Below are positions 1 to 64,000 of a stretch of DNA of 64,000 bases, one piece after another. The notes under the pieces were generated by a model, which ran no database searches, was not told the origin of the DNA, and saw only the letters and a program-made list of their open reading frames with translations. The position numbers were made by a program, and so were the translations under genes. Origin of the DNA: Planctomycetota bacterium (GTDB lineage: Bacteria > Planctomycetota > Planctomycetia > Planctomycetales > Planctomycetaceae); assembly GCA_003388505.1 (NCBI GenBank), contig QQVO01000015.1, positions 124,001-188,000 of the forward strand, read 5' to 3'. How positions within the stretch are numbered: the stretch's first letter is position 1; each line of letters starts with the position of its first letter.

Positions 1-903
1 GAAGCGGCCGAGTCGGGGAACCGCGAAACGGCCCTCCGCTGCATCGATGTGCTCGCCCGACTGAAGGAGTCTGACAATGAGGAAACGGTCAAGCAGGCGA
101 CCGCCGCCATCGAAGCCCTTGCTGTATCGGACAACGCCCCGATCGCTCAGCGTGCCCAGAGACTTCTGGCCGATCCGCCCGACATCAAGCAGCTCCAGCA
201 GAACGGGCTGAACCGCATCCAGGCGATTGGGCCGATCCAGATCCAGGTTCAGGGCCGCCCGCTGCCCTTCGACGCCAACGGCCAACGTCGCGCAGAAGTC
301 GAAGAAGACGGCAAGCAGATTGTCATCGAAGAGACTCGCGGCGAGGAGATCGTCGTCACCATCACAGAGACGATCGACGGAGAAGAGAAGACGACGGAGA
401 TCAAAGCGAAGAACGTCCAGGATCTGCGGAACAAGGACAAAGAGGCGTTTCAGCTTTACCGCCGCCACATCCGGCAGGGAGGTGTTCAAAACCAGGCGCA
501 GATTCAGGCCCAGGCGATCGTCATCGGCGGCGTGGCCAACCGGCAGGTCAAAGTCTCAATCGTCAACGGCCGGCGGACCATCGAAGTCGAGGAGGACGGC
601 AAGAAAATCGAAATCCACGACAAGGACGGCAAGGACATCTCCCTCAAAGTGACCGAAAAAGAGGGGGACAAGCAGGAAACCCGCGAATACGAGGCGGCCG
701 ATCTGGACGAACTCAAGGAGAAGCACCCCGAAGCCGCCGAACTCTATGAGAAGTACACGAAGCAGCCGGGGGCCGCGATCCAGATCCAGATCAACGGCGC
801 GAGACTCAACCTCAAGCAGTTGCAGCGGCGGGCCCTCCCCCCGCAACGCGTTCGGCCGCAGGGCGAGAACGACGCCGACGAAGAGGCTCCGGCTGACGAA
901 TAA
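1..903 (+). CDS. C-terminal part of a protein with two tandem acidic repeat domains
   Basis: The frame is open from base 1, so the gene starts upstream of the window; the GTG at 49 is internal. About 300 residues are visible. The first 60 are helical and Ala/Leu-rich and resemble the end of a HEAT-like repeat region. Then come two related modules of about 90 residues (roughly 265-510 and 535-770), each with a pattern like EVEEDGKxIxI, a charged strand region, an EAxxLYxxY helix and a Gln/Ile-rich linker (IQIQ, QAQIQAQ). I do not recognise a named family for the modules. Function unknown; a secreted or surface scaffold is possible but the N-terminus is not visible. It converges with the diguanylate cyclase, leaving only 9 bases between the stops. 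Confidence 0.75.
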   Translation, partial: EAAESGNRETALRCIDVLARLKESDNEETVKQATAAIEALAVSDNAPIAQRAQRLLADPPDIKQLQQNGLNRIQAIGPIQIQVQGRPLPFDANGQRRAEVEEDGKQIVIEETRGEEIVVTITETIDGEEKTTEIKAKNVQDLRNKDKEAFQLYRRHIRQGGVQNQAQIQAQAIVIGGVANRQVKVSIVNGRRTIEVEEDGKKIEIHDKDGKDISLKVTEKEGDKQETREYEAADLDELKEKHPEAAELYEKYTKQPGAAIQIQINGARLNLKQLQRRALPPQRVRPQGENDADEEAPADE

Positions 904-912
904 CCGTCGGCG

Positions 913-1758
913 CTACTCCCCCGGCCCGGACTTCTCGCCTGGGACGCCGACCTGTACGCAGAGCCGGTCTTTTCCGGAGTGCTTCGCCTCATACATGGCG
1001 GCGTCGGCGCAACTGAGCATTTCCTGAGCGTCTCCCGGCGTTCCGAAGACGGCGACGCCGATGCTGAAGGTCACCGGCCAGCCCCTCTCGTGCATTGCCG
1101 TTCGGAGCGAATCCAGCAGGCGCGCTCCGGCGGCGCGAGCGTCGGCCTCGCTGCACTCCGGGAAGACCACCACGAACTCATCGCCTCCAAGCCGACCCGC
1201 CGCGTCATAATTGCGGATGCCCGACGACAACCGCTCCGCGGCAACGCACAGCAACCGGTCCCCTGCCGCATGACCGCGTGAGTCGTTGAACGCCTTGAAG
1301 TGATCGCAGTCGACAAACGCGACGGCCAGCGAGCGTCCCCCCCGCCGGCAACGGTTGCTCTCCATCTCCAGCCGCGCAACGATTCCGCGACGGTTGAGCA
1401 GTCCGGTCAGCGGGTCGACTTCCGCAGCGACCGTGGCGGCGTGCAGCGTGTCGCTCCACCGCGCCGTGAGCAGGGCGAACGCAATCTGAATGCCCGTTCC
1501 GAGCAGCATCGAACTGTGATCGACGTCCGACAGGCCGATGCCTGACAGAAAGAAAACCGGCAGATACCAGCCGCAGGCCGAGGCGGCGGCAACGCCCATT
1601 CCGGCCCAGCGGCCCGCCACCCAGGCGACCGCGCAGGTCAAGGGGGCGGCCACCGCGACCGCTGCCAGCGGCGCGCCTGCAACGGTGCCGACCAGCCCCG
1701 AACAGGCGGGCGCAAGCACGATTCCAAACGCCGGCAATATCAGCCGCGTCGCGGTCAT
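913..1758 (-). CDS. Membrane-bound GGDEF diguanylate cyclase
   Basis: Predicted 281-residue protein that makes cyclic di-GMP from two GTP. The N-terminal 100 residues are very hydrophobic, with several membrane spans and no recognisable sensory domain, followed by a GGDEF domain starting at DPLTGLLNRRG (about residue 115). The active-site GGDEF is intact at 191-195. An RxxD inhibitory site (RNYD, 182-185) lies exactly five residues upstream, so product inhibition is expected. The C-terminal SIGVA and ADAAMYEAK segments are typical of the family. No EAL domain is fused and no partner gene is adjacent. Confidence 0.93.
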   Translation of the reverse strand: MTATRLILPAFGIVLAPACSGLVGTVAGAPLAAVAVAAPLTCAVAWVAGRWAGMGVAAASACGWYLPVFFLSGIGLSDVDHSSMLLGTGIQIAFALLTARWSDTLHAATVAAEVDPLTGLLNRRGIVARLEMESNRCRRGGRSLAVAFVDCDHFKAFNDSRGHAAGDRLLCVAAERLSSGIRNYDAAGRLGGDEFVVVFPECSEADARAAGARLLDSLRTAMHERGWPVTFSIGVAVFGTPGDAQEMLSCADAAMYEAKHSGKDRLCVQVGVPGEKSGPGE

Positions 1759-1780
1759 CCAACTCGTGCCCTGATAGGCC

Positions 1781-1884
1781 TAGAGCAAATTGCTCTACCA
1801 TGTCTCCGCGTTGAGCGGTGTTCGGACTGTCGGAAACGAGAATCCGCGAGACAGATCGCCAACATTGATTTGCAAATCGCTCTA
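1781..1884 (+). repeat. 104-bp miniature inverted-repeat element, copy A
   Basis: One of three 104-bp copies (others at 37410-37513 and 43021-43124). It begins TAGAGCAAATTGCTCTA and ends TTTGCAAATCGCTCTA, so the ends are imperfect inverted repeats (TAGAGCRAWTTGC) and both termini carry TA. The centre, including the GAGCGGTGTT and GATCGCCAACA segments, is conserved between copies. Too short to encode a transposase, so a MITE-like non-autonomous element is inferred. The TA ends would suit an IS630/Tc1-type transposase, but this is inference. Confidence 0.85.
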
Positions 1885-1929
1885 ACGAGGCAGTGCCTCG
1901 GACCATGCAAGCTGCCGGTTCCTGGACGC

Positions 1930-1958
1930 ATCGGCGGGCTGACGCCGCGCCGCTCGCC
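1930..1958 (-). repeat. 29-bp GC-rich interspersed repeat
   Basis: Reverse-complement copy of a 29-base unit that starts GGCGAGCGGCGCGGCGTCAG. It also occurs at 28731-28759 and 56241-56269, with an imperfect inverted copy at 28791-28819. Always intergenic in this window. No coding potential. Confidence 0.8.
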
Positions 1959-2124
1959 TGGACCGCTCCCGTTGGTCGCTGAAACTTGACTCAACTGCAA
2001 CGACTTCCGGGAACAAAGTGACCTATGCCTTCGGGTTGGTCGGACTGTGACTTCGCACGAAACCCTGCGGAATTCGTGCTTCGTTGAAAACCGTTCCACC
2101 CGATGAGTTTGAATTGACAAGCGA

Positions 2125-3456
2125 TTACGCGGAACCGAGTTCCCAGCCCTCGCGATATTCCCTCCGCAACAGGGCGTCCGCCTCCGAATTGTTGGGAACC
2201 CGGAGACCGGCGGCGTCCCACTCCAGTTCGCGGCCGCGGACCAGGGCCGCCACGTTGCCGAGTTGCACGGCTTCGGTCAGCGGGCCGGCGTAGTGGAATC
2301 CGTCGCTCGTTCGTTCTCCCGCCAGCACGGCGTCCACCCAGACGTGCCAGTGGTTCAGGTTCGATTCCTCCGGCGGGGTGAAATCGGCGAACTTCTCGAC
2401 CGGATAGAGCTTCGGCATGTCGACGTGCGGCAGCACCAGGTTGCCCTCCTCGCCGATGAACAACGACCCGCCTCCGGGAAGTTCCTCGCCGTCCGGGAGT
2501 TGGGCCAGATCGCGGGGCGGCTTCAAACCTCCGTCCCGCCAGATGACGGTGATCTGATCGCCGGCCGTGTACTCGGTTCCGGGGAACACGTACGTCACGG
2601 TTTCCGGACCGGGCCAGACTTCGTCGTTCGTGCCGTCGTGCTCGGCCTTGACGGTCACCGGGGCTGTCAGTTCGAGCGCGGTGAAGACCGGGTCGAAGAT
2701 ATGGCAGCCAAAGTCGCCCAAAGCGCCCGATCCGAAGTCCTGCCAGTCCCGCCAGGTGAAGGGGTGATAGACCTTCGGAGCGTACGGCCTCATCGGCGCC
2801 CCGCCGATCCAGAGATCCCAGTCCAGGTTCGAGGGGACTTCGGCCGGGTCGGGTCGCTCGGTGGCTCCGCTGTGCTGCCGCCCGGAAACGCCGACCCAGG
2901 AGTGCACCTCCTTCACCTTTCCGATGACTCCCTCGCGAATCAGCCGTGTTCCCAAGCGGTAGGCGACATGCGAATGGATCTGATTGCCCATCTGCGTCGT
3001 CACGCCCGCCTCTTCCGCCGCCACCTGCAGCCGCCGCGCTTCCTCGACCGTGCGGGTGAGCGGCTTCTGGCAGTAAACGTGGTTTCCCTGCTCCAGAGCC
3101 GCCAGAGCGGCATGGGCGTGCATGTGATCGGGTGTCGATACCGAGACCGCGTCGACCGTATCACCGAGTTCCGCCAGCATTTCCCGGTAATCGGCGAAAT
3201 GCGGCACTCCCGGAAACGCTTCATCGGCGCGGTCGAAGCGGTCGCTGTCGACGTCGCAGAATCCGACGAACTTGACGGCCGGATGCGACCCAATGTTCGA
3301 CAGGTCGGCAAAGCCCATGCCATTGACGCCGACGCAGGCCACGTGCAATTGCTGCTTTTTCGTCTCGCTGCGAAGCAGCGCCGGGGCGAGCAGCGCTCCA
3401 CCTGCGACAGCGGTTCCGCGGGAAAGAAACTGGCGTCGGGACAGTCGGGTCGTCAT
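2125..3456 (-). CDS. Tat-exported Gfo/Idh/MocA family oxidoreductase
   Basis: NAD(P)-dependent sugar-type oxidoreductase or glycosidase-like enzyme of 443 residues. The ATG at 3456 is chosen over the longer open frame because AGGAG lies eight bases upstream and the protein then opens with a twin-arginine signal (SRRQFLSRG) and a hydrophobic stretch, implying export after folding. The Rossmann dinucleotide site (VACVGVNGMGFADL) follows directly. VDAVSVSTPDHMHAHAA and the NHVYCQKPL segment are family hallmarks, with Gln in place of the usual Glu of EKP. The substrate cannot be inferred. Such Tat-exported members are greatly expanded in planctomycetes. Confidence 0.93.
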   Translation of the reverse strand: MTTRLSRRQFLSRGTAVAGGALLAPALLRSETKKQQLHVACVGVNGMGFADLSNIGSHPAVKFVGFCDVDSDRFDRADEAFPGVPHFADYREMLAELGDTVDAVSVSTPDHMHAHAALAALEQGNHVYCQKPLTRTVEEARRLQVAAEEAGVTTQMGNQIHSHVAYRLGTRLIREGVIGKVKEVHSWVGVSGRQHSGATERPDPAEVPSNLDWDLWIGGAPMRPYAPKVYHPFTWRDWQDFGSGALGDFGCHIFDPVFTALELTAPVTVKAEHDGTNDEVWPGPETVTYVFPGTEYTAGDQITVIWRDGGLKPPRDLAQLPDGEELPGGGSLFIGEEGNLVLPHVDMPKLYPVEKFADFTPPEESNLNHWHVWVDAVLAGERTSDGFHYAGPLTEAVQLGNVAALVRGRELEWDAAGLRVPNNSEADALLRREYREGWELGSA

Positions 3457-3676
3457 GGGATCGCTCCTGTTTGCGGTGTGACACAGCAAGTGGCTCGGGT
3501 GAGAGTGAAGATACGCAAAACACCGCCGGGACACCATCCTTGCAGAGTCTGCTTCGAGTTTCGGAGTTTCGGCCCAGCACTTGCCTGTCGTTGAGCGCGC
3601 TGATCCGGCGGCGTATCATCAATGGCAGGCGCCCACGATCCATGTCCTGGTGCGCCATCAGGCGGAGGCCGGCCGT

Positions 3677-5455
3677 ATGACGAGCCGGCATCGTTCGTCG
3701 TACGAGTCGAGACACCTGGAGACGAGTTTGCTGGCCGGTCCCATCTTCGCCCGCGAATGGCTCATCACGCCGCGGCAGTTGAAGCATTACGTCACCCGCG
3801 CGGGCTACGCCGCCGCTTTGCTGGTGCTGATGTACACGGCTGGCGTCGCCACGTTCGGGTTCCAGCGCCCGCAGAATCCCGGTGAAGTGGCCGCGTTCGG
3901 GAAGTTCGTCTTCTCCGTGTTCGCGGTCGTGCATCTCTTGATTGTGTCGGCGGCGGCGTTGCTTCTGGGGTCGGCCAACGTCGCCCATGAGAAGGACCGC
4001 CGCACGTTGATCCTGTTGCTGATGACCGACCTGCGCAACCGCGAGTTGGTGCTGGGCAAGCTCTTCGCCGGGCTGCTCACCGTTTTTGTGATCATCCTGG
4101 TTTCTCTGCCGGTCTTCTCGGTGTTGCGGATCCTCGGCGGCGTCAGCCTCGGGCAAGTGTTGTGGCTCGAGATGCTGTGCCTCGCGTCGGCGCTGGTGGC
4201 GGGAAGCTGGGGTTCGCTCGTCGCCTTCTGGCGCGACAAGACGTTTCAAACGCTGGCGATCAGCGTGCTGGGGCTGGTGCTGTTCCTGGGACTGGTGGAG
4301 GGGGTCGCGGCGATCTTCGCCGGTTCGTCGATCGGCGCCGCAGCGGAGTTATTGAATCCCTTGCGGGCGCTGGGGAAGCTCCTCGATCCCCTGTCCCGTC
4401 CGGACTCGGCTGTTCCGAACGTTTCCGTCTGGCCGTCGGTGTGCACGCTGCTGGCTTTGTCCGCGGTTCTGACGTCGGTCACGATTGCCCGGCTGCGCGT
4501 CTGGAATCCGTCGAAGTCGGTCCACGAGTCCGCCAGGTCGGGCGTAGACGGCGAGGCCAAACCGGTGCGGAAAGTGCACCGGCAGGTGTCCGATGAACCG
4601 GTCGCCTGGCGGGAGATCTGTACGCGGGCTTACGGCCGCAAGACCGTCGTCATCAAGGCGGCCTACATTCTGTTCGCGATCCTGGTGGGCGCGTATCTGT
4701 GGACTGTTCCCGGAGACGGCGGACTCGTGCTCGGGATGATCTCGCGAGAGGGGTTTGCGTTCGTCGCGCTCTCGATCATCGCGCTGCTGCTGATTAACGC
4801 GCAAGCGGTGACCGCGCTCACGACGGAGCGAGACGGACTGACTCTCGAATTGCTGCTGGCGACGGAAATCACGCCTCGCGAGTTCGTCACCGGAAAGCTG
4901 GAAGGCGTGCTGTACAACACCTGGCAGGTGACCGCCGTTCCGCTGGCTTTTCTGATCGTCAGCACGGCCCAGGGGAATCTGTCGCTGGAGAATGCGATCT
5001 ATGTGCTGATCAGCTTTCTGACGCTGGTCGTCTTTTCGGCAATGCTGGGGCTGCATTCGGGACTGGGACACGCCAATTCCCGGGCCGCAATCGCGAACAG
5101 TCTGGGCACGATGTTTTTCCTGTTCGTCGGTATTTTCATCTGCCTGATGCTGGTCGTCGAAGCCCGCGCCTCACTGCTCGTCCAGCTTCCCGCGTTCCTG
5201 GTGTTCATTTTGGGAGGGAGCATCGGGCTGATGGTCTCGCTGCGGCGCACCACGCCGTCGCCGGCGCTGTTGTTTTCGGCGCTGCTGCTGCCGTTCATGA
5301 CGTTCTATGCCCTGACCGGCTTTCTCATCGGAAACACGCTCGGCATCTGTTGCGTGCTCGTCGGCATGTACGGCTTCACGACCATTGCGATGCTGGTCCC
5401 CGCTGTGAGCGAATTTGATCTGGCATTGGGGCGTTCCAGCGGTCCACGTGAGTAG
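3677..5455 (+). CDS. ABC-2 type transporter permease with two tandem modules
   Basis: Predicted inner-membrane permease of 592 residues with about twelve hydrophobic spans. Two halves each contain the ABC-2 signature: HEKDRRTLILLLMTDLRNRE followed by LVLGKL in the first, and TTERDGLTLELLLATEITPRE followed by FVTGKL in the second. A basic/acidic cytoplasmic loop of about 60 residues joins them. The ATG at 3677 is preferred because GGAGG lies about ten bases upstream; an upstream in-frame start at 3581 would add 32 unlikely residues. No ATPase partner gene is in the window. Cargo unknown. Confidence 0.88.
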   Translation: MTSRHRSSYESRHLETSLLAGPIFAREWLITPRQLKHYVTRAGYAAALLVLMYTAGVATFGFQRPQNPGEVAAFGKFVFSVFAVVHLLIVSAAALLLGSANVAHEKDRRTLILLLMTDLRNRELVLGKLFAGLLTVFVIILVSLPVFSVLRILGGVSLGQVLWLEMLCLASALVAGSWGSLVAFWRDKTFQTLAISVLGLVLFLGLVEGVAAIFAGSSIGAAAELLNPLRALGKLLDPLSRPDSAVPNVSVWPSVCTLLALSAVLTSVTIARLRVWNPSKSVHESARSGVDGEAKPVRKVHRQVSDEPVAWREICTRAYGRKTVVIKAAYILFAILVGAYLWTVPGDGGLVLGMISREGFAFVALSIIALLLINAQAVTALTTERDGLTLELLLATEITPREFVTGKLEGVLYNTWQVTAVPLAFLIVSTAQGNLSLENAIYVLISFLTLVVFSAMLGLHSGLGHANSRAAIANSLGTMFFLFVGIFICLMLVVEARASLLVQLPAFLVFILGGSIGLMVSLRRTTPSPALLFSALLLPFMTFYALTGFLIGNTLGICCVLVGMYGFTTIAMLVPAVSEFDLALGRSSGPRE

Positions 5456-5585
5456 ATTGGCGCCCCATGACGGCAAGACCGGTACGAACCCCGGAACAAA
5501 AGGAGCGACGGCAGACTTTTTTTGAAGCGGCTGCGCGTCGTGTCGCGGGAGACCCCGGACGACTCTTGAACGGTCGAAATCAGGG

Positions 5586-6899
5586 ATGAACGAGTTTCTC
5601 GCCGCCGCACCGCTCTGGCTTCCCGGCGTGACGACCATGGCCTGTCTGATTCTCGCTTCCGCATTCTTTTCGGGAAGCGAGACGGCGCTCTTCTACCTGT
5701 CGCGCGACGAGGTCCAGGCGCTGCACCGCGGCGGCGCCCGCGAACGCCTGGTCGCCGGACTGCTGGCCGATTCGGATCGCCTGCTGACCGCCATTCTGTT
5801 CTGGAACCTGTTGATCAACCTGACGTACTTCGCAGTGAGCGTGGTGACGGCCCGTCACCTGATCAGCCGGGACTACTCGACCGTCGCCGGCGCTTTGAGC
5901 GTGCTGTCCGTCGCGGCGATTATTGTGTTCGGCGAGGTGATTCCCAAAGCGACGGCGGTCACGTTTCGCCGGTCGATCGCGGTGATCGTCAGCATCCCGT
6001 TGGCGATGGCGGTGAGACTCGTCGACCCGTTCCTGCCGCTGCTGGTCGGCAGCGCGCGCACGATCCGGAGAATCCTTTGGCCGAACCTGAAGCAGGAGCC
6101 GTTTCTCGACGTCGGAGATCTGGAACGGGCGATCGAAACGTCGAATCTCGGGGCCGACCTGATCCGCCACGAGCGGCAGGCGCTGCAGAACATCATTGAA
6201 CTGTCTGACATCACCTGTGAAGAAGTGATGCGGCCGCGCGGGACGTACACCGTCTGGCCCCCGCCGGTCCACCTGGCCGACATTCGCGGCCGGTTGCTGC
6301 AGACCGATCGGCTCTACATCGGCAGCGCGGATCAGGACGACATTTCCGCGTCGGTGGCGCTCGATGCCTTCAACGCATTTCCCGATCTCGATCTGCAGGC
6401 GTCCGCCACGCCGGTCGTGCATGTTCCCTGGTGCGCGACGCTCTCGGGCGCGCTGGAGCAGATGCAGGAGCGGGGCGCCGGCGTGGCCGTCGTCATCAAC
6501 GAATACGGTGAAACGATCGGCGTGGTGAACGACGAGGACATCGTCGACACGATGCTCTCCCCGCAACCGAGCCGGGCGCGGCGCGTGCTGCGGCGCGAAC
6601 CGGTCCTGGAAGTCGCTCCGGGACTGTTTCACGTCGACGGCATCACGACGCTGCGCTACCTCGCGCACCGCCTGCAACTGCCGGACGAACCGGCCCCGGA
6701 TGGAGTGTTGACCGTCGCCGGCCTGCTGCACGAAACCCTCGAACGCCTGCCCGCCGTGGGTGACGAGTTCTCCTGGCAGGGCTGGGTCGTGCGCGTGATC
6801 GACGCCGAGTCCCGCGGCGCGGTGCGCGTCATGTTCTCGCGCGAGCAGACTCCCGATCCGCAGCCCGAAGTCGAGGCCGACAATGCCCGGCTGGATTGA
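5586..6899 (+). CDS. DUF21/CNNM (CorC/HlyC-like) membrane protein 1
   Basis: 437 residues. The N-terminus has the DUF21 transmembrane domain (residues about 10-175, opening ASAFFSGSETALFYLSRDEV, the typical FSGSETA motif), then a CBS-pair region (NEYGETIGVVNDEDIVDTM around 300) and a C-terminal CorC/HlyC-associated domain. Related proteins are magnesium/cobalt efflux or sodium-coupled magnesium transport proteins; the ion here is not known. The stop overlaps the start of the next, paralogous gene by 17 bases, so the two are likely translated together. Confidence 0.9.
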   Translation: MNEFLAAAPLWLPGVTTMACLILASAFFSGSETALFYLSRDEVQALHRGGARERLVAGLLADSDRLLTAILFWNLLINLTYFAVSVVTARHLISRDYSTVAGALSVLSVAAIIVFGEVIPKATAVTFRRSIAVIVSIPLAMAVRLVDPFLPLLVGSARTIRRILWPNLKQEPFLDVGDLERAIETSNLGADLIRHERQALQNIIELSDITCEEVMRPRGTYTVWPPPVHLADIRGRLLQTDRLYIGSADQDDISASVALDAFNAFPDLDLQASATPVVHVPWCATLSGALEQMQERGAGVAVVINEYGETIGVVNDEDIVDTMLSPQPSRARRVLRREPVLEVAPGLFHVDGITTLRYLAHRLQLPDEPAPDGVLTVAGLLHETLERLPAVGDEFSWQGWVVRVIDAESRGAVRVMFSREQTPDPQPEVEADNARLD

Positions 6900-7881
6900 A
6901 TTCCTGTCGATCGTGATCCTGTTCCTGCTCGGAGTGCGCCTGTCGGCGTTCTTCAGCGGCACGGAAACGGGATACTACCGGTTGAGTCTGCCGCGGCTGA
7001 TGATCGACGCGCGGGCGGGGGACCGCAGAGCCGCCCGGCTCCTGTGGTTCGCCGAGCGGCCGGCGCGTTTCATGGCGACGACCCTGATCGGCAACAATCT
7101 GGCGAACTATCTCATCACGTGCGCGGTCAGTTGGGGCGTGGTTTTCGTCGCGACGACTCCTTCGGACTGGGTCGAAATCGTCATCACTGTTGCGATCTCG
7201 CCGGCGATTTTCCTGCTTGGGGAACTGCTGCCCAAGAGCGTCTATTACCGGGCGCCGCTGCGGTTTCTCCGCAGGGACGTGAAGTGGATGCGGCTTGCGG
7301 CGGTGTTCTTTCTGCCGGCGAGCCTGCCGCTCGTGGCGGTCGCCAAACTGGTCGAGATGATACGACCCGGTCCCGATTCGCTCGAGACCGTGCTGGGCCG
7401 GAGCCGTCTGGCGCAGATCATGAGCCACGGCCACCGGGAAGGCGTCTTGAGCGAAATCCAGACGCGGCTGAGCGCGAACCTGCTCCAGATCGGGCCGCAG
7501 CCGATCCACGGTTCGATGACGCCGGCCGATCGCGTGCTCGGCGTCGATGCCGAATCGGATCGTGCGGCGATCCTGGATTACGCCCGCCGGTATGGAATCT
7601 CGCTCGTAGCCCTGCATACGCCCGGTTCCCCGGACGACTGGTTCGCCTACGTGCGAGTGGCCGATCTCACTCTGATCAATCGTCCCGTCGCGTCGCTCGT
7701 GCGAACGCTGCCCAGGATTCCCGGCACGGCGCACAAGATCGAAGTGATCCACACGCTCCGCGAGACGAGCGCCGAACTGGGCGCGGTCGTCGACGGAGAT
7801 CGCGTGCTGGGGATCGTCAGCCAGCGGGGACTCTCCGAACAACTTTTCCGCAAGTCGCGGGTGGGGGCGGTCGTCTCGTGA
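6883..7881 (+). CDS. DUF21/CNNM-like membrane protein 2
   Basis: 332 residues, starting inside the 3' end of the first DUF21 gene. The DUF21 domain is clear (LSAFFSGTETGYYRLSLPRL, then LLPKSVYYRAPLRF), followed by a shorter CBS-like region (about 210-320) ending VDGDRVLGIVSQRGL. It lacks the C-terminal CorC-associated domain of its neighbour. The overlap and paralogy suggest the two proteins form a heteromeric membrane complex; this is inference. Confidence 0.88.
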   Translation: MPGWIEFLSIVILFLLGVRLSAFFSGTETGYYRLSLPRLMIDARAGDRRAARLLWFAERPARFMATTLIGNNLANYLITCAVSWGVVFVATTPSDWVEIVITVAISPAIFLLGELLPKSVYYRAPLRFLRRDVKWMRLAAVFFLPASLPLVAVAKLVEMIRPGPDSLETVLGRSRLAQIMSHGHREGVLSEIQTRLSANLLQIGPQPIHGSMTPADRVLGVDAESDRAAILDYARRYGISLVALHTPGSPDDWFAYVRVADLTLINRPVASLVRTLPRIPGTAHKIEVIHTLRETSAELGAVVDGDRVLGIVSQRGLSEQLFRKSRVGAVVS

Positions 7882-7895
7882 GGCGATGCGAGACG

Positions 7896-8588
7896 TCAGT
7901 CGAGTTCGTCGTCGGAAGCGCTGAATCGCCTGGCCAACCGTTTGTGGATGACCCAGCAGATATGGGCCCACGCCAGGCCGAGGCACCACCCCGCGATGAC
8001 GTCGCTCGGGTAATGCACGCCCAGCAGCACGCGGCTGAAACCGACGAGCACCGAGACCAGCAGCGCCACTGTGAGCAGGTAGACTTTCAGCCGGTCGCGC
8101 TCCACCAGATTCGACAGCAGGCTGCCCAGGGTGAGATAGACGACCGCCGACATCAGGGAATGGCCGCTCGGAAAACTGCTGGACTTCACATCGTACAGAT
8201 GGGGGACGACATCGGGCCGAGGCCTGTCGAACGCGAACTTGAGCCCGTAGGCGAGCACCCAGCCCCCGACCACGGCGGTGAGCACGAACCGCGCCTCGCG
8301 GGGCCGTCCGCTGAGCGCCAGAAACCCGGTGACCGCAAGAGTCGTGAGCGCCAGCACCGAATAACCGCCCAGCGCGGTGATGTCCCGCACCACGCCGCCG
8401 AACCAGGCCGGACCGCGCAGCCGGGACAGGTCCTCTTCATCGCGGAAACTCTTCAGCAACTTCAGGTCGATTCCGTGGGGAGGCCCGTCGGTGGCATAGT
8501 CAGCCAATTCGATGAACGTCCAGCAGAAGACCGTCAGCACGAGCAGCGAAGCGATCACCCGCGGCTGCCAGGAATCAAAGATCCGCAT
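7896..8588 (-). CDS. PAP2-family membrane phosphatase
   Basis: 230-residue integral membrane phosphatase with all three catalytic motifs: KX6RP (KFAFDRPRP), PSGH (SFPSGHS) and SRX5HX3D (SRVLLGVHYPSD). This family dephosphorylates lipid pyrophosphates such as undecaprenyl pyrophosphate or phosphatidic acid in or outside the membrane. About five to six spans. It converges with the DUF21 pair with 14 bases between stops. Confidence 0.93.
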   Translation of the reverse strand: MRIFDSWQPRVIASLLVLTVFCWTFIELADYATDGPPHGIDLKLLKSFRDEEDLSRLRGPAWFGGVVRDITALGGYSVLALTTLAVTGFLALSGRPREARFVLTAVVGGWVLAYGLKFAFDRPRPDVVPHLYDVKSSSFPSGHSLMSAVVYLTLGSLLSNLVERDRLKVYLLTVALLVSVLVGFSRVLLGVHYPSDVIAGWCLGLAWAHICWVIHKRLARRFSASDDELD

Positions 8589-9166
8589 GAAGTCAGGTCT
8601 CCGTAAATGACGCCAGTCGCGATCCTAACGCATCGAGTCGCCCGCTCCCATTCTTCGCGAGGGGGGCAGGCGTTCAGACGTGCAGCCGTCCAAGTGCTGT
8701 CCGTTACACACAGGTCATTCCGAAACCCTCCTGCGGTGGGGATGGGGCACGCCCACGGGAGACGACGCTGAAGGCGTCGCACAGCAGAGCCGGGGGTCGC
8801 GACGACAGGAGCGCACCCCCGGTTTGCGGTCCACGCCTGGCGAGAACGCTGAAGGCGTTCGACAGGCGCTGTGGAACTCTTTCAGAGTTCATGCGACAGC
8901 GCCGTCCACGGGAACCCAGGGTGGCGCGGCTGCGCCGCTGACCCTGGGCTAAGTTGTCGTACGCCTTCAGCGTACTGACTGCACCCGCGGGGACCGCGTA
9001 GACGCCGCCAGTGGGGGATCGAGTTGTGTGCAACTGACAGGTGTCCAAGGTGCTCAACAATTTCGCCCGGCTTTCTGGACTGTACCGGGAGGCGGATCGA
9101 CCGTACGATTCCTGTGAAAACTGAAGGCCGCCGGGAGGCGGCAGTTCCCTTGAGGCAGAGGATATC
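8589..9166. other. 578-base spacer with hairpin-rich repeat block
   Basis: No supported gene. Bases 8703-9034 look like a relative of the roughly 273-bp element family: left end GTTACACACA, right end TTGTGTGCAAC, flanked by imperfect direct repeats GTCCAAGTGCT (8688-8698) and GTCCAAGGTGCT (9043-9054). Its interior differs from the other copies and holds a run of small hairpins. Confidence 0.6.
8703..9034 (+). repeat. Divergent relative of the GTTACACACA-ended element
   Basis: 332 bases bounded by GTTACACACA and the near inverted copy TTGTGTGCAAC. Inside are three 17-base hairpins (8763-8779, 8844-8860, 8959-8975) with stem pairs that vary but stay complementary, a GAACTC/GAGTTC hairpin near 8874-8890, and a CAGGGT/ACCCTG stem near 8919-8946. 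No coding potential. Confidence 0.55.
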
Positions 9167-9865
9167 ATGTTCTTTTTTGACCCGTGGTACTTCGTGATCC
9201 TTGCCCCGGCGCTGTTGCTGGGGGCGTGGGCCCAGGCGCGGGTCCGCTCGACCTACCAGAAGGCGAATCAGATCCCGGCACCGCTCTCCGGGGCGGCGGC
9301 CGCGCAGCACATTCTTGATTCCGCCGGCCTGCAGCACGTCGGCATCGAAGAGACGCACGGCATGCTCTCCGACCACTTCGACCCGCGGGAGAACGTGCTC
9401 CGGCTGAGTTCCGAGGTGTATCACAATCGATCGGCGGCCGCCGTGGGAATCGCGGCCCACGAAGCGGGCCACGCGATCCAGTTCGCAGAGCGGTATGCTC
9501 CGCTGGTCGTTCGCAACGCCGCCGTGCCGGCCGCCCGCGTCGGTCCGTGGCTCGGAATCGGACTGATGCTGCTGGGGGTCTTCATCAATTCGCCGACCTA
9601 CTCCGCCCCGGTGTTTCTGACCGGCGTGGCCGTCTTCGGTACGGTCGTGTTCTTCCAACTGGTGAACCTCCCCGTCGAGTTCGACGCCAGCAATCGCGCC
9701 AAACGACTGCTCGTCGACTACGGGATCACCTCGGGCGAAAGCGAAGCGGCCGTCCGATCGGTGCTGAACGCGGCCGCCTGGACGTACGTAGCCGCCACGC
9801 TGCAGACAATTCTCACGCTGCTGTACTACATCCTGCGTCTCAGCGGGGGGGTGAGCCGGGATTGA
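9167..9865 (+). CDS. YugP-like neutral zinc metallopeptidase
   Basis: 232-residue membrane metallopeptidase of the Zn_peptidase_2 type. It starts with a hydrophobic span (FFDPWYFVILAPALLLGAWA) and has the zinc-binding HEAGH motif in GIAAHEAGHAIQFAERYAP. Further spans lie near 130-165 and at the C-terminus. The segment PVEFDASNRAKRLL is family-typical. The metal-site and topology features support the family; the substrate is unknown. Confidence 0.92.
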   Translation: MFFFDPWYFVILAPALLLGAWAQARVRSTYQKANQIPAPLSGAAAAQHILDSAGLQHVGIEETHGMLSDHFDPRENVLRLSSEVYHNRSAAAVGIAAHEAGHAIQFAERYAPLVVRNAAVPAARVGPWLGIGLMLLGVFINSPTYSAPVFLTGVAVFGTVVFFQLVNLPVEFDASNRAKRLLVDYGITSGESEAAVRSVLNAAAWTYVAATLQTILTLLYYILRLSGGVSRD

Positions 9866-9921
9866 CCGGCGTTTCGTTCCGGTCGACGTGTTGAAGTTAT
9901 ATTTCGGCGAATTTCGAAGCA

Positions 9922-9985
9922 GTAGGGCCGGCTCTGCCGGCCGGAGCCGCACGAAAGACGATTCGGCCGGCAGAGCCGGCCCTAC
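9922..9985. repeat. Hairpin with 22-bp perfect arms
   Basis: Arms 9922-9943 (GTAGGGCCGGCTCTGCCGGC plus two bases) and 9964-9985 are exact reverse complements around a 20-base loop. A second hairpin follows at once (9986-9994 with 10001-10009). Both lie just upstream of apgM and downstream of the zinc peptidase. They could end transcription or be a repetitive extragenic palindrome; no T-run follows, so the latter is preferred. Confidence 0.75.
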
Positions 9986-10052
9986 GGCGACTCGGCGGAG
10001 CGAGTCGCCCACAATGCTTGCGGAGGCGACGGGACGGATCCTGTGAGGTGAC

Positions 10053-11264
10053 ATGAAGTACGTGCTCGTCATTCCCGACGGATGCGCCGATGAGCCTCAG
10101 CCTGCGCTGGGGGGGCGCACGCCTCTGGAGGCGGCCCGCGTGCCGCACATGGACGAGGTCGCCCGGCGGGGTGTGTGCGGACTGACCGATCATGTCCCAG
10201 CTTCGATGCCCTCCGGCAGCGACGTCGGCACGATGAGCCTGTTCGGCTACGACCCGCTGGTCGACCACACCGGCCGTGCGCCGCTGGAGGCGGCCGCGCA
10301 GGGAATCGAACTGGGGCCCCACGACTGGGCGATCCGCTGCAACCTGGTGACGGTTGAAGACGGCCGGATGAAGAGCTTCACCGCCGGCCAGGTTCCCAGC
10401 GAAGTCGGCCGGGAGTTGATTGGGTTAATGCAACGCTCCTGCTGCGGCGACCCGCACTGGAGGTTCCAGCCGGGCGTGAGCTACCGCAACCTGCTGCTCT
10501 ACCGGGCCCGCGACCGCAAGGCCCCGTTTGCGGACGACACGTACACCGTCCCGCCGCACGACATCACCGGTCAGCCCATCGACGAGCATCTCCCGATGGG
10601 CTCGGGGGCCTGCGATCTGCGGGCGCTGATGGAGCGGAGTCGCGAACTGTTCGCCGAGTCGCCCGCGAACTGCAGGCGCGTCGAGCGAGGCGAGCCGCCG
10701 GTATCCCAGATCTGGCTGTGGGGGCAGGGACGCGCCCCGGCGTTGGAGCCGTTTCGAGATCGGTTCGGAGTGCGGGGTGCCGTGATAACGGCGGTCGATC
10801 TGCTGCGCGGCATCGGGCGGCTGGTGGGGTTTGACATCATCGAAGTCCCCGGCGCGACGGGCTACACCGACACCGACTACGCCGCCAAGGGCCGCTACGC
10901 GATCGAAACTCTCCGGCAAACCGACTTCGTCGTGGTGCACGTGGAGGCAACGGACGAGGCGTCGCATGAGGGGGACGCGGAGGCCAAAGTGCAGGCGCTG
11001 GAACGGATCGACGCCGACATCGTCCGGCCGGTGCTGGCGCACCTCGACACGCTTGAAGCGGCCCGGCTGCTCATCTGCCCCGATCACCCGACGTTCCTGC
11101 GGACGCGAACCCACAGCCACGGGATGGTGCCATTCGCGATGTGCGGAGCGGGGATCGAGCCGGATTCCGCGAGCGCGTACGACGAGCACTCGGCCGGGGC
11201 AACCGGCGACGTCATCCCGGCCGGTCACAATCTGATGCCGCGGCTTATCGGATCAATCCCGTAG
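10053..11264 (+). CDS. apgM: Cofactor-independent phosphoglycerate mutase, archaeal type
   Basis: 403 residues of the alkaline-phosphatase superfamily, interconverting 3- and 2-phosphoglycerate in glycolysis and gluconeogenesis. It opens MKYVLVIPDGCADEP with the first metal-binding Asp, followed by the nucleophile segment GSDVGTMSLFGYDP (about residues 55-70, Ser in the ASMPSGSDVG region). VVHVEATDEASHEGD and CPDHPTFLRTRTHS supply the other metal ligands. Length fits the ApgM family (about 400), not the 510-residue bacterial iPGM. GAGGTGAC precedes the ATG. The stop codon lies inside a 74-base repeat. Confidence 0.93.
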   Translation: MKYVLVIPDGCADEPQPALGGRTPLEAARVPHMDEVARRGVCGLTDHVPASMPSGSDVGTMSLFGYDPLVDHTGRAPLEAAAQGIELGPHDWAIRCNLVTVEDGRMKSFTAGQVPSEVGRELIGLMQRSCCGDPHWRFQPGVSYRNLLLYRARDRKAPFADDTYTVPPHDITGQPIDEHLPMGSGACDLRALMERSRELFAESPANCRRVERGEPPVSQIWLWGQGRAPALEPFRDRFGVRGAVITAVDLLRGIGRLVGFDIIEVPGATGYTDTDYAAKGRYAIETLRQTDFVVVHVEATDEASHEGDAEAKVQALERIDADIVRPVLAHLDTLEAARLLICPDHPTFLRTRTHSHGMVPFAMCGAGIEPDSASAYDEHSAGATGDVIPAGHNLMPRLIGSIP

Positions 11265-11333
11265 CGCACGCAGCCTTGCGTGGGTCCCGCTGATAACAGA
11301 GCCGGGGTGCGCACGCTGGCAGCGTGCGCTACG
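11260..11333 (+). repeat. 74-bp inverted-end repeat, copy 1
   Basis: Begins CGTAGCGCACGCAGCC and ends GGCAGCGTGCGCTACG, imperfect inverted ends. A reverse-complement copy, also 74 bases, is at 39544-39617, and both share a CCCGCTGAT interior. The TAG stop of apgM (11262-11264) is within the left end. A half-copy motif occurs near 23904-23926. Confidence 0.8.
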
Positions 11334-11429
11334 GGATGCATCGCTCCTGATCGAACAGCCCGGCGGCAGGCAGCCGTTCATCAAGCGGTGTATCGAAATC
11401 CTCCGTGCCGCCGTGGTGAACCATCCGGT

Positions 11430-13202
11430 TCAGCGGTCTCCGCGCCAGGTGACTTTCGTCCCCGCCAGCATGTCGTGCAGGCCGCGCTTTTCGGGCGTGA
11501 ACGCCACGAGCAGGTAGCCGAGACCGAGTGTGAGCCCGCAGGCGACCCTTCCGAAAACGCGCATGCTCGCTTTCCCGAGCGTGAGTTGCTTCCCGTTGAC
11601 GTCGGAGACGATGAGGCCGAAGGCGTCCTTGCCGATCGTCGTGCGCGTGGTTTGCGACTCGTTGACGGCGAAGTACATCCAGTACATGTAGAACTGCCAT
11701 AGCAGGGCCACAAAAGGCAGCATGGCTTCGAGAAACAGCGCACACACGAGCGTGATTGCGTTGAGAACCCAGGCCCCGATGAGCGCCTTGGGTTCCTTGA
11801 CGGTGAGCAGGCTCGCCAGCGGCCACAGGCAACCGTCGATTAAATGGGCCAGGACGCGGGGCCAGAAGTTGGCAGGGGTGTCCGGTTTGATGAAGTTGAC
11901 CAGACCGAGTCGCTCGCGGTTGTAGTGACCCAGCAGGCCGTTGACGCGCATGATGAATGTAATCGGGAACGCGGCCGCCATCCAGAACGGCGCCAGCAGA
12001 ATGAGGGCCGCAATGAGATTCAGGGGAATGATGATCAGCCGGTAGAGCCAACCTCCCGCCTCCGCATGACTTCCACTCTCCCCGGCAAGTTCGAGAATCC
12101 AACTTGTGATTCCGCCGGTGACGTAGTCGATAGGCGCGGCGCTGAATGGGTTCAGAGTTGGCAGTAGAGCAAAGATGACCGGGATCGCGAGGATGAGGGC
12201 CGGGAGGGCCACGACCAGGGCGACCACAAAGAAATAGCAGGCCGGGCCGAAGTTCTTGAGAATAATCTTCAGCAGTTCCCACAGGATCCAGGCCTTGTAG
12301 GTGTACTTCTGCGTCAGGTGGACGGTCGCCAGCGGATACGCCAGCAGACAGAACAACAGGCCGGAGCCGTAGACTACGAGCATCAAGATGAAAGAGACGC
12401 CGAGAGACGCGAAGAACCCTTCCACGCTGCCGGCCTCCGCCGCGATCATGCCGGTCAACAGCATCAGTATGAAAACGGCGCCGACCACGAAGTGACTCGG
12501 AATCAACACGACCCACGGCCAGAGGACGAACCGCAAGCCGAGTGAGATGACCGCGAACAAATCGAAATGCACGCGGTCGAGCAGTTTCTCGTCGCGGGTC
12601 ATCGTCGACTCGATGACCTTGTACGTCATATGCCAGACCCAGCCGAGCATTCCGAAGAAGGACAACGCTGTCAGGCAGAACCAGAAGAACTTCGTGGGAC
12701 CGCCTTCGCAGAACGCAACCATGAACGAGCAGATGCTGACGAGAATCGACATCGACGCCAGATACCATCCCGTGCGGACCGCCAGTCGCCAGTGCTCCAG
12801 CATGAAGGCCCACGAGTCGGACCAGGCCTTGGAATAAAACAGCGCCGGGTCGGGGCCTTTCCGCGCCCGCTTCTTGGCTTCGCGGGCGTCCATGCGGCCG
12901 GTTTCGGTGTTCATCCCGCAGGCGCGGCAGATCGTCTCTTCCTCATCCATTTCCGCCGCGCAGAACGGGCAGATGCGCTCCTCTTCGTGCTCGAGGTCGG
13001 TGAGGTCGACGCCGGCGAGAAAATCGTCCGGGTCTTTCGGGGCGGCCGGGGCTTTCGCGCGGGCCTTCGTTTTCGACTTCGCCGGCCCGCCGGGGACTTT
13101 CAGCTTCGTGCCGCATTTCGGGCATTGAATCACTCTGCCCTTCGCCTTGTCGGGCGCGGCGAGCACTTTTTCGCAACCACGGCAGCGAATCTTGACTGGC
13201 AT
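11430..13202 (-). CDS. Zinc-ribbon and RDD-type multi-pass membrane protein
   Basis: 590 residues from the ATG at 13202 (MPVKIRCRGCEK). Two zinc-ribbon modules sit at the N-terminus: CRGC with CPKC (residues 7-34) and CPFC with CRAC (about 77-95). A Lys/Ala-rich linker and about eight to ten membrane spans follow. The last 140 residues resemble an RDD domain (RVLAHLIDGCLWPL, then TIGKDAFGLIVSD and KRGLHDMLAGTKV). Proteins of this layout are common in planctomycetes; no function is established. An upstream in-frame extension to 13280 is possible but less likely. Confidence 0.85.
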   Translation of the reverse strand: MPVKIRCRGCEKVLAAPDKAKGRVIQCPKCGTKLKVPGGPAKSKTKARAKAPAAPKDPDDFLAGVDLTDLEHEEERICPFCAAEMDEEETICRACGMNTETGRMDAREAKKRARKGPDPALFYSKAWSDSWAFMLEHWRLAVRTGWYLASMSILVSICSFMVAFCEGGPTKFFWFCLTALSFFGMLGWVWHMTYKVIESTMTRDEKLLDRVHFDLFAVISLGLRFVLWPWVVLIPSHFVVGAVFILMLLTGMIAAEAGSVEGFFASLGVSFILMLVVYGSGLLFCLLAYPLATVHLTQKYTYKAWILWELLKIILKNFGPACYFFVVALVVALPALILAIPVIFALLPTLNPFSAAPIDYVTGGITSWILELAGESGSHAEAGGWLYRLIIIPLNLIAALILLAPFWMAAAFPITFIMRVNGLLGHYNRERLGLVNFIKPDTPANFWPRVLAHLIDGCLWPLASLLTVKEPKALIGAWVLNAITLVCALFLEAMLPFVALLWQFYMYWMYFAVNESQTTRTTIGKDAFGLIVSDVNGKQLTLGKASMRVFGRVACGLTLGLGYLLVAFTPEKRGLHDMLAGTKVTWRGDR

Positions 13203-13386
13203 CTTCGGAAGCTCCCGCCGCGACGGGTCGATCGGCCGGACGGCCGGGATCACGGGAAAGTCAGCCGCCCGAGGCGGCACGAAGTTTCAGCCACTGTACC
13301 ATGTTTGCGACCCAATGCACCCCTCTCCGTCGAGCCCGGCAACTACAAGTTGAGGCCTGGGAGTGGTATCGTGGTGCGCTGCCATG

Positions 13387-13405
13387 CACTGGCGAGACGC
13401 CAGTG
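13387..13405. repeat. CACTGGCG hairpin repeat
   Basis: Perfect 8-bp stem (CACTGGCG/CGCCAGTG) with a 3-base loop, followed by GCACCCT. The same hairpin and trailer occur at 23844-23862. Intergenic in both places. Confidence 0.75.
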
Positions 13406-13457
13406 GCACCCTACGCCGTCGATTCGGAATTGAAGAACCGTCAGGAATCTCGCGGTT

Positions 13458-13597
13458 GGGTGGCACGCTCAGAACGCAGTGATGGGCGTGGCCCGTTACA
13501 GCATGAACGCAGATTGCGATCAGATGATACATTGACAAACCGAACCCGGCGAACCACGCCCACCGTTCCGCTGCGCTCCACTCTGGGCGTGCCACCC
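13458..13597. repeat. 140-bp unit with 16-bp terminal inverted repeats
   Basis: Left end GGGTGGCACGCTCAGA and right end TCTGGGCGTGCCACCC are reverse complements at 15 of 16 positions. A second inner pair (GGGCGTGG near 13484 and CCACGCCC near 13556) also matches. Only one copy is seen here. A small non-autonomous element or extragenic palindrome is inferred. Confidence 0.6.
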
Positions 13598-13638
13598 TGC
13601 CCTGACATCGTTTCGTTTCACTCTTGCTGCTGAACCGC

Positions 13639-15768
13639 ATGATGACTCGACGACTATTCCGCGCGGTGTTCGCCGCGATCTTTGTCTCCCTCGGGGCCGT
13701 GGCTCCGGCTCAGGACGAACCGCCGATCGACACGACTCGCGGGGACGAACTGGTTGCCGCGTACTTCCGGCGGGAGACGGCCCGGCTGAGCGACGCAGTC
13801 TTCGATGGGATCGAGACGCTTGAAGACTGGGAGGCGAAACGGGAAGAGCACCGCCGGCAGCTTCTCGAAATGCTCGGTCTCGATCCGATGCCGGAAAAGA
13901 CGCCGCTCGACAGCGTGGTCACGGGGACCGTCGAGCACGACGAATTCACCGTCGAGAATCTGCACTTTCAGTCGCGACCGGGGCTGTATGTCACGGGGAA
14001 CCTGTACGTGCCGAAAGACCGCGCGGGGCCGCTGCCGGCCGTGCTGTACGTCTGCGGGCATGCTCGAGTGAAAGAAGACGGCGTCAGCTTCGGAAACAAG
14101 ACGCACTACCAGCATCACGGCGGCTGGTTCGCCCGGCACGGCTACGTCTGCCTCACCATCGACACGCTCCAGCTCGGCGAGATCGAAGGCATCCATCACG
14201 GGACGTACAACCACGACATGTGGTGGTGGAACGCGCGGGGCTATACGCCGGCCGGCGTCGAGGCCTTCAACTGCATCCGGGCGATCGACCTGCTGCAGTC
14301 GCGTCCGGAGGTCGACGGCGGCCGCATCGGCGTCACGGGCCGTTCGGGCGGCGGCGCCTATAGCTGGTGGATAGCGGCGATCGACGAGCGGATCACCTGC
14401 GCCGTCCCTGTGGCCGGGATCACCAGCCTGCACAATCACGTCGTGGACGGATGCGTGGAGGGCCACTGCGACTGCATGTACATGGTCAACACCTATGGCT
14501 GGGATTTCCCGATGGTGGCGGCTCTCGTCGCGCCGCGGCCGCTGCTGATTTCCAATACGGACAAGGACGGCATCTTTCCGCTCGACGGGGTGGTCGACGT
14601 CTACACGAAGGCCCGCAGGATTTACGAGCTTTACGGTGCGACCGACAAACTCGGCCTCCAGATCACCGAAGGTCCGCACAAGGACACGCAGGAACTTCGC
14701 GTGCACGCCTTCGTGTGGATGAACCGCTTTCTCAAGCAGGACGACTCATTGATCGAATCGCCGGCAATCAAGTTATTCGAACCTGCCGAACTCAAGGTCT
14801 TCGAGCATCTTCCCGAAGACGAACGCAATACAGAGATTCACGAGGAGTTCGTCGCAGCCGCGCAGTTCGAGGGGCCGCCGGCCTCTTCGGCGGAGTGGGA
14901 AACGCTCCGGAACGAGTGGCGGACGGAACTGCGCGAGAAGTGTTTCCGGTCATGGCCGGCGGATGTCGAATCGTCCGCAGCGATTGCCGACCTCGGCATG
15001 ACGGAGACATTGCAGGTGACGCGCGACGGCGTCGAGTTGACGGCGTGGCGGTTTACCAGCCAGACGCCGTATCAACTGGACCTGTATGTGGCACACAAGG
15101 CAGGCGCCGACGCACGGCAACTCGACCTCATCGTGCTGAACGTGCTCGACCAAAAGGGCTGGGAGAGTTTCGTCCAAACCGCCGGCGCCGCCCTGCCCGA
15201 TCGCTTTGGGGCCGATGAGGCGGCGCACGATTCCGAAGCGTGGACCGGACTGGCTCAGATGCTCACCGGCAACAACTGGGGGATGGCCTGGGTGGCGCCG
15301 CGGGGCGTCGGTCCGACCGAATGGTCGCGCGACGAACGGGAGCGAACTCACATCCGGCGGCGGTTCATGCTGCTGGGACAAACGGCCGACAGCATGCGGG
15401 TCTACGACACCCGCCGCGCGATGCAGGCCCTGCGCGCGATCCACGGCCTGGGCGAGGTTCCGCTCTGGCTGCAGGGGGAGCGCGAGGCGGCGGCGTGGGC
15501 GCTGTATGCGTCGCTGTTCGAGCCGGAGGTCGCGCGGCTCGATCTGTGGTCGTTGCCCGCCACGCACCGGGACGGTCCGACGTTCTTGAACGTGATGCGT
15601 TTTCTCGACATTCCGCAGGCCGTCGCACTGGCGGGAGAGCGGTCAAGAATCCGGATCTACGACGCCGACGCCTCCGCGTGGCGGTATCCGCTGGACACGG
15701 CCGCACAACTGGGCTGGCCGGAAAAGCAGGTCGTTGTGCGCGCGCTGCCCGCCGACATGCCGGAGTAA
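13639..15768 (+). CDS. Secreted alpha/beta-hydrolase (acetylxylan esterase or prolyl oligopeptidase-like)
   Basis: About 709 residues from the first ATG of an ATG-ATG pair at 13639/13642, with a signal peptide (MTRRLFRAVFAAIFVSLGAVAPAQ). The catalytic fold is in the first 380 residues: PLPAVLYVCGHA, nucleophile elbow GVTGRSGGGAYSWW, an Asp in NTDKDGIFPLDG and a His in TEGPHKDTQE. The remaining 330 residues form a second domain with weaker hydrolase-like pattern. Likely acts on polysaccharide-linked esters outside the cytoplasm; substrate unknown. The next gene begins eight bases after its stop. Confidence 0.85.
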   Translation: MMTRRLFRAVFAAIFVSLGAVAPAQDEPPIDTTRGDELVAAYFRRETARLSDAVFDGIETLEDWEAKREEHRRQLLEMLGLDPMPEKTPLDSVVTGTVEHDEFTVENLHFQSRPGLYVTGNLYVPKDRAGPLPAVLYVCGHARVKEDGVSFGNKTHYQHHGGWFARHGYVCLTIDTLQLGEIEGIHHGTYNHDMWWWNARGYTPAGVEAFNCIRAIDLLQSRPEVDGGRIGVTGRSGGGAYSWWIAAIDERITCAVPVAGITSLHNHVVDGCVEGHCDCMYMVNTYGWDFPMVAALVAPRPLLISNTDKDGIFPLDGVVDVYTKARRIYELYGATDKLGLQITEGPHKDTQELRVHAFVWMNRFLKQDDSLIESPAIKLFEPAELKVFEHLPEDERNTEIHEEFVAAAQFEGPPASSAEWETLRNEWRTELREKCFRSWPADVESSAAIADLGMTETLQVTRDGVELTAWRFTSQTPYQLDLYVAHKAGADARQLDLIVLNVLDQKGWESFVQTAGAALPDRFGADEAAHDSEAWTGLAQMLTGNNWGMAWVAPRGVGPTEWSRDERERTHIRRRFMLLGQTADSMRVYDTRRAMQALRAIHGLGEVPLWLQGEREAAAWALYASLFEPEVARLDLWSLPATHRDGPTFLNVMRFLDIPQAVALAGERSRIRIYDADASAWRYPLDTAAQLGWPEKQVVVRALPADMPE

Positions 15769-15776
15769 CCAGCGCG

Positions 15777-16862
15777 GTGCGCCTGTTCGTCTCCGAATAC
15801 GTCTGCAGCGGCGCATGGCCCGACGCCGTGCTGCCTGAGTCGCTGGCCCGGGAGGGAAGAGCGATGCTGCTCGCTTTTCTCGAAGATGCGGCCCGAGTTC
15901 CCGACTGCGAAGTCTGGACGACCTGGGACGAACGACGTTGCGGACGGTTTCCCCTTCCGCAGGTGACCTGCCAAACGCCCTGCTCTCCTGAAGCGGAATG
16001 GAACCTGTTTCAGTCCCTGGCTCGGCAGTCGGACGCGACTTACATCATCGCGCCCGAGATCGGCAACGAACTGACCCGGCGATGCCGAATGGTCGTCGAG
16101 CGCGGGAGGCGATCGCTCAACACGGCACCCGACGCGATCGAACTCTGCAGCGACAAGCTGCGACTCGCCGAACGGCTCATCGAGGCCGGGATTCCGACGA
16201 TCGACACGGCGCTGCACGATCCGCAGGCCGCGTCGCCGTATCAGTTTCCCGTTGTGCTGAAACCCCGTTTCGGGGCCGGTTCGGAGTCGGTCTGTCTCTG
16301 CGAGGACGATGAGACGTTGCGACGATCAGCCGAGCGATTGGAATCATCCGGCCTGGGAGATGCGGTGATTCAACTGTTCGTCGACGGCGACGCGTGTTCG
16401 GTCGCCGCGCTGTTTGACGAGGACGGCGGCTGTCGTTCGATATTTCCCGTTGCCCGGCAGAGGCTTTCCGCCGACGGCCGCTTTCTCTATCTCGGTGGAG
16501 AGATCGACGCCCGACGAGAGGTTCCGCGCGGCGTTGAACGGATGATCTTCCGGATCGGGAAACTGATCCCGGGATTTCGCGGGTACATCGGTTTCGATTT
16601 TGTCCGGCCGCAGTGCCATTCTCAGGATGCGATCCTTGTCGAAATCAACCCGCGGCTGACGACGAGCTACCTGGGATATCGAAGCCTCGCGCGAAGTAAT
16701 CTTGCCGAGTCGATCCTGCGACGGAAAGACGGCGGGAATCCGATTCGATGGAAACCTGAAGCAATCGAGTTCTCGCCGGACGGTCTGCTCACAGGCCTGG
16801 GATCGACTGAAGACATCGGCTTGACACGAGTCGCCGTGCCCATCCGTCAGGACAACGATTGA
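15777..16862 (+). CDS. ATP-grasp ligase, possibly of C1-carrier (tetrahydromethanopterin) biosynthesis
   Basis: 361 residues from the GTG at 15777, the first start after the esterase stop. It shows an ATP-grasp fold: KLRLAERLIEAGIPT (about 125), FPVVLKPRFGAGSESV (about 160), a lid/Glu region QLFVDGDACSVAALF, and the metal-binding EINPRLTTSYLGYRSL near 290. The MfnF-like gene follows by 7 bases. ATP-grasp proteins beside this partner include tyramine-glutamate ligase (MfnD) and OrfY of the tetrahydromethanopterin pathway, so a role in making the C1 carrier is inferred from context. No methylene- or methenyl-tetrahydromethanopterin enzymes lie in the window. Confidence 0.8.
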   Translation: MRLFVSEYVCSGAWPDAVLPESLAREGRAMLLAFLEDAARVPDCEVWTTWDERRCGRFPLPQVTCQTPCSPEAEWNLFQSLARQSDATYIIAPEIGNELTRRCRMVVERGRRSLNTAPDAIELCSDKLRLAERLIEAGIPTIDTALHDPQAASPYQFPVVLKPRFGAGSESVCLCEDDETLRRSAERLESSGLGDAVIQLFVDGDACSVAALFDEDGGCRSIFPVARQRLSADGRFLYLGGEIDARREVPRGVERMIFRIGKLIPGFRGYIGFDFVRPQCHSQDAILVEINPRLTTSYLGYRSLARSNLAESILRRKDGGNPIRWKPEAIEFSPDGLLTGLGSTEDIGLTRVAVPIRQDND

Positions 16863-16869
16863 GCAAGCC

Positions 16870-17898
16870 ATGCGCGTCATCGGGCTCGACATCGGCGGCG
16901 CGAACCTCAAGGCGTCTGACGGCGAGACGGTTTCGATGTCTCGTCCGTTCCCTCTGTGGCGGGAACCGGACAGGTTGGCGGCCGCGCTGGGGGATCTGCT
17001 GCGCAGCTTCAATGGCTTTGACGGAATCGCCGTCACGATGACGGGCGAACTGGCCGATTGCTTTACCACAAAACGGGAGGGAGTGGCGCACATTCTGGAC
17101 GCGGTCCGGGAGGCGGCGGGCGGCGGCGCAATCGTGCAGGTGTGGCAGTCCGGAGGCGAATTCGTCGACGTCGAGACGGCGCGGGAACTCACGCCGCTGG
17201 TGGCCGCGGCCAACTGGCATGCTCTGGCCGCATGGGCCGGGCGGATGGCGCCGGATGGGGCGTCGCTGCTGATCGATATCGGATCGACGACGTGCGACGT
17301 CATCCCGATCGAGAACGGAATCCCGATGCCGGCCGGACGCACCGATCCGGAACGATTGCAGACGGGCGAACTGGTCTACAGCGGCATCTGGCGGACGCCG
17401 GTCTGTGTCGTTGTTGATTCTCTCCCGTTTCGCGGGAGCGACGTGCCGGCGGCGGCGGAACTGTTTGCGACGATGCTCGACGTCTACCTGCTCCTCGGCC
17501 ACATCGCTGAAGACCCCGGCAACCGGGAAACCGCGAACGGCCGGTCGGCGACCGTTGAGGCGGCCCGGGACCGAATGGCGCGGATGATCTGCGCCGACCG
17601 CGATGCGGTCTCGCTCGAGGATGCGCAGTCGATGGCCGCTGCGGTCGCTCAGGAACAGTTGCATCAAATCGGCTCGGCACTCGAGCGGGTGCTCGTCAAC
17701 CTGACCGGTCCCTGCCAAGCCGTGCTGACGAGCGGCGAGGGAGAATTTCTTGCCCGGCGATTGATCAGCAGCAGTGCTTCCCTGGCCGACGTCACGTCGA
17801 TCTCACTGGCGGAGGCGCTCGGGCGCGAACATTCCAGCGCCGCCTGCGCGTTCGCACTGGCGCGGCTGGGGCGGGAGAGAGTCTTCAGTGAACAGTGA
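16870..17898 (+). CDS. MfnF-like kinase-fold protein of the H4MPT-linked C1 pathway
   Basis: 342-residue protein of the hydantoinase/oxoprolinase-like, sugar-kinase-fold family annotated as H4MPT-linked C1-transfer protein. Archaeal MfnF makes the furan-ether intermediate of methanofuran. Phosphate-binding motifs are clear: GLDIGGANLKASDG at residues 4-17 and LLIDIGSTTCDVIPI near 133. TMTGELADCF and TDPERLQTGELVYSG also match. Start ATG is seven bases after the ATP-grasp stop, so the two form an operon. The exact reaction in planctomycetes is not established. Confidence 0.87.
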   Translation: MRVIGLDIGGANLKASDGETVSMSRPFPLWREPDRLAAALGDLLRSFNGFDGIAVTMTGELADCFTTKREGVAHILDAVREAAGGGAIVQVWQSGGEFVDVETARELTPLVAAANWHALAAWAGRMAPDGASLLIDIGSTTCDVIPIENGIPMPAGRTDPERLQTGELVYSGIWRTPVCVVVDSLPFRGSDVPAAAELFATMLDVYLLLGHIAEDPGNRETANGRSATVEAARDRMARMICADRDAVSLEDAQSMAAAVAQEQLHQIGSALERVLVNLTGPCQAVLTSGEGEFLARRLISSSASLADVTSISLAEALGREHSSAACAFALARLGRERVFSEQ

Positions 17899-17959
17899 AT
17901 GGCGGGCAGTGGCACCCTATGAGTCAAACAGGGTTTGACGGGCGACTCGGAATCAGACA

Positions 17960-18457
17960 ATGAAAACTCTGCTCGTGATGCGGCATGCCAAGTCGAGTTG
18001 GGACAATCCTGATCTGCTGGACCATCAGCGCCCGCTCAAGAAACGGGGTCTCCGCGACGCACCCCGGATGGGCCGCTGGCTGGTCGAACACGAACTCATG
18101 CCCGATCTGATCGTCAGCTCGCCCGCTGTCCGCGCGCGGACGACGGCGGAACTCGTCGCCGAAGCCTGCCACTGCGACGAGGCAATCCGTATCGTCGACG
18201 ATCTCTATCCCGGTTCTCCCCGGGACTGGATTGCCGCCGCCGCCGCCATTCGCGAGGGCGTGAACCGGCTGCTGATGGTCGGCCACAATCCCGGCATCGA
18301 GGATTTTCTGGAGACCCTGACCGGCGAGTTCGTCCGCATGCCGACCGCTGCGATCGCGCGGCTGGACGTCACAATCGACGACTGGTCGACATTCAATGTC
18401 GACGGAAACGTGACGCTGGTCGATGCGTACCGGCCAAAAGAAATCGACGCGGAGTAA
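17960..18457 (+). CDS. sixA: SixA-type phosphohistidine phosphatase
   Basis: 165 residues of the histidine-phosphatase superfamily with the RHG-like core at the start (LVMRHAKSSWDN, catalytic His 9) and the second histidine in LLMVGHNPGIEDFL (about 110). SSPAVRARTTAELVA supplies the conserved Arg. Length matches SixA, which removes phosphate from histidine-containing phosphotransfer proteins. No cognate phosphorelay gene is adjacent. Confidence 0.9.
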   Translation: MKTLLVMRHAKSSWDNPDLLDHQRPLKKRGLRDAPRMGRWLVEHELMPDLIVSSPAVRARTTAELVAEACHCDEAIRIVDDLYPGSPRDWIAAAAAIREGVNRLLMVGHNPGIEDFLETLTGEFVRMPTAAIARLDVTIDDWSTFNVDGNVTLVDAYRPKEIDAE

Positions 18458-18500
18458 CCTTCTGTTGGCGGGCTCAGTGAGGCCGCAGCACTTCAAAGAA

Positions 18501-18519
18501 ACCGGGCTCAGTGAGCCCG
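18501..18519. terminator. Hairpin between convergent genes, possible bidirectional terminator
   Basis: CCGGGCTC and GAGCCCGG form a perfect 8-bp stem around AGT. It lies between the sixA stop and the STAS stop, which converge. The plus strand has only a weak T-rich trailer (GTTGTTATT), so termination is plausible but not certain. Confidence 0.5.
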
Positions 18520-18533
18520 GCTACAGGTTGTTA

Positions 18534-19046
18534 TTAACCCTGCGCTGCGGCGAGATCGTCGGCGGCCATCTGGGCGATGACGCGGTACTGCTCCTGCATG
18601 GGGCCTTCGACTTCGGCCAGTTCCTGGTGGGCGGTGACGACGTTGTGCTTGAAATCGTACCCGCACGTTTCCGGGTCGAGTTCACCGAGGGGGGACCAGT
18701 CGGTCGTCTGATCCTCGTCGAGGTCCGAAGTGATGTTGAACAGCCTCTTCACGCCCATCCGCTTCAGGATTTCCAGTGATTCTTGCGAGGGGTTCACGAG
18801 CGTCAGAATCGCGCCGCCGGTCGCGCAGCGGGTTCTCCGCAGATGGAGCAGCGTGCCGAGAAAGGTGCTGTCGAAGTGCTCGCAGCCGCTCAGGTCGATG
18901 CGCAATTCGGTTGCATCACCGGCGAGACAGTCTTCGACGAACCGTCTGAGGGCGGGACACTGGAAGGCTTGCGCCCGGCCGCAGACGCGAAGCCGGACCA
19001 CGCCGTGCTGGCAACAGGCGTCGATCGTTCCGGAGTCGGTCGGCAT
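18534..19046 (-). CDS. STAS-domain protein (anti-sigma factor antagonist type)
   Basis: 170 residues. The N-terminal 100 form a STAS domain: VVRLRVCGRAQAFQCPAL, then ELRIDLSGCEHFDSTFLGTL, where the Ser/Thr of DSTFLG is the usual phosphorylation site, then GVKRLFNI. A 60-residue charged C-terminal tail follows. Such proteins bind anti-sigma kinases or are standalone partner-switch modules. No anti-sigma factor or phosphatase is adjacent. Confidence 0.88.
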   Translation of the reverse strand: MPTDSGTIDACCQHGVVRLRVCGRAQAFQCPALRRFVEDCLAGDATELRIDLSGCEHFDSTFLGTLLHLRRTRCATGGAILTLVNPSQESLEILKRMGVKRLFNITSDLDEDQTTDWSPLGELDPETCGYDFKHNVVTAHQELAEVEGPMQEQYRVIAQMAADDLAAAQG

Positions 19047-19255
19047 GAGAAGTCTCCGCTCGGGAGTCGCGATCGGATGATATGGATTCTACCAATCGTG
19101 CGCACCTGGCGGCAGTGTGGATTTCGGTCGGGCACTTTCATCCGAAACTCTCCGGCCGATTTGGTGTTTAAGCGAGTGTGAAGAGTAAGCAACCTATCAG
19201 ACAACTGCACGACGGCTGTAGGCGAGCAACGGCCGCAACAAGGGGAGAAACAACG

Positions 19256-19783
19256 ATGCGACTCAGCGTTCCCGCCGCCCTGATTACGTTGGTTCTGATT
19301 TTTCAGTCGACGCCCGCCGAGGCGCAGATTCGCAGGCCGCGAGTGATCGCGACCGACGCCGAGAACCTGCCGCGGCTGGCCAACGATCAGGTCGAGGGCA
19401 CTATCTTCGAATACACCGCTACGCGGTCGCGGTCGTCCGACGAACTGACCGGCCGGTTCCGGATCGAAGAGACCGGCATCTTCTCGGTCCGGGAGGAGAT
19501 CGACAGTCAGGATCTGCGGCGCGCGGTGCGCGAACGCGTGTTGAGCGGCGGCGACGTTGCGGCGCTGCCCGATCCTTCGCAAGAGGACAGGATCGGCGAC
19601 GTCATTCCCATGAAGGACGGCAAGTACAAGCTCGACTTCGTCGACTCCGAGGATCTCGCCGGCTTCGCCATCGTCTGGCCCAAGCAGGACCGTCCGGGCG
19701 TGTGGATGGGCTACTTCCAGGAACTTGAAGACGGGAAGCAGGGACAGCGCTGGACGATTGAAATCCGCGAGTCGCAGGACTGA
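19256..19783 (+). CDS. Small secreted protein of unknown function
   Basis: 175 residues from the ATG at 19256, which has AGGGGAGAAA in ribosome-binding position. An N-terminal signal peptide (MRLSVPAALITLVLIFQS, cut near AEAQ) is followed by a soluble beta-rich domain with no family I recognise. It ends 15 bases before the 3' end of the convergent tripeptidyl-peptidase gene. Probably periplasmic. Confidence 0.75.
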   Translation: MRLSVPAALITLVLIFQSTPAEAQIRRPRVIATDAENLPRLANDQVEGTIFEYTATRSRSSDELTGRFRIEETGIFSVREEIDSQDLRRAVRERVLSGGDVAALPDPSQEDRIGDVIPMKDGKYKLDFVDSEDLAGFAIVWPKQDRPGVWMGYFQELEDGKQGQRWTIEIRESQD

Positions 19784-19798
19784 GTATGCAGACGGACA

Positions 19799-22700
19799 TC
19801 AGAATGGTTGATACGTCTCCGGAAACCGGATCAGCATCCAGTGGTGTTCGTAGTCCCGCCAGTCGTCCCAGCCCATTTCGCCGTACATGTCGCGGCGCTT
19901 CTTGTTTTGCAGCCGCTCGGGATGAGGATGATCCATGTGGTCGTTCAGCAGTTTGAGCGCCAGTCCCCAGCGCTCGCGGCGGCGATGCCGGCGAACCGCT
20001 AACAGATAATGCTCCTCGCCGGACGGGTCGACCCACCGCGCCAGTTCTCTGAAGTTGTCCTCGAAGGCCTGGTGCTGCGCCTCGGGATCGTCGATCGGAT
20101 GTTCAGCGATGACGTCCGGCAATTCCCGGTAGCCGATCGCCCGGCCCTTGCGGTAGAGGGCGTCGACGAGCCGGTCTCGCTGCTTTTCGAATTCTTTCCG
20201 CAGTTGCACCTGTTCGGGATCTTCCGTGTCGATTCGCGTACCGAAGTGGGCGGCAAGCGCCTTGCGGTCGATGGCGTTGATCACGACGTCGGCCGCGGCG
20301 ACGACTTCATCAAGCCGCTGTTTGCGGTTCTCGTCGTCCAGCAGATGCAGGCGGATTTGCCCGACGCGCGGCTCGTCGGGATGAGCCGCCAGGATTTCAG
20401 CCGCAAGCTCATCGAAGAGGGCCTCGTCGTCGGGCCATTTCAGCTTCGCGAGTTCCGAGAGTTGCCATTCAAGCCGGCTTTGTTGCAGACGGTCCCGCGT
20501 CGTCTGCGGCGGATCATCGTTCGACTTCTCGTTCTCCGGCCTTGTCGTCGTCGCCGGCGGCATAAAGTAGGTGACCGGGAATCCGGTCGGATGCTGTCTC
20601 GCTCCCGGATGTCCCGCCGGTCCGTCCACGAAGTAGATGCTGCCGATCAACAGGTCGCCCGGTTTCGCGCCGCTGCTCTGCGCAGCGGCTCCCGGATCCT
20701 TGAACCACACTCGTTCGGTCTCGCCGTGCTGCAGCAGCTTGGGGGAGAGGGGCGGCCGGTTGTGAGCGATGTCGGCCGGCGAGCGGTAACCGCTGATTGA
20801 TACGCTGCTCTTGAGCGGCCGATCCAGCGCCATTAACGCGTCCTTCGAGCGCTCGAGCACGCCCGGATCGACGTGTCGGAGGGAGGCCCGTAACACGTAC
20901 TCGCCTGCGTCCAGATGAACCGCGGCGGGGTAGATGTCGCCGGCGGCGGCGAATCGCTTGTCGTCGTCGAAGATCATCCAGCGATAGGATTCGATCAGCC
21001 CGTCGTAGAGGAGTTCGTCGAGAGCCGGAATGCGCGGCGTCACGTTGCCGGCGGCGGACTGTGAGAAGCGATACGTCAGCAGGAGTTCGTGAGTCGGCCC
21101 CAGGCCGGGGAGTTGGTCGCGAGCACCGGAAAGGGGCCTGATCTGGGCATCGGTCGGCCGCAGCAGCTCCCGACGTGTCGTCAACGATCCGTGGGGCCGG
21201 AGGACTTCGTGCGCGAGCCGGGCCGTCACGTCGATGCCGACCGTGCCGCCGTCGTTGGGCAGCGCGAGCGATGCGCCCGAGGGGCTGAGCCCCCGAAAGG
21301 TCGCTTCGTAGTTGAGCTGCGAGTCGCCGAGACTCAGCCAGTACTGGGCCAGACAGAGCTCGAGCGTTCGCCCGTTTGTGACGGGGATGCTCCTCACGAT
21401 CGTCTGTCCGGGTCGGAGGACGATGCGATGCTCCGCTGTGCCTGTTTCGAAGACCCGGCCCGGTTCGAGTTGAACCGTGTGCAGCACGTAGCTGCGCTCG
21501 GCGTCTGCCGCATCGGACGTTTTCGATTCCGGCGCGTCGCGTGACAGGCGGACGTCGAGCCACGTTGCGCCGTGCGGGACGATAATGAACTGCCGGTCAA
21601 TCGAACCGGGGGTCATTTCGAGTGTGCCGCGAATCGAGCCCGAGGCCGGCAGATCGACAGGGACGGTCACCGCGACAGGAACCCGCGCGATCGTTCCCCG
21701 CTCCGGATGCTCCGGATCGGTCGCCTGCACCTCGCCCGTATGCAGTCCCGGCTGGAGCCCGGTCGGATCGACGCGCACCTCGAACGACGCGCCGGACGAC
21801 GTGAGATGCAGAAACTCGCCGGTTTCGATCCAGTCCTCCGTCGATTGCAGCTTCAATGTGAGTTCGTACCGTTGGCGGTCTGCTTTCGAGGCGCGTTTCG
21901 GAAAATGGGGCGTCAGGCGGACGCGGAACGTGCCGACCCGATCGATCTCGCCCGGTTCCCGGAGATAGATGCCCCGCGCCGATCCGAGTTCAAAGATGGT
22001 GACGTCGATCCGTTCCGGTTCTCCGGGCGACTTTTGATCACGCAGCAGTTTCTCGTAGGCGCGGTCGACCTGCAGCAGACCGGGGCCTTCGGCGGTCGGG
22101 TCGAGTGCGGCCACGGGTGCGGCGGTGTTCTGTAAGGCGCGGCGCACGCTGTACGGCGTATAGGAAACCTGCTCTGCCTTCAAAGCCGACAGCAGCAGGG
22201 CGATCCCGCCGCAGGCCGTGGGGGAAGACATCGACGTCCCGTTCATGCGCTGGTGAGGCCTGAGCGTGTACTCGGGAACGGGCGCGATCGCTCCGCCGGG
22301 GGCGAGCAGATCGACGCCCCAGTCGCCGTCGAGCGCCGGGCCGCGTGAACTCCAGGTGAAGGGAAGTCCCGGATAGACCTCGCGCAGCGCGTACTCGGCC
22401 GCCATCATTTCCGGCGACACGTAGGCGGCGACGCCGAGCACGGCGGACGTCGAACCGCCCGGCGCGCCGACCGTGGAGAGCGCCGGGCCCGAATTTCCCG
22501 CGCTGGCGACGAAGATGACGTTGTGCTCGTCGACGAGTTCGCTCAGCAGTTCGACCAGACGGCCGCGATTCGGCGTTGAGGTCGGCTCGCCGTAGCTCAT
22601 GTTGACCAGATCGCAGCCGTTTTGAATGACCGCCGCGATGCCCCGCGTGAGCCCCACGCCGGTCTCCATGCCGTCAAGCCTCGTGTCGCCGATTTTAACG

Positions 22701-23629
22701 GAGACGATCTGCGCGCCGGGCGCTTGACCGTTGCGGTCCGGGTCGTCGGGGAAATTCGCGGCGACAATGCCGGCCACGTGCGTCCCGTGCGATCCGGAGA
22801 CGGTCACGATTGACAGCCTGTGGCCGTCGTCGTGGATGTTGACCGAGTAGTTGAGCCGGATCTCCTCCCCGAACGAGGCGTGCTGCCGCTCGTCGCGGTA
22901 GTTGGTCAGGAGCGCTTCGTCGGCCAGATCGCCGTCTTCGTCGGTGTCGATCGCGGCCCGCCATACCCGCCCATCGTGGAAGACGATGCAGTCGTAGATC
23001 GGTCCGGGATCGTCGTACGCATTCTGCGCCGCTTCGAGGACTTCCAGCCGCGCCTGCAGTTCGTCGCGTGGCAGCGATTCCTGCTCGCCGGGTTGCGGAT
23101 GTTCCTCGTCCCAGGCGGCGATCCGTCGCCGCAGTTCGGCCGCGCGGTGCTCTTGCTTCAGGTTCCACTCCCGTGTGCGGTCCGCCTTGAGACGCGCGAC
23201 CAGATCGGAGGGGAACAGTTCATAGGCGCGCTTGAGTCCCAGACGGTATTCGCCGCTCGAGTTGGTCCACGCCTCGGGAATGATGAGCGTGCGGCCCGTG
23301 AGTCCTTCGATGCGCCTCTCTGCGGGTTGCCTTACGACGTCCAGCAGCACATCGCCGCTGCCGGTGCCGTCGATCAGATCGACGATTTTCGGCTGACCGT
23401 CCGTCGTCTGCTGCAGGCCCGGGGCGCCGGGGTCGACGCCCGAGTCGAAGATCGCCACCACCACGCCGCGCCCGTCATACTCCGGATGCGCTTCGAGAAA
23501 TCTCGCCGCGCCGGTTTCCTCTTTGGGAAGCAGGCTGCGGTAGGGAAACTCCCGATCGTGCTGGCCGTATGAATGAGACGCAGCGGTAAGGAGAATCAGA
23601 AGAGCGGTAAGCAACGGATGTCGAGACAT
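19799..23629 (-). CDS. Secreted tripeptidyl-peptidase II homologue (S8 subtilase)
   Basis: 1276 residues with a signal peptide (LLTALLILLTAASHSYGQ). The segment FPYRSLLPKEETGAARFLEA is characteristic of tripeptidyl-peptidase II. The subtilisin triad is complete: Asp62 (IFDSGVDPG), His281 (GSHGTHVAG), Asn378 (SAGNSGP) and Ser465 (GTSMSSP). The 219-residue Asp-His gap matches the insertion typical of TPPII (human enzyme, from memory: Asp44, His264, Asn362, Ser449). The long C-terminal region (about 500-1276) corresponds to the TPPII beta-sandwich and helical parts. Expected to remove tripeptides from N-termini of oligopeptides, here outside the cytoplasm. Confidence 0.92.
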   Translation of the reverse strand: MSRHPLLTALLILLTAASHSYGQHDREFPYRSLLPKEETGAARFLEAHPEYDGRGVVVAIFDSGVDPGAPGLQQTTDGQPKIVDLIDGTGSGDVLLDVVRQPAERRIEGLTGRTLIIPEAWTNSSGEYRLGLKRAYELFPSDLVARLKADRTREWNLKQEHRAAELRRRIAAWDEEHPQPGEQESLPRDELQARLEVLEAAQNAYDDPGPIYDCIVFHDGRVWRAAIDTDEDGDLADEALLTNYRDERQHASFGEEIRLNYSVNIHDDGHRLSIVTVSGSHGTHVAGIVAANFPDDPDRNGQAPGAQIVSVKIGDTRLDGMETGVGLTRGIAAVIQNGCDLVNMSYGEPTSTPNRGRLVELLSELVDEHNVIFVASAGNSGPALSTVGAPGGSTSAVLGVAAYVSPEMMAAEYALREVYPGLPFTWSSRGPALDGDWGVDLLAPGGAIAPVPEYTLRPHQRMNGTSMSSPTACGGIALLLSALKAEQVSYTPYSVRRALQNTAAPVAALDPTAEGPGLLQVDRAYEKLLRDQKSPGEPERIDVTIFELGSARGIYLREPGEIDRVGTFRVRLTPHFPKRASKADRQRYELTLKLQSTEDWIETGEFLHLTSSGASFEVRVDPTGLQPGLHTGEVQATDPEHPERGTIARVPVAVTVPVDLPASGSIRGTLEMTPGSIDRQFIIVPHGATWLDVRLSRDAPESKTSDAADAERSYVLHTVQLEPGRVFETGTAEHRIVLRPGQTIVRSIPVTNGRTLELCLAQYWLSLGDSQLNYEATFRGLSPSGASLALPNDGGTVGIDVTARLAHEVLRPHGSLTTRRELLRPTDAQIRPLSGARDQLPGLGPTHELLLTYRFSQSAAGNVTPRIPALDELLYDGLIESYRWMIFDDDKRFAAAGDIYPAAVHLDAGEYVLRASLRHVDPGVLERSKDALMALDRPLKSSVSISGYRSPADIAHNRPPLSPKLLQHGETERVWFKDPGAAAQSSGAKPGDLLIGSIYFVDGPAGHPGARQHPTGFPVTYFMPPATTTRPENEKSNDDPPQTTRDRLQQSRLEWQLSELAKLKWPDDEALFDELAAEILAAHPDEPRVGQIRLHLLDDENRKQRLDEVVAAADVVINAIDRKALAAHFGTRIDTEDPEQVQLRKEFEKQRDRLVDALYRKGRAIGYRELPDVIAEHPIDDPEAQHQAFEDNFRELARWVDPSGEEHYLLAVRRHRRRERWGLALKLLNDHMDHPHPERLQNKKRRDMYGEMGWDDWRDYEHHWMLIRFPETYQPF

Positions 23630-24025
23630 GAAGCCGGTTGGATCGTAATGAACTCTGGCAGGCGACCTTCAAGTCTACGTTCCCACCGGACCGTGTGCGA
23701 CGTCCAATTCGATCATGCGAGACGGTCGCCACGACAGTTCAGTGGAGCAATGCGGGACACAAATCGGCAGTGTTTGCAGCAAGGCTGTCAGGGGCCGTTG
23801 GCATCCCGCCGGTGTCTTTGCGTTGGCAGTCTTCTCTGAATCGCACTGGCGAAACGCCAGTGGCACCCTGCATCGCGTGTACCGGTTGTCGGCGTCACAA
23901 GGGCGCACGCTGCCAGCGTGTGCGACGAAGGATCGAACTCGCCGGCGGGAATCCCCACGATTGCGGCGCATGAAAAACCCGGCGCTCGCCAGCGCCGGGT
24001 TTTCACGATCGATTCCAGACAGCAA
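23630..24025. other. Repeat-bearing spacer
   Basis: 396 bases between two minus-strand genes. It holds the CACTGGCG hairpin repeat (23844-23862), a CGCACGCTGCCAGCGTGTGCG palindrome-like half of the 74-bp repeat (near 23905-23925), and a terminator (23974-24003). The upstream part should carry the promoter of the peptidase gene. No supported gene. Confidence 0.55.
23974..24003 (-). terminator. Intrinsic terminator of the 24026 propeller gene
   Basis: AAAACCCGGCGCT and AGCGCCGGGTTTT form a perfect 13-bp stem with a 4-base loop. On the minus strand it starts 22 bases after the stop codon and ends in a T-run (TTTTT), a classic rho-independent terminator. Confidence 0.88.
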
Positions 24026-25711
24026 CTACTTGTTGCCGATCGCGATCAATTCGTTCTTGTTCGTGATGTACAAGACGTTGTTGGCGACGATCGGCGTGCT
24101 GAAGACCGAGTTGCCCATGTCGTTCTCGGCCAGCATGTTCATCTCAGTCGAATGCTCAAACACGAGGATCGCGCCGACTTCGTTGCCGATGTAGACCTTG
24201 CCGTCGACGATCAGCGGCGAGCCCCACGCCTGGGCGAACATGTCGTAGCTCCAGTAGCCTTCGCCGGTACGGGCGTTCAGGCAATGAAATACACCGCTGA
24301 AGTCGGCGATGTAGAGGATGTCGTCCTTGATCGCCACGGTTCCGCAGGAGCGGTGCATCTCTTCCTCATAGTCGAGCTTGCCGTTCCCGTTAATGTCAGA
24401 GCCGGTAAAGTGCCAGACGACGGCCGAGTTGGGGTTGGGAATCGCTTTTTCCCCGGCGCTCTCGTCGACCGCCTGCAGGCGCCGCGGCGGAAGTTCGTTG
24501 CCCTCGGCGTCGACCGCCAGTTCCGCACTCACGTCGCCTGATTTGGTCGGGTCGATGCACCACAGGTGGCCGTTGCCTTCGCCGTGTTCCGGATCTTCGC
24601 CGACGGCGACATAGACGAGACCGTCGTAGATCACCGGTGTGGCGATGATGTGGTTCCGCGTCGACCGGCCGCGAACCGAGTAGAGCGACGTCTTGGGGTT
24701 GGCGTCGAACTTCCAGAGCAGTTTGGAATTGCCTGCGCCGTCGCCCTGGGGATCGAAACTGTAGATCCAACCGTCTCCGCCGCCGAAGATGACCTGGGCC
24801 TGACCGCCGACCTCCGTATAGGCGGGCGACGACCACTGGCCGTGCAGGATGTTCGTTCCGGGGGACTTGTCGGTCCACAGCACCTCGGCGGTGTCGCGGT
24901 TGATGGCGAAGAAGCTGGGTGCGTCTGGGGCGGGAATATTGACGTGCGATTCGTCAACGCCGTTGGAGGTGCAGACGAACAGCAGGTCGCCGACCCCGGT
25001 GATCGAGCAACTGCACATGTTGTGCTGCGAGACGCCCATCTCGCCCATCATGTCGTAGATCCAGACGACGTCGGCTTCGTTCTTCGCGGTCGAATCCTCC
25101 GCATCGAACGGGCCGTCGTTCTCGTCGTCATGGAAGCCTTCCAGGTCGAGACAGCAGACCTCGCCCCGGTTGTTGACGTACCACAGGCGGTCCCCGTCGA
25201 CGAACGGCGCAGCGCAGACGCCCATGTCGGGCCAGTCGTTGACGAGTCCCTGCGGGAGCTTCGTATTCGAATGCTGCCACAGGAATTCGCCTGTCTCTTC
25301 GTCGAAGCAGATGAGGCATCCCAGGTCAGGGCCGCCTTCCGAGCGGGCCGGAAAACGGGGCACCCAGCCGTGGCCGTTGTTCGTGCCGACGATGACTTTC
25401 CCGTTGGCGACGACCGCGTTGCCGTAGGTCTGCGTGCCGAGCGGCTGCGACCAGAGGATGTTCTCCCCGCTGTCGACGTCCCACTCGGCGGGAATGTTCT
25501 CGCCGGGCGGCGTGTTGTTGCGGTGGCTCCAGCCGAAGAACTGAGGCCAGTCGCCCGCACCGACGTCCAGCGCGGAGATTTCTTCCACCGCCGCCGCTGT
25601 CGGATCGTGCGCGGCCGTTTCGTCGTCCGCGATAATCAACATCCGGGCGGCCGGCGCGGCCCCGATCAGAACGGCGAGCGCTGTCAGTGAAGTCCTGATT
25701 CTCATCAACAT
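24026..25711 (-). CDS. Secreted PQQ-type beta-propeller protein with an EF-hand loop
   Basis: 561 residues from the ATG at 25711 (GAGAGGACG just upstream). A hydrophobic N-terminus suggests export. Repeated outer-blade motifs mark an eight-bladed PQQ-like propeller: GKVIVGTNN, FDEETGEFLWQ, GRLWYVNNRGEVCCLD-like, INRDTAEVLWTD, GWIYSFDP, LNARTGEGYWSYD. A 12-residue loop DINGNGKLDYEE (24362-24397) matches the EF-hand calcium pattern. No quinoprotein catalytic residues can be confirmed; many such proteins are non-enzymatic. The paralogous 905-frame propeller is 52 bases upstream, suggesting an operon. Confidence 0.87.
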   Translation of the reverse strand: MLMRIRTSLTALAVLIGAAPAARMLIIADDETAAHDPTAAAVEEISALDVGAGDWPQFFGWSHRNNTPPGENIPAEWDVDSGENILWSQPLGTQTYGNAVVANGKVIVGTNNGHGWVPRFPARSEGGPDLGCLICFDEETGEFLWQHSNTKLPQGLVNDWPDMGVCAAPFVDGDRLWYVNNRGEVCCLDLEGFHDDENDGPFDAEDSTAKNEADVVWIYDMMGEMGVSQHNMCSCSITGVGDLLFVCTSNGVDESHVNIPAPDAPSFFAINRDTAEVLWTDKSPGTNILHGQWSSPAYTEVGGQAQVIFGGGDGWIYSFDPQGDGAGNSKLLWKFDANPKTSLYSVRGRSTRNHIIATPVIYDGLVYVAVGEDPEHGEGNGHLWCIDPTKSGDVSAELAVDAEGNELPPRRLQAVDESAGEKAIPNPNSAVVWHFTGSDINGNGKLDYEEEMHRSCGTVAIKDDILYIADFSGVFHCLNARTGEGYWSYDMFAQAWGSPLIVDGKVYIGNEVGAILVFEHSTEMNMLAENDMGNSVFSTPIVANNVLYITNKNELIAIGNK

Positions 25712-25763
25712 CGTCCTCTCAAATCGAAATGCGAGCCAACCGGCATCAGCCGTTGCGGAAGGA

Positions 25764-28451
25764 CTATTCCGCAGCGGCGGTTTCGGCCGGCGCGGCGTTA
25801 CTGGTGACGGTCAGATTGTCATAAAACAGTTCGGCGTCCTTGGCGTTTCCAAACACGCCGGGGCTGCCCTTCACGTTGGGAACTTCGTCCTCTCCGACGA
25901 TCATCCAGTCCGCCGGTTCTTCCTCATCCCGCTGCCAGACTTTTCCGCGAAGCACGGCTTTGCCGTCTTCCACAGACGCCTGGAACTTCATTGTGTACCA
26001 CGTTTTTTCCTGCCACTCGAACGGCACATCGACGGAAAACCGGTCGAGTTGCGTGGTCCAGGTGCGGAACTGCAACTGCTGGCTGGCGCCCATCAGGTCC
26101 ATCGTGTACCGCTGTGCGACGAGGCCGATGTCGGGCAGTTTGCCGTTCTTGCGCAGTCCGTAAACGTCCGCCTGCACGGTGTAGTCGTGCAGGTCGTCGT
26201 GGCCCATCCAGCCCTGGCTCCGCATCCCCTTGGGGATCGTCGTGATCTTGCACATCACCCCGTTCCCCTCGAACGGGCGATCGGCAAGAGTGATCGCCAG
26301 CCGCACGTCCTGTTCGGTCACGCCTTCCACGCCCGTGGGGCGATCCCAGGTCGACCATTCGTACGAGGCGATGACGTTCTCGCTTTTCAGGATTTCAAGG
26401 ACCGGGTCGAGTTTCGCCTGCGCTTCTTCGAGATTCTTCGGCTTCGCCTCACCCTGGTCAAGTTGCAGGTAGCGCAGGAAATCGGTCCAGCCCTGGGCGG
26501 GCGTGGAATTGTCGTACACCTGCTCGGTGCGGTTGAAGTTGACCAGACCGGTGCGGAGGTAGATGTACAACTGCCCCGCCATCGGATCCTGTTCGGTGAG
26601 CCTGGAGAACAGGTCGTAGTCGATCACGATGTGCCGGTAGCTGCAGCCGACCCATGTCTCCGGCACTTCGCCGTCGTCGAAGTCAAACGCCCAGCCGAGT
26701 TCGGGGACGACGCGAATCCGCGCTTCGCCGGTGAGTTCGCCGACCGTGGCCGTCACGATGACGGCGGCGTGTTCTGCAAAGTCGTCCGGAATCGAATAGG
26801 TCCAGCGATCCGTCCCGTCCGAGAGTTTCTCGATCGCCACGGACCCAGGTCCGTCGATGGTCAGAGTCGCCTCTTCCACATCCGCGACGCCGACGAACTG
26901 ACCCAACTCGTTGTAGAGCCGGATGTCGAATTGTTGAGCCGTGCCCGGCCGCAACAGCACTTCGACCGGTGCGATCTGGACCTGCGCGGGTTCCGGATTG
27001 TCGGCCTTGGGCAACTCAACCAGCAGTTGCGGAACCGGGTCCGCTTGCGGACTCGCATCCGGTTTGGCGAAACAATACATCGCGTCGGTCGACGGGAAGT
27101 AGATGCGGCCCTGCGCTGCGATGATCGAACCGTGGCATTCTTCCCCGCCGGCGAGACGGCCGCGCTCGAGAATCTCAACGCCCTCTTCCTCCGAGGGCTT
27201 CATGATGTACCAGCGTCCGCCGGCGGTGCAGTTGTAGATCTTGCCGTCGGCGTAGAGCGGACTGCTGCGCTGCATCGTGCCGAGCGGCTTGCGGGCGATC
27301 TCCTCGCCCGTTTCGGCGTCGAGCACGGCCAGCTTGGCGCCGTCTTCGATGACGTACAGCCGCCCGTCGATGTGCAGCGGCGTGCTGCGCGAGACGGCCA
27401 TCTCGTCGATCTTCCACACCGGTTCCGCAATTTCCCCTTGCTGTGTCGCGTCGATGCAGAAGAACGCGCCCATCGTGTTTGCATCGAGGTTCTCTTCCGA
27501 GTGCCCGCAGTAGACGCGGTTGCCGACGACCAGCGGCGTGCAGTTCAGCCCGTGGCTGGAGACGTAATAACTCCAGATGAGCCGGCCGGTGCGCGGTTCC
27601 ATCGCATGCACCGCGCCGTCGCCCGAGCCGAACACCATGGCGAGCTGTCCATTAAAGGTCGCCAGAATCGGCGCGCTGTAGGTGGTGTCTTCCGGGAGCA
27701 GCCGCGTCCCGTTGAACCAGACCGGAAGCCCCCCCTTGCTGGAATCAGCCGGATCGTGGGAGCGGTAGTCGAACGCGATGAAGCGGTGCGCCGGCTTGGC
27801 CATTTCACCCCAGCCGATGACGATCGCGCTGCAGATAACGTTGGCTTCGTGCACCAGCGGGAAGTTGGTCCGCCCGCCGTACGTGCTGAGCGCCCCGTAC
27901 TGCTCATGCAGCGACTTATCCCATTTGACTTCGCCGGTATTGGCGTTGAGGCAGCAGAAGTAGCCGCACACGCCCTGGGCGAACACCAGATCGTCTTCCG
28001 GGTTCTGATGCGGCGCGCCGACGACGCACGACCAGCCGACCCGCTCCCGCGGCACGTCGGACAGGTAGACGTTGAACCGGTACTCCCACAATGTTTCTCC
28101 GGTCGCCGCGTCGAGGCAAACGACCTTCTCGCCTTCGCGTTCCGGCACGTCGCGCTCGGCGTTGCAGATCATGTACAGCTTGTCGCGCATCACAATCGGC
28201 GTCGACCGGCTGCCGAGGTCGTCCCGCTTCCAGACCAGATTGCTCCCCTCGGCCCCCGGTTCGGCCTGCGGGTCCCATGTGTCGGGCAGGTTCGTTTCGG
28301 TCGAGACGCCGTTACGTTGCGGACCGCGCCAGTTGGTCCAGTCAGTCCCCTGGGCTTGTGGCTCGGCCTCCTGAGCCCACAGACCCGATGGCGAGAAAGT
28401 GCACAGCAGGCCAAGCAATCCCAAGCAGGCAAGCCAACGTGTCCGCATCAT
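25764..28451 (-). CDS. Large secreted PQQ-type beta-propeller protein
   Basis: 895 residues from the ATG at 28451 (GAAGG upstream), with signal peptide RWLACLGLLGLLCTFSPSGLWA. The first 480 residues are a propeller: DWTNWRGPQRNGVS (typical opening), LDAATGETLWEYRF, LNANTGEVKWDKS, MEPRTGRLIWSYY, LDAETGEEIARKP. Then a beta-sandwich linker (VEVLLRPGTAQQFDIRLYNE) and a C-terminal domain (about 620-880) resembling a concanavalin-like carbohydrate-binding fold ending AELFYDNLTVTS. Likely periplasmic or surface. Substrate unknown. Confidence 0.87.
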   Translation of the reverse strand: MMRTRWLACLGLLGLLCTFSPSGLWAQEAEPQAQGTDWTNWRGPQRNGVSTETNLPDTWDPQAEPGAEGSNLVWKRDDLGSRSTPIVMRDKLYMICNAERDVPEREGEKVVCLDAATGETLWEYRFNVYLSDVPRERVGWSCVVGAPHQNPEDDLVFAQGVCGYFCCLNANTGEVKWDKSLHEQYGALSTYGGRTNFPLVHEANVICSAIVIGWGEMAKPAHRFIAFDYRSHDPADSSKGGLPVWFNGTRLLPEDTTYSAPILATFNGQLAMVFGSGDGAVHAMEPRTGRLIWSYYVSSHGLNCTPLVVGNRVYCGHSEENLDANTMGAFFCIDATQQGEIAEPVWKIDEMAVSRSTPLHIDGRLYVIEDGAKLAVLDAETGEEIARKPLGTMQRSSPLYADGKIYNCTAGGRWYIMKPSEEEGVEILERGRLAGGEECHGSIIAAQGRIYFPSTDAMYCFAKPDASPQADPVPQLLVELPKADNPEPAQVQIAPVEVLLRPGTAQQFDIRLYNELGQFVGVADVEEATLTIDGPGSVAIEKLSDGTDRWTYSIPDDFAEHAAVIVTATVGELTGEARIRVVPELGWAFDFDDGEVPETWVGCSYRHIVIDYDLFSRLTEQDPMAGQLYIYLRTGLVNFNRTEQVYDNSTPAQGWTDFLRYLQLDQGEAKPKNLEEAQAKLDPVLEILKSENVIASYEWSTWDRPTGVEGVTEQDVRLAITLADRPFEGNGVMCKITTIPKGMRSQGWMGHDDLHDYTVQADVYGLRKNGKLPDIGLVAQRYTMDLMGASQQLQFRTWTTQLDRFSVDVPFEWQEKTWYTMKFQASVEDGKAVLRGKVWQRDEEEPADWMIVGEDEVPNVKGSPGVFGNAKDAELFYDNLTVTSNAAPAETAAAE

Positions 28452-28824
28452 GTGAACGCCTTCGCTGGTTCCAGAAGTCAATCGTGATTTGTTGTCGATG
28501 CGCCGAGTGCGGGAAGCGCCCGCGCTCTCGAAGCGGCATCGCGGCAGGTCGGATTCTCCGTGGTCTTCACGAAGAACAGTGAGGCGGGAGCGACTGCAAG
28601 GAGGGCAACGCCGTCAGGCTCCGTCACGTTTAACAATAGTCAACGCGATTCCCGCCGACAAGCGGCCCTGCGGCGTCGGGCTTCAGTGGTCAGTCTTCAG
28701 TTGCCAGTTTATCAGTCACCGGCCGGCCCAGGCGAGCGGCGCGGCGTCAGCCCGCCGATACGAACTGCGTTGATGCACGCGCTCCTGACCATCGGCGGGC
28801 TGACGCCCTGCCGCTCGGCGTGTC
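28452..28824. other. Spacer with inverted 29-bp repeats
   Basis: 373 bases without a supported gene. Contains a hairpin of two 29-base arms, 28731-28759 and an imperfect inverted copy 28791-28819, with a 31-base loop. The part nearest 28452 should contain the propeller promoter. Confidence 0.55.
28731..28819. repeat. Inverted pair of the 29-bp GC-rich repeat
   Basis: Left arm starts GGCGAGCGGCGCGGCGTCAG; right arm starts ATCGGCGGGCTGACGCCCTG. Same unit as 1930-1958 and 56241-56269. It lies immediately downstream of the creatininase gene and could fold into a long stem there. Confidence 0.75.
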
Positions 28825-29700
28825 TCACTCCACCGGATGGTGCTGGCCCCATGGGATTGGCATGGTCGGGTCCTGGGCCTGATGGCGTTCTCGCGTGTCG
28901 CGGGGCCGGTTGCGGAAGAACTCGACGAGTCCCTGGAGTTGTCGGACCGCTTCGTGATACACGCGTTCCCCCTTCTCGCGCGTCGCCAGATCGGGTTGTC
29001 CCATCACGCCTCGCGGGGAATACGTGCTCGTCCAAGACGTCAGCGCCCCCGGCCCTTTCCCGAGCAGGTCGACCCAGATATACGGGTTGCCGTCGTTGAG
29101 TGTGCTGATGTGGTTTTTGATGCGGTCCTTCCGCACGCCGTCTTCGTCGAGATACAGGTACAGCGACGTTTCCAGTTCACACGCGTGCGAAAAGCCCCCC
29201 GGGAATTCACTCTCCCGCCAGCCGGGCAGAAACTCCGGGTCGATCGTCAGCAGATGCCACCAGGCGACCAGGATGCACTCGGCGTCGGTTTCCAGATTGG
29301 TGCGCCGCGCCGCCAGATCGAGGTTCGGCATGTTCGATCCGTGGCCGTTCAGCAGGATGATCTTCTTGAAACCGTGGTAGGCCAGCGATTTGGTGACGTC
29401 GAGCGCCTGCCGGATGAACGTCTCGTAGTGCGTGTTGATCGTGCCGGGAAAGTCCATCACGTGCCCGGTGTAGCCGTAGCAGATCGTCGGCAACACCAGC
29501 ACCTGATCGGGAATGCTCTCCCCCACTCCTTTCGCAATTCCCCCCGGACAGACCAGATCGACGTCCAGCGGCAGATGATCGCCATGCTGCTCGACCGCCC
29601 CGCAGGGAACGATACAGACCTGCTGCTGTTCGATCGCCTCATTGATCTCCGGCCATGTCAGTTTCTCATAGCGATACTCGGTTTCCGCACGGCTGGGCAT
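28825..29700 (-). CDS. Creatininase-family amidohydrolase
   Basis: 291 residues from the ATG at 29700, chosen because MPSRAETEYRYEKLTWPEI begins the family alignment and AGGAACC precedes it. Metal ligands are visible: Glu/His/Asp in CGAVEQHGDHLPLDVDL (about residues 35-50), and His in LLNGHGSNMPNLD (about 127). Members hydrolyse creatinine, formamides of pyrimidine biosynthesis, or cut mycofactocin-type peptides. The substrate here is not known; no neighbour gives a pathway. Confidence 0.88.
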   Translation of the reverse strand: MPSRAETEYRYEKLTWPEINEAIEQQQVCIVPCGAVEQHGDHLPLDVDLVCPGGIAKGVGESIPDQVLVLPTICYGYTGHVMDFPGTINTHYETFIRQALDVTKSLAYHGFKKIILLNGHGSNMPNLDLAARRTNLETDAECILVAWWHLLTIDPEFLPGWRESEFPGGFSHACELETSLYLYLDEDGVRKDRIKNHISTLNDGNPYIWVDLLGKGPGALTSWTSTYSPRGVMGQPDLATREKGERVYHEAVRQLQGLVEFFRNRPRDTRERHQAQDPTMPIPWGQHHPVE

Positions 29701-29875
29701 GATGATCGGTTCCTGTTCTCGGCCGGGTGAATTCTCAATGTCTCGGCATCCGCCGTTCAATCGACGAACAAAGCGTCCGCTAGATTGTGTCGGCAAGCGA
29801 CCCTGCTCACAATCGACCGGCTTCCTGTGTCCGAAACTGACAACTGAAAACTGACGACTGACCACCAACTGCTCC

Positions 29876-30244
29876 GTGAAACAGTTCCCCTTCCCCGCGC
29901 ACCGTCACCTCCGCACGCCGGCTGAGTTCGCCCGCGTCTACGACCTGCGGCAGCGCGCCGGCGACGGGAACGTCCTGATCTTTGCCGCAGCGAACGATCT
30001 CGGCCACACGCGCATCGGCCTCAGTGTGTCGAAAAAGCACGGCAACGCCGTCGTAAGGCACCGCATCCGCCGCCTGCTCCGCGAGGCCTACCGACTCGAG
30101 CAACACAACGTTCCCGAGGGACTCGACCTCATCCTGATTCCACGGCACGATTCGGGAGCGGGGCTGCGAGACTATCAGGAGTCGATCGTGCGCCTGACGC
30201 AACGACTGGCGAAGAGAATCTCCCCGAACGCGAACGAATCTTAG
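29876..30244 (+). CDS. rnpA: Ribonuclease P protein component
   Basis: 122 residues from a GTG start. The protein subunit binds the RNase P RNA to mature tRNA 5' ends. The signature RIGLSVSKKHGNAVVRHRIRRLLREAYR is intact at about 47-75. The rpmH gene that normally precedes rnpA is absent from the 175 bases upstream. The stop TAG shares its last base with the GTG of yidD. Confidence 0.95.
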   Translation: MKQFPFPAHRHLRTPAEFARVYDLRQRAGDGNVLIFAAANDLGHTRIGLSVSKKHGNAVVRHRIRRLLREAYRLEQHNVPEGLDLILIPRHDSGAGLRDYQESIVRLTQRLAKRISPNANES

Positions 30245-30492
30245 TGAAACTCCTGCGGTACCTCTGGAATCTGCCAGCGTACGCCCTGATCGGCCTGGTG
30301 CGTGGATACCAGTACGTCATCAGCCCAATGCTGCAGAGTCTGGCCGGTGCACAATGCCGGTTTTCGCCCTCGTGCAGCGAATACTTCATTCTGGCCGTCA
30401 GGAAGTACGGCGCCGTCTCCGGCAGCATCCGGGGTGTGTGGCGCGTCTGCCGCTGCAACCCTTGGTGCAAGGGGGGTTACGATCCTCCGTAA
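30244..30492 (+). CDS. yidD: Membrane protein insertion efficiency factor YidD
   Basis: 82 residues, start GTG overlapping the rnpA stop by one base. The family core is complete: an amphipathic N-terminal helix (YALIGLVRGYQYVISPML), CRFSPSCSEYFILAVRKYG and CRCNPWCKGGYDPP. It assists Sec/YidC insertion at the inner membrane. The usual downstream yidC is not present; the element-rich spacer follows. Confidence 0.95.
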   Translation: MKLLRYLWNLPAYALIGLVRGYQYVISPMLQSLAGAQCRFSPSCSEYFILAVRKYGAVSGSIRGVWRVCRCNPWCKGGYDPP

Positions 30493-31435
30493 GGATCTGC
30501 AAGTGCTCGATGGGTCGACCACAACGACACAAAGAGCACCAGGAAAAGCCAGAGAAGAGGAAGACCACGCGCTCAAGTTCACGAAATCACTGAGACAATC
30601 GGCTTCGTGTCCATTGTGTCTTCGTGGTTCACTACCAACGGCGGTCTGTCCCGGACCGAGAGGACTCCCCGAGTCGCCGTTCGACAAGAGCGTTGGGGCT
30701 TCCCTCACTGCGTTCGGTCCAGCCCTTAGCATGACCCACGATTTCAGATCAGTGAACAACCACGGAATGCACGGAAGCCACGGAAAATGGCCACGAAAAA
30801 CACAAAGAGACCCAGCGCGGGCCTCGCCCGCAACCCAACCGGAGGCGAATAGAAACGGAGCGGCGAAGCCGCGCCACCATGTAGCCGTGAGCGTAAGCTC
30901 ATGGCTTCTGAGCCCCCCGTGAATCTCCGAGCCGCAAATGCGGCGGCAGCAACCTTCCGACCGGAACAGTCCCGCCGAACGGCGACTCATTGAGTCTTCA
31001 TCGTCCGAGACACGCCGCCCAGCGGTAGTGAACCACGACGACACAAAGGACACCAAGCCAACGGTCCGGGTCAGTCCTCGAACCTGTCGGCCATTGGAAT
31101 TCCCGTCGCTGACTCTTCTTGGTGCTCTTTGTGCCTTTGTGGTCGACCAATCGACCACTCGAATACTAAACGGGCTGGTGGAATCTGCGCACCACGCGAA
31201 GAATCTTACCGTTAGTAGCACGAAAAAGAGACGTTCTCACGGCTTTACCTTTTGTGGCTTTTTGTGTTTCTCGTGGCAATCCCGTCGCATCGTTCCAAGA
31301 CCACGGGTGACAGGTTCACTTCATTGCGGCGATAAGCCGCCGGGATTTCCGAATGATCCGGTGGTTCGCTGCTCTCAAGTGCCGGGCAAATTGTGGGTAA
31401 CGACAAGCGGTCCAGCCCCGGCCACCCACCGCAGT
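30493..31435. other. Spacer dominated by the 680-bp element
   Basis: 943 bases. Element copy 1 occupies 30726-31407. Before it, 30514-30545 carries GGTCGACCACAACGACACAA and the following GAGCACCA, an inverted relative of bases 31119-31150 inside the element. Long open frames on both strands exist here but are explained by composition. Confidence 0.6.
30726..31407 (+). mobile_element. 680-bp non-coding element, copy 1
   Basis: Nearly identical to 38713-39386 over its full length. Ends are inverted: left CTTAGCATGACCCAC (counting the shared C at 30725), right GTGGGTAACGACAAG. It is flanked by an 11-base direct repeat CGGTCCAGCCC (30715-30725 and 31408-31418), which fits a target-site duplication. 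It contains a GACACAAAGGACACCAAG tract of the type often seen in environmental bacterial spacers. No transposase is encoded, so it would need one in trans. Confidence 0.8.
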
Positions 31436-32284
31436 TCATTCGTGACCGGCCAGATATCGGGCCAGCGCGTCCTTCCAGTCCGGCAGCGCGTGACCGGTCG
31501 CCTGTTGATACTTGGTTGTATCGAGCACGCTGTAGGCAGGCCGCCGCGCCGGCGCGCCGTATTCGGCCGTCGTGATCGCCCGGACGGCCGTGTCGAGACC
31601 GGCGATTCGAAAGATCTCCACGGCCATCTCATGCCACGTCGTGCCGCCGCTGTTTGTGACGTGGAACAAACCGCGACAATCGGCGTGAATCAGCCTGATG
31701 ATCGCCGCAGCGAGATCCTGGGCCGACGTCGGCGTGCAGTGCTGATCGCTGACCACGCGGACTTCCTCCCGCTCCCGGCCGAGCCGGAGCATCGTATCGA
31801 CAAAGTTGCCCTTCCCGCTTTCCGTCCGGCCGTAGAGTCCGCAGGTGCGGACGATGCAACTCTCCGCACACGCGGCGGCAACCAGATGTTCGCCCGCCAG
31901 TTTGCTCGCCGCGTAAACACTCACCGGTCCTGGCAGGTCGCTCTCCCGGTACGGCGCGACCCGTGCATCGTCGAGGCCGAAAACATAGTCGCTGCTGACG
32001 TGGACCAGCCGGGCGTCGTTCGCACAGCACCAGGCCGCCAGATTTCGCGGGCCGATCGCATTGACGGCGAACGCCTGCCCCGGTTCGTCTTCGGCGCGAT
32101 CGACGAAGTTCCAGGCGGCCGTGTTGATCACAACGTCCGCTTCGGCCGAAACGAGCGCCGCCGCGACGGACTCGGCGTTTGTGATGTCAACGTCGGCGCG
32201 CGTCAATGGGACAGCGGCATCGCCAAGCTGTGAGACCAGCGCTGTTCCCAGTTGCCCGTGTGCGCCAACGATCGCGATTCGCAT
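31436..32284 (-). CDS. rfbD: dTDP-4-dehydrorhamnose reductase
   Basis: 282 residues of the extended short-chain dehydrogenase family. It performs the last step of dTDP-L-rhamnose synthesis, NAD(P)H reduction of dTDP-4-dehydrorhamnose. The Rossmann motif is IVGAHGQLGTAL at residues 4-15; the catalytic YxxxK is in VYAASKLAGE (about 130); VHVSSDYVFG and NVIN-like VVINTAAWNFVD match RfbD. Other rhamnose genes are not in the window, so it stands alone. Confidence 0.9.
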   Translation of the reverse strand: MRIAIVGAHGQLGTALVSQLGDAAVPLTRADVDITNAESVAAALVSAEADVVINTAAWNFVDRAEDEPGQAFAVNAIGPRNLAAWCCANDARLVHVSSDYVFGLDDARVAPYRESDLPGPVSVYAASKLAGEHLVAAACAESCIVRTCGLYGRTESGKGNFVDTMLRLGREREEVRVVSDQHCTPTSAQDLAAAIIRLIHADCRGLFHVTNSGGTTWHEMAVEIFRIAGLDTAVRAITTAEYGAPARRPAYSVLDTTKYQQATGHALPDWKDALARYLAGHE

Positions 32285-32650
32285 GCCGTGTTCGTTCGTC
32301 CCCTTTCGTAGGACAGGTTTCCAACCTGTCAGTTACACACACGTCGACTGGGGCCCGGCGCCGAGGAACCGGGCCCAAAGGATTCTCGAACAGGACACAG
32401 ATTTTCGCGGGTTTGGCGGATCAGCACGGATTTTACGGGGAATTCTGAAAAAGGCGGCAGCGACGAGACCGCATCGATCCAGTTGTGAATACTCTGCACT
32501 CCACAGAAAGCAATCAGCGAAAATCGGTCCCATCCGTGGTCATCCGCGTTCCATTCGAATCTCTCGGCGAGTCACTCAATCGGGGATCGAAAGATGTGTG
32601 TAAACGACAGGTTTCCAACCTGTCCCGACAGGATGAAATCCTGCCGTACG
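32285..32650. other. Spacer with GTTACACACA-ended element
   Basis: 366 bases between two minus-strand genes, almost filled by the 274-bp element (32332-32605) and its flanking GACAGGTTTCCAACCTGTC copies. No gene supported. Confidence 0.6.
32332..32605 (+). mobile_element. 274-bp element with GTTACACACA ends, copy 1
   Basis: Left end GTTACACACACGTC and right end GATGTGTGTAAAC are imperfect inverted repeats. The interior (GGACACAGATTTTC, GGCGGATCAGCACGGATTTT, ATCCGTGGTCATCCGCGTTC) is conserved at 42904-43280 and 45166-45437. It is flanked by direct copies of GACAGGTTTCCAACCTGTC (32312-32330 and 32606-32624), itself a hairpin. Non-coding. Confidence 0.8.
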
Positions 32651-33124
32651 TTATAACTCCATCGCGAAATGAATCTGCCGGGCCACTTCCCGAAATCCGA
32701 CCGACTCGTACAGGCCCCGCCCCACTTCGTTTTGAACGAGCGTCTCGATCCGCGCATGAGTCAGGCCCTCCGCGCGAAACCGGTCGAGTGCATGCTGAAT
32801 CAACGCCCGGCCGATGCCTTGGCCGCGGTGGCCGCTCGCGATCACCAGATTCGGAATGTGCCCCGTGCCCGCCTCGCGGTCGCACCAGGTGCTGATCGCC
32901 CCGATGACTTCTCCGTCTTCGCTTTCCGCGACGAAGATTCCCTCCGGTTCACGTTCGACGTCGACGTCCACGTGCCGCTTCTTCCGCCACTGCCACGAAC
33001 GATCGTTGATGCGGCCGAACTCATTTTCGATCCCCTGGTCGATCGAGACCCCGTCGAACGCTTCCGCGGTGATTTCGCGAATCCGCTCGTGATCGTCGGG
33101 CCTGAACTGGCGAATCGTGAACAT
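32651..33124 (-). CDS. GNAT-family N-acetyltransferase
   Basis: 157 residues with the acetyl-CoA binding motif IASGHRGQGIGRALIQHAL (about residues 95-115) and the C-terminal LVQNEVGRGLYESVGFREV. It begins FTIRQFRPDDHERI, a standard GNAT opening. The substrate (amine or protein N-terminus) is not predictable. Confidence 0.9.
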   Translation of the reverse strand: MFTIRQFRPDDHERIREITAEAFDGVSIDQGIENEFGRINDRSWQWRKKRHVDVDVEREPEGIFVAESEDGEVIGAISTWCDREAGTGHIPNLVIASGHRGQGIGRALIQHALDRFRAEGLTHARIETLVQNEVGRGLYESVGFREVARQIHFAMEL

Positions 33125-33440
33125 GCGTTCTGAGTCAAGAGTTCGTCGGTTGAGTCAACATCGTAGCCGACAGACATCGCTTCATGCCACGTCTGATTTG
33201 TGCAGCACCTGGTACCAATCCGAGCCGATTTCACGCAAAGTCGCAAAGGCGCAATGGTTGGTTGAGTTCAGGATGCGCAGGGACGGAGGGGGTGGTGCGG
33301 AGTCTGCGAAGCCGCACACCATGTGATGGGACGGCGGTGTGGAAAACGCCGCGTCGTCCCACTACAACGGCGTTCGACCGCCACAGGTCGCCGGCGTCCC
33401 CGGTTTTCGATTCGTTCTCTCGAAGCTCAGCAAACAATCG
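33125..33440. other. Spacer upstream of thyX
   Basis: 316 bases between divergent genes, expected to contain promoters for both. It has a low-complexity CGCAAAGTCGCAAAGGCGCAA tract (about 33236-33256) and no other structure that I can support. The thyX frame stays open upstream to 33339, so part of this could be coding. Confidence 0.4.
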
Positions 33441-34345
<905 letters not shown>

Positions 34346-34349
<4 letters not shown>

Positions 34350-35416
34350 TCTGGAACCGCCTCCGCGGCCACGCCGCCCAGATCGACATGTTCCGCCGCG
34401 CCGTGCAGCGGAACCGGACGGCTCACGCCTATTCGTTCATCGGCCCCAGCGGTATTGGAAAACGCCAAGTGGCGGCCATGATCGCGCAGTGCCTGTTCTG
34501 CACAAAGTTCGACGATACGGAACTCGATGCCTGCGGCACGTGTGCGGCGTGCCGGCAGGTCGCGGCCGGAACGCATCCCGACCTGCTGACGATCGGTTGT
34601 CCCACAGGCAAGCGCGAATTGCCGCTTGAACTCGTCGCCGGTCCACCGGAGCGGCGCGGCCGGGAGGGGCTTTGCCACGACCTGTCTCTCAAGCCGATGT
34701 CGGCCGACCGCCGCATCGCGATCATCGATGATGCCCAGACTCTCAACGAAGAAAGCGCCAACGCCCTCCTCAAAACATTGGAGGAGCCCCCACCGGGATC
34801 GATTCTGTTTCTCATCAGTTCAGGAGCCGACGCGCTCTTGCCGACGATCCGCTCCCGCTGCCAACCCGTGCACTTCTCGCCTCTGGCCGAGGACGACGTC
34901 GCCGAACTGATTCTGGAACTCGGCTGGGAGTCCGATCGCGACCAGGCCCGCGCGGCGGCGCAACTGAGTGAAGGCAGCCTCGAAACCGCACGCGAACTCC
35001 TCGATCCCGGACTGCGAAAACTCCGAGAGGAGTTGCATCAACGGCTCGGCGCGATTGCCAAAGACCCGGTCGGGACGGCCGACGCGCTGGTGGAACTGGT
35101 CGAAAGCCAGGCCTCGGACACCCCCGGTCAGCGTCAGACAGCCGGTTGGATGCTGGCCTTCGCCGTGCGCCAGTTCCGCGACCTGCTCGAGCGCATGGGG
35201 CGGGGCGAAGCGGGCAACGATGCCCAGGTCGAACAACTCCTGCTGCGCTGTGACGGAGACCCGAAGGTCGCGGCCGATCGGCTGGTCGCCTCGATTGATC
35301 GCGTCGTGCAGGCCGATTTCCACCTGCAACAGATGATGCCCGTTCCGCTCTGTCTCGCCGGCCTCTGCGACGACCTCTCCCGCATCCAGCGCGGCCTGCT
35401 GCCGCTTGCCGGCTGA
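34346..35416 (+). CDS. holB: DNA polymerase III subunit delta'
   Basis: 356 residues from the ATG at 34346, overlapping the thyX stop by four bases, so translation is probably coupled. Clamp-loader fold: RAVQRNRTAHAYSFIGPSGIGKRQVA (Walker A), a zinc-binding cluster CLFCTKFDDTELDACGTCAAC, and IIDDAQTLNEESANALLKTLEEPP with the sensor region SSGADALLPTIRSRCQP (SRC motif). Pairing with thyX links dTTP supply to replication. Confidence 0.92.
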
Positions 35417-35587
35417 CGTCACCCCCGAAAGCCCGCCGGCTGCGTCCGGCGGGTCTCACGTCGCTCCTCAACTCTGCGAATCCCTGCCACGCGACGTCTG
35501 CACGTACTTGGAACCTGCGAACACTTCGCACACCCGCCGAACCGGTGATAAAATGTGGTTCTCCGGAAATTGCGTGGGAAGCCGGCA

Positions 35588-36574
35588 ATGGCCATCTACT
35601 TTCGCAGACGAAGCCCCCTGCATCTGCCGATCACGTTGAGCGTCTCGCTGATGGCGCTGAACGTCACGCTGATGGTCTGCTGGATCATTCTCCTCGCCGA
35701 ACAGGCGGAGTGGACGGCCCTCACCATTGGTGTCGTGACCTTTACAATGATCCTGATCGGCCTCTCCTTCTGGCTGGCGCTCACCATCAAGGAAATCCGG
35801 CTCAATCATCGGCAGGCGAATTTCGTCGACAGCGTGACGCACGAATTGAAATCTCCCATCGCGGCGCTGCAACTGTCGCTGGAAACGCTCAGGATGCGCG
35901 ACCTCGACGAGGACAAGCGGGCCGAGTTCCACGCCATGATGGCCGAGGAACTGACCCGGCTTGACCAGCTCATCGAGCAACTCCTCGAAGTCGGCCGCCT
36001 GGACGCCATCGGGGCCCACGAACGTCCGGAAACCGTCCCCCTGCAGACGCTGCTCTACCGGTGCGCCGAGTCGGCCTGCATTCAGCACCACGTCGACATT
36101 GAACGCGTGCTGACGTTCGACGTGCCGCGGATCAGCATCCACGCCCGTCGCATGATGCTGCAGCTTGTCTTTTCGAACCTGATCGACAACGCCGTCAAGT
36201 ACGCCGACGATCCGCCCGCTGTTCGCATCGAGGCCTTTCCCACGGGCGCCGATCGCGTCACCGTCCGCATCACGGACAACGGCTCCGGCGTCTCCTACGA
36301 CGAGCGCAAGAAGGTCTTCAGGATTTTCTATCGCGGCGGCAGCGAACTTGAACGTCGCCGCAAGGGAACAGGCCTCGGCCTGTACATCGTCTATACCATC
36401 GTCCGCCGTCTGAAAGGCAAAGTGACAGTGCTTGATCGCGTCGACGGCGAACAGGGCTGCACTTTCCAGGTGGAGCTCCCCGGGCGTGTCAACCAGCCGG
36501 AGTCGACCGACGATTCCTCCGGAGGGAGTGACGCCGCTTCTGAACTCTCGACGCGGGAGGAGGACGCCGCGTGA
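35588..36574 (+). CDS. Sensor histidine kinase
   Basis: 328 residues from the ATG at 35588. Two membrane spans (about residues 13-35 and 45-65) have little periplasmic loop between them. HisKA H-box DSVTHELKSPIAALQ (phospho-acceptor His about 84) is followed by HATPase motifs: N box NLIDNAVKYA, G1 ITDNGSGVSY and G2 GTGLGLYIVY. The C-terminus is an acidic Ser-rich tail. Its stop overlaps the response regulator start by four bases. The stimulus is unknown; the lack of a sensor domain suggests membrane or partner sensing. Confidence 0.93.
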   Translation: MAIYFRRRSPLHLPITLSVSLMALNVTLMVCWIILLAEQAEWTALTIGVVTFTMILIGLSFWLALTIKEIRLNHRQANFVDSVTHELKSPIAALQLSLETLRMRDLDEDKRAEFHAMMAEELTRLDQLIEQLLEVGRLDAIGAHERPETVPLQTLLYRCAESACIQHHVDIERVLTFDVPRISIHARRMMLQLVFSNLIDNAVKYADDPPAVRIEAFPTGADRVTVRITDNGSGVSYDERKKVFRIFYRGGSELERRRKGTGLGLYIVYTIVRRLKGKVTVLDRVDGEQGCTFQVELPGRVNQPESTDDSSGGSDAASELSTREEDAA

Positions 36575-37320
36575 GTCGCCGCATTCTGATCGTCGAAGAC
36601 GAAGACGTCATCGCCCGCGGACTGCAGTTCAATTTCGAGCAGGAAGGGTACGAAGTGATTCTCTGCGGCGACGGTCCGTCTGCGCTGGAGTCGTTCGCCC
36701 TCCACGCCGGACGAATCGACTGCGTCGTCCTCGATCTGATGTTGCCGGGGATGAGCGGCTACGAAATCTGCCGCGCGATTCGCGAAAAAGACGCCACGGT
36801 CCCGATTCTCGTCCTTAGCGCCCGCGCGCTCGCCGAGGACAAAGCCTACGCGTTCGACTGCGGCACCGACCAGTACATGACGAAACCGTTCGCCCTGCCG
36901 GAGTTGCTCAGCCGCGTTCGCAATCTGCTCGACCGCCACAACCGCCTCGCCGCCCCGCACACGGACAGCCGCGAAAACCATCTGGACGAGTTCCGTTTCG
37001 GCGACGTGCACATCGATTTCCGGGCGTTCCAGCTCACCAAAGGCGAGAAAGTGCACGAACTGACGACGATGGAAGTCCAGCTCTTGAAGTACTTCGTCCG
37101 CCACGAGGGAGACGTCCTTCCCCGCAATCAGATCCTCCGGGACGTCTGGGATCAGACCGCCGACGTCACGTCGCGCTCCATTGACAACTTCGTGATGCGG
37201 TTGAGGAGGTACATCGAAGACGATCCCGCCAACCCGGACCATCTGCTCTCCGTGCGGGGCACCGGATACCGGTTCGTTTCCCGCCGATCAGCCGCAACTT
37301 CTGATTCTGAAATGCTTTAA
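36571..37320 (+). CDS. OmpR-family response regulator
   Basis: 249 residues from the GTG at 36571. Receiver domain: acidic pocket VEDED at 8-12, phospho-acceptor Asp55 in VVLDLMLPGMSG, Thr/Ser in LVLSARA and Lys in MTKPFALPEL. The C-terminal winged helix (about 145-240) has HELTTMEVQLLKYFVRHEGDV and DNFVMRLRRYIEDDP, ending GTGYRFV. It should be phosphorylated by the kinase encoded just upstream and bind DNA; the regulon is unknown. Confidence 0.94.
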   Translation: MSRRILIVEDEDVIARGLQFNFEQEGYEVILCGDGPSALESFALHAGRIDCVVLDLMLPGMSGYEICRAIREKDATVPILVLSARALAEDKAYAFDCGTDQYMTKPFALPELLSRVRNLLDRHNRLAAPHTDSRENHLDEFRFGDVHIDFRAFQLTKGEKVHELTTMEVQLLKYFVRHEGDVLPRNQILRDVWDQTADVTSRSIDNFVMRLRRYIEDDPANPDHLLSVRGTGYRFVSRRSAATSDSEML

Positions 37321-37409
37321 TGCGTTGACAGAACTTTGACAGAAGTTTGAACCCCGCCAGACACACTGCACCCGATGCTTCTGATATAACTCCGCACCCG
37401 CCCGGCGTT

Positions 37410-37513
37410 TATAGCGCGTTGCAAATGGGTGTTGGCGATCTGTCTCGCGGACTCTCGTCCTCGACAGTCCAAACACCGCTCGACGCGGACACATGGTAGA
37501 GCAAGTTGCTCTA
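37410..37513 (-). repeat. 104-bp miniature inverted-repeat element, copy B
   Basis: Reverse-oriented copy: begins TATAGCGCGTTGCAAATGGG and ends GAGCAAGTTGCTCTA. Same length as copies A and C. It ends 63 bases before the desaturase start codon, so it may sit in or over that gene's promoter. Confidence 0.85.
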
Positions 37514-37576
37514 ACGCTCGTGGAACAACGCCGATTGCGGATGAAATCAGAGATTGGCCCTCGGGAGCAGCATTCG

Positions 37577-38560
37577 ATGTCAACGCAAGTCCTTGAATCT
37601 CCGGTCCGCCGCCCTTCACGACGGCGTCCGCAGCCGTCCGGCAAGACAGTTTCACAGCGTTCCGGCGAAGCGGCCGATCTCCAGGCGGAGATCATTCACG
37701 CCTACAGCCCCGGCGCATTGACCTGGAAGAATGTCGACTGGGCCGTGGTGGTCTGGATGACGGCGATGCACGTGGGTGCGGTCGCCGCATTGTTCTTCGT
37801 GACCTGGCAGGCCGTCGCCGTCGCCGTCGCACTCCACTGGCTGACGTGCAGCCTGGGGATCTGCCTCGGGTATCACCGGTTCCTCTCGCACCGTTCCCTG
37901 AAACTCGCCGCTCCGGCGCGGTTCTTCATCTCGCTCTGCGGCGTTCTGTCCGGGGAGGGCGGCCCGCTGACCTGGTCGGCGAACCACCGCATCCACCACG
38001 CCCGCTCGGACCGCGAAGGCGACCCGCACTCGCCCAACGACGGCAGTTGGTGGTCTCACATCACCTGGCTGTTCCTGCTCAGGGACAAGGAGATGACGGC
38101 CAGGACGCACCAGCGCTACACGCCCGACCTGCTCAAGGATCCGATCCTGGTCTTCTTTGAAAAGACATACGGTCTGTGGCTGGTTGCATCCGGAGTCGCG
38201 CTCTTCGCAATCGGCGGTTGGCCGTGGCTGCTGTGGGGCCTGTGCGCCCGGATGGTCGTCGCCTACCACTCCACGTGGTTCGTCAACTCGGCCACGCATA
38301 TCTGGGGTTACCGCAATTACGAAACGACCGACCGCTCCCGCAACCTCTGGTGGGTCGCGCTGCTTTCCTACGGCGAAGGCTGGCACAACAATCACCATGC
38401 CCATCCGCGGCTGGCCCGCGCCGGGCACAAGTGGTGGGAGATCGACATGACCTTCTACGCCATCCGCGCCCTGCAGTTCGTCGGCCTGGCCTACGAAGTC
38501 GACGATCGCATCCCGACCGGCGAGAAAGCCGACCCCGAGCACACCGCCCGCCCCTGCTGA
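37577..38560 (+). CDS. Acyl-CoA/fatty acid desaturase
   Basis: 327 residues from the ATG at 37577 (GGGAGCAG upstream). Integral-membrane di-iron desaturase introducing a cis double bond. All three histidine boxes are present: HRFLSH, HRIHH and HNNHH, with four hydrophobic spans arranged as in delta-9 desaturases. A Pro/Arg-rich N-terminal extension of about 40 residues precedes the first span. Substrate carrier and position are not determined. Confidence 0.92.
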   Translation: MSTQVLESPVRRPSRRRPQPSGKTVSQRSGEAADLQAEIIHAYSPGALTWKNVDWAVVVWMTAMHVGAVAALFFVTWQAVAVAVALHWLTCSLGICLGYHRFLSHRSLKLAAPARFFISLCGVLSGEGGPLTWSANHRIHHARSDREGDPHSPNDGSWWSHITWLFLLRDKEMTARTHQRYTPDLLKDPILVFFEKTYGLWLVASGVALFAIGGWPWLLWGLCARMVVAYHSTWFVNSATHIWGYRNYETTDRSRNLWWVALLSYGEGWHNNHHAHPRLARAGHKWWEIDMTFYAIRALQFVGLAYEVDDRIPTGEKADPEHTARPC

Positions 38561-38712
38561 CAAGAGCCCGCAGGCATCCGGGCAGGTCGCCGAAGTCGCT
38601 GAGAATTCGGACCAGCCTGTAGCCGAAGTCGTGAGACTTCGCACGAAACGGGGAACACCGCTCGAACGCTGTCCATTACACACATCTTATCTGGCTGGCC
38701 GGGGCTGGACTG

Positions 38713-39386
38713 CTTAGCGTTACCCACGATTTCAGATCAGTGAACAACCACGGAATGCACGGAAGCCACGGAAAATGGCCACGAAAAACACAAAGAGACC
38801 CAGCGCGGGCCTCGCCCGCAACCCAACCGGAGGCGAATAGAAACGGAGCGGCGAAGCCGCGCCACCATGTAGCCGTGAGCGTAAGCTCATGGCTTCTGAG
38901 CCCCCCGTGAATCTCCGAGCCGCGAATGCGGCGGCAGCAACCTTCCGACCGGAACAGTCCCGCCGAACGGCGACTCATTGAGTCTTCATCGTCCGAGACA
39001 CGCCGCCCAGCGGTAGTGAACCACGACGACACAAAGGACACCAAGCCAACGGTCCGGGTCAGTCCTCGAACCTGTCGGCCATCGGAATTCCCGTCGCTGA
39101 CTCTTCTTTGTGCCTTTGTGGTTGTCCAATTGAGCACTCGAATGCTAAACGGGCTCGCAGAATGTCCGCACCACGCGAAGATTCTCACCGTTCGTAGCAC
39201 GAAAAAGAGACGATCTCACGGCTTTACTTCTTGTGGCATTTTGTGTTTCTCGTGGCAATCCTGTCGCATGGCTTCAAGACCACGGGTGACAGGTTCACTT
39301 CATTGCGGCGATAAGCCGCCGGGATTTCCGAATGATCCGGTGGTTCGCTGCTCTCAAGTGCCAGGCAAATTGTGGGTAACGACAAG
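38713..39386 (+). mobile_element. 680-bp non-coding element, copy 2
   Basis: Same sequence as 30726-31407 with a few substitutions and short indels. Left end CTTAGCGTTACCCAC and right end GTGGGTAACGACAAG are inverted repeats matching at 13 of 15 positions. Flanked by the 11-base direct repeat GGGCTGGACTG (38702-38712 and 39386-39396). The target resembles that of copy 1 on the opposite strand (CGGTCCAGCCC), so insertion is site-preferring. Confidence 0.8.
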
Positions 39387-39543
39387 GGCTGGACTGAGCG
39401 AAGCGAGGGAAGCCCCGGTCGTGAGACTTCGGACGAAACGGTGGGCAACGCTCGAAAGCCTCACGGCTTCCGTGACGTGGCTGCGCACCCTGTGAGACTC
39501 ACTGGCGAGAGTTTGTCGTCCTGCGCAAATTGTGGCGTTTTTC

Positions 39544-39617
39544 CGTAGCGCACGCTGCCAGCGTGTGCCAGCGGTTTTTGCGATCAGCGGGACGCACGCA
39601 AGGCTGCGTGCGCTACG
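39544..39617 (-). repeat. 74-bp inverted-end repeat, copy 2
   Basis: Reverse complement of the unit at 11260-11333, same 74-base length. Begins CGTAGCGCACGCTGCC and ends GGCTGCGTGCGCTACG. Lies downstream of HpnH. Confidence 0.8.
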
Positions 39618-39659
39618 TGATTGGGTGGCGGGCGACGTCCGCGCTGTGAGACATCCGGA

Positions 39660-40772
39660 CTAACTGAAGTCCCTGCTCAATTCCACCAGCGGGCCTTGGG
39701 GCGCCGCCGGGTCCGGCCGTTCACTCGGCTCGTCAGCGGCGGGCAACGGCCTCTCCGGCAGACCGCCGAACAGCGTCACCCGGGCAGCCGCCAGCAGTCC
39801 CTTGAGCGAACCGAACGTCCGGTCCACCGCCGTCGCTTCGTAGCCGGAATGGACCATGCAGTCGCGGCAGCGGGGATTGCCGCTGGCCCGCCCGTAGCGA
39901 TCCCACTCCGTGGCGTCCATCAATTCCCGGTACGTCTCCGCGTGTCCCTCCTGCAGCAGATAGCACGGCTTCTGCCAGCCGAAGACGTTATACGTCGGGT
40001 TGCCCCACGGCGTGCATTCCAGATCCCAGTTGCCGCGCAGGAACTCCAGAAACAGCGGCGACTGGTTGAAGACCCACTGCCGTTTCGCGCCGCGGAGCAT
40101 ACGGCGAAACAGCGTCGCCGTTTCGTTGCGGTGCAGAAAGTGATCCTGGTCGGGCGCTTTCTCGTACTGGTAGCCGGGTGAGAGCATCATCCCCTCGACG
40201 CCCAGTTCCGTCATCGCGTCGAACATCTCGCGCATCGCGTCCGGATCGGCCGTGTTGAACAGCGTGGTGTTCGTAGTGACGCGAAACCCCTGTTTGACCG
40301 CCGCCCGAATCGCGTCGACCGCGACGTCGTACACGCCCTCCCGGCAGACCGCCTCGTCATGCTCTTCGCGCGGTCCGTCGACGTGGACGGAGAAGGACAG
40401 ATACTTCGACGGCGTAAACCGGTGGAGATTCTTCTCCAGCAGAATCGCGTTCGTGCACAGGTAAACGTACTTCCGTCGCTCAACCAGCCCCGCAACAATC
40501 TGGTCGATCTCGGGGTGGAGCAGCGGTTCCCCGCCCGGAATCGAGACGATCGGCGCGCCGCATTCCTCGACGGCGCGAAAGCATTCCTCGGGAGAGAGGT
40601 TCTTTCGCAGAATCTCGGCCGGGTACTGGATCTTCCCGCAGCCCGCACACGCCAGATTGCAACGGAACAGCGGTTCGAGCATCAGCACCAGCGGGTAGCG
40701 GCGACGGCGCTTCAGCTTCTGCGTCACCACGTACCGCGCGACCGTCCACATCTGCGAAACGGGAACTCCCAT
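39660..40772 (-). CDS. hpnH: HpnH-type radical SAM adenosyl hopene synthase
   Basis: 370 residues from the ATG at 40772. Radical SAM enzyme that joins adenosine to diploptene in extended-hopanoid synthesis. The cluster motif [14 protein letters not shown] (CX3CX2C) is at about residue 40. [15 protein letters not shown] and the C-terminal cysteine region [15 protein letters not shown] are typical of HpnH. No squalene-hopene cyclase or other hpn gene is in the window. Confidence 0.93.
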
Positions 40773-41032
40773 CAACGTCTCCGTGTAGTCTGCTACGCTC
40801 GGCCGCCGTCTCCGGTCGTCGACCTCGATCGTTCAGACCGGTTGATAGCAGTTTGCCGCCGGCCTGTCAGCACCGCCACCCGCGAAAGGCGAATCGCGTC
40901 CGCGCCCGTCACGGGGCGACGCCGTCTGCCTCGCAGAGGACGAACGCGCGCTCCGCAGCCAGCTCCGCATAGCGCTTGGCTTTGTGCCGGGGCCCCGCTT
41001 CTGATTCAATGACCGGCCGGTGAGAGCACTCC

Positions 41033-42868
41033 ATGAGCGATGATCGACTGGGCAACGCGCTCCACGAATACTGGGGCTACGATTCGTTCCGTCCGCTGCA
41101 GGAAGCGGCGATGCGCGCGGTCCTCGCCGGCCGCGATTCGCTCGTCGTGCTGCCGACCGGAGGCGGAAAGTCGCTCTGCTACCAGGCGCCGGCGGTCTGT
41201 CTCGACGGAACGGCGATCGTCGTCTCGCCGCTCATCTCGCTCATGAAGGATCAGGTCGACGCGCTCCAGGCCTGCGGCATCCCGGCGGCCTTTCTCAACA
41301 GCACGCTCACGGCCGATGAAAAGTGGCAGGTCAAGTCCGACCTCGTGGAGGGCCGGCTTAAACTCCTGTACGTCGCCCCGGAAGGACTCTCGCTCGCCGG
41401 GCTCGTCGACGTCCTGGAAGACGTCAACGTCTCGTTTTTCGCCATCGACGAAGCCCACTGCGTCAGCATGTGGGGGCACGATTTCCGTCCGCATTACCGC
41501 GAACTGAGCGTGCTCCGTGATCGATTCCCCAACCTGGGCGTCCACGCCTACACCGCGACCGCCACCCAGCGCGTCCGCGACGACATCGTCACGCAACTCA
41601 AACTCAACCGGCCCGAAACACTCGTCGGCAGCTTTGACCGCCCCAATCTCACCTACCGCGTCGCGCCGCGCAGTGACCTCACGCGCCAGGTCACAGAGGT
41701 GCTCGACCGGCATCCGAACGAATCAGGCATCGTCTACTGCATCACCCGCAAGGACGTCGACGCCCTGCATGCCGAACTCAGCGCTCTCGGCTACAAGTCG
41801 GCCCCCTATCACGCCGGCATGTCCGATCAGCAGCGGCAGGCCAACCAGGACGCCTTCATCGAGGATCGGGTGCACACGATCGTCGCCACCATCGCCTTCG
41901 GGATGGGAATCAACAAGCCGAACGTCCGCTGCGTCGTGCATGCCGGCATGCCGAAGTCGCTCGAGAATTACCAGCAGGAGAGCGGCCGCGCCGGACGCGA
42001 CGGCCTCGAAGCGGAATGCTGCCTCATCCACAGCGGACAGGATCTCCGCACCTGGGAATTTCTCATCAGCAAGCAGCCCGAGGAAGGACAGCAGGTGGCG
42101 CTCCGTTCTCTGCAGCGGATGGCCGACTACTGCGCCGGCGTCACCTGCCGGCACCGACAGCTCGTCCGGCATTTCGGCCAGGATCTCGACGCCGATTGTC
42201 AAACCGCGTGCGACGTCTGCCTCTCCGATCTCGACCTCGTTGACGACGCCCTTGTCGTTGCCCAGAAAATCCTCTCCTCCGTCTACCGGCAGGGCGAGCG
42301 ATTCGGAGCGGGTTACACCGCCAGGGTCGTCACAGGTTCGACGGAAGCGCGGATCGTCGAGAACCGGCATGACGAACTCTCCACCCACGGCATCCTCGAA
42401 CACGAACCGCGCTCCGCCGTGATGGCCTGGATCTCGCAACTCGTCAGCCAGGGGTTTATGGAAAAGAGCGGAGAGTACTCGGTGCTCAAAATCACGCCGA
42501 GAGGCTGGCGGCTGCTGAAAGGGGAATGCCAACCGAAGCTGCTCCGCGCGGAAAGAAGATCGAAGTCGTCGCGCAGCACCGGCAAGGCCGCCAAGGGAGA
42601 AGCCGCATCCTGGAAAGGAGTCGACCGCGACCTGTTCGAGATCCTCCGGGAACTGCGAATGGAATACGCCTCCCAGCGCGGCGTCCCGCCCTACATCGTC
42701 TTCGGCGACGCCAGCCTCAGAGACATGGCCCGATTGAAGCCGACCACCATCGAAGAGTTCCAGACCGTCTACGGAGTCGGCACGAAGAAATGCGCCGAGT
42801 TCGGAGACGAATTCGTCCGCGCGATCGTCAGGTATCTGTCGTCAGCGCCCGAAGTCACCGGCGAGTGA
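41033..42868 (+). CDS. recQ: ATP-dependent DNA helicase RecQ
   Basis: 611 residues. Superfamily 2 helicase, 3'-5', acting in recombination and fork repair. Walker A PTGGGKSLCYQ (about 44), DEAH box AIDEAHCVSMWGHDFRP, and motif VI QESGRAGRDG. The zinc-binding RQC cysteines (CRHRQLV, then CQTACDVC) follow, then a winged helix and a C-terminal HRDC domain (about 525-605). A basic Ser/Lys-rich linker separates RQC and HRDC. Confidence 0.95.
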   Translation: MSDDRLGNALHEYWGYDSFRPLQEAAMRAVLAGRDSLVVLPTGGGKSLCYQAPAVCLDGTAIVVSPLISLMKDQVDALQACGIPAAFLNSTLTADEKWQVKSDLVEGRLKLLYVAPEGLSLAGLVDVLEDVNVSFFAIDEAHCVSMWGHDFRPHYRELSVLRDRFPNLGVHAYTATATQRVRDDIVTQLKLNRPETLVGSFDRPNLTYRVAPRSDLTRQVTEVLDRHPNESGIVYCITRKDVDALHAELSALGYKSAPYHAGMSDQQRQANQDAFIEDRVHTIVATIAFGMGINKPNVRCVVHAGMPKSLENYQQESGRAGRDGLEAECCLIHSGQDLRTWEFLISKQPEEGQQVALRSLQRMADYCAGVTCRHRQLVRHFGQDLDADCQTACDVCLSDLDLVDDALVVAQKILSSVYRQGERFGAGYTARVVTGSTEARIVENRHDELSTHGILEHEPRSAVMAWISQLVSQGFMEKSGEYSVLKITPRGWRLLKGECQPKLLRAERRSKSSRSTGKAAKGEAASWKGVDRDLFEILRELRMEYASQRGVPPYIVFGDASLRDMARLKPTTIEEFQTVYGVGTKKCAEFGDEFVRAIVRYLSSAPEVTGE

Positions 42869-42903
42869 TTGAGACTCAATACGACAGGCCCTCAACGGTA
42901 TCA

Positions 42904-43280
42904 GTTACAGACAAGTCGGCGGGGGCCCGGCGCCGAGGAACCGGCCCCAAGGGATTCTCGAACAGGACACAGATTTTCACCGATTTGGCGGATCAGCACG
43001 GATTTTGCGGGGAATGCCTGTAGAGCGAATTGCTCTACCATGTGTCTGCGTCGAGCGGTGTTTGGACTGTCGAGGACCAGAACCCGCGAGTACGATCGCC
43101 AACACTGATTCGCAAAGCGCTATAAGGGGCGGCAGCGACGAGACCGCATCGATTCAGGCGCGAATACTCTGCACCCCACAGAAAGTAATCACCGAAAATC
43201 GGTCCAATCCGTGGTCATCCGCGTTCCATTCGAATCTCTCGAAGAGTCACTCAATCGGGGATCGAGAGATGTGCGTAAAC
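42904..43280 (+). mobile_element. 273-bp GTTACACACA-ended element, copy 2, interrupted
   Basis: 377 bases in total; minus the inserted 104-bp element it is 273 bases, matching copies 1 (274) and 3 (272). Left end GTTACAGACAAG, right end GATGTGCGTAAAC. Outside both ends lie similar segments GACAGGCCCTCAACG and GACAGGCCCGCAACG, an imperfect direct repeat. Confidence 0.8.
43021..43124 (+). repeat. 104-bp miniature inverted-repeat element, copy C, nested
   Basis: Begins TAGAGCGAATTGCTCTA and ends CGCAAAGCGCTATA. Inserted in the middle of a 273-bp element: the host sequence runs GGGGAATGCCTG before it and GGGGCGGCAGCGACGAG after it, and the uninterrupted copy at 32332-32605 lacks it. This shows the 104-bp family has moved. 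Confidence 0.88.
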
Positions 43281-43331
43281 GACAGGCCCGCAACGCCCGC
43301 AGGCTGTGACCTGCCGGATCCCCCGTCCGCT

Positions 43332-45116
43332 CTAAACCACCGGCTCGTCCGTGATCGTATCGTACTCGGCCGAGTCGGCGCGAATCCGCTCCTCGGTCAG
43401 CAGCGGCCAACTCAGGCAGAACGTCGTCCCTTCGCCCGGCTGGCTTTCCACGGTGATCTCCCCTCCATGTTCCCGCAGGATCTTCCGGCTCACCGCCAGT
43501 CCCAGCCCGGTGCCCCGCGCCCCCTTGGTCGACTCGAACAGGCTGAACAACCGGGGCAACTCGTCGGCCGGGATTCCCGGTCCATTGTCCCTCACGTCGA
43601 TCGAGAGTTGCTCCTCGTCGGAATCGTAGTGCGTCTCCACGACGATCCGTCCGTCCCGCGCCTCTTCCAGAACGTCGATCGCGTTCGTCACGATGTTGAG
43701 CACCGCGCGATGCATCCCGTCGGCGTCAAACAGCGACTCCGGAATGTCGGAGGACAATTGTCGTTCCAGAGTGACGCCGTGTTCCTCAGCCCGCACCTGC
43801 ATCAGATCGCACACGTCACCCACGACCTGGTTCACGTCGGCCGGCTGCAGATCAGGCTGCCGTTCCTTGCTGAAGGAGAGCATGTCGGTCACCAGATTGA
43901 AAATGCGATCCTGGTTCCGCTCGACGATGCCCCACCCTTTCCGGACCAGTTCCGTGTCGCCTGTCTCCAGCCCCTGCTCGACGTAATAGCTGCCCCCGCG
44001 CACGCCCTGCAGGATGTTCTTGATGTGATGGCTCAACGTGGCAATCGTCTGTCCCACGGCCGCCAACCGCTCGGCCGTTAACAGCGCTTCCTGATAGCGG
44101 TTGTTCTCGACCGCCATCGCCGACTGCCGCCCGATCGCGAGCAACAGCGACAACAGTTCATCGTTGAACCGGCTCGGAGGCGGCCCGGCCTCCAGAAACT
44201 GCTCCGAGGGAATCGTAGTGTCGACGTAGATCACGCCCAGCATCTCGTATCGGCCGTGCATCGGCACGCACATCGCTTCTCGAATTCCCGCCTGCAGAAT
44301 GCTCTGCCCCGGGTCGAACCGCTCGTCATGCCGCGCATCGCTGGTCCGGACGGCGTTCCCCTGGTTGATCACATACTCCACGATGCTCGACGAAATCGGC
44401 ATCCGCTCACCGACATTGACCCCTTTCCGATGGCTGACGATCCGCGGTTCAATCTGATCGGTCCGGCTGTCGGCCACGAGCATGCAACCGCGATCCGCCG
44501 CCACCGCGTCCAAAGTCAGGTCGAGGATCCGTTTGAGCGAATTGTCGATCGACACCGACGGATGCACCGCCTCCTCGCTGATCTTGTACAGCGTATGCAG
44601 CCACGAGTCGGCCAGATCGGGCGGGACGCGGCTGGTGGCCTGCCGCGCAAGATCGACGCCGGCTTGGCTGTCGAGTGATCCGACGATCTGTGACCGATCT
44701 TCCCCCGTCTGGTCGTCCAGCAGGCTGATCTTGTCGGCGGCCGGGCTCGCCTCCCGGGAGTCGCGGGAATACAGCAGAATCGTGCGGCCGACCTGGATCT
44801 GATCGCCGTTGCGCAGCAGGTGCAGCCGCGTCGGCTTCCCGTTGACGAACGTTCCGTTCGAACTGTTCTCATCCTTGAGGGAGTACCCCTCTTCCCCCAG
44901 CACCAGCGTCGCGTGCCGCCGCGAGACCTCCGTGTCGAGGATGCGCACGTCGTTCTGCGCCCCCCGCCCGATGCGGACCTGCGGCTGATCGATCGCACAA
45001 CGCGTCCCCCGATCAGCGCCTTGAATCACAAGCAGACTGGCCGATGGCAAGATTTCCGACCCTTCCCTGAAAGTAGTGGCAGTCAAATCATAGCGGCTCC
45101 GGGGACCGCGTCCCAT
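43332..45116 (-). CDS. FHA-GAF hybrid sensor histidine kinase
   Basis: 594 residues if the ATG at 45116 is used; the frame stays open into the adjacent element, and a TTG at 45050 is another possible start. An FHA domain (phosphothreonine-binding; VRIGRGAQNDVRILDTEVSRRHA, then NSSNGTFVNG) comes first, followed by a GAF domain (about 195-370) and a HisKA-like/HATPase kinase (ATLSHHIKNILQG, NIVTNAIDVLEEA, VRDNGPGIP, GTGLGLAVSRKIL). No membrane spans, so cytoplasmic. Input from Ser/Thr kinases via the FHA domain is inferred. Confidence 0.88.
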   Translation of the reverse strand: MGRGPRSRYDLTATTFREGSEILPSASLLVIQGADRGTRCAIDQPQVRIGRGAQNDVRILDTEVSRRHATLVLGEEGYSLKDENSSNGTFVNGKPTRLHLLRNGDQIQVGRTILLYSRDSREASPAADKISLLDDQTGEDRSQIVGSLDSQAGVDLARQATSRVPPDLADSWLHTLYKISEEAVHPSVSIDNSLKRILDLTLDAVAADRGCMLVADSRTDQIEPRIVSHRKGVNVGERMPISSSIVEYVINQGNAVRTSDARHDERFDPGQSILQAGIREAMCVPMHGRYEMLGVIYVDTTIPSEQFLEAGPPPSRFNDELLSLLLAIGRQSAMAVENNRYQEALLTAERLAAVGQTIATLSHHIKNILQGVRGGSYYVEQGLETGDTELVRKGWGIVERNQDRIFNLVTDMLSFSKERQPDLQPADVNQVVGDVCDLMQVRAEEHGVTLERQLSSDIPESLFDADGMHRAVLNIVTNAIDVLEEARDGRIVVETHYDSDEEQLSIDVRDNGPGIPADELPRLFSLFESTKGARGTGLGLAVSRKILREHGGEITVESQPGEGTTFCLSWPLLTEERIRADSAEYDTITDEPVV

Positions 45117-45693
45117 CCGTCGCACGCCGACCGAATTCGCCCCAGACAGCGCGAAGGAGTTGTCAGTGACACACAACTCGGCTGGGGCCCGGCCCCGAGA
45201 AACCGAACCCGGGGGATTCTCGAATAGGACACAGATTCTCACGGATTTGGCGGATCAGCACGGATTTTGGAGGAATTCCTCGCCAGGCGGCAGGGCCGAG
45301 ACCGCATCGATTCAGCGCGCATGGCGTCGACACGCAAGAAAGCAATCAGCGAAAATCGGGCCAATCCGTGGTCATCCGCGTTCCATTCGAATCTCTCGGA
45401 GAGTCACTCGAACGGGGATCCTGAGATGTGTGTAAACGATGATGCTAAGGAGTCATGCTGTCAATCGTTATCCTTGCAGAGCCGATTGCATGAATTCGCC
45501 CGATCGACGGAACTTTCTCGCAAAGGCATTCGTCTGTTCCAAAGGGCCCAATTCGCATCACGCCCCAAACGGCAACCGCTCGGTCAGTTTTTGAAATTCC
45601 GGGCGCCGCGCGCTATCGGACCGGGAGTCTTGCAGGCTTGTCTCACAATCAAAGCCCGGACAGGGCACGACCGAATCTGCACAGGAGACCACC
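45117..45693. other. Divergent spacer with element copy 3
   Basis: 577 bases between divergent genes. Element copy 3 occupies 45166-45437. The rest (45438-45693) shows nothing I can support apart from AGGAG before the VIT/VWA start at 45694. Confidence 0.55.
45166..45437 (+). mobile_element. 273-bp GTTACACACA-ended element, copy 3
   Basis: 272 bases, left end GTGACACACAACTC, right end GATGTG and TGTAAAC. Interior shared with copies 1 and 2 (GGCGGATCAGCACGGATTTT, ATCCGTGGTCATCCGCGTTC). Copy 3 is the most diverged. Confidence 0.78.
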
Positions 45694-47961
45694 ATGAAAC
45701 TTCGGCTGTTCGCGATATTGGGCATTCTGGCGGGGCTCTGTCAATCAGCGGCGTTTGCACAAGGCGTGCTCATCGTCACCGACGCGGACCGAATCATTCC
45801 ACTCCCCCGCCCCACCCCGCAGCCGCCCGAAGCCTCGTACTGCATCAAGGAAATCGGCGTCAACGCGAACATCACCAGCCAGGTCGCCCGCGTCCAGGTC
45901 TCGCAGTCCTTCGTCAACACCGGCAGCAGCCAGTTGGAAGTGCAGTTCGTCTTCCCGCTGCCGTACGACGGCGCCATCGATCAACTCACGCTGATGGTCG
46001 ACGGCAAGGAGTACCCTGCCGAACTCATGCCGGCCGACAAGGCCCGAGGCATCTACGAGGCGATCGTCCGTAAAAACCGCGACCCCGCCCTGCTTGAGTG
46101 GGTCGGAACCGGAATGTTCCAGACCAGCGTCTTCCCGGTCCCCCCCGGCGCGGAACGCAAGGTCACGCTCAACTACACGCAACTCCTGCGGCAAAGCCAG
46201 CGGCTCACAGACTTCCTCTTCCCGCTCAGCACAGCCAAGTACACCTCGAAACCGATTGAGCGGCTGTCCTTCCGCGTGGCGATCGAATCCGCCGCGCCGA
46301 TGAAGAGCATCTACAGCCCCACGCACGCGGTGAACGTCGAACGACCCGACGACCGCCACGCCGTCGTCACCTACGAAGCCACACAGCAGATCCCCGGCTC
46401 CGACTTCCGCCTGTTCTACGACATCGCCGAAGGACCGGTTGGCGCGAGCGTCGTCTCATTCCGGCCCACCACCGAAGACGACGGCTACTTCCTCCTGCTC
46501 GCCAGTCCGCAGATCAAGGCCGAGGCGGAAGACCGCACCGCCAAGAATGTCGTCTTCGTACTCGACCGCTCCGGCAGCATGGAAGGCAAGAAGATCGAAC
46601 AGGCCCGCGAAGCGCTCATCTTCGTCCTCAACAATCTGCGCGAAGGCGACAGGTTCAACATCGTCGCCTACGACAGCAGCGTCGAGTCGTTCCGGCCGGA
46701 ACTCCAGCCCTGGAACGAAGAGACACGCGCCGCGGCCGTCGGCTTCGTCAACGGCATCTACGCCGGCGGCGGAACGAACATCGATCAGGCGCTCGGCACC
46801 GCCCTGCCGCAGTTCAAGGACGCCGAGGGGCCGGGCTATATGCTGTTCCTCACCGACGGCCTTCCCACCGTCGGCGAAACCAACGAAGCGAAGATTGTCG
46901 CCGCCAGCAAGCAGGCCAACCCCGGTAAAGTGCGGATGATCAATTTCGGCGTCGGGTTTGACGTCAACAGCCGCCTCCTCGATCGGCTGGCCCGCGAGCA
47001 CTTCGGCCAGTCGGAATATGTGCGGCCGGATGAAAACCTGGAGGTCCACGTCAGCCGCCTGTACAAGAAGATCAGCGCCCCGGCCATGACCGACGTCACC
47101 GTCGCCTTCGATTTCGACCTGCCGCGAAACGCCGAGGACGGGCCGGTCGTCCATCGCATCTATCCCAAACAGACGCCCGACCTCTTCGAGGGTGAACAAC
47201 TCGTCCTCGTCGGCCGCTACCGGGCGTCGGGAAATGCCAAAGTCACGATCTCGGGCACGCTCAACGGCCAGCCGCATTCCTTCGACTTCCCGGCCCAGTT
47301 CACCCCCCACAGCCCCGAAACCACGCACGGCTTCGTCGAGAAGCTCTGGGCGATGCGGCGCATCGGCGAAATCATCGACGAACTCGATTTGAGCGGGCAG
47401 AACGAAGAACTCGTCAAGGAACTGGTCGCTCTCTCCACCAGGCACGGCATTCTCACACCCTACACCTCCTTCCTGGCCGACGACACCGCGCGGCCGCTCG
47501 CCGCAGGCGAACGCTTCGATCGGGCCAACGAGTCTCTATCGAATCTTTCCGCCGCGGAAGGACGCCGCGGATTCAGCCAGCGCGAATTCAAGAACCGTCT
47601 GCAGCAATCCGAGCAGGCTGCGGGTGACGCCTTCTTTACCAGTCCTGCCGCTCCAGCAGGGGTTGGCGGGCGCGCCATTGCCCGCGACTTCGAAACCGAC
47701 GAGGCCATCGACTCAGGCGGCATCAAGGCCATCGGCAACCAGTCCCTCTACCGCCGAGGCGTCCTCTGGGTCACGCCCGAGACCGAGCAGATCGACCTGG
47801 AGAAGGATCAGGCGTTGATCACCGTCATCGAACGCTTCACGCCGGAATACTTCGAACTCGTCGCCGCCAACACAGCCGAGGAAAACCGCCTCCTCAGCAG
47901 CCAGCAGGAGAGCGAAGAACTGCTGGTCAACCTGCGCGGGCAGGTGTACCACATCAAGTAG
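45694..47961 (+). CDS. Secreted VIT and von Willebrand A domain protein
   Basis: 755 residues with signal peptide MKLRLFAILGILAGLCQSAAFA. A VIT domain (about 45-175; QVSQSFVNTGSSQLEVQFVF and LMPADKARGIYEAIVRKNRD) is followed by a VWA domain with the MIDAS DRSGS at 291-295 and KIVAASKQA-like strands, as in inter-alpha-trypsin inhibitor heavy chains. The C-terminal 250 residues hold a further beta domain and a charged tail. AGGAG precedes the start. Probably an exported adhesion or matrix protein. Confidence 0.9.
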   Translation: MKLRLFAILGILAGLCQSAAFAQGVLIVTDADRIIPLPRPTPQPPEASYCIKEIGVNANITSQVARVQVSQSFVNTGSSQLEVQFVFPLPYDGAIDQLTLMVDGKEYPAELMPADKARGIYEAIVRKNRDPALLEWVGTGMFQTSVFPVPPGAERKVTLNYTQLLRQSQRLTDFLFPLSTAKYTSKPIERLSFRVAIESAAPMKSIYSPTHAVNVERPDDRHAVVTYEATQQIPGSDFRLFYDIAEGPVGASVVSFRPTTEDDGYFLLLASPQIKAEAEDRTAKNVVFVLDRSGSMEGKKIEQAREALIFVLNNLREGDRFNIVAYDSSVESFRPELQPWNEETRAAAVGFVNGIYAGGGTNIDQALGTALPQFKDAEGPGYMLFLTDGLPTVGETNEAKIVAASKQANPGKVRMINFGVGFDVNSRLLDRLAREHFGQSEYVRPDENLEVHVSRLYKKISAPAMTDVTVAFDFDLPRNAEDGPVVHRIYPKQTPDLFEGEQLVLVGRYRASGNAKVTISGTLNGQPHSFDFPAQFTPHSPETTHGFVEKLWAMRRIGEIIDELDLSGQNEELVKELVALSTRHGILTPYTSFLADDTARPLAAGERFDRANESLSNLSAAEGRRGFSQREFKNRLQQSEQAAGDAFFTSPAAPAGVGGRAIARDFETDEAIDSGGIKAIGNQSLYRRGVLWVTPETEQIDLEKDQALITVIERFTPEYFELVAANTAEENRLLSSQQESEELLVNLRGQVYHIK

Positions 47962-48160
47962 ACGCAACCGATTCCCAGACCCCCGATCGGCCCGGTTGGC
48001 AACTCACCAGTCGGGCCGCGTCATGCGCGGAATCTCACGAACGGCATGCCCCAGCGCTCGGGCGGCGCAGCCGCAGGATGCATCCCGTTTACTGCACGAG
48101 CTTCAATTGTGTGAACTGATTGAGTCCGCGAGGGAGCGGTCGACGGGAAAACGAGCTGCT

Positions 48161-48616
48161 TCAGTCCAACCCCGTCTCCTTCTTCGCGAGGAGCAGTCGA
48201 TTCCGGCGATCCTGTAGAGCGTCCAGCCGAGACGGGCTGATCCAGTTGGTCATCCTGAACACGCTGGCCCAGAGTCGTGAAATTCGAAAAAAGAAACTGG
48301 GTTTGGGGAATAGAAGCACCAAGCACGAAGAAACGAGGATTGCCAGGCACATGACAAGAAAAGTGCCTCCCAAGAGTAGAAGATACTTCATTCTTTCGGA
48401 CATCTCGACCAGGAGTGGCGCCGTCAAGGCAAGCACGATCCAAGCGACTGTGCAGAGTGCCGGAAAAGATTTCCGAAACCAGAACCCGGCCTCAAATTCG
48501 ATGTCCTCCAGGGATAGAGTTTCCACAGGATAGTCCGGGTCCATTGGGTGGGCGGTGGAGTCACTCACATTTGGTGACTTATCAACAGAGCCTTCTGGAC
48601 CTTCGGATTCGGACAT
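48161..48616 (-). CDS. Hypothetical two-span membrane protein
   Basis: 151 residues. An acidic Ser-rich N-terminus (about 50 residues) precedes two hydrophobic spans (FPALCTVAWIVLALTAPLLV and LLLLGGTFLVMCLAILVSSC) and a basic C-terminus. No recognised family. Base use is less GC-rich than its neighbours. Start assumed at 48616. Confidence 0.6.
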   Translation of the reverse strand: MSESEGPEGSVDKSPNVSDSTAHPMDPDYPVETLSLEDIEFEAGFWFRKSFPALCTVAWIVLALTAPLLVEMSERMKYLLLLGGTFLVMCLAILVSSCLVLLFPKPSFFFRISRLWASVFRMTNWISPSRLDALQDRRNRLLLAKKETGLD

Positions 48617-48691
48617 GTCTTTGCCTGTCTACGGGATGACGACACAACTCAACTGCACCGGCCCCGCAGCGAGAGACAAGACTGGCGAAGC

Positions 48692-49246
48692 CTACAATCC
48701 GCCGGTATCAGGTGCTGCCCCTGGTTCGGCGCTGGATGCTTCCGGCGACGCCGGTCTGCCCGACGCCTGGCAGCTCTGCTTGTATTCGTTCAACAGCGCA
48801 GCCAGTTCACCGGCGGAACGCGGCAGCGCGCTTCCGACGACAGCCGCATCGTAGCCGGAGTACAAAGCGGATGACTTCTTCCCGAGCCGCGCTTTGGACT
48901 CGGGCGTTAACTTGTAGGCCACGGCGTCGTTCCAGCCGATCTTGATGACGACGAAACTGCCGTCGATCTCGTCCCACTGATGCGACTCGCGGCCGAACAG
49001 CTTCTCGAACGTAAGTCCTTCGGCTGTAAGGACCACTCGCGGCCTTTGCCGAAGCGCCGCGAGAAGGTACAGAAGGATCCAGAGCGCGACAACGACGACA
49101 CAGGCCACGGCGGTCCAGTTGCCCACCCCCACCACGCCGACAGCGATGCCGAGGATGCCGCCCACCATCAGAATCGCGTTGACCAGCAGCGTCTTCAACA
49201 AGTGAAAGTGACTTGGCGCGACCGTCTCCACGCTTGGCTGCGTCAT
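48692..49246 (-). CDS. Hypothetical membrane protein with PH-like C-terminal domain
   Basis: 184 residues. Two N-terminal hydrophobic spans (LLVNAILMVGGILGIAVGVV and NWTAVACVVVVALWILLYLL) are followed by a soluble region with strands (VVLTAEGLTFEKLFGRESHQ, WDEIDGSFVVIKI) resembling bacterial PH-like domains. The C-terminus is low-complexity Ala/Gly/Pro. Function unknown. Confidence 0.65.
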   Translation of the reverse strand: MTQPSVETVAPSHFHLLKTLLVNAILMVGGILGIAVGVVGVGNWTAVACVVVVALWILLYLLAALRQRPRVVLTAEGLTFEKLFGRESHQWDEIDGSFVVIKIGWNDAVAYKLTPESKARLGKKSSALYSGYDAAVVGSALPRSAGELAALLNEYKQSCQASGRPASPEASSAEPGAAPDTGGL

Positions 49247-49321
49247 ACACCTCGCCCCGGCCGCCGAACTTGATTATCTCTCAACCATCTGCACCGAGAA
49301 TTCCCCGGACAGGGATGGCAC

Positions 49322-49534
49322 TCACGGTGTAACCTCCACAACCTCTTCGGTAATCGAAGGCGGCACTGGTTCATCGTGGGTTTGGAGGCTGTCCAAGTAT
49401 CCGGCAATCGCTTCTTTGATGTTGTCGAGCACTTCGCTGCGGGTTCTTCCTTGCGAAAGACAACCAGGAAGCGCAGGGACTTCGGCGACATAGACGCCGT
49501 CTTCATCCTGCTCGATAAGGACGCGATATCGCAC
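49322..49534 (-). CDS. HicB-like antitoxin, orphan
   Basis: 70 residues of the HicB fold: MRYRVLIEQDEDGVYVAEVP, GCLSQGRTRSEVLDNIKEAI. The GTG at 49534 is preferred because GGAGGAG lies six bases upstream; a TTG at 49549 would add five residues. HicB proteins neutralise HicA mRNA-interferase toxins. The 85 bases downstream hold only a 14-residue open frame (VSAIPVRGILGADG), so no intact HicA is present. It may be solitary or have lost its toxin. Confidence 0.8.
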   Translation of the reverse strand: MRYRVLIEQDEDGVYVAEVPALPGCLSQGRTRSEVLDNIKEAIAGYLDSLQTHDEPVPPSITEEVVEVTP

Positions 49535-50124
49535 TCGACACTCCTCCAAGAATCAGATTGGTGCACCCTTCGCCTGCGGCGACGATGTCCAGGATACCAC
49601 AACGATCAACGGCGGGCGATTTCAAGACGACAGATTCATCGAAGCTGAAATGACACCCGGACGCACTTCCTGCCGTCGTGCTTCACAACCAGGCGCCGCG
49701 GTCGGCCTCACCCGGTAGCTCGTCACCTACAGTCGGGACGGAACCGGATTATCGAAATTCGTCGTTCGCGAATGACGTCTTCGCCTCATCAGGCGTCAGC
49801 AACAGAAGCACGCTAATCTCCGCCTGTTGTTCTTCAGGAAGATTCTCGAGATAGCCCCTCCCGCCTCCGCGTCCCTTCGCCTCTTCGCGCCTTTGCGTTG
49901 AAACCCGAGTCTCAAACGGCGCCCCGAACAAAGTTGACTGCCCAACACCGGTTGACGCTCCGCTCAACCGTCCGCTAGAAACCGCGCTATGCGCCGCTGC
50001 GCAACAGTCGCCCCTCGTACCGGCGGCCGCAGCGAACTCTTCGGCGACGTTCCGTGTCGTCACTGAGCGCGAAGCCCACGGGTTGCAACCCGTGGGCTTG
50101 GATTGCACCTTTCGACCACCCACC
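49535..50124. other. Spacer upstream of thrS
   Basis: 590 bases. On the minus strand an open frame ends ENLPEEQQAEISVLLLLTPD and onward to a stop at 49751; it may be the tail of a degraded gene, with no supported start. A GCGTTTCAACGCAAAGG-like tract lies before it. A 28-base perfect palindrome is at 50072-50099. No other feature supported. Confidence 0.45.
50072..50099. repeat. 28-bp perfect palindrome upstream of thrS
   Basis: AAGCCCACGGGTTG is followed directly by its reverse complement CAACCCGTGGGCTT, ending 25 bases before the thrS start. A degenerate copy (AAGCCCACGGGCTGCGACCC) lies at 62360-62380, upstream of another gene, which argues for a dispersed repeat, but translational control is possible. 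Confidence 0.75.
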
Positions 50125-52308
<2,184 letters not shown>

Positions 52309-52331
52309 GCCTTGAGGGTGGATGGGGACAT

Positions 52332-52371
52332 GGGGGGCACAGAAGGGAACGAAGGTAAGGAAGAGGTTTGC
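52332..52371 (+). repeat. 40-bp inverted repeat, left arm of HEPN cassette
   Basis: GGGGGGCACAGAAGGGAACG and the following bases match the reverse complement of 54102-54141 at 38 of 40 positions. The core ACAGAAGGGAACGAAGGT recurs at 54627-54644 and, inverted, near 54848-54866. Confidence 0.85.
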
Positions 52372-52459
52372 CGCGAACCGATATGCAGCACAATTGTCCT
52401 TCTCAAGAGTGCACCACAGTCGATTCGTCAAGGATCTAAAACTTTGCTGCATATCTGCC

Positions 52460-54052
52460 ATGCCATCATCGATCACTTGCCCAAACGAGTTGACATACCA
52501 CGGAGCCTTTAGTGGGACTGTCGGTCAGACTGATGCGCGCGTTTGCGGAGACGCGAGAGTCACGTTCGAAGAGGACGGGCTGGAGATCACCGTTTCGATT
52601 CGAGCGAGCTCGGCATCGGATCGAACACCCGGCGAAGCATACGGAGCGTATGGGATGTTGAGGCCGTCAAACCGCATCAAGTGGAATCTCGCTTCCGTCG
52701 AAACAGCGGACGGATTTTTTCGCATCACCGATCGCCCATTTCTGCGCAATCGCCAATTGCACTTTGGTGGAGGTGATCAAACAGAAGTCGTCAAATTGGG
52801 CGGTTTACGCGCCGTCTTCGATGTAAAGGATTCGAAAGCACCGAAGTACTGGTTACTCCCAATTTACAACTTGCTTTGGGATTCCAGGCTGGCCCGATTC
52901 GACGAGTTGAACGATCATCCGATGTGGATTGGGCACAATCGGGACGACGGCGAGTGGCGCGTATTTCCGCCACCGGTCATTCGCTTTGAATTCGACGGTG
53001 CACCAGCTTTCATTCAACGGGTTTCCGAATACGATGTCTTGAAGAAGAAACTCCAGAATGGAGGACTTCGTCGCGCAATAACGGCCGTTATGGTCGGCGA
53101 GATTGGGGTTCGGAGCTTCGGGTTTCCTCAAAGTGATCCGGCGTCATGGTTCCCGATGCACATTCTGTCATGGCTTACCTTGGCCTCGGGACGACGTTTG
53201 GGATCACCTTGGATTGAATTGTACGACGCTGATGGACAGCTCGTCCGGCGAGTTCACGTCCCGTTCGGGCGGCCGGACTTTCGCGGCGGAATGAGCCGCA
53301 TCGACAATGTGTGGCATCCGCATTCTGTAGGGCACTTGTTGACGCGCGCACTCGAATGTGAGGAGTTCGGCCAGGCAACGACAGCGCTACCGCTCCTCCT
53401 GGTCAATGAATCCGTGGCGACTGGAGGCAGTCTCGAGTACCGAAAAGTGCAGTTGTCGCGGGCATTCGAATTGTTGGCACAACATCTTGATCTTCATGTT
53501 GCGGATCGTTTGATCGACGAGATTAGTGATCCGAACAAATCTGATGTCAACAAGGCAATCTCCGATGTATCGTCGACGCTGCACTCGATCGCAGTCCGAT
53601 CGAGCGCCGCGGAGAGGCGGGCTCTAGAACGCATGGCACAACGCATAAAGGCAAACGCCGCGGGTAAAGAAAACGATTTCGGATCAAAGGTCTCGCAAGT
53701 CGCTCAGCACTTTGGCTTCGCGGATGCAAATGTGCTCGATGAGTACTTCAAATCACATCCGATGCACGGGAATTCAACGTGGGCTGGCGTGCTCTCGATG
53801 TTTCGTGGTGCTGTCATGCATGAAGGTTACTTTGCACTCGATGTGGCTGGGGGACGATACTCTCTCAAGGATGCCGCAGCGGTAATCGACCACCTCGAAG
53901 ACCTGCTGATTCGCATCTTGCTCAAGACAGTGAAATACGAGGGCAGATATGTCTCGATGATCCGAGGAAGCTCAACACCAGTTGAACTCGGTTGGGTAAC
54001 TGAAGACTCAACTCCAGAGGAATTGGGATTCGGTGTTGATCGAAGCCCGTGA
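52460..54052 (+). CDS. HEPN-like protein in an inverted-repeat cassette, candidate defence effector
   Basis: 530 residues from the ATG at 52460; an upstream in-frame start at 52322 would include the repeat. The N-terminal 330 residues resemble ApeA-type proteins (an all-beta sensor region: TYHGAFSG, KWNLASVE). The C-terminal 200 are helical, with an RX4H motif RGAVMH at residues 449-454, the catalytic signature of HEPN ribonucleases. The sequence is noticeably AT-richer than thrS. Flanked by 40-bp inverted repeats. A role in abortive infection is inference; no family match can be confirmed here. Confidence 0.7.
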   Translation: MPSSITCPNELTYHGAFSGTVGQTDARVCGDARVTFEEDGLEITVSIRASSASDRTPGEAYGAYGMLRPSNRIKWNLASVETADGFFRITDRPFLRNRQLHFGGGDQTEVVKLGGLRAVFDVKDSKAPKYWLLPIYNLLWDSRLARFDELNDHPMWIGHNRDDGEWRVFPPPVIRFEFDGAPAFIQRVSEYDVLKKKLQNGGLRRAITAVMVGEIGVRSFGFPQSDPASWFPMHILSWLTLASGRRLGSPWIELYDADGQLVRRVHVPFGRPDFRGGMSRIDNVWHPHSVGHLLTRALECEEFGQATTALPLLLVNESVATGGSLEYRKVQLSRAFELLAQHLDLHVADRLIDEISDPNKSDVNKAISDVSSTLHSIAVRSSAAERRALERMAQRIKANAAGKENDFGSKVSQVAQHFGFADANVLDEYFKSHPMHGNSTWAGVLSMFRGAVMHEGYFALDVAGGRYSLKDAAAVIDHLEDLLIRILLKTVKYEGRYVSMIRGSSTPVELGWVTEDSTPEELGFGVDRSP

Positions 54053-54101
54053 TTGGTGTGCAGAGTGAAGGAAGCTCCAAGCCCCACGGAAGGGACCGGT
54101 A

Positions 54102-54141
54102 GCGAACCCCTTCCTTACCTTCGTTCCCTTCTGTGCCCCCC
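54102..54141 (-). repeat. 40-bp inverted repeat, right arm of HEPN cassette
   Basis: Reverse complement of 52332-52371 with two mismatches. It lies between the HEPN-like stop and the GxxExxY start, and a near-copy (54841-54876) precedes the truncated GxxExxY gene. Confidence 0.85.
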
Positions 54142-54157
54142 CGTTCAGGTTCCAACC

Positions 54158-54565
54158 ATGCACCCACTCTTCAACAAGGCCGACGAACTCAGCCACCCCG
54201 TCATCGGCGCCGCCATCGAGGTGCACCGCACGTTGGGACCCGGTCTCATGGAAGGCATCTACGAGAAGTGCCTCGCGCACGAACTCACGCTGCGCGGCCT
54301 GGGCGTCGTTTCCCAGCAGCAGGTCGACATCCACTACAAAAACATCAGCTTCAGTGAAATCCTGAGATGTGATCTCCTGGTGGAGAACTGCCTGCTGGTC
54401 GAACTCAAGTGTGTGCAGCAGATCGTGCCGGTGCACAAGGCGCAGGTTCTCACATACATGAAACTGCTCAACGCACCCCTCGGCCTCTTGCTCAACTTCT
54501 ACACCGAAAAGCTGACCGACGGCCTCCAGCGGCTGTTGCTCCCCGGCGCAAACCGCTCGGAGTAA
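54158..54565 (+). CDS. GxxExxY family protein (PDDEXK-like)
   Basis: 135 residues from the ATG at 54158. The naming motif GLMEGIY is at about 28-34 in LGPGLMEGIYEKCLAHEL. A nuclease-like core follows: Asp in ILRCDLLVENCL and ELK in LVELKCVQQIV. These are the D and ExK positions of the PD-(D/E)XK fold. The C-terminus LGLLLNFYTEKLTDGLQRLL is standard. Biological role unknown; the family is common beside repeats in environmental genomes. Confidence 0.88.
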   Translation: MHPLFNKADELSHPVIGAAIEVHRTLGPGLMEGIYEKCLAHELTLRGLGVVSQQQVDIHYKNISFSEILRCDLLVENCLLVELKCVQQIVPVHKAQVLTYMKLLNAPLGLLLNFYTEKLTDGLQRLLLPGANRSE

Positions 54566-54626
54566 CACCGCTTGCATCGTTCGCACGTCGCTCCACCCAC
54601 TGAAGTGTGACCGGGCTACGGCAGGA

Positions 54627-54644
54627 CACAGAAGGGAACGAAGG
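54627..54644 (+). repeat. Core of the cassette repeat, third copy
   Basis: ACACAGAAGGGAACGAAGGT, 60 bases after the GxxExxY stop. An inverted copy is near 54848-54866, so this pair brackets the spacer 54645-54847. Confidence 0.7.
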
Positions 54645-54887
54645 TCAGAACGAACGAACCAGCCACATCCCTGGGATCGCCGCCGCAGCCTCAATCCGCC
54701 GGTTTATCGGCCACTGGCGGCGGCGGTCGAAGCCATTCTCAGCAAGCTGCCTGACGAGGATCAACGTCAACAGCTCATCCGTCCACGCCTACCACTCCGT
54801 TTCATTCCGTTCTGCGGCGTCCCACCCGCCTCGTATTCCCCTTCCTGACCTTCGTTCCCTTTTGTGCCCCCCCATCAGGTCCCAACC

Positions 54888-55004
54888 ATGCACCCTCTCT
54901 TCAACAAGGCCGACGAACTCAGCCACCCCGTCATCGGCACGGCCAGCGAGGTGCATCGTGTGTTCGGGCGTGCTCATCTCAGCAGGCGGCCGGCCGGCAT
55001 TTGA
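54888..55004 (+). pseudogene. Truncated second GxxExxY copy
   Basis: The first 24 codons (MHPLFNKADELSHPVIG, then EVHR) match the intact gene at 54158, including its upstream repeat from 54841. Homology stops after GAGGTGCATCG at about 54957, before the GxxExxY motif, and the frame ends with TGA at 55002. The duplication carried the repeat and the gene 5' end only, or was later cut. Confidence 0.85.
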
Positions 55005-55064
55005 ACACGCCGTCGCTCCCCAGCACGGCGTGGTAAACGACGCTCGTGCACATCGCTCCCCCTC

Positions 55065-56126
55065 TCATTCCGTGCGTTCGGTCTCTTCCGTGGTTCCCCC
55101 CGACCCACCCACGGCCCGCGTCACCGGAATCGCCGCGTACAATCGCCGCAGGATCAAGAGCACCGTCAGCCCGACCAGTATCGCCCCTCCGATCACCAGC
55201 AGCGCCTGCCAGTCGCCGAACAGCCGCCGCACCGAGAACGTCGTCAACCGGTCGTTGTTCCTCCCCCCCCGGCCGAACGACACCTCGAACATCCACAACC
55301 ACCGCCAGCTTGCCATCACCAGGTAAGCCGCCAGACACAGAAACGGACCGAACGGCACGTACGGCCGCGGAGACGCATCCTTCCCCTCTTCCGCCGCGCG
55401 ACTCGACAGCCGCACCATCGCCCGACTCAGCAGCGGACCCGTCAGCAAACCGACCAGCGGGGCCAGCAGCAGCACAAACACCACCGGCTGCCATCCCAGA
55501 AAGCTGCCGATCATCCCCATCAGGGTGACGTCGCCCAGCCCCATCGCCTCCCGCCCCAACACGGCCGAGGCGACCCCTCGCACAATCCACACGCCCCCCG
55601 CTCCCGCCGCCGCTCCGGTCAGCGACCACGCCAGCCCGTGCCAATGCGGATGAACCCGAATCCACTCGGGAAAATACGCGCCCCGTAGTCCCGTCACCTC
55701 CGCGTTCCAGTCGATCCACAGATGCTGCACCTGCAGGTCTCCTGAGACAGTCGCCAGCAGCACGCCCGCCAGCAGGCCCGTCAGCGTGATGTTGTCCGGA
55801 ATCAGATAATCCCGCAGGTCGGTCGCCGTCGCCGCCGTCATCAGCGCCACGAGCAGCGCGTGCGATCCGACCCGCCAGTACATCCACGCCGGGCTCGGCC
55901 GCACCACCGGCGTTTGCTGACACCGCAGATCCAGCATCAGCCACACGAGCAGTCCGCACAGAACGGCGCCCGCCAGCCCCGCATACCGCGACGTCCCCTG
56001 ATCCCGCAAGTCACAAGCCGCCAGCCCCCGGCGAGTCAGCAGCACCGTCAGCAGCCCCCCCACAGCAGCAAACACCAACGCCGACCCCCAGGCCGGAAAC
56101 TGCACCAGAAGGAACTCGTTGACCAT
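55065..56126 (-). CDS. Prepilin peptidase (A24, leader peptidase domain)
   Basis: 353 residues from the ATG at 56126; an ATG at 56165 is also in frame. Aspartic membrane protease with both catalytic signatures: TDLRDYLIPDNIT (first Asp) and GLGDVTLMGMIGSFLGW (GxGD). About eight spans. The N-terminal methyltransferase domain with its cysteine motifs, found in bifunctional PilD/GspO, is absent, so it is peptidase-only. It would process type IV pilin or pseudopilin leaders; no pilin gene is nearby. Confidence 0.88.
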   Translation of the reverse strand: MVNEFLLVQFPAWGSALVFAAVGGLLTVLLTRRGLAACDLRDQGTSRYAGLAGAVLCGLLVWLMLDLRCQQTPVVRPSPAWMYWRVGSHALLVALMTAATATDLRDYLIPDNITLTGLLAGVLLATVSGDLQVQHLWIDWNAEVTGLRGAYFPEWIRVHPHWHGLAWSLTGAAAGAGGVWIVRGVASAVLGREAMGLGDVTLMGMIGSFLGWQPVVFVLLLAPLVGLLTGPLLSRAMVRLSSRAAEEGKDASPRPYVPFGPFLCLAAYLVMASWRWLWMFEVSFGRGGRNNDRLTTFSVRRLFGDWQALLVIGGAILVGLTVLLILRRLYAAIPVTRAVGGSGGTTEETERTE

Positions 56127-56240
56127 CTGCGAGATCAGTGCGCAAGAGCGGCGGTGCGGAACCATCGAATGACAATTCGACGACTGCCAGATTATCCGGC
56201 CGACCAGCCGCAGCGGTCAACACGTCTCCAGTCGCCTCAA

Positions 56241-56269
56241 GGCGAGCGGCGCGGCGTCAGCCCGCCGAT
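56241..56269 (+). repeat. 29-bp GC-rich interspersed repeat
   Basis: Identical unit to 28731-28759, here between the radical SAM stop (56303) and the prepilin peptidase start. Confidence 0.75.
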
Positions 56270-56302
56270 CCGTCCTCTCTGCCCCTCTCTTTCGACACCA
56301 AC

Positions 56303-58276
56303 TCAAGCCGCCTTCTTGAACCCCGAAACGTCCAGTTCCGTCAACTCCACGTCCGGTTCTGTCTCACCCAGGCCGATGATCGGGGTGCCCGGCAGGGCGT
56401 GGCTTGCGGCGCCTCCCTTGGGGTTCCGCATCGGAATCCGGCTGGCCGGCGCTGCGGTCGAGTGCACAATCCGGCCCCGCATCAGGCGAAACGCCCAACC
56501 CGCCGTCCGGCGATACGTGAGAATCAAACCTCCCATGCCGAACAACTGGATGCCCGCATCGATGATGTGGCCCCGCAGCTTGAGATAGGCCCGCCGCTTC
56601 AGCTTCTGCCAGCGGGTGTAGTGCTGCACTTTGTGCTGCGGCCGGGACTCCCCGTCGACGTGCGGAATCCTCGACTTCGACCACACCAGCGCCAGCAGCA
56701 ATCGCAATGGGTTAAAGAAGTACGTATACCCCGCCAGCAGATAGAACTGCTTGATCCACGGTCGCGGGTGCTTCGACGCCACGACGTAGTTGCCGTCCAC
56801 CTTGTACGGCGGAATTTTCTCCCCGTCGACCGAATCGAACGCCAGTCCCGACGTATACGTGTCGACGTACCACTTCGATCCGGATGAAGGCGTCAGCATC
56901 AGCACTTGCGTATAGAGCGCCCCGGCCTTGCGCAGCGTCCCGAGTTGGTTGATCAGACCGTAATTGCTCTTGCGCGAAATCAGCGGCTGCTCGTCGCAGT
57001 GCATCATCATCGGCACCGGGAAGATCCCGTTCTCCCGCAGCAGCCGGAACGATTCCAGCGTCTTGCTCTCGCTCTGCCCCTTCTTCACCAGAGTCGCCGT
57101 CAGGTCCTCCACGCCCATCCAGATGGCGAACAGCCCCGACTTTCGAATCACCGGCAGATGCTCCTTCAGCCGGATCGTGTCGTGCACTGTGGCTTCCGTC
57201 CCCCACCGGATCTTGCTCAGCGTCTGCTCGCCTGTCGTCACCCGCCGCGCCAGCGCTTCGGTAATGTCGAGCGTCTTCTTCGTGTCGTTAAAGAAGTTGT
57301 CGTCGGTCCCGAAGAAGTAGCTGATCGAGTACGTCTTGTTGATCTGCTCCATCTCGTCGGCGATGCGTTCGCCACTCTTCACGCGATGCGTCCGCTGGTT
57401 GTAGGCCGGGATGGGACAGTACTGGCAGCGGAATTTGCAGCCGATGGTCAACACGATCGACGACACCCGGCAATGCTTGCGGACCTGCCGCGGCGCGAGC
57501 GCCTTTGGCCCCAGCGTCCCGGCCTGGCTCGGCGGTTCCAGCAACTGATAGCCGAGCACCGGCCTGGGCAACTCGTCGAGATCACCGAGAAGCTGCTGGA
57601 TGCCCGTGTCGACAAGTTCCTCAATCGGACCGTCGGCACGGCTCGATTTGCTGTAAACCAGGCCGGGAATCTCGTCCAGCGCCCCGCTGTCACGCGCCCG
57701 CATGAACGCCGACCGCAGCGACTCCCCGCTCGCCCGCACCGACAGCAGCGTCTCCAGCAGTTGCAGCACCACGTACTCTTCCCCGGTCACGGCGACATCG
57801 GCGCCCCACGGATGCTCCGGGTCAGCGCTGAACACGAGCCACGGTTCGTAAATGATCCGCGGCCCGCCCGCGATGATGAGCGGCCGCTTGTCCGGATCGA
57901 TCCGGCACGCTTCCTGGATCAGCCGGTCGCACTCGTCCGAATGCAGGTGCATGCTCGACACCATGAAGATGTCGGGAATCCGGCCGTCCAGCCGCATCTC
58001 GGTCGGGCTGAAGTTCCGGTTCCACTGCTGCAACACAATCCGCGTCTTCTCGAACCCCGAGTCGACCAGCGCCGAGCCGATCGCCCGCACCCCCGCCGGC
58101 GCCATTTTCAGGTCGGCATAGATGAACGGCAGAATCCGGGTGCGATGATCGAACGCGCACGCGATCACCGTCGTCAGATCGTGTTTTTGAGAGATCGCGC
58201 GGAGTCGTTCACGGATGCGGGTCATCTCGCCCGGCGGCAGAAGCTCATCGCCGCGCGCACGGCTCGGAAGTTCCAT
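56303..58276 (-). CDS. B12-binding-type radical SAM protein
   Basis: 657 residues from the ATG at 58276, supported by AAGGAG eight bases upstream. A cobalamin-binding-like N-terminal region (about 40-200; IPDIFMVSSMHLHSDECDRL, IIAGGPRIIYEPW) precedes the radical SAM core with the CX3CX2C cluster GCKFRCQYCPIPAYN at about 288. GTDDNFFNDTKK and WIMGVED-like IWMGVEDLTAT are typical of this class. The substrate is unknown; related enzymes modify lipids, hopanoids or cofactors. Two hydrophobic stretches near 520 and 590 suggest membrane association. Confidence 0.88.
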   Translation of the reverse strand: MELPSRARGDELLPPGEMTRIRERLRAISQKHDLTTVIACAFDHRTRILPFIYADLKMAPAGVRAIGSALVDSGFEKTRIVLQQWNRNFSPTEMRLDGRIPDIFMVSSMHLHSDECDRLIQEACRIDPDKRPLIIAGGPRIIYEPWLVFSADPEHPWGADVAVTGEEYVVLQLLETLLSVRASGESLRSAFMRARDSGALDEIPGLVYSKSSRADGPIEELVDTGIQQLLGDLDELPRPVLGYQLLEPPSQAGTLGPKALAPRQVRKHCRVSSIVLTIGCKFRCQYCPIPAYNQRTHRVKSGERIADEMEQINKTYSISYFFGTDDNFFNDTKKTLDITEALARRVTTGEQTLSKIRWGTEATVHDTIRLKEHLPVIRKSGLFAIWMGVEDLTATLVKKGQSESKTLESFRLLRENGIFPVPMMMHCDEQPLISRKSNYGLINQLGTLRKAGALYTQVLMLTPSSGSKWYVDTYTSGLAFDSVDGEKIPPYKVDGNYVVASKHPRPWIKQFYLLAGYTYFFNPLRLLLALVWSKSRIPHVDGESRPQHKVQHYTRWQKLKRRAYLKLRGHIIDAGIQLFGMGGLILTYRRTAGWAFRLMRGRIVHSTAAPASRIPMRNPKGGAASHALPGTPIIGLGETEPDVELTELDVSGFKKAA

Positions 58277-58630
58277 TTCCTTAACTCCTTGCAATCCATT
58301 GCGTTACGGAGAGTCACGCCCCACCTGCCGGCCCTCTCACCCCGCCGGCAATCAAGAGGGCGTGTTTGGTAGCAGAATCCCCAATCCCCGGCGAGACCAG
58401 ATGCAACTCCGCGCGCGCCGTCTCGCGTCGTGCATTCCCCGGCTACCGAGCGTCTCCATGTTCGGTTTCGTGCACCACCTCCCTTCGCAAGCCGAACGTC
58501 GCACGGCAAATCGCATCGCAACCAACCTCCCTTTGCACTCCGCCCATCTCCCCCGGTATAATGAAGCCAGCGGAAATTCAGTGCGATTTCCGCCCCTCCC
58601 GCCGGCCCCCCGCCTGAGAGATCCCGCCGA
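58277..58630. other. Divergent promoter region
   Basis: 354 bases between divergent genes; it should contain both promoters. I see no repeat, hairpin or gene that I can support. Confidence 0.4.
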
Positions 58631-60811
58631 ATGAGTTTGCGGACCACATCGATCTATCTGGCTCTGCTCCTGCTGGCGCCGACTACGGCGGTGCGGGCCG
58701 GAAGCAGCGAGGACGCCGCAGCGCGGCCCGATTTCGTGCGCGATGTGATGCCGGTGCTCGTCAAGTCGGGTTGCAACGGCGGGAAGTGCCACGGCTCATT
58801 CCAGGGACGCGGCGGATTTCAACTGTCGCTGTTCGGTCTCGATGCGGAGTTCGACTACTCGGCCCTTGTGCGCGAGTCCCGTCAGCGACGAGTCTCCCCC
58901 GCGGCTCCCGATCGCAGTCTCATCTTGCGGAAGCCGCTCGCCGAAGTCCCGCACGGTGGAGGTCAGCGCTTTCAGCCCGGCTCCGAGTCGTACCGCATCC
59001 TGCGTTCGTGGATCGCAAACGGCGCGCCCGCCGCCGCCGACTTTGAATTGCATGTCGCCGACATCGAAGTCTCGCCCCGCGATGTCACGCTCAACCCGGA
59101 CGAACACGTCGCCCTGCAGATTCACGCCCGCTGGTCCGACGGGGTGCAGCGCGACGTCACCCGCTGGGCTCTGTACGAAGCGCGCGACGAACAGTGCGCC
59201 GCAGTGACAGATGCAGGGCAGATCGAAGCCCGATCTCCCGGGCGAACCACCGTCACCGTTTCGTTCCTCGGTCAGGTGCGAGCGGTCAACGTCACCGTCC
59301 CCTACGCCCGCCCCGCCGACCCGCTCGTATTCGAGCCGTATAACTACATCGACGAACATGTCGCCGCCGAATGGGAAAAGGTCGGTCTCAGACCGGTCGA
59401 ATCGGCCGGCGACGAGGAGTTCGTCCGCCGTGCCTATCTCGACGTCATCGGGACGCTCCCGACTCCCGAGGAGATCCGGAGTTTTGTCGCAGACCCGGCG
59501 ACGGACAAACGCGCTCAGTTGATCGACACACTCCTCAAACGGCCGGAGTACGTCGATTACTGGTCCTACCGTTGGGCCGACCTCTTGCGCGTGCATCGCC
59601 GCTATGTCGGCGACAAGGGGATGTGGAGCTTCTGGAACTGGGTCCGCCGCGCCGTCCGCGAGAACTGGCCGGTCGACCGCATCACCCGCGAACTCATCGT
59701 CTCAAAGGGCAGCCTGTTCTCCAACGGCGCCACGGCTTACTACTTCGTCGATGAAGACCCCGCCCAACTCGGAGAAACCACCGCCCAACTCTTCCTCGGC
59801 ATCCGCATGCAGTGCGCCGAATGCCACCACCACCCGTACGAGACGTGGAGCCAGGCGGACTACTACGGCCTCGCGAACTTCTTCACCCGCATCGAAATCA
59901 AGGACAACGGCGACGGAGCCCGTTACGGTGGGACCAAACTCCTCAGGCCGGTCACCACGCCCAACCGGGAACGCCGCGTCTCCATGAACATGGAGCCGAT
60001 GCTCTTCGGCCAAGTGGTCGATCCCACCGAAGCGGGCGACGTGCGCACCGTTCTCGCCGATCGCATCACCGATCCTGAAAACCCGTGGTTCGCTCGCAAT
60101 TTCGTCAATCGTTTCTGGTCGTACCTGATGGGACGCGGACTGGTCGAACCGGTCGACGACCTGCGCGCCACCAATCCGCCCACGCATCCGGAACTGATGG
60201 ACGCCCTCGCCGCCGACTTCATTGACAGTGGTTGCGATGTAAAACAACTCATCCGCACGATCTGCACGTCCCATGTCTACCAGTTGGCGTCGCGCGTCGA
60301 AGCCGATGTCGACCGCGACGGCGTGTTCTACACACACCGCCGCTATCATCGGTTGCCCGCTCCCGTTCTGCTCGATGCCGTCAATTTCGCCGTCGGGGCC
60401 ACCGAAGAGTTCAATGGCCTTCCCCGGGGAACCCGCGCCATTGCTCTCCCCGACCCCGGAATTCAATCGTATTTTCTCGAGGCGTTCGGTCGTTCGCCGC
60501 GCAGCAGTCCCTGCGAGTGCGCAACCACCTCCAAGCCCGATCTCATCCAGGCGCTGCACCTGATGAACAGCGAGGCGATTCAAAAGAAACTTGCTGCCCC
60601 CGGAGGACGCATCCAGACCTTACTCAAGCAGGAAACTCCGGATGCCGAGGCCATTGAGCAACTTTTCCTCGTCACCTGGTCCCGGCCGTCGACCGAAGAA
60701 GAACAACAGGCCGCCCTCACATTCGTCACGCAGGCGGATACCCGGCAGGAAGGTTACGAAGACCTCCTGTGGGCCCTGCTGAACTCGACATCCTTCGCAT
60801 TCGCACATTAG
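58631..60811 (+). CDS. Secreted DUF1549/DUF1553 planctomycete protein
   Basis: 726 residues with a signal peptide (TTSIYLALLLLAPTTAVRA). A PSCyt1-like haem site CNGGKCHG lies near residue 48, followed by a bacterial Ig-like domain (about 145-225), then DUF1549 (about 235-430; EEFVRRAYLDVIGTLPTPEE, MQCAECHHHPYETW) and DUF1553 (about 465-715; NPWFARNFVNRFWSYLMGRG). The family is typical of planctomycetes and usually pairs with a DUF1501 protein, as here. Function not established; possibly periplasmic polymer degradation. Confidence 0.93.
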   Translation: MSLRTTSIYLALLLLAPTTAVRAGSSEDAAARPDFVRDVMPVLVKSGCNGGKCHGSFQGRGGFQLSLFGLDAEFDYSALVRESRQRRVSPAAPDRSLILRKPLAEVPHGGGQRFQPGSESYRILRSWIANGAPAAADFELHVADIEVSPRDVTLNPDEHVALQIHARWSDGVQRDVTRWALYEARDEQCAAVTDAGQIEARSPGRTTVTVSFLGQVRAVNVTVPYARPADPLVFEPYNYIDEHVAAEWEKVGLRPVESAGDEEFVRRAYLDVIGTLPTPEEIRSFVADPATDKRAQLIDTLLKRPEYVDYWSYRWADLLRVHRRYVGDKGMWSFWNWVRRAVRENWPVDRITRELIVSKGSLFSNGATAYYFVDEDPAQLGETTAQLFLGIRMQCAECHHHPYETWSQADYYGLANFFTRIEIKDNGDGARYGGTKLLRPVTTPNRERRVSMNMEPMLFGQVVDPTEAGDVRTVLADRITDPENPWFARNFVNRFWSYLMGRGLVEPVDDLRATNPPTHPELMDALAADFIDSGCDVKQLIRTICTSHVYQLASRVEADVDRDGVFYTHRRYHRLPAPVLLDAVNFAVGATEEFNGLPRGTRAIALPDPGIQSYFLEAFGRSPRSSPCECATTSKPDLIQALHLMNSEAIQKKLAAPGGRIQTLLKQETPDAEAIEQLFLVTWSRPSTEEEQQAALTFVTQADTRQEGYEDLLWALLNSTSFAFAH

Positions 60812-60840
60812 GTTTCGTTGGAAGACTGCTGTGATAAAAA

Positions 60841-60911
60841 GGGAGCCTGGGGTCGAAGCGCAGCGAAGCCCCCAGCGTTCGCGTCTGGGGGCTCCCTCTG
60901 GTCGACCCCAG
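60841..60911. repeat. Structured repeat between the DUF1549 and DUF1501 genes
   Basis: Contains a hairpin (AGCCCCCAG 60867-60875 with CTGGGGGCT 60885-60893). Segments GGGAGCC (60841-60847) and CTGGGGTCGA (60847-60856) have complements GGCTCCC (60890-60896) and TCGACCCCAG (60902-60911), in interleaved order. Confidence 0.55.
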
Positions 60912-61000
60912 CCACCTCTCTTGCGGGTTTGCGACAAAGCGAACTGCAACACACGGAGCACTGACGACAGTTTGACCGCCGACAGGCGAGAGGAGTTTCG

Positions 61001-62344
61001 ATGCTCAGTTTTTCCGAACCGCAACCGTCCCGCCGCTGTGACGGCCTCTCACGCCGCACGTTTCTGCGCGTCGGCTCGCTGCCGTTCTTCGGTTTGGGTC
61101 TTGCCGAGGCGCTTGCTTCCCGTGCGGTGGCGCGCGATGCGCAGGACGAATTGAGTTGCATCCTCCTCTGGTGCGACGGCGGCATCAGCACCGTTGATAC
61201 GTTCGACATGAAGCCGGCCGCTCCCGTCGAGTATCGCGGCGAGTTCAAGCCGATCAGCACCAGCGTTCCCGGACTGACAGTCTGCGAGCATCTGCCGCAA
61301 GTCGCCCGCCAGATGCACCGCATAGGCCAGTGCCGGACCATCGAACACACCGGCTCGCAGCACGCCGAAGCATGCCACTTCATGCTCACCGGCTGGCCGC
61401 AGGTGCCCGACGTCAACGCGCAGCCGGTCGGGTCCGTCGTCCATCCCTGTTACGGATCAGTTGTCGCCGAGCAACTTGGATGGCGCAACGACCTGCCCCC
61501 CTTCGTGCAGCTTTCCCGCGGTGGCATCAAGTATCACCATGCCGGTTATCTCGGATCGGCGCTCGACCCGCTTAAAATCCCCGGCGATCCCAACCGAGAC
61601 GATTTTCGCGTTGAAGACGTCTCGCTGCCCTCAGGGATTTCCTCCGACAGGCTTACCCGCCGCAGGTCGATGATCGACCAATTGGACGAGTTCCATCGTC
61701 TCACCGAGCAGGGTGCCGGCGACGTGGCCGCTCGTAATCAGTTCTATCAGCAGGCGTTCGATCTCGTCACATCTCCTGCCGCCAAAAAAGCGTTTCAGCT
61801 CGCCGAAGAATCAGACCAGCTCCGCGACCGGTACGGCCGCCACCGCGAAGGACAGGCGACCTTGCTCGCCCGCCGGCTCGTCGAAGCCGGAGTACGGTTC
61901 GTCACGGTCGAATTCAACGGTTACGACACGCACGACAAGAACTTCATCGAACTTCGCGACCCCCTGCTGCCCAAACTCGACGTCGCCTACAGCGCCCTTC
62001 TCGAAGACCTCGACGACCGGGGACGGCTGGAAAACACCCTCGTCATCTGCATGGGAGAGTTCGGCCGCACGCCCAAGGTCAACGGTCTCGCCGGACGCGA
62101 TCACTATCCCAAGGTCAACAGCATCTGCTTCAGCGGGGCTGGACTGAAAATGGACGGATTCGTCCACGGCCGCACCAGCGACAAGTGCGAGCACGTCGTC
62201 GGCGCAACCAACAGCACGCACGACCTTGCCGCCACCATTTTTCAAACGCTGCACGTCGACCACACAAAGGAATACCACAACGTCGACAGCCGCCCGATCC
62301 TCACCACCGACAACGGCCGCCCGATCAACGAAATGTTCGCCTGA
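61001..62344 (+). CDS. Tat-exported DUF1501 protein
   Basis: 447 residues with a twin-arginine signal (SRRTFLRVGSLPFFGLGLAE). A sulfatase/alkaline-phosphatase-like fold: SCILLWCDGGISTVDTFDMK near the start, EHTGSQHAEACHFMLTGW, and VICMGEFGRTPKVNG with HDLAATIFQTLHVDH at the end. The family follows DUF1549/DUF1553 genes throughout planctomycetes. Spacing to the upstream gene is 189 bases with a structured repeat, so co-transcription is possible but not certain. Confidence 0.93.
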   Translation: MLSFSEPQPSRRCDGLSRRTFLRVGSLPFFGLGLAEALASRAVARDAQDELSCILLWCDGGISTVDTFDMKPAAPVEYRGEFKPISTSVPGLTVCEHLPQVARQMHRIGQCRTIEHTGSQHAEACHFMLTGWPQVPDVNAQPVGSVVHPCYGSVVAEQLGWRNDLPPFVQLSRGGIKYHHAGYLGSALDPLKIPGDPNRDDFRVEDVSLPSGISSDRLTRRRSMIDQLDEFHRLTEQGAGDVAARNQFYQQAFDLVTSPAAKKAFQLAEESDQLRDRYGRHREGQATLLARRLVEAGVRFVTVEFNGYDTHDKNFIELRDPLLPKLDVAYSALLEDLDDRGRLENTLVICMGEFGRTPKVNGLAGRDHYPKVNSICFSGAGLKMDGFVHGRTSDKCEHVVGATNSTHDLAATIFQTLHVDHTKEYHNVDSRPILTTDNGRPINEMFA

Positions 62345-62396
62345 TCGAGTCCGCCCCCAAAGCCCACGGGCTGCGACCCGTGACCATCGAACTTCT

Positions 62397-64000
62397 ATGC
62401 CGCGACGTTTCCTCACCATCGCCCTGTCGCTCACCACGCTGCTCGCTCACACCGCGTTCGCGGAAGTCGACAACCAACAGGGGGTGCTGCAAAGCGTCTT
62501 CCCCGCTGGGGGTCAGCGCGGAACAACCGTCGAAGTGACCTTCACCGGCAACCACGGTGGACTGGAAGGCGCCGACGGATTGCTCATCGACGGTCCCCCC
62601 GGAATTATCGTCGAGAAATTTGAATCACTCAGCGCCGAACAGGCACGGGCCACGCTCACAATTGCCCCGGATGCCTCGCCCGGTCGGCGGATGATCCGCG
62701 TCAAGGGAGGCACGACCGGCCTCACCAATTTCCGCTGGTTCTTCGTCGGCTCACTGGCCGAGCACATCGAATCGACGAAAAACAACGAACTCGCTGCGGC
62801 CGATACCGTCGAAACCCCGGTTGTCGTCAATGGCCGCGTGGAAGCCACGCTCGACCAGGACTGCTTTCGGTTCGAAGCACGCCAGGGCCAGAACCTCGTC
62901 GTCGCCGTGCAGTCGCATCTGCTCGACGCAATGGGTTTCGACCGCAACACCGCCGGGTTCGGCGACGCCAGTCTGGAACTGCTCGATGACTCCGGAGCAG
63001 TCGTTGCGGAGGACGGTGATACCCTCGGATACGACCCGCTCATCGAATTCACCGTCCCGCAGGACGGCTCCTACACCGTGCGAGTCAGCGGAATGGGCTA
63101 CAAGGGCTTCCCGCAGTTCGTCTATCGGCTGACCATCGGCGAGGTCCCCTATCCCACCGCCCTCTTTCCTCCCGGCGGAACGCGCGGCAGTTCGCTCGAA
63201 GTCACTTTCACCGGCCCCAACGTGCCGCCCGGGACGACCAGACAGATCGATGTCGCCGCAGACGCCTCGCCCGTCCAGTACATCTCGCTCGACGGCGCAG
63301 CACCCGACCTTCCGTTCCTCCCTTCAGACGTCGATGAACTCACACCGGAAGACCCCCCAAGCGAACAGGGGGACGCACTGGCGATCGGCAGCCGGCCGGT
63401 CATCGTCAACGGACGGTTTGAGAAAGTCGGAGACGCGGACTGGTTCCGGCTTGATCTCGACCAGGGCGAAAAGATCGCGCTCGATATCGTCGCCCAGCGC
63501 CACCTCCGCTCCCCCGTTGACACGTTGCTTGAACTCTTCGACGCCGATGGCAAGCTGCTCGCCGCCAATGACGACAACCAACTCCTTCTCAGCGAAGTCG
63601 TTCACGAGTTCGTCCCCTTCGACAGCGGCCTCTCCTACGAGGCGAAGCAGGCCGGTCCCCATTTCATCCGCGTCAGCGAGCAGTCCGGTTCCAGTGGCCC
63701 TCGCACCGCGTACCGGTTGGAACTGGCCGCCGATGAACCCGATTTCAAGCTCTATCAATGGCCCGATGCCGTCCCGGTCTGGGGCCCCGGCACAACCGCC
63801 GGCTTCGTCGTGGAGATCCATCGTTTCGGCGGTTTGGACGCCGACGTGGCACTCTCCATCGAAGGCTTGCCCGAAGGCTGGATCGGCGGTACCGCGACTG
63901 CCTTTGCCGCCGACTACAAACACGCCTTCCGCGGCGCATTCGGGCACAAGGTGTTTCTCACAATCTCTGCTCCCGCCGCTGCCCCGGTCGGAACCATCGC
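62397..64000 (+). CDS. Secreted pre-peptidase (PPC) domain protein, 3' end outside the window
   Basis: The frame is open from ATG 62397 to the last base, so at least 534 residues. A signal peptide (RRFLTIALSLTTLLAHTAFA) is followed by Ig-like/IPT-type domains (LQSVFPAGGQRGTTVEVTFT; ALFPPGGTRGSSLEVTFTGP) alternating with PPC domains (RVEATLDQDCFRFEARQGQN; RFEKVGDADWFRLDLDQGEK). Such proteins complete the DUF1549-DUF1501 gene set in planctomycetes and are thought to bind or display on the cell surface. Function not established. Confidence 0.88.
   Translation, partial: MPRRFLTIALSLTTLLAHTAFAEVDNQQGVLQSVFPAGGQRGTTVEVTFTGNHGGLEGADGLLIDGPPGIIVEKFESLSAEQARATLTIAPDASPGRRMIRVKGGTTGLTNFRWFFVGSLAEHIESTKNNELAAADTVETPVVVNGRVEATLDQDCFRFEARQGQNLVVAVQSHLLDAMGFDRNTAGFGDASLELLDDSGAVVAEDGDTLGYDPLIEFTVPQDGSYTVRVSGMGYKGFPQFVYRLTIGEVPYPTALFPPGGTRGSSLEVTFTGPNVPPGTTRQIDVAADASPVQYISLDGAAPDLPFLPSDVDELTPEDPPSEQGDALAIGSRPVIVNGRFEKVGDADWFRLDLDQGEKIALDIVAQRHLRSPVDTLLELFDADGKLLAANDDNQLLLSEVVHEFVPFDSGLSYEAKQAGPHFIRVSEQSGSSGPRTAYRLELAADEPDFKLYQWPDAVPVWGPGTTAGFVVEIHRFGGLDADVALSIEGLPEGWIGGTATAFAADYKHAFRGAFGHKVFLTISAPAAAPVGTI

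Follow-up and report, generated by a model that had tools for sequence, protein, structure and literature searches.

Small TA-targeting repeats have been described as MITEs in several bacterial groups, and four of them are closest to the family analyzed here. RUP of pneumococcus, which is linked to IS630-Spn1, is described as 107 bp long and present in 108 copies, with a TA target and similarity to IS630 ends (PMC2229807), and it inserts into other repeats (PMC10969869). The Correia element (NEMIS) of Neisseria has a short form of about 107 bp with TA ends and target duplication (PMC2229807), for which more than 120 copies are reported (PMC10969869). ERIC (IRU) is described as having TA ends, target duplication, and a 7-bp terminal inverted repeat (TIR) (PMC2229807); it is found in two bacterial families, with cases at gene 3′ ends (PMC10969869). 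CIR, from Caulobacter and Brucella, is described as having TA ends, no proper TIR, and two linker-joined inverted-repeat arms that are kept between genera (PMC2229807). In the open-licence literature on planctomycete repeats and MITEs, we found, among the titles and starts of abstracts listed, no earlier account of the 104-bp family reported below.

Copies of the 104-bp element

The window analyzed here is a stretch of 64,000 nucleotides from a planctomycete draft genome (G000, positions C1:124001-188000; the draft comprises 6.78 Mb in 78 contigs). A preliminary description placed three copies of a 104-bp element in it, and their positions proved exact; each is 104 bp long and has TA at both ends. 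Copy A (1781..1884, plus strand) lies between predicted genes 913-1758 and 2125-3537, both on the minus strand. Copy B (37410..37513, minus strand) lies between predicted genes 36571-37320 and 37493-38560, both on the plus strand, the latter of which overlaps its edge. Copy C (43021..43124, plus strand) is located within a 273-bp repeat and is 92.3% identical to the family consensus; by BLAST within the window, copies A and B are 83.7% (E 2e-27) and 87.5% (E 7e-33) identical to it. The element had also been credited with TA-ended inverted termini. The TA ends are there, whereas the inverted repeats are weak (TAGAGC... versus TATAGC...) and neither long nor perfect.

That copy C interrupts the 273-bp repeat (42904..43279, plus strand, by BLAST) is borne out by alignment: the segments 42904-43015 and 43128-43279 are 91-92% identical to the insert-free repeat at 32332..32604 (plus strand), and the repeat at 45166..45436 (plus strand, 82% identical to the 32332 copy) is also without an insert. 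Further uninterrupted copies are found in other stretches of the genome. A clear TA at the copy C site is kept in none of the aligned empty repeats, and because these have diverged at that spot, copy C itself carries no evidence of TA duplication. The nesting does establish relative age, as proposed, for copy C against its host repeat, and reaches no further.

The 273-bp repeat also forms a family of many copies, whose ends are about GTTACACACA.. and ..TGTGTGTAAAC; its copies include 32332-32604, 42904-43279, 45166-45436, L069, L061, L046, L047, and L102, among others, and a similar sequence lies inside one copy (L147) of a second MITE family described below. Elsewhere in the window, an Rfam search at the gathering score returned Acido-Lenti-1 only, away from the element. 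Both Acido-Lenti-1 matches (30859-30904 and 38847-38892, minus strand; 37.2 bits, gathering 37) fall within a pair of 300-bp repeats that are 99% identical (30725-31024, 38713-39012). A predicted tRNA-Pro (ggg) at 24885-24964 (plus strand) lies opposite a 561-aa open frame (24026-25711, minus strand).

BLAST of the element against the whole genome returned at least 40 listed places and 194 candidates at first look. A 21-base core pattern, allowing up to three mismatches, matched 135 times, with no match for the reversed control; together with the BLAST identity among the window copies, this rules out a chance repeat. At least 141 distinct copies were extracted from stretches of the genome, of which 127 are ungapped 104-mers; per-site counts below refer to these 127, the other 14 being excluded. 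Copies differ from the consensus by 0-33 substitutions (median 5), and recent and old insertions are therefore mixed. Neither outcome that the preliminary description had set against its own reading occurred: more than 100 dispersed copies are present in the genome where there might have been no further ones, and in place of copies at orthologous sites in relatives, BLAST against 58 other genomes found no real copy, the sole match being of 21 bp (in G013). Four copies (L004, L013, L019, and L063) occupy the same point of another repeat, whose end is about GTCGCGGC; the element has landed there repeatedly.

Profile searches revealed diverged relatives. A profile of 46 own copies (E ≤0.01) matched 20 of 170 family genomes, own included, about half of them through single weak partial matches. 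A cross-genus profile (E ≤0.001) matched 21 of 397 class genomes, 18 of which, own included, belong to the host family; each of the three outside it has a single partial weak match. Filters in these searches were strict, and the numbers given are lower bounds. Diverged copies occur in at least 11 genera of the host family, own included (nine at E ≤0.001 with the cross-genus profile, plus those of G017 and G005 with the own-copy profile), three of the 11 resting on one or two matches. The left end is present in the Planctomicrobium MAGs OFTM320 and CSMAG_88 and in the Planctomycetaceae MAG HKST-UBA70. Fifty-three chosen cross-genus sequences, delimited by extension of the model match, are 102-105 bp long, and 39 of them have exactly 104 bp. 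The own-genome core pattern had no match in a genomic contig collection from which own and very near records are perhaps excluded, and viral contigs yielded 0 matches. The element family is old in the family of its host, with separate subfamilies in different genera, and a non-autonomous element has persisted at near-constant length across 11 genera of one family.

Target site and similarity to IS630-type ends

TA is present at both ends in 75 of the 127 ungapped copies. The base preceding the element is T or C in 113/127 and the base following it A or G in 112/127, which defines a preferred target, YTAR. Most other groups show a similar pattern: among their copies that are TA-ended on both sides, Y and R adjoin the TA in 14/14 and 14/14 (genus group g57), 15/16 and 13/16 (Planctomicrobium), 13/13 and 12/13 (remaining groups), and 2 and 3 of only 4 copies (G017). 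The right terminal A (position 104) is the most variable of the four terminal bases, differing in 27/127 copies, mostly to C; the left T differs in 19 and the left A in 10.

Comparison of filled with empty sites, a check proposed in the preliminary description, succeeded for four other copies, the paralogous empty sites having a single TA and the filled sites TA on both sides. The pairs are L128 versus L102 and window 8890..8975 (plus strand; the single-TA empty site for the copy at G000:C8:1126), L067 versus L069 and L071, L103 versus L071, and L063 versus L039. For two more copies (L118 and L110), similar sites could be aligned, but the TA there is lost or ambiguous. Formally, the same pattern would arise without TA duplication if an element with a terminal TA of its own inserted 3′ of YTA; that YTAR is symmetric favours duplication. 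Transposition, and specifically transposition into TA, is upheld by the single-TA empty sites, the YTAR target, and the dispersal of more than 100 copies.

At 104 bp the element has no room for a transposase gene, and it is very probably a non-autonomous DNA transposon (MITE) of the Tc1/mariner-IS630 type. The right 35 bp (43090..43124, plus strand) resemble the 3′ end of an IS630-type element on contig C9, a match made with the family consensus rather than copy C. With the TAGAGC letters excluded, the right end matched the C9 end with p 0.002 for the own consensus and 0.001 for a G017 copy (1000 shuffles), values that, like all of the 56 end comparisons, are uncorrected. On the same uncorrected scale, the own right end gave p 0.004 and 0.025 against the two C73 ends, and the Planctomicrobium right end p 0.05 against a Planctomicrobium IS630 end. 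The own left end showed no similarity to the IS630 ends (p 0.67 for C9; 0.75 and 0.76 for C73); the best left end of the 104-bp element was that of G017 against the C73 5′ end (p 0.008; 56 comparisons, uncorrected). An IS630/Tc1-type source, as had been suggested, is supported by the empty sites, the target, and the dispersal together with the right-end match to an IS630-type element of this genome; the left end has no match, and no intact partner was found.

The own genome has four DDE_3 (PF13358) matches on three contigs, and none of these, in a draft of 78 contigs, combines both matching ends with an evidently intact frame. The C73 element is 1084 bp long with ends TAGAGCGCTCTGCA (L036:3672-4755); its ORF carries DDE_3 and HTH_Tnp_IS630, and by-eye comparison with C9 suggests a frameshift near the C-terminus. 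At the C9 locus, which lies close to the end of its contig, two frames with DDE_3 overlap. In eight related genomes, DDE_3 occurs at eight loci in five, none a complete partner with both ends; G004 (one contig, 99% complete) has no DDE_3 at E ≤1e-5, despite at least 21 element matches at E ≤0.01, some of them partial. A second MITE family, seen as 11 pairs of 191-241 bp, has ends TAGAGCGCTYTGCA on both sides that are like IS630 ends; we infer that an IS630-type transposase moves both families. Copies of the second family are found at G000:C1:123394-123626, just upstream of the window, and at L130-L140, L142, and L148. A candidate further MITE of ~120 bp, with ends TAGAGCA / CGCTCTA, was observed in genome G035 (L216:1313-1434). 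As judged from sequence, an IS630-type DDE transposase would act in trans on both ends of the 104-bp element, binding the termini and an inner inverted motif, and would excise the element and insert it at TA, so that the TA is duplicated.

Two other modes of spread were weighed against transposition of this type. The element might be of the HUH class (IS200/IS605, or REP/REPIN-like), in which case it would move as single-stranded DNA, with the terminal palindrome serving as the hairpin that is recognized and with YTA on the 5′ side as target. The palindrome does lie at one terminus and the ends are unequal, and a single TA in the empty site would also be expected if the right TA is the element's own; we nevertheless regard an HUH element as very unlikely, as the target is symmetric (Y before 113/127, R after 112/127), TA.AGC is mostly common to both ends, and the right end is similar to that of an IS630 element. 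The asymmetric target without duplication that marks IS200/IS605 or REP-type elements was not found, YTAR being symmetric. Homologous recombination or gene conversion between repeats would explain why some copies lie within other repeats (43021 in the window, and the flank common to L004, L013, L019, and L063). As the principal means of spread it is scarcely credible, since flanks differ among most copies compared, the boundaries of most copies fall at TA or a sequence one base away from it, and clean empty sites exist for four copies.

The inner motif and the terminal palindrome

Variation along the element is uneven. In the own genome, the blocks at positions 23-34 and 63-74 underwent 26 and 23 parsimony changes, versus 60 and 61 expected from base make-up, whereas region 81-102 underwent 178 versus 125 expected. 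Across genera, the inner blocks form an inverted motif, about TGNC.CGYGR and its complement; its left half (positions 23-31) lies at 43043..43051 and its right half (positions 64-73), partly mutated in copy C, at 43084..43093, both on the plus strand. TA.AGC is all that the two ends have in common across lineages as a terminal inverted repeat, and in genus group g57 the left end is mostly TACAGC and the right TAGAGC. That the termini are more variable than the inner blocks would be unusual if the ends alone mattered, and it counts against the MITE reading.

The left terminal 17 bp (positions 1-17; 43021..43037, plus strand) form a palindrome that is kept with changed letters in other genera. 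In the cross-genus sequences, its mean score is 5.65, versus 2.36 when shuffled, and most of the 53 carry a variant such as GAGCAA/TTGCTC, CAGCGTA/TACGCTG, or GACCGTA/TACGGTC; a few copies have lost it (e.g., L187, L188, and L279). Retention of the palindrome with changed letters is fully explained by neither transposase binding nor an RNA structure.

An RNA structure, rather than protein binding, might lie behind this conservation, an alternative that is compatible with a MITE. The minus-strand transcript would form a helix of positions 23-31 with 64-73 (one bulge) and a second hairpin from the terminal palindrome, and the retention of that 17-nt palindrome with changed sequence is in keeping with it. 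In the 53 cross-genus sequences, 92.0% of stem cells are paired on the minus strand, versus 33-57% when the stem is slid; the plus-strand share is 79.7%. Pair 25-71, which ranked first when a 72-row alignment was scanned, occurs as G-C (17), C-G (16), and T-A (13); of the six changes that parsimony assigns to it, three switch one Watson-Crick pair for another. On the minus strand, G-U is found at pair 29-66 in 29/53 and at pair 31-64 in 28/53, and on the plus strand at neither. However, RNAalifold predicted no fold for either of two cross-genus alignments (A3 on the plus strand, A5 on the minus strand), and the mean stem pairing probability exceeds 0.5 in 11/53 sequences on the minus strand and 12/53 on the plus strand. 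Nearly all of the covariation signal derives from three variable pairs, the counts of further pair types and double-change pairs are not above those of shuffles, and an inverted protein-binding site would covary in the same way. Rfam searches of five loci, at E up to 5, gave no match over the element. The folding z of the own consensus (-1.34 as DNA, -1.83 as RNA) is not decisive, and the own-genome copies, for which RNAalifold returned 20 pairs, one with a double change, are too young to decide.

We therefore consider a structured RNA behind the conservation improbable, and equally doubtful the fuller proposal of a ~104-nt RNA family, old in the host family, whose minus-strand helix and terminal hairpin are kept by compensatory changes while it hitch-hikes on an IS630-type transposase. 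If the inner motif were RNA structure, the element would be a mobile RNA family. We prefer to view the inner blocks as putative transposase-binding sites over an RNA or single-strand helix, because RNAalifold yields no structure, the stem is likely in few sequences, and the halves of a site for one protein would also change together.

Gene neighborhood and relation to described MITEs

Many copies begin where a reading frame ends. For 51 of 134 copies, the frame in which the first TAG of the element is read has no stop in the 100 codons of left flank before the junction; the corresponding counts for the other two frames are 16 and 19. Pfam domains at E ≤0.001 were detected in 8/10 TAG-frame flanks (6 above the Pfam cut-off) versus 0/10 other-frame flanks, ten flanks having been scanned from each set (of 51 and 35, respectively) and picked from the longer ones; several TAG-frame matches are complete to near the C-terminus. 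About 34 copies, a quarter of those in the own genome, appear to replace the stop codon of a gene. On the right side the own genome has no such excess (frames 26, 24, and 19), and none of the three window copies lies on the stop of a predicted gene. In g57 and G099, where the left end is TAC in 14/18, the excess at 60 codons is on the right (6, 0, and 0; 6 frames) versus 2, 2, and 3 on the left. At 60 codons G017 has its excess on the left (11, 2, and 2; 14 copies), the remaining group a weaker left excess (12, 4, and 7; 25 copies), and Planctomicrobium none (2, 2, and 3 on each side; 19 copies), though both of its ends are mostly TAG.

In the window, 6 of 24 YTAR sites outside gene bodies are stop codons, which is about the share seen for copies; availability and selection may therefore suffice, and targeting of stop codons as such is unnecessary. 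Copies are observed between genes and on TAA or TAG stops, where a TAG-reading end restores the stop, and they would persist there through selection. Such placement, switching with whichever end reads TAG, may be how a TA-targeting element lives in a GC-rich, gene-dense genome in which YTAR is scarce. The left gene is co-directional with the element in 75/107 cases. Stop-codon placement accounts only partly for this bias, which remains with both genes at least 10 bp (35/49) or at least 30 bp (25/38) away. In-frame insertion into proteins, of the RPE-like kind, was also examined: a search of 134 copies gave 31 open frames that run through a copy and 60 codons beyond it in both directions.

The 104-bp family joins a known kind, the TA-targeting bacterial MITEs, of which RUP, Correia, ERIC, and CIR are closest. 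RUP is like it in size, copy number, TA target, IS630-end similarity, and insertion in repeats. Compared by description, RUP has a 9-bp TIR like IS ends, whereas in the 104-bp element this likeness is confined to the right end; relatives in 11 genera further set the 104-bp element apart from RUP as described. Correia shares size, TA ends, target duplication, and more than 100 copies, and differs, again by description, in a 24-bp TIR where the ends of the 104-bp element share about 6 bp. ERIC resembles it in TA ends, target duplication, and 3′-end placement and belongs to a different host group, a comparison of descriptions and not of letters. CIR is similar in its TA ends, the lack of a proper TIR, and inverted-repeat arms kept across genera; the GANTC sites carried by those arms are a feature of CIR. 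Within this kind, the 104-bp family has an unusually conserved inner motif together with a wide reach in its host family.
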